A stretch of 37,117 nt of DNA, from contig WQSQ01000013.1 in NCBI GenBank assembly GCA_009787775.1, forward strand, positions 1 to 37,117. The letters run 5' to 3'. The number at the start of each line of letters is the position of its first letter. Positions within the stretch are counted from its first letter, which is position 1. A program made the position numbers and the translations under genes. This DNA is from Treponema sp. (GTDB lineage Bacteria; Spirochaetota; Spirochaetia; Treponematales; Breznakiellaceae). The notes below the pieces were generated by a model. That model saw only the letters and a program-made list of their open reading frames with translations, was not told where the DNA came from and did no database searches. Of the stretch, positions 1 to 37,117 are shown one piece after another.

Positions 1-1047
1 GCAAATAGATATTTTCTTGCAGGCACAGAGAGAGCGACATGGAGCGATACCGGAGAAGTACCAACACCTGCAACCTTTGATATGCACATAGTGGAATACG
101 CAGGCTCAAATGAGCTACAGGCTAGAGGTTCAAGGGAAATAATGGTTTATGCCGGACGTAATGGGAAATCATTACGCGCTCTTGTTTGGAATGACAGCGC
201 GCAAGGCGGCGGCTTTATTGATATGGATATATCAGAACAAGCCGCGCATATATTCGGCACAGGGATAAAAGACTTTGCGGTAGCTGATTTTCCATATCCT
301 ATGATTTGGATTGTTACACTTTCCGGAGAATTAATAAGCTGCACTATTAATATCCGCGGCGGAATATTGGCTTATACGCGACACGTTACAGATGGGAAAG
401 TTGAAGCAGTTGCGGTAACACCGCAAAAAACAGGCGACATTATTTTTATCGAGGTATTACGAGATAATAAGCGAAACATAGAGCATATTATACTTGAGGA
501 TTTGGTAAACGATGATTTTTCAAATAGTCATTATGTTGACGCAGGAGAAAAAAGAACATTCCCAACACCGACAGATACCATAACCGGATTACAAAGATTC
601 GCAGGAAAGAAAATAAATGTATTTGCAGATGGAGCAATTGAACCGACAGTTTTAGTTGATGAACACGGCAATGCGAAATTACAGGATGAAATGACTACAG
701 TACATATCGGCTTGCCTTACACTTCCTATTTCGCACCTAACCAAAGACAGATACCAGCGGATGGAACAAGTTTAGGCAAAAAACGAAGAATAGAAAAAAT
801 TACGTTAAGGATGCATAAAAGTTTAGGCGGGAGAGCCGGAACAACAGAGAATAAAACAACAGCATTAATTACTGAGCGATTCGGCAGTTATGTTTTAGGC
901 ACAGCGCCGCAGCCATTTACAGGTGAAATTAACATAACGGTATCAGGGAATATAGACACCGAAGGAGAATTAGTTATTATACATGAGGAGCCAGCACCGT
1001 TTACAATGCTTGCATTGGTTGAACGTGTTGCGATTTTGGAGGGATAA
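1..1047 (+). CDS. T7 gp12-like tail nozzle (tail tubular protein B), 5'-partial
   Basis: The reading frame is open from the first base of the window, so the gene begins upstream and the ATG at 82 is internal; 348 residues are visible. The text resembles podovirus nozzle proteins: near the start NRYFLAGTERATWSD, then MIWIVTLSGELISCTIN followed by a charged stretch with YTRHVTDGKVEAVAV, and late the segment GLPYTSYFAPNQRQIPADG followed by LGKKRRIEKITLRMHKSLGG. These match the beta-propeller 'WVVR.DG.L', 'W.RH.TDG' and 'GLPY....LG..RRI..V' landmarks of the family. In T7 relatives this protein forms the distal tail tube through which internal proteins and DNA leave. It is followed 3 bases later by the gp14-like gene, in T7 order. 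The stop codon is at 1045-1047 and the next gene's GGAGGG lies inside its 3' end. Confidence 0.82.
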   Translation, partial: ANRYFLAGTERATWSDTGEVPTPATFDMHIVEYAGSNELQARGSREIMVYAGRNGKSLRALVWNDSAQGGGFIDMDISEQAAHIFGTGIKDFAVADFPYPMIWIVTLSGELISCTINIRGGILAYTRHVTDGKVEAVAVTPQKTGDIIFIEVLRDNKRNIEHIILEDLVNDDFSNSHYVDAGEKRTFPTPTDTITGLQRFAGKKINVFADGAIEPTVLVDEHGNAKLQDEMTTVHIGLPYTSYFAPNQRQIPADGTSLGKKRRIEKITLRMHKSLGGRAGTTENKTTALITERFGSYVLGTAPQPFTGEINITVSGNIDTEGELVIIHEEPAPFTMLALVERVAILEG

Positions 1048-1050
1048 AAT

Positions 1051-1788
1051 ATGCCAGTTGCAATAGGAATTATAGGGGCAGTTGCGGGTGTTATCGGGGC
1101 CGGAGCTGCTGTAGCCGGAACCGTAGTGAACGCAAAACAGGGCGCACAAGCAAATAACAACGCACAAAAAGAATTAGACCTGCAAACAAAAAATAGTTAC
1201 CTGCAAGGACTTAATTCAGTCAGAGACTATGAAAAAAGCATAGCGGACATGGAAGCGTCAAAGATTCAGTATGGAATCGACATACGCGATACAACCAGTC
1301 AGATAGACAGTTATGACAAATGGTTAGCGAATTATGGCAATCAATACACACAGGAAGTACAAAGCAAACAGGCCCAGACAGATTCTTTAATGGCCAGCGG
1401 AAAAGAATCATATGACAATTTCCTTAATGCAATAGGCTATTCAGATGCAATGGCAGGAGCTACAGGCCGGGTAGGAGCCGGAACATCACAGGCGCATACC
1501 ACAGGGATGCTTGACCGCAAACTTGTGGATTATGTGGGGGAAGACCGCAGACTTGACGCGCCCGGAGGCCTGTTCGGATCGCAACTGACAGCGGCAAATA
1601 TGGAAATGGATCAGCTGAAAGTAGACCTTGATTTCCAAAGACAGGAGATGATTGCAAACAGAGACCTTGCACAATCGTCCATCGCAGATTGGCAGCAGGC
1701 AATTAATTTAACAGACCAGAGCATTGCAAACAGCAAGGCGGCAAAAAATGATCTTGAAGATTTTATTAATAGGAATTTTGTTGTTTAG
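1051..1788 (+). CDS. T7 gp14-like internal virion protein
   Basis: 245 residues. The N terminus is a Gly/Ala-rich hydrophobic segment (MPVAIGIIGAVAGVIGAGAA) that could insert in a membrane. The rest is a mostly helical, Gln/Asn-rich body with coiled-coil character, no cysteines and no enzymatic motif. This layout, and the position between the nozzle and two much larger helical proteins, is that of T7 gp14 (196 residues), an internal core protein ejected into the host outer membrane to start the DNA channel. Assignment is by gene order and protein style rather than by a signature motif. The ATG at 1051 has GGAGGG about 10 bases upstream. The TAG stop overlaps the AGGAGG that serves the next gene, so translation of the two is probably coupled. 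Confidence 0.68.
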   Translation: MPVAIGIIGAVAGVIGAGAAVAGTVVNAKQGAQANNNAQKELDLQTKNSYLQGLNSVRDYEKSIADMEASKIQYGIDIRDTTSQIDSYDKWLANYGNQYTQEVQSKQAQTDSLMASGKESYDNFLNAIGYSDAMAGATGRVGAGTSQAHTTGMLDRKLVDYVGEDRRLDAPGGLFGSQLTAANMEMDQLKVDLDFQRQEMIANRDLAQSSIADWQQAINLTDQSIANSKAAKNDLEDFINRNFVV

Positions 1789-1800
1789 GAGGATGACGTA
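1787..1800 (+). promoter_or_regulatory. Shine-Dalgarno followed by GTA instead of a standard start codon
   Basis: AGGAGG at 1787-1792 overlaps the upstream TAG. Five bases later comes GTA (1798-1800), in frame with the next gene. No ATG, GTG or TTG lies in that frame until the TTG at 1828, 35 bases past the AGGAGG and with no ribosome binding site of its own. The only nearby ATG (1793) is out of frame and stops after two codons. The same layout recurs at 4614-4626 and 12398-12412. Confidence 0.6.
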
Positions 1801-4620
1801 AGACGTATAAATATTGATTATAACCCATTGCGCAGATCAAAACAGGCAGTAGCAAATGCCGAGCGATCACAATATGTCGCGGGTGATATAAGTATCGCAA
1901 AACAATCATTCGGACTCACAAGACAGGCTCTTGATTTGAATCAGGAAAACATTAACTTTAATAAAAAAATGCTTGTCGCTAATACCATAATTCAAGGAAC
2001 GCAGGCGGCAATTTCATTAACAAATGCTGCTATTGGATTAGGAAACGCTATATTTGAAAACAAACAGAGAGCGTCTTTACAGGCGCAAAGAGGTAATATT
2101 GCACAGGTTAATGCAGAGATAAGACAAGCTGATATAGACGGATTTAATCCTTATGATGAAAACCAAAATTATGTTGGTTATGACGGGTATGTTACGAGAA
2201 ACGGAAGAACCATAGGGGATATGAAAGCGGAAATTACCCAAGGTGTAGGAGAACATTTTAAGACGCAATGGGCTACAAACAGAGCCCTTGAAAATATTAA
2301 CAACGGATTCATTGATATTGAACTAAACGCGCAGATGCGCTTAATGGAAAGAGAATCTGCAATAACAGATAAATTAATGCTTTCTGATTTGTCTGATTTA
2401 AAAGACACAATTATCAGAGGAGAAGTACAATATGATCTTAACGGCAATGAAAAAAACGCAGAAACATCTGTAAGGGATATACTCGTAGGCTATAGTATGC
2501 CTGAATCACAAAGAGAACTTTTAACAAGGCAATTTGTTGATGATGTAAATATTGCCAAAGTAAGGCGAGATGCGGAAAATATAGCGACATCAGGCGGAGG
2601 TTATGCGGCAGCCGAAGCTCATATACGCGCGTCTGGTTTATCAGATGACCAGGAAGCAGACCTAATTAAAAATATGACTCAAGAACACGCTGTTACTATG
2701 AAAGGATTTGAAGATCATATACAACAAATAATTAACCAAGGCAGAGAATCCGGATTATCATCATCGGCTATAAGCGCCTCTCTTGCAGGGCTAGCAGAGA
2801 AACAGACCGACCCGCAGAAAGTTGACAGAATAAATACTTATCGCAACCAGTTGAATAATGACAAGTTGGAACTTTTTAACCAGCAGTTTACAAACGCTGT
2901 TGATAAAGCCGTAAAAGGAGACAGATCCGATCTTGACGCGTTATATGAACGCGCAATAGAAGAAAAAATAATGTCACCTGAACAACTTGAAGCATTGCGA
3001 ATAAAGACAGAACGTGAATTAATACCCGATAATATTCAGAATGAAGTATTAAGAATTGGAAGATTCAACGGCACAGAAGAATCTAATAAATATATTGAAA
3101 CAGAATTAACGAATGGAAATATTTCTGAAATTCAAGCCAAGAGTATGCGCGCAGATGTTACGCAGGTAATTGATCAAATGGTATCAGATGCAGAGACTAA
3201 ATGTGAGGAAGTATTTAACGAAGTATTTAAAAACACCCAATCCGTTGAAGCCGCTACTACAGCAGCCTTAAATACCGGAAGCGAAAACGCCGATGTAAAC
3301 CAAGCTGTCAGCAGACGAGTTGACTATTTGCAAAAATCGGAATTAAACAACGAGCAAGCAAAGAGATTATTTGATTCGGAATATATGAGCTTGGAAACGC
3401 TTAAAAGAAAAAGAGATGAAATTTTAAACAGCGAAGGAAAATATATAAATCAAAGAGAACTGTATAGAACACATCTAAGCCAAGTAAATAATTTAATCGC
3501 TAACAGAGAAGCGGAAATAGCTGCAGCAACAAAAAGATCATCATCTGACATATCATCTTTGGAGATAGCTCTTGAATATGAAAACAATTTTAGGTCAGGT
3601 GATATGTCAGGGCCTATGGCAATGGCATATATATATGGACTTGATATTACAGAATCACAAAGGAGAACTATTTCTGACAGGATGTTAACAGGAGATGATG
3701 GAGCGTTCTCACAATTCTCTATGGCTTTTCAAAGATGGGATTCTTATGCAAACTCGATTGAAGCTCAATATAAGTCTAATAAAGATGATGCAGGTCTGCT
3801 TTTATTTAAGTCCCGTAGAGAAGAATTAAATAGGCATTTATGGCAGATGAGATTTCAAGCAGGCGATGATTCGTCTTCTGGTGTTAAACCAGAGAATATG
3901 CTGTCATACATTAATAATATTATTAAACAGGAACAAGCAGACCACTTGGGTAGAGCAGGCGAGCTAAGAAATTGGGATCAGACAAACAGGGATGCTTCCA
4001 GAGGTGAACTGGATTACTTAACTTACAATGCTTACGATACATCAGGTAATTCTTACCCGGTCACTGTCAGTGGTGGCGAAGAATTACTTCAGGAGTATAG
4101 AAAATCAAGTACAGAAAGAGCACAAAATATATTAACTGGAACCGGATGGCAAATAATTAATAATACTGGGCGCTTTGAAGAAAGAAGCGCAGGAGATGGG
4201 ACAGGACGAATATTGTTTGATCTTGAGAATAACGGTAATAAAGTTACTGTCAGCTTTAATGAAAACGGTGATTTAATAAAGCAGGATGGGACATTATTTA
4301 ATGAACAGATAACACAAGGAAGAGATAATACTATAAGGAATTATCACGCAAGTCATGCAGAAAATTTCCAACAGCAAATTAAAAACGCTGTTATTGATTC
4401 ATTTAATAATCTTAGCAGAGGTCATAATACCCCATTGTCATTCTATGAAACAGTTAATCGTGTATTGGATACTATTCCAAAAACACCTGAAAGAGATAGA
4501 TATAGCCAATATTTATTTGACGATTACGGAACAGATGAATGGCGCAGGCGAATGAACGAATTGTTCAATTTGGGAACGGGAGCTAGAGAAGTATCTCGAC
4601 CAGGTAGTCAAGCGAGGTAA
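1798..4620 (+). CDS. T7 gp15-like internal virion (ejectosome) protein
   Basis: About 940 residues if translation starts at the GTA at 1798, 930 from the TTG at 1828. I prefer 1798 because it sits at normal spacing from AGGAGG and gives a plausible start (xRRINIDYNPLRRSKQ). The frame is closed upstream by the TAG at 1786. The protein is long, hydrophilic and predicted almost wholly helical, rich in Asn, Gln, Glu and Arg, with one Ala/Ile-rich patch near residues 60-75 (TQAAISLTNAAIGLGNAIF). No catalytic motif is visible. Size and place between the gp14-like and giant gp16-like genes fit T7 gp15 (747 residues), which forms the periplasmic part of the DNA-ejection channel. Function is inferred from synteny. 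It ends with TAA just before the next gene in the same frame. Confidence 0.66.
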   Translation, partial: VRRINIDYNPLRRSKQAVANAERSQYVAGDISIAKQSFGLTRQALDLNQENINFNKKMLVANTIIQGTQAAISLTNAAIGLGNAIFENKQRASLQAQRGNIAQVNAEIRQADIDGFNPYDENQNYVGYDGYVTRNGRTIGDMKAEITQGVGEHFKTQWATNRALENINNGFIDIELNAQMRLMERESAITDKLMLSDLSDLKDTIIRGEVQYDLNGNEKNAETSVRDILVGYSMPESQRELLTRQFVDDVNIAKVRRDAENIATSGGGYAAAEAHIRASGLSDDQEADLIKNMTQEHAVTMKGFEDHIQQIINQGRESGLSSSAISASLAGLAEKQTDPQKVDRINTYRNQLNNDKLELFNQQFTNAVDKAVKGDRSDLDALYERAIEEKIMSPEQLEALRIKTERELIPDNIQNEVLRIGRFNGTEESNKYIETELTNGNISEIQAKSMRADVTQVIDQMVSDAETKCEEVFNEVFKNTQSVEAATTAALNTGSENADVNQAVSRRVDYLQKSELNNEQAKRLFDSEYMSLETLKRKRDEILNSEGKYINQRELYRTHLSQVNNLIANREAEIAAATKRSSSDISSLEIALEYENNFRSGDMSGPMAMAYIYGLDITESQRRTISDRMLTGDDGAFSQFSMAFQRWDSYANSIEAQYKSNKDDAGLLLFKSRREELNRHLWQMRFQAGDDSSSGVKPENMLSYINNIIKQEQADHLGRAGELRNWDQTNRDASRGELDYLTYNAYDTSGNSYPVTVSGGEELLQEYRKSSTERAQNILTGTGWQIINNTGRFEERSAGDGTGRILFDLENNGNKVTVSFNENGDLIKQDGTLFNEQITQGRDNTIRNYHASHAENFQQQIKNAVIDSFNNLSRGHNTPLSFYETVNRVLDTIPKTPERDRYSQYLFDDYGTDEWRRRMNELFNLGTGAREVSRPGSQAR

Positions 4621-4626
4621 GGCGTA
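4614..4626 (+). promoter_or_regulatory. Second Shine-Dalgarno plus GTA start-like site
   Basis: GAGGT at 4614-4618 overlaps the upstream TAA. It is followed by GTA at 4624-4626, in frame with the giant protein. The first standard start in this frame is the ATG at 4648, preceded by the T-rich stretch CGATTTTTTAGATTTT, which has no ribosome binding site. The local text GAGGTAAGGCGTAA closely parallels the site at 12398-12412 (GAGGTAGCGCGTAA). Confidence 0.55.
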
Positions 4627-7600
4627 AATAACGATTTTTTAGATTTTATGAGAAGGCAACGCTCAGTTGCAATGGAAAATCCGGCATCTCCTGAATATAG
4701 TGCGATAGCAGAATCACAACGAAGAAAAGCTGAACAGCTTCAGGCTTTTGATGCACACTCCACAGCAATGGATGCTTATAGGCAATCATATGAACATGCC
4801 GTAGATAATCATTATCAATCATTACAGGAACAGCATAGCGAATATTCAAATCTTGGCTGGACACCTCGTAAAGAGGACTTTCCTTTTATTGATGCTATAC
4901 AACCTTTAATTGAAACATCCGAAGACCCGCAGGGCATGAAAGAACGCATTGCAACAGCCAGTATGTATTCAAATATTTTTAATATTCCGCTTCAGACAGC
5001 TTTTTTAAATCTTGAAGAATTACATAAACAATATACTGGAAATGAATATGCAAAAAAATCAGGAGTACAGGCAGTATGGGACAGTATACAGCTTAATTTT
5101 GTAACTGCCGAATATAACAGACTTTCACAGCAGCTTGCTAGAGCAGGAGGAAACGATCCTCATTTATTACAAGCGATTGAAGAGACAGAAAGAAGAATTG
5201 ACCAGTTACGAGATCACGCGCCAAAAGTATGGCAGGACGAATATGTAAAGCAGGGCGGTTGGCATGATGTAGGACAATTTATCCGCAGTGTAAGCACTAC
5301 AATGGCGGAGAACGCAGGCCATATTTTAAAAGGAATGGGCGCAGCGGCGCTTGTTTCTACAGGTGTAGGCGCGCTTGCAGGAGCTGCCGGATTATCATCA
5401 GGATTATCAGCTTTACTTGTAGCAGGCGCAAGTAAAGCGGCAATAGCGGGAAGTACATATGATTCAACATGGGGTATTAAATACCGTGAAATGACAACCG
5501 CGGGTATTCCACATGACATTGCGATTAATTTTGCAAAACAAGATGCTCTTATTGAAGGTCTTATTGAAGGAGCCTTAGGCGGAGTTGAATCAGCAGGAGC
5601 AAAAACAATCGCATCGGCTATCGTTCCAAAGGCCGTAAGAAACGCGACATCAAGATGGTTTATAAGCGGGAAAATGGGAGTAGGAGCAAGAGCCGCATTA
5701 AATATATTACAACAGGGAGTCGAGGAAGGAACGGAAGAATTTATTCAGGCTTTATCCAGCGGCAATATTTACAATGAAGCTGTTGAATATGCTAACAGGC
5801 AAGGCAGGGAGAATTTACAAAGACAAATAGCAAACGCATATTCAGATGAAGTCCGCAGGGAACTTGAAAAAGAACTTGAGAATTATACTGACATTGATAA
5901 AAAAGAAATAAACGCAATTTTTAATGAGGCTGTTGAGGGTTTTGCAGGCGGGTTTTGGACAGGTATATTTATGGGTATTCCTGTATCAGTAACGGGCGGG
6001 ATAAACGATTCAAGATCCGCAGCCACACTCGCGAGAATGGCGCAGATAGCGCCTAACGAGGCTGCTTTTGTCGAAGCGTATAATCAGGCCAAAACACAGG
6101 GCTTTCAATTATCAGCACTTGACGATTTAAAAACAGATGAACAGAGAGAAGTATTATCAGGCGTATACAGGGTAAATAATGAACGCTTAACACCGGAACA
6201 GCGAAAAGCGAAGGAAGAAGCCGCGCAGGACGCGGCCGCGCTTGCTGAAGTTACCAGTTACAAATACCCCATGCAGACATGGATTGATGAAACGACAAAT
6301 GAAGAGGTTTCGGAAGAAAGAAAACTTTCCAGATCAAGACAAGGCGAATTGAGCACAGAAACACACGAAACACAAAATGATAATGGCAGCATAAGCGGCA
6401 TATTTATAGTCACCAGTCAGGAAAGAACCCATGAGAGTGATGGAAAAATATACGCTAACGAAGACGCGAGAATTGTCTATACCGTAAATAATGATAAACA
6501 AACAGTTACAGTTAACAGTTTTACTTTGGAGAATGGTTTTATTAATCCAGATTTAATCAGACAGGATATTTGGGCGGAGTTTACAGGACAGTTTGATAAA
6601 GGCACGGTTATTAATTGGAATTTAGAACATGACCAGTATAAGGCTATCAGACAGCAGTTGATAACCAATAACCCAAGAGGTGAGAAGCACGGACTTAACT
6701 ATTCTTTAACCACTACCGATGCACAGAGACTAGCACAGGCGGTAACGCCTTTAATGCCTACGGGAACATCAAGATTAAGCAACGCACTTGCAGGTGAGAT
6801 TGTTAATACTTTTATCAGAAGACCAGGAGAAAGTTTACAAGGAACTATCAAGAGATTAAATATTGAATTTACAAATGATCCAAGCAGAAACCCGAAAATA
6901 ACAGCGGCTCAGACAAATAACAAGAAAGTACAGGGTGCGACATTCAGAGACTTGGCAGATAGAACAAAAAGAATAATTTATTTAAGTAAAAAAAGTTCAG
7001 ACCCTTCTACACTTATTCATGAATTCGCTCATATCGCGGAAAGTGAATTATCCGATGCGGAAAGAAGAATCGCAGCCAAAGCCTTGAACGGTTATAAAAT
7101 AAGCAAAGGAAATTTCGAGGGACAAATAGTTGATTTTACAAATATCAGCCAGTGGCAGGACATTCACAAGGAAGCATTTACAGACGCGCTTGAGAACTAT
7201 CTCACAAACGGTACGCTGCCGGAAGATCATTCAATAAAACCTCTCTTTGAAAAAATCAAAGAGTTTATGAAACGTATTTATGAGACATTGACAGGCTGGA
7301 CGGAAATAACGCCAGAGCTTGAGAAGTTTATGCAGTCTTTCGTATCAGGCGAACTACGCGAGCAGGCTGAAACAGGCAACCAGACGCACGAGGATTCCCA
7401 TAGTGAAACGCATACAGAAAATACGGTAAATGATACCAGAGAGGCGGTAGCCACAGCCCAGCGGGACGCTATTATCAACGATCCAAATTTACCGCTTGAA
7501 GCAAAGACAGATGCAGTGCTGGATGCGGCAGGTGAAGTGTTGCTACAGGCAGGGGAAATCACTCAAGAGGAACAGCGCAATAGAATTAATCATGTGCTCA

Positions 7601-10600
7601 AATCAAATCCATTAATTGTTGACACCATAGCAATACCATTTAATGGAGATATAAGACAATTAAAGAGGGACGCTTTCCAATATGGCAAAAACCACAAAGG
7701 CAGTTACATAAATAAATCTGATAAAAAGACAATAGATTTTACTATAAGAAATAAACACGGCGGACTTATTGAGATTATAAGCCATGACCATTTTGACAGA
7801 AATCATTTACAGTCTATAGCTGCCATTCCACAAATCGCAACTGAAGCCCAGTATATCACAAGCAAGATAAACGAAGATCCACAAAAACATCCCGGAATAA
7901 GTGAATATAGATATTATCTTTCAAAGTTGTCTATTGACCAAGGAGAAGGAAAAGGCAGTCAAGAGTTCATTGTGAAATCAATTGTTTCTATTGCGAATGA
8001 CGGAAAACGATATTACGATCACCGATTAACAGAAATAGAAAAAGTAAGGGCGTTTATTTCTTCCCCTTACAATGCAACACAAGCAGGATTGGAAACAAAC
8101 ACCCTATATATAAGAGATAACAGACTCCGAGAAATTTTGCAAGAGATCTTTACAGAAAAAGTGCTATACCAGACTGAAGACCATAAGATGATGGAAATAA
8201 AAAAGCTCGAAGGTATGTTAGAAGAGGCGAAAAACGCACACTTCTCCGCTCCGAACTTCATTAATTCAAATATAATACAGCTTACCGAGGCTGTCAAGTC
8301 AGATTCTGTTTTATTCCAATTTGGCGATACTGACATGATTGAAGAGGCCGCAGACTTTGAAAACGGCAAAGAATACCGCGCCTATATCGAGGAAAAACAA
8401 GGTTACCCATCATCGTTCCACGAAGATTTCATGAACTACACAGAAGAACAAATTGACGCATGGTATGAATCAATTGTACAGAACTCAAAGAAAGCTGTTA
8501 ACTCTATAAGATATTACGCAGAACCGGATTCAAGAATTGAAAATCCGACAGCCGCAGATACTGACAGCGAATTCCTTGAAACAATTCATAGTGAAGGGGA
8601 ATTAGAAAACTTTATTGAAACATCCGCCATGATACGTAATGCAGTAAATTACACACAAGAAGACGATAGTCTAGACGGCCAAAGAGATTTGATAAAAAGC
8701 CAGCTTAAAGATCAAGATTGGCAGGCGGCGATGAATACTGTAGATCAAAATGGGAAATTAAGAAAACCGTTAACAAATCGGCAGCGTAACAAAATGCTCA
8801 CTTTAATTGACAGAGCGCCAAGAGACTATAGAGCTATTTACGCGGAATTAATGGAAAGACCTGATTTAGCTGTAAGCCCGGAAGACAGCACTGCGGAAAA
8901 ACTGAAACACAGAATGAATCCTGATGATATTCGCAGAGAAGGGGTTGAAAACTTAACGCCAGAAAAACGCAGACAATTAGCAAATGAAATAGCATATGAA
9001 GCCTACGCAAAGAAAGTTGACGCAGGTACCGCATTGATTGATGATCCGCAGCATAAAGAATATTTTAAACGTTTAAATGCTAAAGTAACAATAGCAGAAA
9101 CAGCCTTGAAAGATTTTGAAGCCGACAGAAATGATGACAATATTCATTTAGAAAAACAGATAATCGCAGAGATTGAAAAATCCTTTGAGCATGTTTTAAA
9201 ACAAAAAGAATTTATAAACCAGATCAGCGATAAATTAGATAAAGCGATTAAAACAGGCGAGAGAGACGCAGCGCAGGCGGCATTGAGAAAACAATCAGCA
9301 ACCGCGTACTATGACAAATTAGTTAAAGACCTAGAGGCATTGGCAAGAACACACCAATTAGAATTGAACGTTAATGAAATACTCGCAAGTGAGAAAATAA
9401 AGGAAGCAGCCAGAGCCGCTAAAGAGGGAACAAAAGAAATATATCAGGCAAAACTGGACGCGCTTAAAGAAGAATACAAAGACTACCGTAAGTCGGCAAA
9501 GACAGAAGCAACATTGTTACAGAGGCTTGCAAGGAAAGCGGCTAGAGCGGAATTGTTGAATCACATTAACGATATGAAACAGCAGAGAGAAAAGGCAAAG
9601 GAAATCACGAAAGCAAAGCGCGGAGTTGTAAAAAGAATATTCAGAAAAATACCTCTTGATATGAACGCAGATCAGGGAATGGCAACAGCGATTATTCAAT
9701 ATTTCGCGGAGCCTTCTTTTAGAAAAGGAATAAACGAGTTTATCAATGAAGTTATAGAACATGATCTGCCTGTTATCTTTAGATTATGGAAGGTTGACCA
9801 GGCGCTCCAGTGGGAACTTTTAAAAGATAAAGCTCCAATTACTCAAGATAAAATGAGACGGCTATTTTCCAAAGAAAGACTTGAAGACCTTACAACAGAT
9901 GAAAAAAGATACCTAGCAAGAAAAATAGCGCCTGAGGATTGGATAAAGGAACTCGGGCTTGACGCGATAGCTAAGCGAAGAAGTGAAAGATACCCGATGA
10001 CAGAGGAACAGAAACAGCTTGTACAGCAATATTTACCGATTGATGTTTACAACAGAATAATGGATAAACCTTTTAGCCAGTGGACATTAGCGGAAGCTGA
10101 ACAGCTCGCAAAGATTATTGATGATCTTACAGTACAGGGGAAGAGCCTGTATAGAGCGCATCAAGCAGTAGAGAAAAAGAGAATTGCTGCTTATCAGCAA
10201 TTAGTTGTTGATACATTAAAAACGACAAAACTTGGATTAAATGATGATGAAATAAAAAAGGAACTGGAAAGATATAAAACAAAAGGCATAAAAGGAACAT
10301 CACAAGAAGAACACAGTGACAGAAAGTTAAGAAAACTTACCAAATTTGACTTCATGAATATTTATCGTTTTACAAGAATACTGGATAACAACCAAACAGG
10401 CGGATATAATCAGCAGGCCTTATACCGCGCGGCAGATGATTCTTATAAACAAAAAATAAGGTACGTTGACAGCCGTACAGAGAAAGTGCAAAAACTCATG
10501 AAAGATTTGGGAATTACAGAGAGCGAATTATGGCAAAAAAAAGTAAAGATTGATTTAGATGATTTGGGAGTAAATGAATTTACAACCGCTGAATTACTTG

Positions 10601-12399
10601 GAGTATTATGCGCTGTAAAAAATGAACACTCTAAAGAAGCGTTGATGTATGGGAATCTTTTAGACCAGGATGAGAAAGCACAATTTCAAAAGCCGGAAAA
10701 AGAAATAGATCAATTAAGATTAGACGCATATAGATTAATTGCTGCTGACAGATTAGAAAAAGTAATAACAGCAGCAGAAAAACTTTTAGAAGAAAACCCT
10801 AATTATAAAAAAATACTTAACGCTATAGATCAAGACTTTGTTGAAGGCGGAAAAAGATTAAATCAAGCTCTTGTCAGATACAATAATACTTTTATGCACA
10901 TAGTAGACAATTATTTCCCCATAGTAAGAACAGAACCAGTTAACGCAAACGCGACTAATGATGTAAAAGAATTAATGGGAAAATCAAGCGGGCAATTCAA
11001 TCTTTATGTAGAAAAGGGTATGACAAAGAAACGTGTTGAAATCCCCATGCAGTATCAGACAGCAATTAATCTTGACATAATGAGAGTATGGACAGAGGCT
11101 GTTGAAAAAGAAGAACATTTCATGGCTTACGCGCAGACGGTTAAAGATTTAAACCAAATTTACATAAACAATAGACAAGTTAGACACACAATAAGAAACA
11201 GATACGGAAAATCGGCATTAGATTACATTGATAAGTATATTCATGAATTAGCAAGCCCTGCCCAAAGAGAAGCAGCAAGCACAATGGATAAAATTGTTAA
11301 ACAGTTCAGGGGAAAAACAGCGGCTTCATATCTTGGTTGGAAAACATCGTCTATTGCTTTACAGGCCATCACAAGCCCCGCGCCCTTCTTTGGTTATATG
11401 AACCCTTTTGAATATTGGGGAGCGTATATTGATTTCGCGTCACATTGGCAGGAGAGATGGAATGAAATATGCGATTTAAGCCCTCACATGAAACACCGCA
11501 GCGCGAACATGATGGTAGATTTAATTAAAGAACAGGCGAAACACGCACAAGGAGACAATTTAATTGAAAAAGCACTTGTTAGAATAGACAAGTTTAACGA
11601 GAGAGGAATAAAAGGGCTTGAATTTATTGACAGATTAAGTGTAGCACCAGGATGGCTTGTTTTATTCCGTAAAGAGCATAAAAGATTGACAAATGACCCT
11701 GCTAATGCTAGTCTAAGTGAAAAGGAAATACGCGTAAAAGCAGCACAACACGCAGACGATATAGTAAGATTAACCCAGCCATCGTCACGAACAGACGATT
11801 TATCACCTTTATTTAAAGTAAACTCAGAACTTGCAAAAGCATTCTTGCAATTCCAACAGAGCTTAAATGTTATCTTTCAAAACATTAGATACGACATGCC
11901 GCAGATGATAAGAGAGAAACAGGGATGGCGAGTTGCAGGAACTGTAATGGGTTACGCTTGCGCAGGGTTACTACTTGGCGTAATAATGACAGGCTTTGAC
12001 GAAGACGATGATGAAAAAGATAAAGCAGCAAAAATGGCATGGTGGGCAACTACACAATTTACAGATTCCTTCCCGCTTATCGGAAATTGGGCAACAGGAT
12101 ATTTAGAAGAATTATTAACAGGTAAAAAACAATACAGACGCGGCTTTGTTTTATTACCACAGGTTGACAAACTACAGCAGGCGCTTGAAACAACCACAAG
12201 AGCAATTACACAAGGCGAGTACGAGAAATTACTCAAAGCGGCAATACAAGCAGCAGAAGCAGGATTTATGTCAGTCGGTTTACCAACATCAGGCACTAAA
12301 GAATTTGGTAGATTTATCGGAGTAGGTGACGGAGACGGAGAATTTGACCTCCATCCCGGCACTTTAATCGGGCGTGATAAAGACGCTGTATGGTTTTAG
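4624..12399 (+). CDS. giant T7 gp16-like ejection protein with zincin motif
   Basis: About 2,591 residues from the GTA at 4624 (2,583 from the ATG at 4648); T7 gp16 is about 1,318. Visible parts, numbered from 4624: a Gly/Ala-rich hydrophobic region near 227-330; a zinc-metallopeptidase motif HEFAH at 799-803 with a downstream Glu in KEAFTDALENYL (E850); a mixed alpha/beta region near 1000-1145 ending RYYDHRLTEIEKV, which resembles nuclease-like domains of large phage polyvalent proteins (tentative); a long Lys/Glu-rich helical stretch; and a hydrophobic segment near 2436-2458 (AGTVMGYACAGLLLGVIM) followed by an acidic patch. Place between the gp15-like gene and the tail-fibre gene implies a virion core protein ejected into the cell. 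I see no lysozyme domain like that of T7 gp16; the peptidase may act on host or virion proteins (inference). Confidence 0.72.
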   Translation, partial: VNNDFLDFMRRQRSVAMENPASPEYSAIAESQRRKAEQLQAFDAHSTAMDAYRQSYEHAVDNHYQSLQEQHSEYSNLGWTPRKEDFPFIDAIQPLIETSEDPQGMKERIATASMYSNIFNIPLQTAFLNLEELHKQYTGNEYAKKSGVQAVWDSIQLNFVTAEYNRLSQQLARAGGNDPHLLQAIEETERRIDQLRDHAPKVWQDEYVKQGGWHDVGQFIRSVSTTMAENAGHILKGMGAAALVSTGVGALAGAAGLSSGLSALLVAGASKAAIAGSTYDSTWGIKYREMTTAGIPHDIAINFAKQDALIEGLIEGALGGVESAGAKTIASAIVPKAVRNATSRWFISGKMGVGARAALNILQQGVEEGTEEFIQALSSGNIYNEAVEYANRQGRENLQRQIANAYSDEVRRELEKELENYTDIDKKEINAIFNEAVEGFAGGFWTGIFMGIPVSVTGGINDSRSAATLARMAQIAPNEAAFVEAYNQAKTQGFQLSALDDLKTDEQREVLSGVYRVNNERLTPEQRKAKEEAAQDAAALAEVTSYKYPMQTWIDETTNEEVSEERKLSRSRQGELSTETHETQNDNGSISGIFIVTSQERTHESDGKIYANEDARIVYTVNNDKQTVTVNSFTLENGFINPDLIRQDIWAEFTGQFDKGTVINWNLEHDQYKAIRQQLITNNPRGEKHGLNYSLTTTDAQRLAQAVTPLMPTGTSRLSNALAGEIVNTFIRRPGESLQGTIKRLNIEFTNDPSRNPKITAAQTNNKKVQGATFRDLADRTKRIIYLSKKSSDPSTLIHEFAHIAESELSDAERRIAAKALNGYKISKGNFEGQIVDFTNISQWQDIHKEAFTDALENYLTNGTLPEDHSIKPLFEKIKEFMKRIYETLTGWTEITPELEKFMQSFVSGELREQAETGNQTHEDSHSETHTENTVNDTREAVATAQRDAIINDPNLPLEAKTDAVLDAAGEVLLQAGEITQEEQRNRINHVLKSNPLIVDTIAIPFNGDIRQLKRDAFQYGKNHKGSYINKSDKKTIDFTIRNKHGGLIEIISHDHFDRNHLQSIAAIPQIATEAQYITSKINEDPQKHPGISEYRYYLSKLSIDQGEGKGSQEFIVKSIVSIANDGKRYYDHRLTEIEKVRAFISSPYNATQAGLETNTLYIRDNRLREILQEIFTEKVLYQTEDHKMMEIKKLEGMLEEAKNAHFSAPNFINSNIIQLTEAVKSDSVLFQFGDTDMIEEAADFENGKEYRAYIEEKQGYPSSFHEDFMNYTEEQIDAWYESIVQNSKKAVNSIRYYAEPDSRIENPTAADTDSEFLETIHSEGELENFIETSAMIRNAVNYTQEDDSLDGQRDLIKSQLKDQDWQAAMNTVDQNGKLRKPLTNRQRNKMLTLIDRAPRDYRAIYAELMERPDLAVSPEDSTAEKLKHRMNPDDIRREGVENLTPEKRRQLANEIAYEAYAKKVDAGTALIDDPQHKEYFKRLNAKVTIAETALKDFEADRNDDNIHLEKQIIAEIEKSFEHVLKQKEFINQISDKLDKAIKTGERDAAQAALRKQSATAYYDKLVKDLEALARTHQLELNVNEILASEKIKEAARAAKEGTKEIYQAKLDALKEEYKDYRKSAKTEATLLQRLARKAARAELLNHINDMKQQREKAKEITKAKRGVVKRIFRKIPLDMNADQGMATAIIQYFAEPSFRKGINEFINEVIEHDLPVIFRLWKVDQALQWELLKDKAPITQDKMRRLFSKERLEDLTTDEKRYLARKIAPEDWIKELGLDAIAKRRSERYPMTEEQKQLVQQYLPIDVYNRIMDKPFSQWTLAEAEQLAKIIDDLTVQGKSLYRAHQAVEKKRIAAYQQLVVDTLKTTKLGLNDDEIKKELERYKTKGIKGTSQEEHSDRKLRKLTKFDFMNIYRFTRILDNNQTGGYNQQALYRAADDSYKQKIRYVDSRTEKVQKLMKDLGITESELWQKKVKIDLDDLGVNEFTTAELLGVLCAVKNEHSKEALMYGNLLDQDEKAQFQKPEKEIDQLRLDAYRLIAADRLEKVITAAEKLLEENPNYKKILNAIDQDFVEGGKRLNQALVRYNNTFMHIVDNYFPIVRTEPVNANATNDVKELMGKSSGQFNLYVEKGMTKKRVEIPMQYQTAINLDIMRVWTEAVEKEEHFMAYAQTVKDLNQIYINNRQVRHTIRNRYGKSALDYIDKYIHELASPAQREAASTMDKIVKQFRGKTAASYLGWKTSSIALQAITSPAPFFGYMNPFEYWGAYIDFASHWQERWNEICDLSPHMKHRSANMMVDLIKEQAKHAQGDNLIEKALVRIDKFNERGIKGLEFIDRLSVAPGWLVLFRKEHKRLTNDPANASLSEKEIRVKAAQHADDIVRLTQPSSRTDDLSPLFKVNSELAKAFLQFQQSLNVIFQNIRYDMPQMIREKQGWRVAGTVMGYACAGLLLGVIMTGFDEDDDEKDKAAKMAWWATTQFTDSFPLIGNWATGYLEELLTGKKQYRRGFVLLPQVDKLQQALETTTRAITQGEYEKLLKAAIQAAEAGFMSVGLPTSGTKEFGRFIGVGDGDGEFDLHPGTLIGRDKDAVWF

Positions 12400-12412
12400 G
12401 AGGTAGCGCGTA
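12398..12412 (+). promoter_or_regulatory. Third Shine-Dalgarno plus GTA start-like site
   Basis: AGGAGG at 12398-12403 overlaps the upstream TAG, and GTA is at 12410-12412, six bases later. An in-frame TAG at 12404-12406 closes the frame, so the start must lie at or after 12407. The first standard start in frame is the GTG at 12590, far inside a conserved domain. This is the strongest of the three cases, because starting at 12590 would delete about 60 residues of that domain. Confidence 0.66.
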
Positions 12413-13075
12413 ATATTCAATACAGATTCACAAAAAACTTATGATTTAATAGTACCATTCCCCACACAGTTTGTTATTCCATTTATTTATAACAGCCCTG
12501 AACATATAAAGTGTTTCTGGCAAATCAAAACAGATGGCGAATTACCATATGAGGAAAGACACTGGCTGACTTTTGGAACCGATTATAAAGTGTCAGCTAT
12601 TCAAGCGCAAGACACAGGCGGAACCCTTACGCTCATAACAAGTATTCCAATTGAAGCACAGCAGCTTGTCATTCGTCGTATAACACCAAGAACACAAACA
12701 ATAGATTTGCATAATGGAGGTAGGCTCACTGCAGAATTAATAGAAGATATGACAAATAAAGTCACAATGCTTATACAGGAGATTGACGCACAAACAATTA
12801 CAGACGATAACATGCAGGACATAAGAAGAGATATAAATACTGCGCTTGTGACAGCTGTAGATAAATTATTACAACGTATCTTTGAAGTCGATATAAAGCT
12901 TGCAGAACAATACCGGCATTTACAGACACAATTGGAAGAATATATATTCCTGACAAAATTCTTGATAAATTTCATAGAATCCAAACATGGGCCGTTGGGC
13001 GGAGCCTTCCCATTAATAACAGATAACGGAGATTATCTTGTGACTGATAATGAAGATTTTTTAGTCACCGCATAA
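12410..13075 (+). CDS. T7-type tail fibre N-terminal adaptor protein
   Basis: 221 residues if begun at the GTA at 12410; the first standard start, the GTG at 12590, would leave 161. The early text (FNTDSQKTYDLIVPFPTQF, then FVIPFIYN, HWLTFGTDYKVSAI, GTLTLITSIPIEAQQLVIRR) follows the N-terminal domain of T7 gp17: 'TYDL...F.IPFEY', 'L..nTDY', 'L......RR.T', then GGRLTAELIED. That domain anchors the fibre to the tail and needs the residues encoded before 12590. A helical stretch follows and then a short acidic end (DNGDYLVTDNEDFLVTA). No receptor-binding part is present, so this is probably an adaptor carrying the lectin-like protein encoded next. It follows the gp16-like gene as gp17 does in T7. 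Confidence 0.75.
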   Translation, partial: VIFNTDSQKTYDLIVPFPTQFVIPFIYNSPEHIKCFWQIKTDGELPYEERHWLTFGTDYKVSAIQAQDTGGTLTLITSIPIEAQQLVIRRITPRTQTIDLHNGGRLTAELIEDMTNKVTMLIQEIDAQTITDDNMQDIRRDINTALVTAVDKLLQRIFEVDIKLAEQYRHLQTQLEEYIFLTKFLINFIESKHGPLGGAFPLITDNGDYLVTDNEDFLVTA

Positions 13076-13109
13076 ATAGCGGTAATCCACTTAATTTAAG
13101 GAGTTCTTT

Positions 13110-14288
13110 ATGGAAACCAAGAAAACATTCAGAGACCTACTGAATGCAGTGCCACTAGCTGATGACGATGTGTTCGCCTTACATCAGTTAGGAGCATTTA
13201 ACCCTATCCTGCAGCAGAATGGCGACACCCGTAGATTAACAGTTAAGGAGTTAATGAATTATTTTATGCTGCCATTTTATGCCGCAAGTTCGCCTTTTTT
13301 AATTGCCAGCGACAGACGGAAATTAACCATAAAAAATGGTACTAAAATCGGTGATGTTATTATCCGTCAGGACATAGAACTGAATGTATCAAATACACTT
13401 GACACAGGAGCGATTACAAACGGTAAGGATTATTATGTTTTCATTTCAAAGACAACACCGATAAATTTCCTAATAAGTTTAAATAAAACCGCTCCGAATG
13501 GTTTTACACGAATAGGAGAATTCCATACCTTATGCGCAAGCGTAGGAAACGGGCTTACATATGAAGAAGGTGGAGAAACAAAAAATCATCTTTTAAATGG
13601 ATATGTAGCAGGCGATATTCTGCCGTATTCGGTATCGTGTTTAAATCACAGGCCGTTCAGTGAACCGGAAGGAATGGCCTACATTCCCAGTCTTGACTTC
13701 TGGTCAGACATATACCTACCGAGCGGAAACGGCATTAATACAAAATCCGTTTATCAGGGAGCGATTACAAGATCAAGACAGTATGTAGATTTTGTTGAAG
13801 ATATGTTTTGCGTTAAAAAAGAATTACTTGACGATGCCGAGTTTGCTGCTGCTATGCTTGGATCAAATGAGCAGACCGCGGTAGCAGGAGAAAGCGCATC
13901 AGCAGCCACAACCGGAGGAGCTGGTGGAAGAGTAGATACAGCAGGCCGCAGAATGATAAGCATCTATGGCGTGGAGGAAGGCTGCGGGAGTTTATGGCAA
14001 TGGCTAAGAACCACATCGGCTGCCGGTTACGGCGAAAACTTGATTTATGGGCAGCTGACGTCGGGTTATGGGGATATCTTTATAGGAACAGCGAATCGCG
14101 GGCCTTTCTTACAAGCTGGCAACAAGGGTAGTTTCTACGGTGTTGTGGCCACTCTAAGGGGAGGCGGTAGTTATACCGATGGCTCGAGTTGTGGGTCTCG
14201 TGCACGTAATGCGTTATACGCTCGATCTGGTCGCGGCGGTGATGCCACTGGTCGGGGGCGGAGCAGTGCATTAAGGATTAGTTTATAA
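13110..14288 (+). CDS. phage receptor-binding protein with C-type lectin fold; DGR target type
   Basis: 392 residues; ATG with AAGGAG upstream. The N-terminal half should attach to the tail. The middle has the phrases typical of phage variable proteins (GDILPYSVSCLNHRP, SEPEGMAYIPSLDFWSDIYL). The last ~110 residues look like the C-type-lectin/FGE-like fold of DGR targets: RRMISIYGVEEGCGSLWQWL, then LRGGGSYTDGSSCGSRARNA, then the end GRGGDATGRGRSSALRISL. In known DGR proteins the CGSRAR...GRGRS stretch carries surface positions diversified through template adenines. This would be the adhesin that chooses the host surface ligand. A small hairpin follows the stop codon. No reverse transcriptase, accessory protein or template repeat was seen in the window, so the DGR assignment rests on the target alone. 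Confidence 0.8.
   Translation: METKKTFRDLLNAVPLADDDVFALHQLGAFNPILQQNGDTRRLTVKELMNYFMLPFYAASSPFLIASDRRKLTIKNGTKIGDVIIRQDIELNVSNTLDTGAITNGKDYYVFISKTTPINFLISLNKTAPNGFTRIGEFHTLCASVGNGLTYEEGGETKNHLLNGYVAGDILPYSVSCLNHRPFSEPEGMAYIPSLDFWSDIYLPSGNGINTKSVYQGAITRSRQYVDFVEDMFCVKKELLDDAEFAAAMLGSNEQTAVAGESASAATTGGAGGRVDTAGRRMISIYGVEEGCGSLWQWLRTTSAAGYGENLIYGQLTSGYGDIFIGTANRGPFLQAGNKGSFYGVVATLRGGGSYTDGSSCGSRARNALYARSGRGGDATGRGRSSALRISL
14126..14285 (+). other. candidate DGR variable region (VR)
   Basis: This is the 3' end of the lectin-like gene, from about the GSFYGVVATLRGGGSY segment to the last sense codon. It encodes the conserved frame CGSRARNA...GRGRSS with unrelated residues at the positions that usually come from AAY codons in a template repeat (for example Y-T-D, L-Y-A, S-G-R). 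Many of those codons end in C or T, as expected if only the first two bases were mutagenised. The limits are approximate because no template copy is available for alignment. Confidence 0.5.
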
Positions 14289-14304
14289 AACGTGAAGACG
14301 TTTT
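14287..14304 (+). other. hairpin just after the variable region
   Basis: AAAACGT (14287-14293), loop GAAG, ACGTTTT (14298-14304): a 7-bp stem with a 4-base loop that overlaps the stop codon and is followed by a T-rich run. DGR target genes often carry a short hairpin with a 4-base loop directly behind the variable region, needed for efficient retrohoming. A weak intrinsic terminator is the alternative, but the next gene begins only 22 bases later. Confidence 0.45.
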
Positions 14305-14326
14305 TATTTTTAATAAGGAAAAAATC

Positions 14327-14704
14327 ATGAACATTTATCTGAAGAAAGAAAACGGCACTGTAAAAGTTTTTTACAGTGAAGAAGAAATGGTCGGAGCTGG
14401 TTACACCGCGGCTGACAAGATAGTCGCCGAGGAAGAATTTAACAGTAATGGTTGTTATACCCGGATTATCAATGGTGAAATAATTGTGGGTAGGACAGTT
14501 GAAGAAATTGAAGCTGAAGAAAGAGCTGAAAAAATTAGCGAGGTTGACGGACAGCTTGAAGCTCTTGACAGAAAATACTTGACTCCCAGAGTGCTTGGAG
14601 GCATAGGGATAGGCGATGAATACGCCATTGGAGAGCGCAATAAGCACGAGCAGGAAGCTGCACCGCTGAGAGTAAGACGGGAAGAGTTAATACAATCAGC
14701 CTGA
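14327..14704 (+). CDS. probable tail fibre assembly chaperone
   Basis: 125 residues; ATG with AAGGAA upstream, 38 bases after the lectin-like gene. The first ~60 residues form a beta-rich part (MNIYLKKENGTVKVFYSEEE). The rest is a charged helical part (EEIEAEERAEKISEVDGQL, then LEALDRKYLTPRVLGGIGIG). This two-part shape, with a C-terminal 'EI..L...D.K....R....G' helix pair and a place directly behind the receptor-binding gene, is typical of small phage tail-fibre chaperones. It is also about the length of DGR accessory variability proteins, but those are all-helical and highly basic, which this is not. It is the last recognisable phage gene before the host-type genes. Confidence 0.5.
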   Translation: MNIYLKKENGTVKVFYSEEEMVGAGYTAADKIVAEEEFNSNGCYTRIINGEIIVGRTVEEIEAEERAEKISEVDGQLEALDRKYLTPRVLGGIGIGDEYAIGERNKHEQEAAPLRVRREELIQSA

Positions 14705-14952
14705 CGGAAGAAATGATGTACCTGACGATAATACTCTTAAAAACACGGTAAAACACGCGTTATTGCCAAACTGCATACGCGGTTACAATTGTGGTTAGAA
14801 TGCGGTTACATATCAATAAAAGTATTTTGTAGAGTATTTGTAGACAATACGAAATAAATTCATTGTAACTCCTTATCCTGTAAAGAATTAAATAAAATAG
14901 TTTATTTTTTAAGGGAAAAGCTATCGGTTTTGGTTAATTAAAGTCTGTGTAA
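14705..14952. other. prophage/host junction interval with short repeats
   Basis: There is no gene here. It holds three spaced copies of a 9-base motif (GCGGTTACA 14779-14787, GTGGTTAGA 14791-14799, GCGGTTACA 14802-14810) at 11-12-base spacing. A tandem repeat follows (GTATTTTGTAGA 14822-14833, GTATTTGTAGA 14834-14844). The interval separates phage tail genes from signal peptidase genes, so an attachment site may lie here, but the other prophage end is outside the window and no tRNA gene was seen. Confidence 0.4.
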
Positions 14953-14958
14953 TTGATC

Positions 14959-15987
14959 ATGCTGTCTTTTTATGATAGATTTACGCAAATGCTGAATGAA
15001 AATAAACAACTTGATTTTTTTGATCACATTCAATCCATAACTGAGAAATACCTGACATACAGGGCTAAAATACGGCGAATTAAGAAAGAAAAACGCAAAG
15101 CAAAAAACCCTGTTGTAGACTGGATTGAAGCGTTTTTATGGGCAGCATGCATGGTTTTATTAATAAATCAATATTTGGTGCAGGCGTACAGGATTCCTTC
15201 AGGATCAATGATTGATACTCTTAACATAGGAGACCATGTTTTTGTTAATAAAATTATTTACGGACCGGAATTATTACCTGGTTTCTTAAAACTTCCAAGT
15301 CCTGTCATTCCAAAAAGAAACGATATTATTATTTTTGAGAGTCCTGCTTATATTTCACGCGGAACTGTTTTTGATATAGCCCAAAGAATTATCTACATGC
15401 TTACCTTATCTCTGGTTGATATAGACAGGGATGAAAGAGGTGAGCAGCGTATTCACTTTCTTATTAAGCGCGCGGCAGGGCAGGCCGGTGACCGCTTTAA
15501 AATTGAGAACGGAGAGATGAGAATCCGTTTTGCAGGAGAAGATCGATGGGTTTACGAGAGAGAATATAACGCTTCCCGCAGTTGGGATCATAACATCAGG
15601 AGGCTTGTGTCTGAAGATCAATATCCGGCGCTTTTGGCGGCAGGGCAGGCAAGAGGATGGAGCGATTTGGGGTTTCCCGTCTCTGAAGAATTATATTTTA
15701 AAGCTTCTCCGGTTGAAAATATGCAATACGGCGACAGTTTTGCATATCAACGTTCAAGACTGGAAACTCAAAGAAAAGCCGCCGTCCAGGACAGACGTTA
15801 TGCGATGCTTCATGCCAGAGAACATGTTCTTGGCTTGTTTGTACCTGAAGGGAGAATACTTCCTTTAGGCGATAATCGTGACAGTTCACATGACGGAAGG
15901 AATTTCGGGCCTGTCAGATTGTCAAAGGTTCTTGGCAAAGGATTAATAATTTACTGGCCGTTTACAAGAATAGGGAAAATTAAATAG
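14959..15987 (+). CDS. lepB: signal peptidase I (leader peptidase)
   Basis: 342 residues from the ATG at 14959; a TTG two codons upstream (14953) is equally possible, and neither has a clear ribosome binding site. After a ~50-residue basic cytoplasmic N terminus comes one membrane anchor (WIEAFLWAACMVLLINQYLV). Next is the catalytic Ser box IPSGSMIDTLNIGD (Ser83), the general-base Lys box FLIKRAAGQAGD (Lys170), and near the C terminus GDNRDSSHDGRNFGPV. All active-site residues are present. A long insert between the Lys and GDNRDS boxes explains the large size. The enzyme cleaves signal peptides on the outer face of the inner membrane. It heads a + strand group with a divergent paralogue (8 bases later) and hemW. 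Confidence 0.93.
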   Translation: MLSFYDRFTQMLNENKQLDFFDHIQSITEKYLTYRAKIRRIKKEKRKAKNPVVDWIEAFLWAACMVLLINQYLVQAYRIPSGSMIDTLNIGDHVFVNKIIYGPELLPGFLKLPSPVIPKRNDIIIFESPAYISRGTVFDIAQRIIYMLTLSLVDIDRDERGEQRIHFLIKRAAGQAGDRFKIENGEMRIRFAGEDRWVYEREYNASRSWDHNIRRLVSEDQYPALLAAGQARGWSDLGFPVSEELYFKASPVENMQYGDSFAYQRSRLETQRKAAVQDRRYAMLHAREHVLGLFVPEGRILPLGDNRDSSHDGRNFGPVRLSKVLGKGLIIYWPFTRIGKIK

Positions 15988-15995
15988 GTAATAAT

Positions 15996-16712
15996 ATGTT
16001 TAATAAATTGTCAACATACTCTTACAGGGAACAAAAAAACAAAAAGTACAGGCTTCTGAGAATATTTATTTTTATTCTCATTTTATATATTGCATATAAC
16101 TGTTTTACAACATTCTTTTTTTCAGTATGGGTTGTTGAAAATAACACTATGTCGCCGGGTTTAAATGAAGGAGATCGTCTTGTTTTTTCATCCTTTAATC
16201 CGCCATGGAATATAAATAAAGAAAACGCCATTCCGTTCAATCGCGGCAGTATAGTATTGGTTGATATGAAACATGGAATGAGCCAAAATATGCCTCTGCA
16301 GATACTTGATGGAATTGTCAGATTCTTTACTGCGCAAAGAATCAGCATATTTTCGGTGAGAGAACAGTATTATATAAAGCGCATAATTGCTCTTCCAGGT
16401 GATGAGATTAGCATGGAAAATTATGTTTTCAGGGTTAAAGCTTCCGGCAGTTTATTCAGTCTTACAGAATTTGAGCTGTCAGATAAGCCATATCATACAT
16501 CAATACCGCAAGTTCCCGATATTTGGAATGGTTCAATTCCATTCTCAGGAAGTATGGATACAATTATACTCAAGGCCGATGAGTGTTTTGTGATATCCGA
16601 CGATCGCAGTAATACAAATGATTCCCGCACTTGGGGGGCTGTTTTGCCGTCGCAGATTACTGCAAGAGCAGTATTAAGGTTTTGGCCGCTGAATAGATTT
16701 GAGATATTTTGA
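15996..16712 (+). CDS. signal peptidase I paralogue with Thr at the catalytic Ser position
   Basis: 238 residues; ATG with AGGTAA upstream. One membrane segment (IFIFILILYIAYNCFTTFFF) is followed by ENNTMSPGLNEGD, which aligns with PSGSMIDTLNIGD of the preceding gene and puts Thr51 where the catalytic Ser belongs. The Lys box is intact (YYIKRIIALPGDEI, Lys128). The last box reads SDDRSNTNDSRTWGAV instead of GDNRDS....G.V, so the Gly and Asn are changed but Asp-Arg and the distal Asp-Ser-Arg are kept. It is clearly an S26-family member, either a Thr-nucleophile peptidase, an enzyme of altered specificity or a non-catalytic partner of LepB. Its TGA overlaps the TTG start of hemW. Confidence 0.8.
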   Translation: MFNKLSTYSYREQKNKKYRLLRIFIFILILYIAYNCFTTFFFSVWVVENNTMSPGLNEGDRLVFSSFNPPWNINKENAIPFNRGSIVLVDMKHGMSQNMPLQILDGIVRFFTAQRISIFSVREQYYIKRIIALPGDEISMENYVFRVKASGSLFSLTEFELSDKPYHTSIPQVPDIWNGSIPFSGSMDTIILKADECFVISDDRSNTNDSRTWGAVLPSQITARAVLRFWPLNRFEIF

Positions 16713-17911
16713 TTTCCTGTTCCCTGTACATACATATTCCCTTTTGCAGTTCTTTCTGCGATTACTGTGATTTTTATTCAGTAAATATTAATGATATAAA
16801 TGATTATTATATTGATTCTTTTATAAACGCGCTCATTATTGATATCAAAAATCAAATTAAATTTTTTGATATTAAAGAAATTATTTACTGTTATATTGGC
16901 GGCGGGACACCGTCATTATTGGGAAAGAAAATTCGTATTCTGCTTGATGAGTTATATAAAATCCCTGAATTTTCACCGATTGAATTTTCAATAGAAGCAA
17001 ATCCAGAATCCGTAACAGAAGACTTTCTTTCTATCTGTTATGACAGCGGTATAAACAGACTAAGCCTCGGAGTGCAGACCTTTAATAAACAAAGCCGCCT
17101 TGCAGTTAACAGGGTATTTTGCAATGATGTTTCGCTGGAGGATCGCCTTGCTCTCGTTTCGCGTTATTTTCCTGATATGCTGTCGGCGGATATTATTACA
17201 GGTCTTCCGTACCAGAACAAGAAAACAATTCTTGATGATATAAAAAGGCTTCTTGCGTTCAAGCCGGTTCATGTTTCGCTTTACAGCCTTTCTGTGGAAG
17301 ATGACACTCCCCTTGGGGAAAAAATTAAAAACAAAACAGTTGCGATGCCGCAATGTGATTTCCTGGATTCACTCTGGCTTTTAGGGCGCGATGCTCTGTT
17401 AAAAGAGGGTTTTGAACATTATGAAGTTTCAAATTTTTCTCTACCCGGAAAAGAATGTCTTCACAATATCTGTTATTGGCAAATGAAAAACTGGCTTGGC
17501 GCCGGCCCTTCGGCTTCCGGCACAATTATTGATGATAATTCAGGAAGCGCAAAGCGTTATACATATCTGAACAATGTTGACTCGTATAAAAAATCAATGA
17601 GAGAAGATCGGAAAGATGCGGACAAAGAGCAATTAAAAAAAAGTATGCCCTCATTCCGCACGGCCAATTGTGAAGAATTGGATAGAATCACATTACTAAA
17701 AGAATGTATCTTAATGGGGTTTCGTTATCATAAAGGCCCAGATCCGTATTTATTCAAACAAAGATTCGGCTGCGCTGTTGAAGAATGTATTGGAAAGTCT
17801 CTTGAAAAGTGGAAGGATAAAGATAAAATGCTGTTTCTGAACAGTTTTTTATATGACGCATTTACAGAATTGGATTATTGGACTTCTCATCACATATGGC
17901 AATTTAATTAA
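16709..17911 (+). CDS. hemW: HemW-like radical SAM heme chaperone
   Basis: 400 residues. The TTG at 16709 overlaps the upstream TGA (TTGA), so translation is probably coupled; that start gives the typical HemW opening SLYIHIPFCSSFCDYCDF. Cys13, Cys17 and Cys20 form the CxxxCxxC 4Fe-4S motif of radical SAM proteins. Other family landmarks are YIGGGTPSLL, EFSIEANPESV, RLSLGVQTF, DIITGLPYQ, HVSLYSLSVEDDTPL and HYEVSNFSLPG...HN..YW. The text fits HemW, a heme-binding chaperone, rather than HemN, which is longer and oxidises coproporphyrinogen III. No other heme gene is in view. A Lys/Asp-rich insert (near KKSMREDRKDADKEQLKKS) is unusual. Confidence 0.88.
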   Translation: MISCSLYIHIPFCSSFCDYCDFYSVNINDINDYYIDSFINALIIDIKNQIKFFDIKEIIYCYIGGGTPSLLGKKIRILLDELYKIPEFSPIEFSIEANPESVTEDFLSICYDSGINRLSLGVQTFNKQSRLAVNRVFCNDVSLEDRLALVSRYFPDMLSADIITGLPYQNKKTILDDIKRLLAFKPVHVSLYSLSVEDDTPLGEKIKNKTVAMPQCDFLDSLWLLGRDALLKEGFEHYEVSNFSLPGKECLHNICYWQMKNWLGAGPSASGTIIDDNSGSAKRYTYLNNVDSYKKSMREDRKDADKEQLKKSMPSFRTANCEELDRITLLKECILMGFRYHKGPDPYLFKQRFGCAVEECIGKSLEKWKDKDKMLFLNSFLYDAFTELDYWTSHHIWQFN

Positions 17912-18160
17912 ATCTGATATTATTACTATGGAAAATAGAATGATGGATGTTGATAATGATCGCGATCAAGGATCGTTATATCTGTATATTACAGCTAAGT
18001 TCCTGAACTGCTTTTTCATGGTTTTAAAATATAGAAAAATTTATTATATTTTACATGGTATTGTATTGAAGTAATAAAATTAAAAATTATTATTAAGACT
18101 TGACAATTTATATAAATATTTGAAAAATGTTACAAAAGGAATAATAGTTGTAATACCTTC

Positions 18161-18434
18161 CATATATATAAAGGGCTGCCTGTAATTGCGGTAGCTGATA
18201 GTGGTTTTATGGGTTCAAAATATTGAAATCTCCAATAGTATTGAATCTATCGGCTTTATGTCATTAATTTTCGTTTTTTCTTGTAGATATGGACACATTA
18301 TTGACTTGGAACAAACTTTCAGTTTGAATGTTTTGGAAAAGCCTAAAACATTAGGGTATTTTCTTATGCTATTAATGAATATTCTGATGCCAAATTCCTG
18401 CCTTGTACAATCCACCACTATAGTCCATAGTTAA
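18161..18434 (+). pseudogene. possible transposase remnant, frameshifted
   Basis: The frame starting near 18161 reads HIYKGLPVIAVADSGFMGSK and then hits a stop. The +1 frame continues as NIEISNSIESIGFM...CRYGHIIDLEQ. Joined, the text 'KG.PVIAVADSGFMGSKNIE' resembles the catalytic-Asp region of IS4/IS1634-type DDE transposases. No terminal repeats or other catalytic residues were found, and the piece is short. This may be coincidental. Confidence 0.25.
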
Positions 18435-18568
18435 ATCGCACTATAGACTATAGTGTTTATTCACTATAGTCTATAGTGAACATTCACTACAGCCTAAAGT
18501 GATATAAAACTACAGGCTATAGTGATGTTTCACTTTAGCCTATAGTGATAGTTTACTATAAGCTGTAG
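18416..18568. repeat. seven tandem palindromic units with exact 23-bp period
   Basis: Units begin at 18416, 18439, 18462, 18485, 18508, 18531 and 18554, each 23 bases apart. The consensus is CACTATAGYCTATAGTG plus a 6-base spacer. Unit 2 is CACTATAG-A-CTATAGTG and unit 3 is CACTATAG-T-CTATAGTG, both perfect palindromes around one base; in unit 3 the symmetry extends two more bases on each side. The outer units are degenerate (for example CACTACAGCCTAAAGTG in unit 4). I found no other copy of the unit in the window. Confidence 0.9.
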
Positions 18569-18723
18569 GAAGAACTAATTCCAGGGAAGAAAAAGAAGCC
18601 TGAGAATGCTTAAACTGTCTGAGATTTTAGCGTACAGCAGGAAAGTAAAAGGGTAATGCGTTTTTATAGATCGCGCAAAGACCGGAGTGTATGTAAACGG
18701 TGGTACTTTTTATATGGTATATG

Positions 18724-19404
18724 TTATATACGCATCGCAAGCGATATTTCCGCGTCTGTTTTCCTAATGTACTCAGGACCAGAATACAGAAAATCAGCAG
18801 TACCATTGTCCAGTATTTTTATTTTTTTTGCAATTTTAATTATTTCCCCTGCGTATCCAGTGTTTTCATTATTTAAATTAATATTTTTTCTTTCCTTCTG
18901 TAATAATGAACTGTATAACTTTTCAGCTCCCGGGCCGGTCAAGGTAATTACATCATTAAATTGTTTAATTTTATCTGCTATTTGATCTGCATCCGCATCT
19001 GCATCAGGTGTAAGACGCAATGCACCGCGGTAAAAAGCATAGAAATAAACATTTTTCCGTGCTTCTATAACTGCAAGAATTATTTTTTCATCATTGTTTT
19101 CTTTCCATGCGATACAGTCAAGAGTCGGTACAGACGCAAAAGGAATTGACAATGAAAGAGACAAAGCTTTTGCGATTGAATAACCAATCCTGAGACCGGT
19201 AAATGAGCCGGGGCCTCTCATGCAAAGAACTCCGTTTAACTCATTTGGTTTTAACGCAGCCTCCTTCATTTTGCTGTCTATTAAATCCATGGCAAGCTCT
19301 GAATGCTTCATGCATTCATTATTATAAGCATAATAAATATCATCATTGCGGGAAACCGCAACAGACAAAACAGATGAACAAGAATCAATTGCAAGATAAT
19401 TCAT
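18724..19404 (-). CDS. tsaB: TsaB, tRNA t6A synthesis subunit
   Basis: 226 residues. The start MNYLAIDSCSSVLSVAVS is the TsaB/Kae1-fold opening. It is followed by KHSELAMDLIDSKM, the family signature GVLCMRGPGSFTGLRIGYS, and SIPFASVPTLDCIAW. TsaB is a non-catalytic Kae1 paralogue that works with TsaD and TsaE in transfer of threonylcarbamoyl to A37 of ANN-decoding tRNAs. The ATG is preceded by a weak AGG. It lies 34 bases behind tsaE and probably ends the transcription unit that starts in the flagellar genes. tsaD is not in the window. Confidence 0.93.
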   Translation of the reverse strand: MNYLAIDSCSSVLSVAVSRNDDIYYAYNNECMKHSELAMDLIDSKMKEAALKPNELNGVLCMRGPGSFTGLRIGYSIAKALSLSLSIPFASVPTLDCIAWKENNDEKIILAVIEARKNVYFYAFYRGALRLTPDADADADQIADKIKQFNDVITLTGPGAEKLYSSLLQKERKNINLNNENTGYAGEIIKIAKKIKILDNGTADFLYSGPEYIRKTDAEISLAMRI

Positions 19405-19438
19405 TATAAAACCTGTTAATATGTAAACTTGAATTTTA

Positions 19439-19909
19439 TCAAAGTCTGTCTAAACCCTGTATTGAAATATACCTTGAAGATAATCCCGTTATCTTCAGGA
19501 AAACGATGATTGTATTTTGCGGAAGTGATTTGGAAATACGATCGCTCCATTCAATAACAGATATTCCGTTTGAATTAATTATTTCCGGCCCGCCGAGATC
19601 GTTAAAATCTTTATCATTATTCAAGCGGTATACATCAATGTGATACAATGTACACTCGCTTTCTGCCGCTGTTAATAAATTATTACTGCAAAGATTAGAA
19701 GGTATTTGATATTCATTAATTATCGTATATGTCGGACTTGTCAGTTTTTCAGTTATGCCCAATCCGAACGCAATTCCTCCGGCCAGACATGTTTTTCCAC
19801 TTCCAAGAGTACCCTGAAGCGCGACAACAGAACCGCCGCCAAGATGTCCGGCGATTTGTTTTCCAATAGTGTACGTTTCATCCGGTGAACAGGAAGCGAC
19901 TTCAACCAC
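19439..19909 (-). CDS. tsaE: TsaE, tRNA t6A synthesis ATPase
   Basis: 156 residues. The P-loop GTLGSGKTCLAGGIAFGLG (33-40 is the Walker A core), then LTSPTYTIINEYQ, LYHIDVYRL, and the late ISVIEWSDRI are all TsaE landmarks. The protein is the small ATPase that drives turnover of the TsaB-TsaD complex. The GTG at 19909 is the first standard start after an in-frame TAA and has no well-placed ribosome binding site. An AAGGA lies 12 bases upstream, closer to an in-frame ATT, so the exact start is uncertain. It sits between a small unknown gene and tsaB. Confidence 0.93.
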   Translation of the reverse strand: MVEVASCSPDETYTIGKQIAGHLGGGSVVALQGTLGSGKTCLAGGIAFGLGITEKLTSPTYTIINEYQIPSNLCSNNLLTAAESECTLYHIDVYRLNNDKDFNDLGGPEIINSNGISVIEWSDRISKSLPQNTIIVFLKITGLSSRYISIQGLDRL

Positions 19910-19974
19910 TTTAATGATAATTCCTTAACGTATAACAGGAAATAAAAGTATCTTTTGGAAACAAGTTTTCATTT

Positions 19975-20244
19975 TTAATCGTCAATCGGAAGTCCGCCGG
20001 CAGAATCCAGATCACTGATATATGTTTTTAGATCCTTTGTTATCGGAATCAGGGGATAATCCACTTTATCAATAAATGAAATATTAATTTCCTTCTGTCC
20101 TGTTGGTTTATATTCAATGGAAAAATCTATGCGAAAATCAGCCTGTTTATTATTTATTTCAATAACCGCAACTCCGGTGTAAAGCTTTCGGTAATAGATT
20201 GGGACATCCTTTCTGATCATATCTTTAATTTTAATTACCTTCAT
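19975..20244 (-). CDS. conserved-looking small protein of unknown function
   Basis: 89 residues; ATG at 20244 with AGGAAGGAC close upstream. The text (MKVIKIKDMIRKDVPIYYRK, then VAVIEINNKQADFRIDFSIE) suggests a compact alpha/beta or all-beta protein, with a late ITKDLKTYISDLDSAGGLP. There is no signal peptide, membrane segment or metal-binding motif. It lies 17 bases behind the PilZ gene and 65 ahead of tsaE on the same strand, so it is probably co-transcribed with them. I do not recognise the family; a role linked to the PilZ protein or to motility is possible only on position. Confidence 0.65.
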   Translation of the reverse strand: MKVIKIKDMIRKDVPIYYRKLYTGVAVIEINNKQADFRIDFSIEYKPTGQKEINISFIDKVDYPLIPITKDLKTYISDLDSAGGLPIDD

Positions 20245-20261
20245 TTTTGTCCTTCCTTTTT

Positions 20262-21374
20262 TTATTCACGGCCGTATTCATAAACAAAAGCATTGATTAT
20301 ATTCATGGATTTTTGTGATACCCTTAAAAATCTGACATGAATAACAGTACTTGCGCCGATCCGGTTTGATCTTAATACCTGCCCCAATGCTGCCAAATTT
20401 TCCTCGCTTTGAGAGAATTCAATTTTAAATCTGGCGCCAACCTGCACAGGAGCAATGGTTTTTATTGAACAGCCGCCAACAGAAATATCGGCAATATTTC
20501 CCTGAAGGCGCCGCTTATCAACCATCAGACGTTGTTTTTTTCCGCTCCCTTCAACATACACTAAATATAAAGAACAGGCAATAGAAGCTTGTCTTCTACG
20601 GTACCGCCGCTGTGAAAGAAATCTTAGCTGATGTGAATGGGCAAGCTGTAAGGCAGAGTTACCGTCTCTGCCTGAATAGCCTATAACGCGTGTTTCAAAT
20701 GAAAATCCTTTATTATTTTTGTTAAAAAACATTGCTGTAAGCCTTGTGCCTCTCGGTATCTTTATCAGGCTTCCTAAAATTGTTTTTGGAGCTTCAACAA
20801 CTATATAATCGCTATTGGTTGATACAATGCCAACGTGTAATTTATCCTTTCCGTAAGTAAGGGTTAATGTTATATCGTCTTTAAGCTGCTGGGTAGATGT
20901 TATTCCCCCAATAATGCTGTTTTCCAGAATATTTCTTGTGGAAAATAATAAAGCAAACCTGTTTTGCGCTTCTTTATCCGAACCTGGCGATTGTTCAATA
21001 ATCCTGTATGATTTTCTGAAATGCCTGTCCAAAAGAGCAGGAGTATTTATGGATTTTTCCGGATCTGTTACATAATCGGTTTTAAATACATATTCCAGCA
21101 TTCTTGACTGTTCACGGCTAAGCCCAAGACTCCTCGAAATACGGTGCATTGCGAAACCGGAAAAAAGGCTGGATTTATTTTCGCTTTTGGGTTTCTTTAC
21201 TCCTGCTGAAGGAGACGCTTTTTTATTTATATAATTAATGATGAATAATGACAGAATAATAGCCAAAAGAATAGAAATGCCGATTATGGTTTCAGTAACT
21301 GAGACCTCAATATCATTTAAAGCAAAATTATCTATAGATTGTAATGGCAAAAGTATTAAAGTACTTTCCGTCAT
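20262..21374 (-). CDS. membrane-anchored PilZ-domain protein (c-di-GMP receptor candidate)
   Basis: 370 residues. One N-terminal membrane segment (ETIIGISILLAIILSLFIINYI) is followed by a long cytoplasmic part with a YcgR-like N-terminal beta domain (KLHVGIVSTNSDYIVVEAPK, then RGTRLTAMFFN). The C-terminal PilZ domain starts near residue 255 with RRYRRRQ (the RxxxR c-di-GMP motif) and continues with DISVGGCSIK near 296-305 (the D/NxSxxG motif). Both ligand motifs are intact, so binding of c-di-GMP is likely. Its ATG overlaps the stop of the preceding gene by 4 bases (21371-21374). Placement behind fliD fits control of flagellar or surface functions by c-di-GMP. Confidence 0.85.
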   Translation of the reverse strand: MTESTLILLPLQSIDNFALNDIEVSVTETIIGISILLAIILSLFIINYINKKASPSAGVKKPKSENKSSLFSGFAMHRISRSLGLSREQSRMLEYVFKTDYVTDPEKSINTPALLDRHFRKSYRIIEQSPGSDKEAQNRFALLFSTRNILENSIIGGITSTQQLKDDITLTLTYGKDKLHVGIVSTNSDYIVVEAPKTILGSLIKIPRGTRLTAMFFNKNNKGFSFETRVIGYSGRDGNSALQLAHSHQLRFLSQRRYRRRQASIACSLYLVYVEGSGKKQRLMVDKRRLQGNIADISVGGCSIKTIAPVQVGARFKIEFSQSEENLAALGQVLRSNRIGASTVIHVRFLRVSQKSMNIINAFVYEYGRE

Positions 21375-22231
21375 AGCTCACCCTGTGTCTTGTCCTTGTT
21401 TTTCACATCCTTTAAAATAGTAAAAAAAAGGTTTTTTAATTTGGGAGACGCTTCATATTCGGCTAAATCTCCTATAAGTACAGAATCGTTTTTTTCATAT
21501 GCTTCAAATAGTTCTTTTAATACATTGTTAAAATCAGTTATTTGCGTTTCCAGCGGTTCTATACTGTCTTCTTGCGTACTTTCGGATAAATACCCCTGTA
21601 TACTTAGCTGCCTGTATAATCTAAAAATTTTTTCTGTAACAGCCGTAAAAATCTGAATACTTTGAGCTGCATGTGAGTCTTTTCCGGTTTGAATGTCCAA
21701 AGGAAGATTTTCAAGTCTCTCGCAGGTATCAATTAAAACCGTCTCCATGTTTGTAAATTCGTTTATTGGTTCAGTTACTTCTCTTTGAATTTCCTCTGTT
21801 ATAGATGTAAGAGTTCCGCTGGCTATCTTCCCATCTGAAAATGTACTGACACAGAATGCGTGTAAATCGGGGATTTCAGCTGAAATAAACTGTGCTGTAG
21901 CGCTTTCAATCCATTTATTAAAAAAAATTGTTTTGCTTTTGAAGTCAAGATGTTCATATTCTTTAATATCTTCAATAAGGTTTAAAAGGCTGGCCGCCAT
22001 CAGTTCCGCTATTGCATTTGTTTGTATACTAACATGTTGTATTTTATCGATTTCTTTTGAAAAAACGCTTTCAATCATTGATGCGCTGATATCCTCACCG
22101 TCAATGTTCAAGCTGGACACCCGGTGACCCATGTTCTCCAGCCATTGCTCCAACCCTGCCAGAACCTCACCAAGCGTACTTTCATTATCAAAACTCACAT
22201 CCAGAGCTCTTTCATTTATTTTTATGTTCAT
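21371..22231 (-). CDS. unknown protein between fliD and the PilZ gene
   Basis: 286 residues; ATG at 22231, 3 bases after fliD, and its end overlaps the PilZ gene. It opens with a small beta-rich part (MNIKINERALDVSFDNESTL) that resembles a short ubiquitin-like or sulfur-carrier-like strand pattern. Long helices follow (AELMAASLLNLIEDIKEYEH, FTAVTEKIFRLYRQLSIQGY) and an acidic linker (STQEDSIEPLE). There is no signal peptide or membrane segment. The helical C-terminal half with 'AYEKNDSVLIGDLAEYE' recalls flagellar export chaperones in style only. Tight coupling with fliD suggests a flagellar role, perhaps as the cap or filament chaperone, since no fliS is seen here. I do not recognise the family. 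Confidence 0.75.
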   Translation of the reverse strand: MNIKINERALDVSFDNESTLGEVLAGLEQWLENMGHRVSSLNIDGEDISASMIESVFSKEIDKIQHVSIQTNAIAELMAASLLNLIEDIKEYEHLDFKSKTIFFNKWIESATAQFISAEIPDLHAFCVSTFSDGKIASGTLTSITEEIQREVTEPINEFTNMETVLIDTCERLENLPLDIQTGKDSHAAQSIQIFTAVTEKIFRLYRQLSIQGYLSESTQEDSIEPLETQITDFNNVLKELFEAYEKNDSVLIGDLAEYEASPKLKNLFFTILKDVKNKDKTQGEL

Positions 22232-22234
22232 ATG

Positions 22235-24310
22235 TTACCTGTTGTTCTGGTTCTGCTGACTGAAATTATTTAATGAATTGGACAGCGATTCCATTTGCGC
22301 GTATGCTGATTCCATTCTGGCAAATTGCAGCCTGAGTTCCTGTTCCTTTGAAGCCAGCTGTCTGTCTAAATTTGTAATCCGGCTTTGATCCTGGCTTATG
22401 CGCGAATCAATTGTGCTTGTTTTCAGGGAAATTATACCTCCGGTCTGGACAAACGGGCTTATCAGAGCGTCCACATTATAAGCGACTCCGGTATTCGCAA
22501 GCAGGTCACCGGTGGAATCATACGCGAAAAGTTCTTTAATTGCGGGTATTCTGTTTTCAAGCGCCGCATCAAGGGTTTTTTCATTTATTTCAAGATAACC
22601 GCGAAGACGCGATACATCATATCCTGTGTTGCCGCTTGCGTTGGTGCTTATCCCGATCTGAGCAAGTAAACTAAGATCTCTTTCAAGGCTTGTTGGGTAG
22701 GGAGCCGATATTGTGCGCATAAGATTATTTTTCAATGTGTTTAATGTAATATCTCCGCTGAATGCGCCAAGCCTTTCCCTCATCGCTTCAATTTCATTTG
22801 CGGTCAAATATGTCAATTCGTCAATAAGGCGTGTATCCCCGCGCACGGTCTGCTGATTTTGAGGTAAATCGGGCATTGAGGAAGATCTTGAACTTGTCAG
22901 CACATTTATTTCCGCTAAAAGGCGATTATAATTTCCGACAAAGGATATTATAGCGTCTTTAATGGCTTCTGTATTTCCTTCGATTTTTAAATTAACAGGC
23001 TTGTCGGAAACTCCCTTAACATTCAATGTAACACCCGGAATAAGATCGTCGATTGCGTTGGTTGAACGGGTAATTTCTATACCTTCCATCGTTATGATCG
23101 CGTCACGGGCGGTTGAAACCGCGTTTACCGGTTTTAAGCCGCCGCTTAAGGAAGTCGGATCGAGGATTTCGATTTTTCCAATCGAGACTTCGCGGTGGGT
23201 ATTTGAATTCTCAACATTAAGAGAGACTATTGTCCTGCCGCGCGCTATTTCTGCCAGATTAAACTGCCTCGAAACAAACTGATCAGAATCGGTTATTAAC
23301 GGCAGCCTTGAGGATGTGCCGTCTGAAAAAGAAAGGAGTAAAACACCCATATTGTCGTTTCGCCGCGGCGGAGAAGGAGGAGTTAAATCCGGAAGGGGAG
23401 AGGAGGACGGCTCATTTTCAATTGTAATTCCGCCGTATGATACAGATCCGGCCGGTACAACAGGACCTGTGGGAGGTTCAGGAACATTTATTATATTATC
23501 TAATTCAACCTTGGTTTTGGTTTCAAGACGAAGAACAATGGGAGAATCCTGACCTATAAAAATATTAATTGGAATTACCGCTGTCGAAAGCGGAGCAACT
23601 TGTAGCTCTCCGTCGCCAACATTTATATTTGACGCATTCTGTCCGCTTTTTCGTACAGAACCCTCGTTTATGATAATATTTTTGTAAGAATCAACGGCCT
23701 GTTCCATCATACCGATGCGTTTTGCAAGCTCTATTGTGTCAGCGGAAAATCCGAGTCTGTTTTCAGTTCCTGTCAGTTTTGATTCAAGCAATAATGATCT
23801 TGTTCCGCTCTGAACGGCTATTAATGATGCGCCTATTTTACCGCGTCCGCGGTTATTTATAATATCAACAAATTCCCTTAATGTCCCGCCGCGAAAATTA
23901 ATAGCTATTTCATCATTGTTCACGGTAAATACATAATTACCAGCATCTATTCTGGTATTTTCATTCAGCGGCTGAGATAAAAAACGATCGGCTGCGGCGG
24001 TTTGTTTAACAGTAAAGCTGAACGATTGCTCGGACGCTTCTCTTGTTGCGGAGGCGGTAATTGCAGATGTATCGGAAGAACTTGCGGTCCTTTCATTAAA
24101 AGGATTCTGGAAGGAGAAAAGATTTCTGGCACTGTCGCGCAATGAGGTAATGCGGCGTCCGACTTCATTCCAGTAACTTCTTTGCGTCTGAAGATTTTCA
24201 ATGTTCGTCTGGACTCTATCGCGGGGAATCCGTTCAATTGTCATCAGATCTTCAATAAGCTGATCTGAACTAAACCGGCTTCTTATACCCGGAATATAAA
24301 CATCTGACAT
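22235..24310 (-). CDS. fliD: FliD flagellar filament cap protein
   Basis: 691 residues from the ATG at 24310, which has AGG four bases upstream and gives the natural start MSDVYIPGIRSRFSSDQLIE; a GTG at 24334 would add eight residues. The N-terminal coiled part (DQLIEDLMTIERIPRDRVQ, LQTQRSYWNEVGRRITSLRD) and the following SFSFTVKQTAAADRF belong to the FliD N domain. The C-terminal part (RLRGYLEINEKTLDAALENR, then a terminal coil with QMESLSNSLNNFSQQNQNN) belongs to the FliD C domain. FliD caps the growing filament, in spirochaetes within the periplasm. A Pro-rich loop (SSSPLPDLTPPSPPRRNDN) in the middle makes it longer than many homologues. It leads a close-packed run down to tsaB. Confidence 0.93.
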   Translation of the reverse strand: MSDVYIPGIRSRFSSDQLIEDLMTIERIPRDRVQTNIENLQTQRSYWNEVGRRITSLRDSARNLFSFQNPFNERTASSSDTSAITASATREASEQSFSFTVKQTAAADRFLSQPLNENTRIDAGNYVFTVNNDEIAINFRGGTLREFVDIINNRGRGKIGASLIAVQSGTRSLLLESKLTGTENRLGFSADTIELAKRIGMMEQAVDSYKNIIINEGSVRKSGQNASNINVGDGELQVAPLSTAVIPINIFIGQDSPIVLRLETKTKVELDNIINVPEPPTGPVVPAGSVSYGGITIENEPSSSPLPDLTPPSPPRRNDNMGVLLLSFSDGTSSRLPLITDSDQFVSRQFNLAEIARGRTIVSLNVENSNTHREVSIGKIEILDPTSLSGGLKPVNAVSTARDAIITMEGIEITRSTNAIDDLIPGVTLNVKGVSDKPVNLKIEGNTEAIKDAIISFVGNYNRLLAEINVLTSSRSSSMPDLPQNQQTVRGDTRLIDELTYLTANEIEAMRERLGAFSGDITLNTLKNNLMRTISAPYPTSLERDLSLLAQIGISTNASGNTGYDVSRLRGYLEINEKTLDAALENRIPAIKELFAYDSTGDLLANTGVAYNVDALISPFVQTGGIISLKTSTIDSRISQDQSRITNLDRQLASKEQELRLQFARMESAYAQMESLSNSLNNFSQQNQNNR

Positions 24311-24426
24311 AAACCTGGTTACCCCCCCATTCACAGGCGACCATTAAAAAAAGGTCTGGAATTTTATATTAATCTGTCAGTCTTAAATATATTTAACTTA
24401 AGCTGATTAATAATAAGAAAAGCCGG

Positions 24427-24741
24427 TTAAGCCATCTCATCAAATAAAGCGCCGCTTGCCTCTTTTAAGTTCTTATGCAGACGCTGCAATTCTTCAGGTG
24501 GAAGTTCTTTAATCACCTTATCGGTTTCTTTATCAATTACCTTGACAACCACCTGATTCGATCCATGATCTACCACATATTGCAGTTTCTTATTACTGAA
24601 TGTCTGACTGATCCGCTGTAAATCCGCCGCCGCTATCTGAATAACCTGAGGCCGTGTTTCCTGTCTTGCTGCTTGCGCACGGATATCGCCGTTGAATTGA
24701 GGTGATGGAGCAGGAGTATGCCCCACAATAGCTATGGACAT
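24427..24741 (-). CDS. flaG: FlaG family flagellar protein
   Basis: 104 residues. The C-terminal two thirds are a clear FlaG domain: LQYVVDHGSNQVVVKVIDKE, TDKVIKELPPEELQRLHKN, and an acidic end. The N-terminal ~35 residues are Pro/Gln-rich and probably disordered. FlaG proteins influence filament length and lie next to fliD in many bacteria, as here, with 116 bases between them. The ATG at 24741 has a strong ribosome binding site inside ACATGGAGGT, which also looks like a CsrA site and is shared with the downstream-lying flaB leader. Confidence 0.9.
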   Translation of the reverse strand: MSIAIVGHTPAPSPQFNGDIRAQAARQETRPQVIQIAAADLQRISQTFSNKKLQYVVDHGSNQVVVKVIDKETDKVIKELPPEELQRLHKNLKEASGALFDEMA

Positions 24742-24746
24742 TTTAT

Positions 24747-24756
24747 ACCTCCATGT
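24747..24756 (-). promoter_or_regulatory. flaG ribosome binding site with CsrA-like motif
   Basis: On the - strand the text is ACATGGAGGT, five bases before the flaG start codon. It matches the CsrA consensus (ACANGGANGU) well and contains the Shine-Dalgarno itself, so CsrA binding would block translation. A nearly identical site precedes the flaB gene at 25969-25979. Regulation by CsrA is inferred. Confidence 0.45.
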
Positions 24757-24880
24757 AAAAACGCCTGAAAATCCACCGCTGAAATTGACTTGCCGGTAAA
24801 AACACCGTTAATGTTCAAGTTTATCTACGGGAAATTCAGACTACTTTCTTCCGCCAATCCATGGCAGAAGGAAAAATTCA

Positions 24881-24942
24881 CCTGACCACTAAAAATATTT
24901 TTCGAAATAAAAAAACCAGCCAAATATATTTTAGTGGTCAGG
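24881..24942. repeat. long inverted repeat downstream of flaB
   Basis: CCTGACCACTAAAA at 24881-24894 pairs perfectly (14 bp) with TTTTAGTGGTCAGG at 24929-24942. Pairing nearly continues inward through ATATTT, for about 20 bp. On the - strand it is followed by GTGAATTTTTCC, so it may end transcription of the flaB at 25108-25962, although 166 bases separate them. Its length and near-perfect symmetry are also compatible with a small mobile hairpin element. Confidence 0.6.
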
Positions 24943-25107
24943 AAAGAGCAGTAAAGGCGCGAACTTCACTGTTCTTCTTCAACCCAGCATCTAAACATTT
25001 TAGTGCTGGATCAGCGAGGAAAAGACGACGTCCAGAAGTCTCTCACCTTCGCTGTTACTTTTAGTCACTTATACCTTCGGACTCGAATCAAAAGGTATTA
25101 AAAAGAG

Positions 25108-25962
25108 CTATGAAAGCAGCTGTAAAACCGACTGCGCGCGCATATTTGCTTGCGCAAGCATTGCGGTTCCGGTCTGGTTCAAGATAGAATCCCTTGTATA
25201 GTCAACTATCCTGTTAGCCACATTTACATCCCTAATTCGGGATTCTGCAGCCTGAATATTTTCTGCTGCTATAGCCACACCCTGAGCTGCCATTTCAAAA
25301 CGGTTCTGATAAGCGCCAAGATCCGCGCGTTGTTTTGAAATAATCTTTAACGCGCTGTCAACGGTACCGATTGCCGCATTTGCATCAAATGGGTCAGCAA
25401 TAGAAATCTTTCCCGTGTTGCCCTGTGAATCGTGTAAGCCAAGCGCCGATGCTGTCATACTGCCTATATAGATCCTTGCATTCTGATCCATGTTTGCTCC
25501 AACCTGTAATTGCATAACTCTTCCTGTTGCTGAATCCATGGCAAATGCGCCTGTGAGCATATTCATGCCGTTAAATTGAGCATGACTTGCTATCCGATTA
25601 ACTTCATCTACAAGCTGTGATACTTCAACCTGAATCTGCATACGATCTTCATCGGTGTAGATTCCGTTAGCTGACTGAACCGATAACTCTCTGATACGAT
25701 GTAAGATATCCTGTGTTCCTTGAAGATAACCTTCGGTTGTCTGGATAAATGATACACCGTTCATGATATTGCGTTCTGCCTGGTGTAAACCCCGAATCTG
25801 GCTCCTCATTTTTTCGGAAACCGCAAGCCCTGATGCATCATCACCGGCGCGATTAATCTGTAAACCTGATGTTAATTTCTCCATGTTTTTAGTTAACGTG
25901 CCCTGAGTAACACCAAGCTGACGATCCGCAAAGACGGCGCTCATGTTATGATTAATAATCAT
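25108..25962 (-). CDS. flaB: FlaB flagellin (periplasmic filament core), copy 1
   Basis: 284 residues. It begins [20 protein letters not shown], includes [20 protein letters not shown] and [14 protein letters not shown], and ends with [22 protein letters not shown]. It has only the conserved D0 and D1 ends with a short centre, the standard size of spirochaete FlaB proteins that build the core of the periplasmic filament. The ATG has GGAGGG upstream. It is a paralogue of the next flaB upstream, sharing most of the N-terminal 140 residues. No sigma-28 promoter was found; the 524-base leader region carries stacked hairpins instead. Confidence 0.95.
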
Positions 25963-25968
25963 TTATAT

Positions 25969-25979
25969 ACCCTCCATGT
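25969..25979 (-). promoter_or_regulatory. flaB ribosome binding site with CsrA-like motif
   Basis: On the - strand ACATGGAGGGT ends six bases before the flaB ATG. It contains the Shine-Dalgarno and matches the CsrA-binding pattern. CsrA control of flagellin at the leader is known from Bacillus and Borrelia; here it is inferred from the motif. Confidence 0.45.
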
Positions 25980-25988
25980 GTAGCGTAA

Positions 25989-26075
25989 CTTCGGCAATCC
26001 TTGCCGAAGCCGTTCCGCAGAAGCGGATTCTAGGAACGGTTTCGCGCATGCCTGACAACTCTTCGTCAAGTCAGG
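25989..26075 (-). promoter_or_regulatory. three stacked hairpins in the flaB leader
   Basis: CTTCGGCAA/TTGCCGAAG (25989-25997 with 26001-26009, 9 bp, 3-base loop), CCGTTCC/GGAACGG (26010-26016 with 26033-26039) with an inner CCGC/GCGG, and CCTGAC/GTCAGG (26051-26056 with 26070-26075). They lie 27 to 113 bases upstream of the flaB ATG. None has a T-run behind it on either strand, so they look like a structured 5' untranslated region rather than terminators. Confidence 0.55.
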
Positions 26076-26396
26076 TCGCCATCCCTATATCCGCCAACAG
26101 AACGAAACGATCGATTTATTATCTTTACTCAGCCACTGCCTTATCAATTGTTATGTCTCTGAACAATTAATAATCAGGTATTTCCAAATAGTAATAAAAT
26201 AATCGTTTCGATCTGTCCCGCGCATCCAACCGCTTTATCATCAGTAATACATCTAATTAAACGCATGCCACACATGTTACTAATTGAACGGTTAGACGGC
26301 TAGAAGGTTTCTTTCAAAGAACATTGCGCAACAGCCGAAACATCGGATATTGACGACAAAAAACACAAATATTGGTCCGTAAAAACACAACTGAAC

Positions 26397-26436
26397 AACA
26401 GTCTGAGGCTTTTTCCACGACAAGGCTCAGACTGTT
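26397..26436 (-). terminator. probable terminator of flaB copy 2
   Basis: AACAGTCTGAG (26397-26407) and CTCAGACTGTT (26426-26436) form a perfect 11-bp stem with an 18-base loop, 50 bases beyond the flaB stop codon. On the - strand it is followed by a T-rich but interrupted stretch (GTTCAGTTGTGTTTTT), so termination is plausible but not textbook. Confidence 0.5.
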
Positions 26437-26486
26437 CCCCTGCAATATATCAGACTACAAAGCCCAATATACCACATTTTACCACA

Positions 26487-27347
26487 TTATTGCAATAAAG
26501 ACAATACCGAAGTTGCTCTTTGGTTTGCCTGTGCAAGCATTGCCGTTCCTGCCTGATTCAAGATTTGGTCACGGACATAATCAACCATCTGGTTGGCCAT
26601 GTTAGTATCCCTTATCCTAGCTTCTGAAGTCTGCATGTTTTCCGCTCCTATATCAAGACCGCGAATCGCATGTTCCAGACGGTTCTGATAACCGCCGAGA
26701 TCAGCTCTTTGTTTACTGATGATTTTTAATGCTGCGTCAATTGCACCGATGGCACTGTTCGCGCCCTCTGGTTGTTCCAGCGAAATAAAAGTATCATCAC
26801 CAACACTGCGTAATCCCAAGCCTTTAGTGGTAATTGTGCCAATGAAAACCTGTGTTCTTTGATCCATATTGGCACCGATATGCAGCCACATTGAAGCTGT
26901 AACAGTATTATTGCCGGCAGGCCTTCCAAAGCGGCCTGTCAGCATGTTCATGCCATTAAATTGGGCATGACTTGCAATCCTGTCAACCTCGTCAATAAGA
27001 GAGGAAACTTCAACCTGGATGTACATTCTGTCTTCATCAGTGTAGATTCCGTTTGCTGCCTGAACAGCTAATTCCCGTAAACGCTGTAGAATATCTTGTG
27101 ATTCCTGAAGATAACCTTCTGCTACTTGTATGAAGGAAATACCGTTTTGGGCATTCTGCGATGCTTGATTAAGACCGCGAATCTGGCTGCGAAGTTTCTC
27201 AGAAACCGCGAGACCCGATGCATCGTCGCCGGCTCTGTTAATCCTAAGACCCGAGGAGAGTTTCTCCATGTTTTTGGTAAGATAGTCCTGTGTTACCTTT
27301 AGGGACCTGTCAGCGAACATTGCGCTGAGGTTGTGATTGATGATCAT
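26487..27347 (-). CDS. flaB: FlaB flagellin (periplasmic filament core), copy 2
   Basis: 286 residues. The start [20 protein letters not shown], the D0/D1 text [20 protein letters not shown] and the end [20 protein letters not shown] mark a FlaB-type flagellin. The N-terminal 135 residues closely follow the neighbouring copy. The centre differs ([20 protein letters not shown]), which is where filament surface differences would show. The ATG has AGGAGG directly upstream, and a sigma-28-type promoter lies about 100 bases further up. Treponemes usually carry several FlaB proteins in one filament, and adjacent paralogues in this block fit that. A strong hairpin follows the stop codon. Confidence 0.95.
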
Positions 27348-27448
27348 ATCATCCTCCTTGGATTATTTAAGAAGCATCCATGCTTCCGTAAAGAATCATA
27401 TCCGTAAAAAACCGTGGAAATTTTATCCGAATACTTCTTCCCAAAGTT

Positions 27449-27476
27449 ATATCGGCAGACTCGCATACAAACTTTA
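27449..27476 (-). promoter_or_regulatory. sigma-28 (FliA) type promoter of flaB copy 2
   Basis: On the - strand TAAAGTTT (27476-27469), a 12-base spacer, then GCCGATAT (27456-27449). The sigma-28 consensus is TAAAGTTT-N11-GCCGATAA, so the -35 is exact, the -10 has one mismatch, and the spacer is one base longer. It would give a leader of roughly 100 bases before the flaB ATG. Confidence 0.75.
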
Positions 27477-27539
27477 GTCTTTTTAATGTATCATTTATTT
27501 TTAAGTGTAGGTTATTGGATTAATCGCAACATAAGTGTG

Positions 27540-27992
27540 TTATTTTGGAAACACTATTAAAGGACGGCGGTGGCCAGTTTGTTTAAATGCGCTTCCTTCA
27601 GGAAGACTCATATTTTGTTGTTCATTTGGTTGTTTTATACCGGAATCACTATTTTTCTCCGGAGTATCAAGATTCTTTCCTGTTTTCTTTACTGATGGCT
27701 TTATTTTTGACTGTGTTAATATTTGCTTTTTTTTTAAATTGTTCCTTACAGGTTTTGAAACCGGTTTTGCTTTATAATTCTTTTTATTTTTTTGCGACTC
27801 CTTTGCGGTTTTCTTTATTTCTAAATTTTTGGTGGTCATTTTTTTTTCAGAGTTAGATGTCTTTTTCCCGTGTCCCACAGGCTTTTTTACTGATGGTTTA
27901 CTTTTTTTAGTCGTTTTTTCTTTAACTGCAGCTTTTTTTACCTTGTTTATTATGTTTTTATCAGTTTTTTTCTTTATTGTTTCCTTTTTCAT
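27540..27992 (-). CDS. lysine-rich basic protein, histone H1-like in composition
   Basis: 150 residues; ATG at 27992 with AGAGGT upstream. It is extremely rich in Lys with Thr, Ser, Asn and Pro (for example KKTDKNIINKVKKAAVKEK, SKPVRNNLKKKQI), has no aromatic core and no signal peptide, and is predicted disordered. KSKPSVKKPVG and KIKPSVKKTG suggest imprecise internal repeats. Composition recalls bacterial H1-like nucleoid proteins and the basic tails of RNA-binding proteins, so binding to nucleic acid is likely but unproven. It lies alone between flaB and rarA, 125 bases beyond rarA on the same strand. The A-rich coding strand could mimic a gene by chance, but the start and ribosome binding site support it. 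Confidence 0.62.
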   Translation of the reverse strand: MKKETIKKKTDKNIINKVKKAAVKEKTTKKSKPSVKKPVGHGKKTSNSEKKMTTKNLEIKKTAKESQKNKKNYKAKPVSKPVRNNLKKKQILTQSKIKPSVKKTGKNLDTPEKNSDSGIKQPNEQQNMSLPEGSAFKQTGHRRPLIVFPK

Positions 27993-28117
27993 AAATAGTA
28001 CCTCTTAATAAATTTTCTTATTATTATAATGTAAACAAGCATTATATAGCATATTTTATAAATAATGTGAACTTTTTTTTATTATATGAGTTTTTTTCAA
28101 AACATAGTTATACAGTT

Positions 28118-30349
28118 CTATTGGTACAAGGAAGCTTTCATGCAAAATGATTTCCACTGCCAAAGAACTGGACCATTTGTAATTCTATGCCGCAATGTGC
28201 TTTCAATGGTAAAATAATCTTCTTTACTTAGTTTTTTCACCATAAAGGAACCCCACCTGGACGTCTTATTGAACCATGTGCTGATGTCCGTATCAGTAAT
28301 AAAACGTTCCTCTTTCTGATTAATAATTCTAACTGTTACAGAGTATCCTTGCTGTTCAAAAGCGGCTTTAAATTCGTTTTCGTCCCAAAGGCCATGATTT
28401 GATAACGCATTACAGCCTTTATCATTAAAAAATAATTTTTCCGCCTGTTCTAGCTTTGCTGCAAGAGAACTGTTTCCGCATTCCTGTTCCAGGATTCGTG
28501 AAATACGTTCTCCAAGACGTGGAGGAGATGTTAATAACACCAGATTGCCAGTCGGTGTTAGTAATTGCTTAGCGTCTATCGCCAGCGAAGACGGCAGGGT
28601 ATTAAGTCTGTGTGCACGTATCAAGATATGGTCAAACTGGGATGAGGAAAACCATTGCTCACATTCCAGTACGGATGGAAGTATATCTTCTGTAACAGCG
28701 ATCTGGGGTTTTTCAAGCTCATCCAGAACAGCCGCATAACATAAAAGAGCATCCTTAGCGCCTGATGAGTTAACAAGTGCCGCAGAGAGACCTTCAGGAC
28801 TGCGCCTAAGGCTTTCCCAGAGTAACAGGCCATCATTTGCCATTGGGATCAATACACAGCTGTGCCTTTTCACTGAAGCTGTATTAAATATCTCATCCCT
28901 GTCGCTTAGTAGCGTCTTACTCCTCCCTGATTCAAGACGTTTAAACCATCCTTCTTTTCCCTTGGAGGAGGCAGACCAGGAGAGAAATTCTTCCGTATCA
29001 TTATCACCTAGTACTATAGCAGCCTGTAATTCCCGTTTACACAGTACATCATCGCGGATTTTACCTTCATAACCAACAGATGAAGGAATATAGAAAGTCC
29101 TGCCGCGAAGAGAGCCCGGCAAATACTGTTGCGCTGCCCAATGATCGCGATAAGCATGAGGATAAACATATCCCTCGCCATGACCAAAACCTTCCTTATC
29201 GCGGCTTGCGTCCCGCAGGTGATTGGGAACATCAGCATCTTCCTTTTCAACTTCATTCAAAGCGTCAAAGTAGGACATAGCAGTATTAGATTTAGGAGCA
29301 GTCGCAAGGTACAGGCAGGCGTGTGAGAGGGGAAAGTTTCCTTCCGGAAAACCAATTCGTTCAAATGCTTGGGCGCATGAGATAACCACAGATAACGCGT
29401 AAGGGTCCGCAAGCCCGACATCTTCACTAGCAAGAATTATCATACGCCTGAAAATAAATTTTGGATCCTCTCCTGCTCTTACCATTTTTGCCAGCCAATA
29501 AAGCGCAGCATCGGGATCGCTTCCGCGAACGCTCTTAATAAATGCACTGATTGTATCAAAGTGATAATCCCCGTCACGGTCATATAAAAGAGCACGTCTT
29601 TGTATGCTTTCTTCTGCGGTTTCCATGGAAATAGTAATACTAGATCCTTCCGCAGGAGGCCATGGCGTTATGCTTGTTTCAACCGCAAGTTCCATCGCAT
29701 TTAGAAGACTCCGTGCGTCCCCTGCGGCAACTTCCACAAGGTGTTCAAGAGCTCCTTCTTCAAAACAAACATCCCAGTTTCCGTAGCCGCGTTCCTTATC
29801 TGCAAGAGTTCTTTTTGCGGTTTCCATCAATCCTTCGTTTTCCAGCGGTTTTAACTGGAAAATACGGCTTCGGCTTACAAGTGCCCGGTTTACTTCAAAA
29901 AAAGGATTCTCAGTAGTAGCTCCAACAAGGATTACAGTGCCGTTTTCTACCCAAGGGAGCAGCGCGTCCTGCTGAGCCTTGTTCCAGCGGTGGACTTCGT
30001 CTACAAAAAGGATTGTTCTTTTGCTGTAAAGCCTCAGGCGGTCATCTGAACGATCTATAACCTCGCGGATATCTTTAACGCCGCACAAAACCGCGTTTAA
30101 TTTTTCAAAAGCAGCGCTTGTTGTGTTCGCTATAACGGCAGCCAGCGATGTTTTTCCTGTTCCGGGCGGACCGTACAGAATTATTGAAGAAAGACGATCC
30201 GCCTGAATCGCGCGTCTTAAAAGCCTTCCTGGCCCCACTATATGATCCTGGCCGACAATATCCTCCAGAGTACGAGGACGCATCCTGTCAGCAAGAGGAT
30301 TGCAATTCTGAACTTCATTTCTGTTTTTTATAGAAAATAAATCATCCAT
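28118..30349 (-). CDS. rarA: RarA (MgsA) AAA+ ATPase with long C-terminal extension
   Basis: 743 residues; usual RarA is about 430-450. The first ~440 residues are typical: PLADRMRPRTLEDIVGQDHI, Walker A GPPGTGKT (60-67), Walker B ILFVDEVHRWNKAQQDALLP (DEVH 117-120), sensor GATTENPFFEVNRALVSRSR, the clamp-loader-like RAGEDPKFIFRRMIILASED, and YVYPHAYRDHWAAQQYLP. RarA acts at stalled forks and gaps with SSB and the replisome. The extra ~300 residues include stretches such as FDHILIRAHRLNTLPSSLA and TPTGNLVLLTSPPRLGERIS, which look like the later strands of a Rossmann-type methyltransferase fold, but no clean SAM-binding glycine loop is visible. It lies 12 bases behind a lipoprotein gene. Confidence 0.9.
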   Translation of the reverse strand: MDDLFSIKNRNEVQNCNPLADRMRPRTLEDIVGQDHIVGPGRLLRRAIQADRLSSIILYGPPGTGKTSLAAVIANTTSAAFEKLNAVLCGVKDIREVIDRSDDRLRLYSKRTILFVDEVHRWNKAQQDALLPWVENGTVILVGATTENPFFEVNRALVSRSRIFQLKPLENEGLMETAKRTLADKERGYGNWDVCFEEGALEHLVEVAAGDARSLLNAMELAVETSITPWPPAEGSSITISMETAEESIQRRALLYDRDGDYHFDTISAFIKSVRGSDPDAALYWLAKMVRAGEDPKFIFRRMIILASEDVGLADPYALSVVISCAQAFERIGFPEGNFPLSHACLYLATAPKSNTAMSYFDALNEVEKEDADVPNHLRDASRDKEGFGHGEGYVYPHAYRDHWAAQQYLPGSLRGRTFYIPSSVGYEGKIRDDVLCKRELQAAIVLGDNDTEEFLSWSASSKGKEGWFKRLESGRSKTLLSDRDEIFNTASVKRHSCVLIPMANDGLLLWESLRRSPEGLSAALVNSSGAKDALLCYAAVLDELEKPQIAVTEDILPSVLECEQWFSSSQFDHILIRAHRLNTLPSSLAIDAKQLLTPTGNLVLLTSPPRLGERISRILEQECGNSSLAAKLEQAEKLFFNDKGCNALSNHGLWDENEFKAAFEQQGYSVTVRIINQKEERFITDTDISTWFNKTSRWGSFMVKKLSKEDYFTIESTLRHRITNGPVLWQWKSFCMKASLYQ

Positions 30350-30361
30350 ACCGGAATGCGT

Positions 30362-31489
30362 CTATTCTTCTGCATTCCATTGCCAGATATTATCGCGTTC
30401 ACGGTATGACCAGACACCGCTTTGCTGTGTAGAAGCAAAAATAAGGGTTCCGTTTGTATTAAGCGCAGGTGAAGGTTGATAAATATGGTTTACAGGGGTT
30501 TTACCGATTGTGTTTGAGTACCGGTCACTGTCATTAACAGATGACATAGAAGGATATAAGCCTGGTTTATTATAAACAGCTCCATGCTTTATAAAACCGT
30601 TATCCAGTTCAATTTCTAAATAACCATACTCATAGCCTGTGCTTGCAGAATAATTGATGTCATTTCCTCCTACGAGGAGCAAACTAACATTAGCGCGTTT
30701 CCAGACTGCAAGCGCACCTGAAGCTGCGCGGCGGCTATTATTAAAGCTTGCCTTAATTTCCACACCAGACGCAGAAACTGAATAAAGATCGCCGTTGCCC
30801 GCAATTGCGGCAACTTCGCTTCCAAGATTAATAATTCCTAAAAAATTTTTATCAGCAGATCCGGAAATAACCGAAAATGCAGTTGATGGATCGGCTGCTG
30901 TATAAATTCCATTTGTAGTACATATAAAATAAGCTGATCCAAACCAAACTACACCGCGAAATTCAGTTGCTGATTCCAGGACAGCAATCTGATTACTTGA
31001 ATTATCAATGTGATATATACTAAAATCATCATCTGTTTTTGTGCTGATAAATAATCTATCGTTTGCAGTAAAAACCGCCTGAACATTCAAATTAATTTCG
31101 GGTCTTTCTGTCCATGCGGTTCCGTTAATAGATTCTTTTAAAACACCCCTTAAATCATTTGGACTGCTGACAGCGTAAAGTTTAGAAGAGGTTCCCGCAA
31201 GACTCATGATCCTTCCTCCAGGACGAATCCGGGCATTGTCTCTTGTCCATTCACCGCGGTCGTTTCCGTTTAAATCGGCGCTATATCTGTAAATATAACT
31301 ACCGGAGGCAACATATATACTGCCCTTAAACTCTACAAAATTGGTTGGTGAACCGTCAATAAGAGCTGGTGTTACAGGAACTTCAGTAGAGATTATATAA
31401 AACACAGGCTCATTACATGTAATAAATAACAGCATTACAAAAACAGTAATAAATATTATCAATAATGGTTTTTTCATCTGTTTCACCAT
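30362..31489 (-). CDS. lipoprotein, probable beta-propeller
   Basis: 375 residues. A signal peptide with a lipobox (VFVMLLFITC, Cys25) predicts lipid attachment. The mature part is a series of similar beta segments (NFVEFKGSIYVASGSYIYRY, SLAGTSSKLYAVSSP, VFTANDRLFISTKTDD, VWFGSAYFICTTNGIYTA), the pattern of a propeller built from ~45-residue blades. No catalytic residues are evident. It lies 5 bases behind the outer-membrane protein gene and 12 ahead of rarA, so it is co-transcribed with both. The family is not one I can name; a surface or periplasmic binding role is a guess from the fold. Confidence 0.72.
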   Translation of the reverse strand: MVKQMKKPLLIIFITVFVMLLFITCNEPVFYIISTEVPVTPALIDGSPTNFVEFKGSIYVASGSYIYRYSADLNGNDRGEWTRDNARIRPGGRIMSLAGTSSKLYAVSSPNDLRGVLKESINGTAWTERPEINLNVQAVFTANDRLFISTKTDDDFSIYHIDNSSNQIAVLESATEFRGVVWFGSAYFICTTNGIYTAADPSTAFSVISGSADKNFLGIINLGSEVAAIAGNGDLYSVSASGVEIKASFNNSRRAASGALAVWKRANVSLLLVGGNDINYSASTGYEYGYLEIELDNGFIKHGAVYNKPGLYPSMSSVNDSDRYSNTIGKTPVNHIYQPSPALNTNGTLIFASTQQSGVWSYRERDNIWQWNAEE

Positions 31490-31494
31490 AGCTA

Positions 31495-32109
31495 TTAAAA
31501 AAGATATCGTGCAGAAACGGTTAAATCTACAAAATTCCCATAAACATTTTTACTGGTAGTATTAGTCCATTCAGGAAAAAAGAACCAGCTTGCTGTTAAC
31601 CCGAAAGCCCAATTGCTCGTAGCCCTGTAAAATGCAGAACCGCTTGCTCTGAGGTATAGACCGAAATAGCCCGTATTAAGATATGTATGCCATGCCATTC
31701 CCGCCGAAAGTCCAAGCGGAAATTCAAAACGGCCTGCGACAAATTGTGTTCCGGCTTTGACCCCAAGGTAAATCATGTATAACGTATTTCCCGCTAATGT
31801 AGGAAGGAACATTCCTCCAACTTCGCCGCCGATAGTAAATTTTGGTATTAAAAAATAATTTAATACAAATGAACCGGTACCTCCAACAGGCGGATCAATT
31901 TGATGCTCAATAATTTTTCCGTCATTAAAAAAAACAGTTGGAAGCACGACTCCAAGTGATATGATCAATGTTCGATCCCCGCGGGAGAACAATTCGTATG
32001 GAATATTATCCCAGTCAACCTCACCTGAAGGATCATCTCCATCCTGAGCAGCAAGCAGAAAAGGTAAACTAATAGAGAGTATAAGTATCAGGATTCCCGC
32101 CTTACGCAT
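31495..32109 (-). CDS. outer-membrane beta-barrel candidate
   Basis: 204 residues; ATG at 32109 with AAGGAG upstream. A cleavable signal peptide (AGILILILSISLPFLLAAQD) is followed by alternating amphipathic strands (RTLIISLGVVLPTVFF, SFVLNYFLIPKFTIGGEVGG, GYFGLYLRASGSAFY). It ends in VDLTVSARYLF, a C-terminal aromatic of the kind recognised by the BAM machinery. Eight strands would fit the length. The family is not clear; small barrels like this occur in treponemes with unknown function. It is the first gene of a unit with the lipoprotein and rarA. Confidence 0.72.
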   Translation of the reverse strand: MRKAGILILILSISLPFLLAAQDGDDPSGEVDWDNIPYELFSRGDRTLIISLGVVLPTVFFNDGKIIEHQIDPPVGGTGSFVLNYFLIPKFTIGGEVGGMFLPTLAGNTLYMIYLGVKAGTQFVAGRFEFPLGLSAGMAWHTYLNTGYFGLYLRASGSAFYRATSNWAFGLTASWFFFPEWTNTTSKNVYGNFVDLTVSARYLF

Positions 32110-32189
32110 GTAATCTCCTTAATTAAGCACTACGATTAAGATAACTTATCCACCTATATTAATCAACAACATAAAGGGATATTGGGTTA

Positions 32190-32993
32190 CTAATTCCCGC
32201 TAATTTGATTTTCCAGCAATAGATATTCCAGTAAGACTGGATATCTTGTTAATAAATCCCCGTATCTTTCCAGTTCCTCAAAACGAAGCTGGTTTTCTAT
32301 ATGAATCTCAGCTCTTCTGCCGAATGCGGACGAAATAACTTCACGCTGCCTTGATAGAAAATCCTCATATAAACCGCGGATCTGCCTGTACAGGATAAAA
32401 TCCGGAAACTTGGCTGAATTAATAATCAAAGAAAAATCCTGGATTTCGGGAAATCTGCTTTTAACCAGTTGTTCAATCTGAACATCATTCTTTCCTGACA
32501 TTAATTGCTCAAGCCTGTCTGTTCCGGCGGATGATAACTCGTTAATAACAAGAATTTCTATCTCCTGCGAGACTGATTGTAAATATGAATTTAAATCATC
32601 CTGACTTGTTAAGTTTTGTGATTGAGTAAGACTTACGAGCGAGTCGGGGTTTGCTTTAAAAGAAATATCACCCCTTAAATTCCAGGAAAAATCAACATTG
32701 GTTATTCCGACAAATGAAGTGTATGTATCTCCCGAAGGCAGTGCGCTGTTATAATTAATGGGATACTTAACATGCGCCGGATTAAAAACGGCAATCTTTA
32801 CATTTGTTGGGATAAGCATATACCAAATCCAGCGGAATTCTCCTGAACGTATTAAATCAGGATCAATTCCGTGTGTTTTGGAAATAACAACACCGTATTG
32901 TCCGGGAGGAACCGTAAGCTGCGCCCAGCCGAAGAAAAACGCCGTCCCGCCGAGTATCAGCAGAATCAGCAGTGTAATAATAAATTTCTTCAT
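32190..32993 (-). CDS. SPFH/prohibitin-like membrane protein
   Basis: 267 residues. One N-terminal membrane segment (FIITLLILLILGGTAFFFGW) is followed by LTVPPGQYGVVISKTHGIDP, the usual opening of band 7/SPFH proteins ('V.pGe.GVv...g'). Later come a strand-rich region and a helical C terminus (FLSRQREVISSAFGRRAEIH). Such proteins form large membrane rings or scaffolds that affect proteases and lipid domains; which partner applies here is unknown. The family match is by pattern only. It lies 80 bases upstream of the barrel gene on the same strand and is divergent from the small membrane protein at 33051, with 57 bases between. Confidence 0.6.
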   Translation of the reverse strand: MKKFIITLLILLILGGTAFFFGWAQLTVPPGQYGVVISKTHGIDPDLIRSGEFRWIWYMLIPTNVKIAVFNPAHVKYPINYNSALPSGDTYTSFVGITNVDFSWNLRGDISFKANPDSLVSLTQSQNLTSQDDLNSYLQSVSQEIEILVINELSSAGTDRLEQLMSGKNDVQIEQLVKSRFPEIQDFSLIINSAKFPDFILYRQIRGLYEDFLSRQREVISSAFGRRAEIHIENQLRFEELERYGDLLTRYPVLLEYLLLENQISGN

Positions 32994-33050
32994 ACTATAC
33001 TATGATAGCGCATATACTGATTATTTGACAACTACGCAAGACAGGAGAAA

Positions 33051-33395
33051 ATGAAAGAGAATAACAAACAAAGAAAAAAATTCCGCCACAGCTACACAGC
33101 CTATTTCCTTCTTTTGTGTTTAGCCGTTTCACTTATCACCCTTGTAATTTATGTTCTGGAAGTTAATTATGATGATTCATTCCTTTATTATCTGCTAATC
33201 ATAATGAGATATTCTTCATTTATGGTGATTGTCTGCTGCTTTTACAAAATACTGCTTAATTTATACCGTATAGTCATAAAACACCGGAAAATAAACCCAA
33301 TTGTAATGATATTTTACTTTTTCTTTTTAATATACGGTATCTGTATATTCCTGTTCGAGGCGTTCATAGTTGTAATATCAGGAGGAAATGCATGA
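33051..33395 (+). CDS. small three-helix membrane protein of unknown function
   Basis: 114 residues; ATG with AGGAG upstream. A basic N terminus (KENNKQRKKFRHS) is followed by three membrane segments (AYFLLLCLAVSLITLVIYVL, YYLLIIMRYSSFMVIVCCFY, IVMIFYFFFLIYGICIFLF) with a basic loop RIVIKHRKINP between the second and third. No motif is recognised. The stop overlaps the chorismate mutase start by 4 bases (ATGA), so the two are translationally coupled. That is the only hint of function. Confidence 0.72.
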   Translation: MKENNKQRKKFRHSYTAYFLLLCLAVSLITLVIYVLEVNYDDSFLYYLLIIMRYSSFMVIVCCFYKILLNLYRIVIKHRKINPIVMIFYFFFLIYGICIFLFEAFIVVISGGNA

Positions 33396-33763
33396 AAAAA
33401 CTTTATGCCTTAAGAGGCGCATGCCAATGCGAAAATACAGAAGATGATATCCGCCGCCAGATATCACTATTGTACAATGAGCTGTTAAGTGAAAATAATC
33501 TTGGCGAGAGCGAAATAGTCTCCGTCATTTTTTCCGTAACAGGCGACCTTAACGCAATTAATCCGTGTTCCGCCCTAAGAAAATCAGGCCGCGCAGGAGA
33601 GCTCGCTCTTTTTTCCACCCTTGAACCTGATTGTAAAAATTCCGTAGAACGTATTACAAGGGTAATAATACACTGTTATCTGGATGAAGGCGCGAAAGCA
33701 AAGCATGTGTACAGAAACGGCGCAGAAGTGCTCAGACCGGACAGGGCAGTGAAGAATGAATAA
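33392..33763 (+). CDS. aroH: AroH-type monofunctional chorismate mutase
   Basis: 123 residues. The start LYALRGACQCENTEDDIRRQ (Arg8, the substrate-binding Arg of the family), the middle ESEIVSVIFSVTGDLNAINP, and the late HVYRNGAEVLRPD follow the Bacillus AroH pattern 'RGA...E....I', 'SV.FT.T.DL....P' and 'HVYL.GA..LRPD'. Length (~120) also fits. The enzyme turns chorismate into prephenate for Phe and Tyr synthesis as a trimer in the cytoplasm. The region that usually reads 'A..W..VPL' is replaced by GRAGELALFSTLEPD, a divergent but alignable stretch. GGAGG precedes the start. No other shikimate-pathway gene is nearby. Confidence 0.85.
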   Translation: MKKLYALRGACQCENTEDDIRRQISLLYNELLSENNLGESEIVSVIFSVTGDLNAINPCSALRKSGRAGELALFSTLEPDCKNSVERITRVIIHCYLDEGAKAKHVYRNGAEVLRPDRAVKNE

Positions 33764-33818
33764 TGAGATGTGAACAATAAAGAATCCACTTTTCATTTCT
33801 CACTTCTCATTTTCCATT

Positions 33819-34898
33819 TCACACTTCCAGTTTTATTATACTCCACACCTTCTGAGTTTCCTGGCCAATGCGCCAGAAGCCTATTGAACTCACGCCCATG
33901 GATTTATACATTTCCATACGGGCGGAGATAGAATATTCATCTTCATAGTAGACTCTGACAGAAACACTCGCCTCATAATCAAACACCGGAGTACCGTTTT
34001 CGCGTCTTAACTCCGTTGTTTCAGCAGTGTTTTGAAGCCTTTCAATGCTTGGGTAAGTTAAAGCGCGGCTGTGGTTCTGGCTTGCCCACGCGCGGCCGTA
34101 AAAAGGAATGCCCATAATAAGTTTTTCCGCTCCGATTATACGCAGCGAATAGTCTGCTACGCTTCTGCACCACCTTAAGGAAGAGACAGGGCCGGGTACG
34201 CTTCCGCTCCAGTGTTCGTCGTATGCCATTACAAAAATACGGTCAACATGCGGGGTTATTTTCGCGTAATCGTAAACGTCATTGGCAATTGCCCTGTTGC
34301 GTCCGTAAAGCGCGATAGTAAGCATTTTACCGGCGGGAAGCCCTTCGCGAAGTTCGCGCAGGAATGATAAAAAGGCGTCTCCCGACTGCGCGGGAATATT
34401 CTCAAAATCAATATTCAGACCATCAAAGTTACTTGTTGCCATTATAAGGTTTCTTATAAGATCGGCCCTCTCCTTGCTCCCCGGCATCAATGTAAAATAT
34501 GTAAGAGAGCTGCTTGGACAGGTAACGGTCAGGTGCACCCGCCCTGTAAATGAAGAAAGGCGGCTCCTGTTCGGAACGCTGTTAAGCCTTCCGTACATGT
34601 TAACTTCCGCGCCGAAATAGCATACATCAGTAATGGGTAAGCCTCTCCTTAAAGCCGACTCCTGCCCCGAAACCACATATCCCCATACTTCGCGGAATTC
34701 GGTGACAGGAAGATCCGTTTCAGGATCAGGGATGAAGATCGAAAGGTCTTCTTCAGGTTCTTCTTCTTCCGGATCATCAATAAATAAAGCTGACGCCTGA
34801 TGCTGCAAACATTCTTCGCCGCAGGTACAGGGTACCTCTTTGGAGCATTGCGTCAATATTATTAAAACCAATGCTGTTAAAAAGGCGGGATGTTTCAT
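33819..34898 (-). CDS. GH18-family lipoprotein, SleL/YaaH-like glycosidase candidate
   Basis: 359 residues from the ATG at 34898, chosen because it gives a lipoprotein signal (LTALVLIILTQC, Cys18); an ATG at 34970 would add 24 hydrophobic residues. An acidic linker (DDPEEEEPEEDLSIF) is followed by a TIM-barrel domain with FDGLNIDFENIP (Asp159, Asp164, Glu166; the DxxxxDxE catalytic run of GH18), RIFVMAYDEHWSGSVPGPV, LIMGIPFYGRAWA, and late MGVSSIGFWRIGQE. The text is closer to peptidoglycan-acting, spore-germination-type GH18 proteins than to true chitinases. The likely substrate is cell-wall sugar at the periplasmic face. The gene stands alone, convergent with aroH. Confidence 0.85.
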   Translation of the reverse strand: MKHPAFLTALVLIILTQCSKEVPCTCGEECLQHQASALFIDDPEEEEPEEDLSIFIPDPETDLPVTEFREVWGYVVSGQESALRRGLPITDVCYFGAEVNMYGRLNSVPNRSRLSSFTGRVHLTVTCPSSSLTYFTLMPGSKERADLIRNLIMATSNFDGLNIDFENIPAQSGDAFLSFLRELREGLPAGKMLTIALYGRNRAIANDVYDYAKITPHVDRIFVMAYDEHWSGSVPGPVSSLRWCRSVADYSLRIIGAEKLIMGIPFYGRAWASQNHSRALTYPSIERLQNTAETTELRRENGTPVFDYEASVSVRVYYEDEYSISARMEMYKSMGVSSIGFWRIGQETQKVWSIIKLEV

Positions 34899-35248
34899 TG
34901 TGACAATATAGTACAAAAATGTATAAATGTATATCAGCGTATAATAATACCGGTGCAGTAGAGATAGCATGTCAGAGCATGATTCGTAAAGGGAACTGCT
35001 TGGACAATGTATGTGCCGAAAGCTTTTTCAAGACTTTGAAAGTAGAATTAAATTTATCAAAAAGGAGGTTCACTGTTAAATAAATAAAAATTATGATATT
35101 TTATTATATCGAGATTTATTACAACAGGTGTCGTAGACACCCAGCTAAATAATCGGTAAAAAACCTGCCGTTAGAAGGCTCAATTTATGTGTGAAAAGAG
35201 CATGGATTTTAGACGGTATTATGGATTTTTAAACGAAGGAGTGATTTT
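34899..35248. other. 350-base divergent intergenic region
   Basis: It lies between two outward-facing genes. It holds a perfect 6-bp hairpin GGTGTC-GTA-GACACC at 35127-35141 and an orphan AAGGAGG near 35060-35068 that is not followed by an open frame of useful length, only a few codons. The ribosome binding site GAAGGAG of the next gene is at its right end. No confident promoter or RNA gene was recognised. Confidence 0.45.
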
Positions 35249-36394
35249 GTGAAAGGTAAAGTAATATTCTTTGTCTTTTTATTTATATTTTTAACAGGTT
35301 CTTTATTCTCGCAGACACCTGCGCAAGCCGGAGAGGCGGCAAGAGAAGCGCTGTTAAGACTGGAAGCTGCACTCGGCGGAAATAATCAAACATCCGTTTC
35401 CGGCAGCGCGAATACAACTGCGGCGCAGGTTATACAGGGCGGAACACAGCCTGCATGGGTTAATGATCCGTATACAGCTTATAACAGGGATCGCTATATT
35501 GCTGTTATTGGATCGGGGACAAACCGTATTCAGGCTGAAGCGAGGGCGCTGACAGCGCTTGCCGCGATTTTCGGACAGTCGATAAAATCGGAATTTGTAA
35601 TCGCGGCTATGTATACGGAAGCTGTAAACAGGGGTGCTGTAAGCGTTTCAGATAATACCAGTATCCGCGACACTATAACCAAAGCCGTGAGTATGGATAA
35701 TATTATAGGCGCTCAAATAGGATATGTGTGGGATTCAGGGAGAGACATTGTTTATGCCGCAGCATATCTTGATAAGGCGAGAGCTATCGCGGTGTATACC
35801 GACATGATAATTATTAATAACAACAATATAGCTCACCTTACAAACATGAGTATTAACGAAAGAAATACTTTTGACGGTTATGCGCGTTACAGGCTCGCTT
35901 ACCAGATTGCGGGTATAAATTCAAATTATGCCGTCATTATTACCATGTCCGGCGGTTCTGTTGCTTCATTAAACTTAAATGGCGCTGATTATTATAAGAT
36001 TGAAGCTGCCGATATATTCCGCAATATTACTGTTACTGTAAGCGTTGACAATGACCGCGCAAACCGCGTGCAGAACGCGTTCGCGGGCGTTTTAAGTTCT
36101 GAAGGGCTGCGGACAAGAGGTAATAATCCGCCGTATGTTCTGGAGGTATCTGTATTTTCAGGTGAAGTTGATGACCCCACTAACATCTATAAATGGTGCC
36201 TGATGGAGATAAGCGCAAACCTGATTGAAAACTCAACAGGAGCGTCATTATTGCCGTTCAGTATTGATTTGTACTCAGGAGATCTGTCCTACGCCAACGC
36301 GGAAACAGCCGCCTACATGAATGCGGAAAGAGAAATTGCGCAAAAATATCCGGCTCTTTTGCGTGAATATCTTGCGGCGGTTATGCCGGATTAA
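35249..36394 (+). CDS. LPP20-like secreted protein
   Basis: 381 residues; GTG start with GAAGGAG upstream. A signal peptide (KVIFFVFLFIFLTGSLFSQT) without a lipobox suggests periplasmic release. The region PAWVNDPYTAYNRDRYIAVI, followed by GSGTNRIQAEARALTALAAI, is the LPP20 pattern ('P.Wv......yi..vG.g....A...A...l'). A second half (from about residue 230) contains strands with NAFAGVLSSEGLRTRGNNPP and resembles LPP20-associated domains that measure or bind partner subunits. Function is unknown. It lies 13 bases before a secreted FGE-domain gene with a LpoB/CsgG-like N terminus, so the pair probably works together at the cell envelope. Confidence 0.75.
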   Translation: MKGKVIFFVFLFIFLTGSLFSQTPAQAGEAAREALLRLEAALGGNNQTSVSGSANTTAAQVIQGGTQPAWVNDPYTAYNRDRYIAVIGSGTNRIQAEARALTALAAIFGQSIKSEFVIAAMYTEAVNRGAVSVSDNTSIRDTITKAVSMDNIIGAQIGYVWDSGRDIVYAAAYLDKARAIAVYTDMIIINNNNIAHLTNMSINERNTFDGYARYRLAYQIAGINSNYAVIITMSGGSVASLNLNGADYYKIEAADIFRNITVTVSVDNDRANRVQNAFAGVLSSEGLRTRGNNPPYVLEVSVFSGEVDDPTNIYKWCLMEISANLIENSTGASLLPFSIDLYSGDLSYANAETAAYMNAEREIAQKYPALLREYLAAVMPD

Positions 36395-36407
36395 GGATAA
36401 ATATGAT

Positions 36408-37117
36408 ATGAATAGAAAAAGTTTTTTTATTTCTTTAATTTTATTTTTTATAACGGTGTTTTTCGCCTACAGCCAGACAATCACTATTGATAACGCTGTT
36501 TCTAATTGTGTACAGTATCTGCAAAACCGTTATCCAAACAGCACAAGAGCCGCGTTAATTTTTATACAAAGTGAAAACGCGGAACTTGGGGAGTTTGTCT
36601 TAAATAAAGTAAGCGCCGCTCTTGTAAACAGCAACTGGTTCAGAGTAGTTGAGCGCAATTCCGCTGTTCTTGAGCAAATTGATCAGGAGTTGTATCTCAA
36701 TCGAAGCTTAATTGTAAGCCGGGATACCGCGCTTTCTTTGGGAAGACAGTTGGGCGCTCAGATTATTATTTCCGGCTCTTTTACCAGAAACGGGCAAAAT
36801 TGGCTGTTGGATATTCAGGCGGTAAACGCTGAAACCGCGGAGCGTACAGGGCATTTTACTGCCGAAAATATTCGCTACGATTCCGCGTTATCGCAGGCGC
36901 TGACAGGCGCTGCTATACAGGCAGGCCCGTCAATACCCGCCAACATGGTGAGAATAGAAGGCGGAACCTTCCAGATGGGAAGTGCTTCCGGAGGCGATAG
37001 TGACGAAAGACCTGTCAGGCAGGTAACTGTCGACAGTTTTTATATGAGTATATACGAAGTTACGCAGAAAGAATGGTTTGATGTTATGGGAACAACTATT
37101 CGCCAGCAGCGTGATAT
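36408..37117 (+). CDS. secreted FGE-sulfatase-domain protein with CsgG/LpoB-like N terminus, 3'-partial
   Basis: 236 residues are visible and the gene runs off the right edge. The ATG at 36408 starts a signal peptide (SFFISLILFFITVFFAYSQT). Residues ~30-165 read like CsgG/LpoB-type domains (TRAALIFIQSENAELGEFVL, WFRVVERNSAVLEQIDQEL, LGRQLGAQIIISGSFTRNG). From about residue 182 the FGE-sulfatase (SUMF1) domain begins: NMVRIEGGTFQMGSASGGDS, then DERPVRQVTVDSFYMSIYEV and TQKEW. In secreted proteins this C-type-lectin-related fold is often a binding module and not an enzyme; the catalytic cysteines, if any, are beyond the edge. It is coupled to the preceding LPP20-like gene. Confidence 0.85.
   Translation, partial: MNRKSFFISLILFFITVFFAYSQTITIDNAVSNCVQYLQNRYPNSTRAALIFIQSENAELGEFVLNKVSAALVNSNWFRVVERNSAVLEQIDQELYLNRSLIVSRDTALSLGRQLGAQIIISGSFTRNGQNWLLDIQAVNAETAERTGHFTAENIRYDSALSQALTGAAIQAGPSIPANMVRIEGGTFQMGSASGGDSDERPVRQVTVDSFYMSIYEVTQKEWFDVMGTTIRQQRD

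Follow-up and report, generated by a model that had tools for sequence, protein, structure and literature searches.

The known natural changes to the genetic code reassign sense or stop codons in elongation, and to our knowledge none of them introduces a further start codon together with a dedicated initiator tRNA. Reassigned stop codons and suppressor tRNAs are found in crAss-like and Lak phages, the rare bacterial start codons are GTG, TTG, CTG and ATT, and initiation from 64 codons has reportedly been tested in an E. coli study. Engineered orthogonal initiators comprise an amber (CUA) system and, in vitro, GUA/UAC and AAG/CUU pairs, the GUA/UAC pairs initiating efficiently in vitro, according to the introduction of a preprint (PMC13232202, 2026). 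According to the relevant passage of another paper, avrE of Pseudomonas syringae has a suspected GTA start, described as 'highly-atypical' and thought to permit low-level translation at best (PMC3411506). Besides avrE, a GTA start codon is named in an excerpt of a crustacean mitogenome paper; among the open-access full texts searched, none mentions GUA as a start codon and none was recognised as reporting phage-encoded initiator recoding, and the excerpts of a termite metavirome paper contain nothing on such start codons.

The window analysed here, 37,117 nucleotides long, is the whole of contig C13 of genome G000 (2.04 Mb, 71% complete), and it holds the following phage features.

1051..1788, + strand: gp14-like internal virion protein, ATG start, control gene
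1787..1792, + strand: J1 Shine-Dalgarno AGGAGG of the gp15-like gene, 5 bases 5' of GTA
1798..1800, + strand: J1 putative GTA start codon of the gp15-like gene, C at -1
1798..4620, + strand: gp15-like protein, named by gene order
4614..4617, + strand: J2 Shine-Dalgarno GAGG(T) of the gp16-like gene, 6 bases 5' of GTA
4624..4626, + strand: J2 putative GTA start codon of the gp16-like gene, C at -1
4624..12399, + strand: gp16-like very large ejection protein, named by gene order
12398..12403, + strand: J3 Shine-Dalgarno AGGAGG of the fibre gene, 6 bases 5' of GTA
12410..12412, + strand: J3 putative GTA start codon of the fibre gene, C at -1, in-frame TAG at 12404
12410..13075, + strand: T7 gp17-like fibre N-terminal protein, PHROG tail-protein match
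13110..14288, + strand: Mtd-like receptor-binding protein, ATG start, control gene, Pfam mtd_2nd and PHROG 11262
14327..14704, + strand: final gene of the phage, next to host DNA, ATG start, control gene

An earlier note on this DNA had read three of these genes as starting with GTA 5-6 bases after a Shine-Dalgarno, among phage genes at 1051, 13110 and 14327 that use ATG, and the re-read coordinates are all as it described. At none of the three junctions does an ATG, GTG or TTG lie at a usable distance from the Shine-Dalgarno, the first in-frame ones of the three GTA-headed ORFs being at 1828, 4648 and 12590. The TAG stop of the gp14-like gene overlaps the Shine-Dalgarno of the gp15-like gene, and the gp14-like gene itself has an ATG start also in L002, L003, L010, L011 and L016. 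The reasoning of the earlier note on the fibre junction holds as well: beyond the in-frame TAG, a start at 12590 would cut into the PHROG tail-protein match, because this match spans residues 53-125 of the fibre protein (P0003). In the window, gp14-gp15 and gp15-gp16 share a frame. The gp15 and gp16 labels come mainly from gene order, because the gp15-like protein has no match in PHROG or Pfam. As judged from sequence, GTA is almost certainly the start codon of these phage genes. Another candidate, the ATG at 1793 that opens the mini-ORF ATG ACG TAA, was rejected as not conserved, L002 reading CTG.

The end of the phage region offers observations of its own. In L044, which has a gene of equal length at the same place as the window gene at 14327..14704, the Mtd-like gene is followed by a diversity-generating retroelement (DGR) made up of a repeat pair (118 nt, 78% identity, 7150-7267 and 7333-7450) and a reverse transcriptase, and L044:7565-8587 also belongs to this DGR region. 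The window retains the Mtd-like gene (13110-14288), with no repeat copy found in 12990-14960 and no reverse transcriptase between this gene and the host peptidase gene, so that its DGR target looks frozen.

Relatives were drawn from IMG/VR, GTDB genomes and genomes of the family, and include Treponema sp. and Spirochaetaceae bacterium MAGs; only distinct phages were counted, the duplicates L007, L010, L011, L038, L040, L047/L048 and L090 being left out. From the isolate names and an Rfam Termite-flg match in the window, the phages probably come from termite guts; the matching RNA (RF01729, 66 bits) lies in the host part of the contig, at 25984-26112 on the minus strand. At the junctions which the earlier note had suggested comparing in related prophages, GTA is kept: it starts the gp15-like gene in 13 of 13 distinct phages (window, L002, L003, L006, L008, L013, L014, L015, L016, L039, L041, L042, L055), the gp16-like gene in 10 of 12 (window, L002, L003, L006, L008, L013, L014, L015, L054, L055), and the fibre gene in all eight (window, L003, L044, L045, L049, L050, L056, L057), every one of which aligns from residue 1. 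The two other gp16-like genes are those of L016, where GTG replaces GTA at the identical position, and L057, where the start is probably ATG. The gp8-like connector also starts with GTA in 8/8 distinct phages (L046, L051, L052, L053, L057, L087, L088, L089). These GTAs persist in relatives that were assembled separately and whose neighbouring gp14 is as little as 44% identical, with a variable following base (GTAA, GTAG, GTAC, GTAT) and a spacing of 5-6 from the Shine-Dalgarno in 45 of 51 cases. In the gp15 alignment, protein conservation starts at the GTA-encoded residue (VR-L/I-I...PLRR). The phage connector, which matches those of epsilon15 and Pelagibacter podophages, has its first ATG near residue 35, and the annotated CDS of the distant epsilon15 connector begins at the position that aligns with residue 13 of the phage connector. 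Starts were ordinary in the stretches read of the 71-kb phage L094, from the metagenome of L008, and of L092, a distant connector relative. Two further features of relatives are recorded here: L053, the most divergent phage, has long ORFs with CTG after strong Shine-Dalgarnos at 12627 and 4303, perhaps CTG starts, and L046 carries PAPS-reductase-like and radical SAM genes amid phage structural genes (5395-6147 and 9216-10034).

A census of Shine-Dalgarno-led codons (at least 5 matching bases, spacing 4-8) covered the first 60 codons of each selected ORF in 16 phage contig sets, with repeated contexts removed. Among its 549 codons ATG occurs 75 times (11.4 expected), GTG 9 times (3.5 expected) and GTA 66 times (11.6 expected; 5.7-fold; binomial p 2e-29, a guide only, because the sequences are related and p-values overstate independence), these 66 rows including six that were flagged as likely false but kept in the counts: two with A at -1, one in G199 behind a GTG start and three with an ATG, GTG or TTG earlier in the ORF. 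No other codon is comparable to ATG and GTA, and nearly half of the clearly marked genes in these phages begin with GTA; GTA starts behind GGGGG-type (such as in L015 and L057) or short Shine-Dalgarnos are missed by the rule. This excess and the recurrence in separately assembled relatives bear out the view of the earlier note that the pattern goes beyond chance. The same rule applied to 1,211,260 bases of the host in 77 pieces, with repeated contexts kept, gave 1881 codons (ATG 296, GTG 39, TTG 26, GTT 44, GTC 19), among which the 24 GTA are background. Host-wide GTA use, not seen in 400 kb or in these 1.21 Mb, was rejected.

The base before GTA follows a rule. At the 66 phage rows it is T in 48, C in 16 and A in 2, that is, a pyrimidine in 64 of 66 Shine-Dalgarno-led GTA as against 45% at internal GTA codons; ATG starts obey no -1 rule (A25 T20 C10 G10), and the -2 base is even in Treponema phages (G14 C13 A12 T12). 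The window clade (the window, W, with G195 and two contigs of G200) has C at all 12 GTA rows with a pyrimidine there, a further row with A being likely false, and the other lineages have T 48, C 4 and A 1, so that C versus T stands at 12:0 against 4:48 (Fisher p 5.5e-10, on related sequences), one of the four C rows in T-lineages being likely false. Four GTA families of the window clade, namely gp15, gp16, fibre and a 282-aa family (69% identity between L043 and L046), have C where other lineages have T. Such a concerted difference across gene families is evidence for a trans-acting reader touching base -1. The motif CGTAA, which the earlier note saw at all three window junctions, does contain a common element, but this element is YGTA: CGTAA is the form of one lineage, because the -1 base is a pyrimidine, C in the window clade and T elsewhere. 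A recoding signal tied to CGTAA, also considered in that note, does not hold, since TGTA is the form in most relatives and the +4 base is variable.

A candidate for this reader is found in a prophage of genome G037. A pattern for tRNAs with a UAC anticodon (GGG not required), run on 39 genomes of the genus, matched contig G037:C109 (L157), along with ordinary tRNA-Val and numerous hits due to chance. The GTA rows of phage contig G037:C103 are all TGTA; a DNA search that used the end of this contig as query led to the end of C109 as well, and the two contigs share an exact 100-bp end overlap within a repeat gene. L157 carries early-region genes (CI-like repressor, HTH protein, Erf, exonuclease, NinG) and, between the repressor and the recombination genes, a pair of tRNAs, one with anticodon UAC and one with CAU. 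The UAC tRNA, which ARAGORN calls tRNA-Val, has C1-A72 unpaired, A11-T24 in the D stem (by eye) and a GGG:CCC anticodon stem (CTGGG-GTTACAG-CCCAG; loop GTTACAG, A37). It is closer to the host initiator (72% identity) than to the host elongator tRNA-Val(UAC) (56%) or the elongator Met tRNA of G000 (0.42), and we name it initiator-type, not fMet, because its anticodon is UAC rather than CAU. In the G037 phage, whose tRNA thus carries A37, T precedes GTA in all 11 rows, of which one is doubtful. Eight gene starts were read in L157, leaving out the ORF at 541-1902: seven are ATG and that of the HTH gene is probably TTG. Of the 16 phage contig sets, only this one showed the UAC tRNA; the contigs of the other 15 do not extend over the early region, and the prophage of the window lacks this half. 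The accompanying CAU tRNA (L157:4601-4674) is 63% identical to the host initiator, its A1-C72 seems to be unpaired, and it is perhaps a second phage initiator.

We propose that these phages form a clade of temperate podophages of Treponema-like bacteria in which GUA is very probably a second start codon beside AUG, read by a phage-encoded UAC initiator tRNA, at least one member carrying the matching initiator-type tRNA. With UAC in place of CAU, this tRNA would read GUA at initiation, and its body would keep the formylase and IF2 requirements through the C1-A72 mismatch and the three G-C pairs of the anticodon stem. Valyl-tRNA synthetase reads the anticodon; the altered tRNA is probably charged with valine, which would put formyl-Val at the head of the proteins. 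Base 37 may pair with base -1, A37 with U, and in the window lineage a predicted G37 tRNA would pair with the C at this position. Since the tRNA gene belongs to the early region, whose own genes are without GTA starts, efficient translation of the GTA genes (connector, gp15, gp16, fibre and replication initiator) would have to await induction. It can further be hypothesised, tentatively and with somewhat less than an even chance, that this is a natural orthogonal initiation system, in which the four-base signal YGUA gates the passage from lysogeny to lysis and the choice of C or T makes the systems of related phages mutually orthogonal. As a gate, it would keep the GTA genes from being translated before the tRNA is produced from the early region; as a four-base signal, GUA would be read by the anticodon UAC and base -1 by base 37.

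Among the matches listed in 195 genomes of the family, the sole exact UAC-initiator match is the G037 prophage tRNA, the others being mostly ordinary CAU initiators at two mismatches and the rest noise-like; the one- and two-mismatch matches other than G094 and G057 were judged from their letters only. Of the two adaptations that the earlier note had offered, that of the host finds no support in this result or in GTA use, which is not above background in 1.21 Mb of the 2.04-Mb host, and that of the phage is supported by the conserved, phage-specific GTA starts. The tRNA-like near matches in G094 and G057 proved to be repeats, ARAGORN does not recognise an initiator-like arm in G000:C35 as a tRNA, and a host initiator with a changed loop was rejected, the exact GTCGGGCTCATAACCC being present in 26 of the 39 genomes of the genus. 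In the C-lineage hosts G000 and G029, no UAC-initiator match was found at up to two mismatches and no ordinary initiator tRNA either, so that these assemblies probably miss such loci. The early half of the window prophage was sought with nine phage proteins, which found no match in 1.21 Mb of G000. ARAGORN and Rfam found no tRNA in the late-region phage contigs except one tRNA-Gly, of host type and at a contig end beside the integrase, which is probably the attachment site. Among the similar tRNAs listed for cultured or GenBank phages, the six examined (POI1126, MT835736, NTR1, CN1A, PaMx74, DoCa5) all have CAT; in Ochrobactrum phage POI1126, with a similar tRNA body and anticodon CAU, the annotated starts are ATG or GTG in the 33 read of 78 features, and no convincing GTA start was seen. 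The tRNA piece had no match in plasmids. A separate oddity is L073 (G069:C308), tRNA-like, with apparently two anticodon arms in tandem (CCGGGCTTGTAACCCGG, ATCAGGATTGCAACCTGAT) before the T arm.

A pattern scan of IMG/VR gave seven further contigs, five with initiator-type UAC tRNAs and two with ordinary tRNA-Val in tRNA arrays. Among the five, base 37 is A in L178, L180 and L183 and G in L177 and L182, and bases 1-72 are C-A in L183, C-T in L178 and L182 and A-A in L180 (by eye), those of L177 being apparently paired C-G; the GGG:CCC stem of L177-L183 tells nothing, because the search pattern required GGG. Before the full contigs were read, they were predicted to contain GTA starts whose -1 base, C or T, would follow base 37, and such starts were found in one of the five, G205 (L178). 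This unrelated virus is rich in GC and encodes portal-head and tape-measure-like proteins; TGTA is the first possible start in five of its genes (L187 at 16078; L188 at 7404, 9340, 11641 and 12050), so that T precedes GTA in 5/5 and the tRNA has A37; no phage homologue was found for a protein of L188. No convincing GTA start was seen in G204, G206, G207 or G208: among Shine-Dalgarno-led codons GTA accounts for 2/79 in G204, 0/10 in G207, 0/57 in G208 and 5/83 in G206, where it is the commonest, but with mixed -1 bases and deep in ORFs. The contigs of L177, L180, L182 and L183 thus have UAC initiator-type tRNAs without convincing GTA starts.

Among other explanations, the one that survives best, though improbable, is that GTA is read weakly by the host CAU initiator tRNA, keeping the proteins scarce. 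T7 internal core proteins are low-copy, the GTAs are kept behind strong Shine-Dalgarnos, and wherever an initiator was found in the genus it is an ordinary one (exact in 26/39 genomes), all of which fits. However, connector, fibre and replication genes use GTA too, and GTG, TTG or ATT would do equally well; the lineage-specific C or T would be unexplained, since hosts G000 and G029 (C) and G037 (T) belong to one genus, and so would the phage UAC initiator-type tRNA. It is slightly less probable still that this tRNA is a mere elongator tRNA-Val for GTA codons, unrelated to starts. Phages often carry elongator tRNAs, ARAGORN makes the call tRNA-Val, and four of the five other viral contigs with such tRNAs are without convincing GTA starts; yet the C1-A72 mismatch, A11-T24, the GGG:CCC stem and the greater identity to the host initiator than to tRNA-Val(UAC) argue for an initiator, and G209 and G210, which have ordinary elongator tRNA-Val, show 0 and 2 Shine-Dalgarno-led GTA beside 4 and 10 GTG. 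It is very unlikely that ribosomes do not initiate at GTA but read through, shift frame or reinitiate at an overlapping NTG or start-stop element. The same-frame gene pairs at J1 and J2 would suit readthrough, but stop readthrough fusing gp14-gp15-gp16 was rejected, since gp15-gp16 are out of frame in L002 and gp14-gp15 in L015 and L016, so that readthrough is not the common cause. An out-of-frame NTG does overlap GTA in T-lineages and G205, but the C-lineage has NCG, the -2 base is even in Treponema phages, and the NTG would lie just 3-4 bases from the Shine-Dalgarno. A systematic sequencing or assembly artefact, such as a base-modification miscall of GTG or ATG, which the earlier note had raised and which the CGTAA common to the three window sites might suggest, has a negligible chance, since the same GTAs occur in several separate IMG/VR metagenomes and MAGs with differing flanking bases and the neighbouring ATG starts are intact.

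If initiation at GUA by a phage-borne initiator tRNA is true, the identity of a start codon can evolve in nature with a matched tRNA, and phages have a way of controlling late genes at the initiation step. Such genes would then be missed or mis-started by gene finders limited to ATG, GTG and TTG, and a natural orthogonal initiator would be open to study.

These phages can be set beside several known systems. The clade, which we take to resemble BPP-1, has the T7-like order of ejection proteins of BPP-1/epsilon15-like temperate podophages and shares with them an Mtd-like tail protein, which in L044 comes with a DGR, and a lambda-like early region; the GTA starts and the UAC initiator-type tRNA set it apart. 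Rare bacterial starts are non-ATG as well, but they depend on the normal initiator. The avrE case, as the relevant passage presents it, is a single suspected GTA, whereas the phage GTA is conserved and nearly as common as ATG among Shine-Dalgarno-led codons. In stop-reassigned phages, a phage-borne tRNA likewise alters decoding and later phage genes need it; there, however, elongation inserts an amino acid at what was a stop codon, whereas in the GTA phages it would be the start signal that changes, internal GTA presumably still being valine. The engineered initiators, as summarised in the preprint introduction, likewise combine an initiator body with an altered anticodon that turns a non-AUG codon into a start, but they are laboratory constructs, whereas the phage system is apparently natural, serves many genes and carries an added constraint at base -1.
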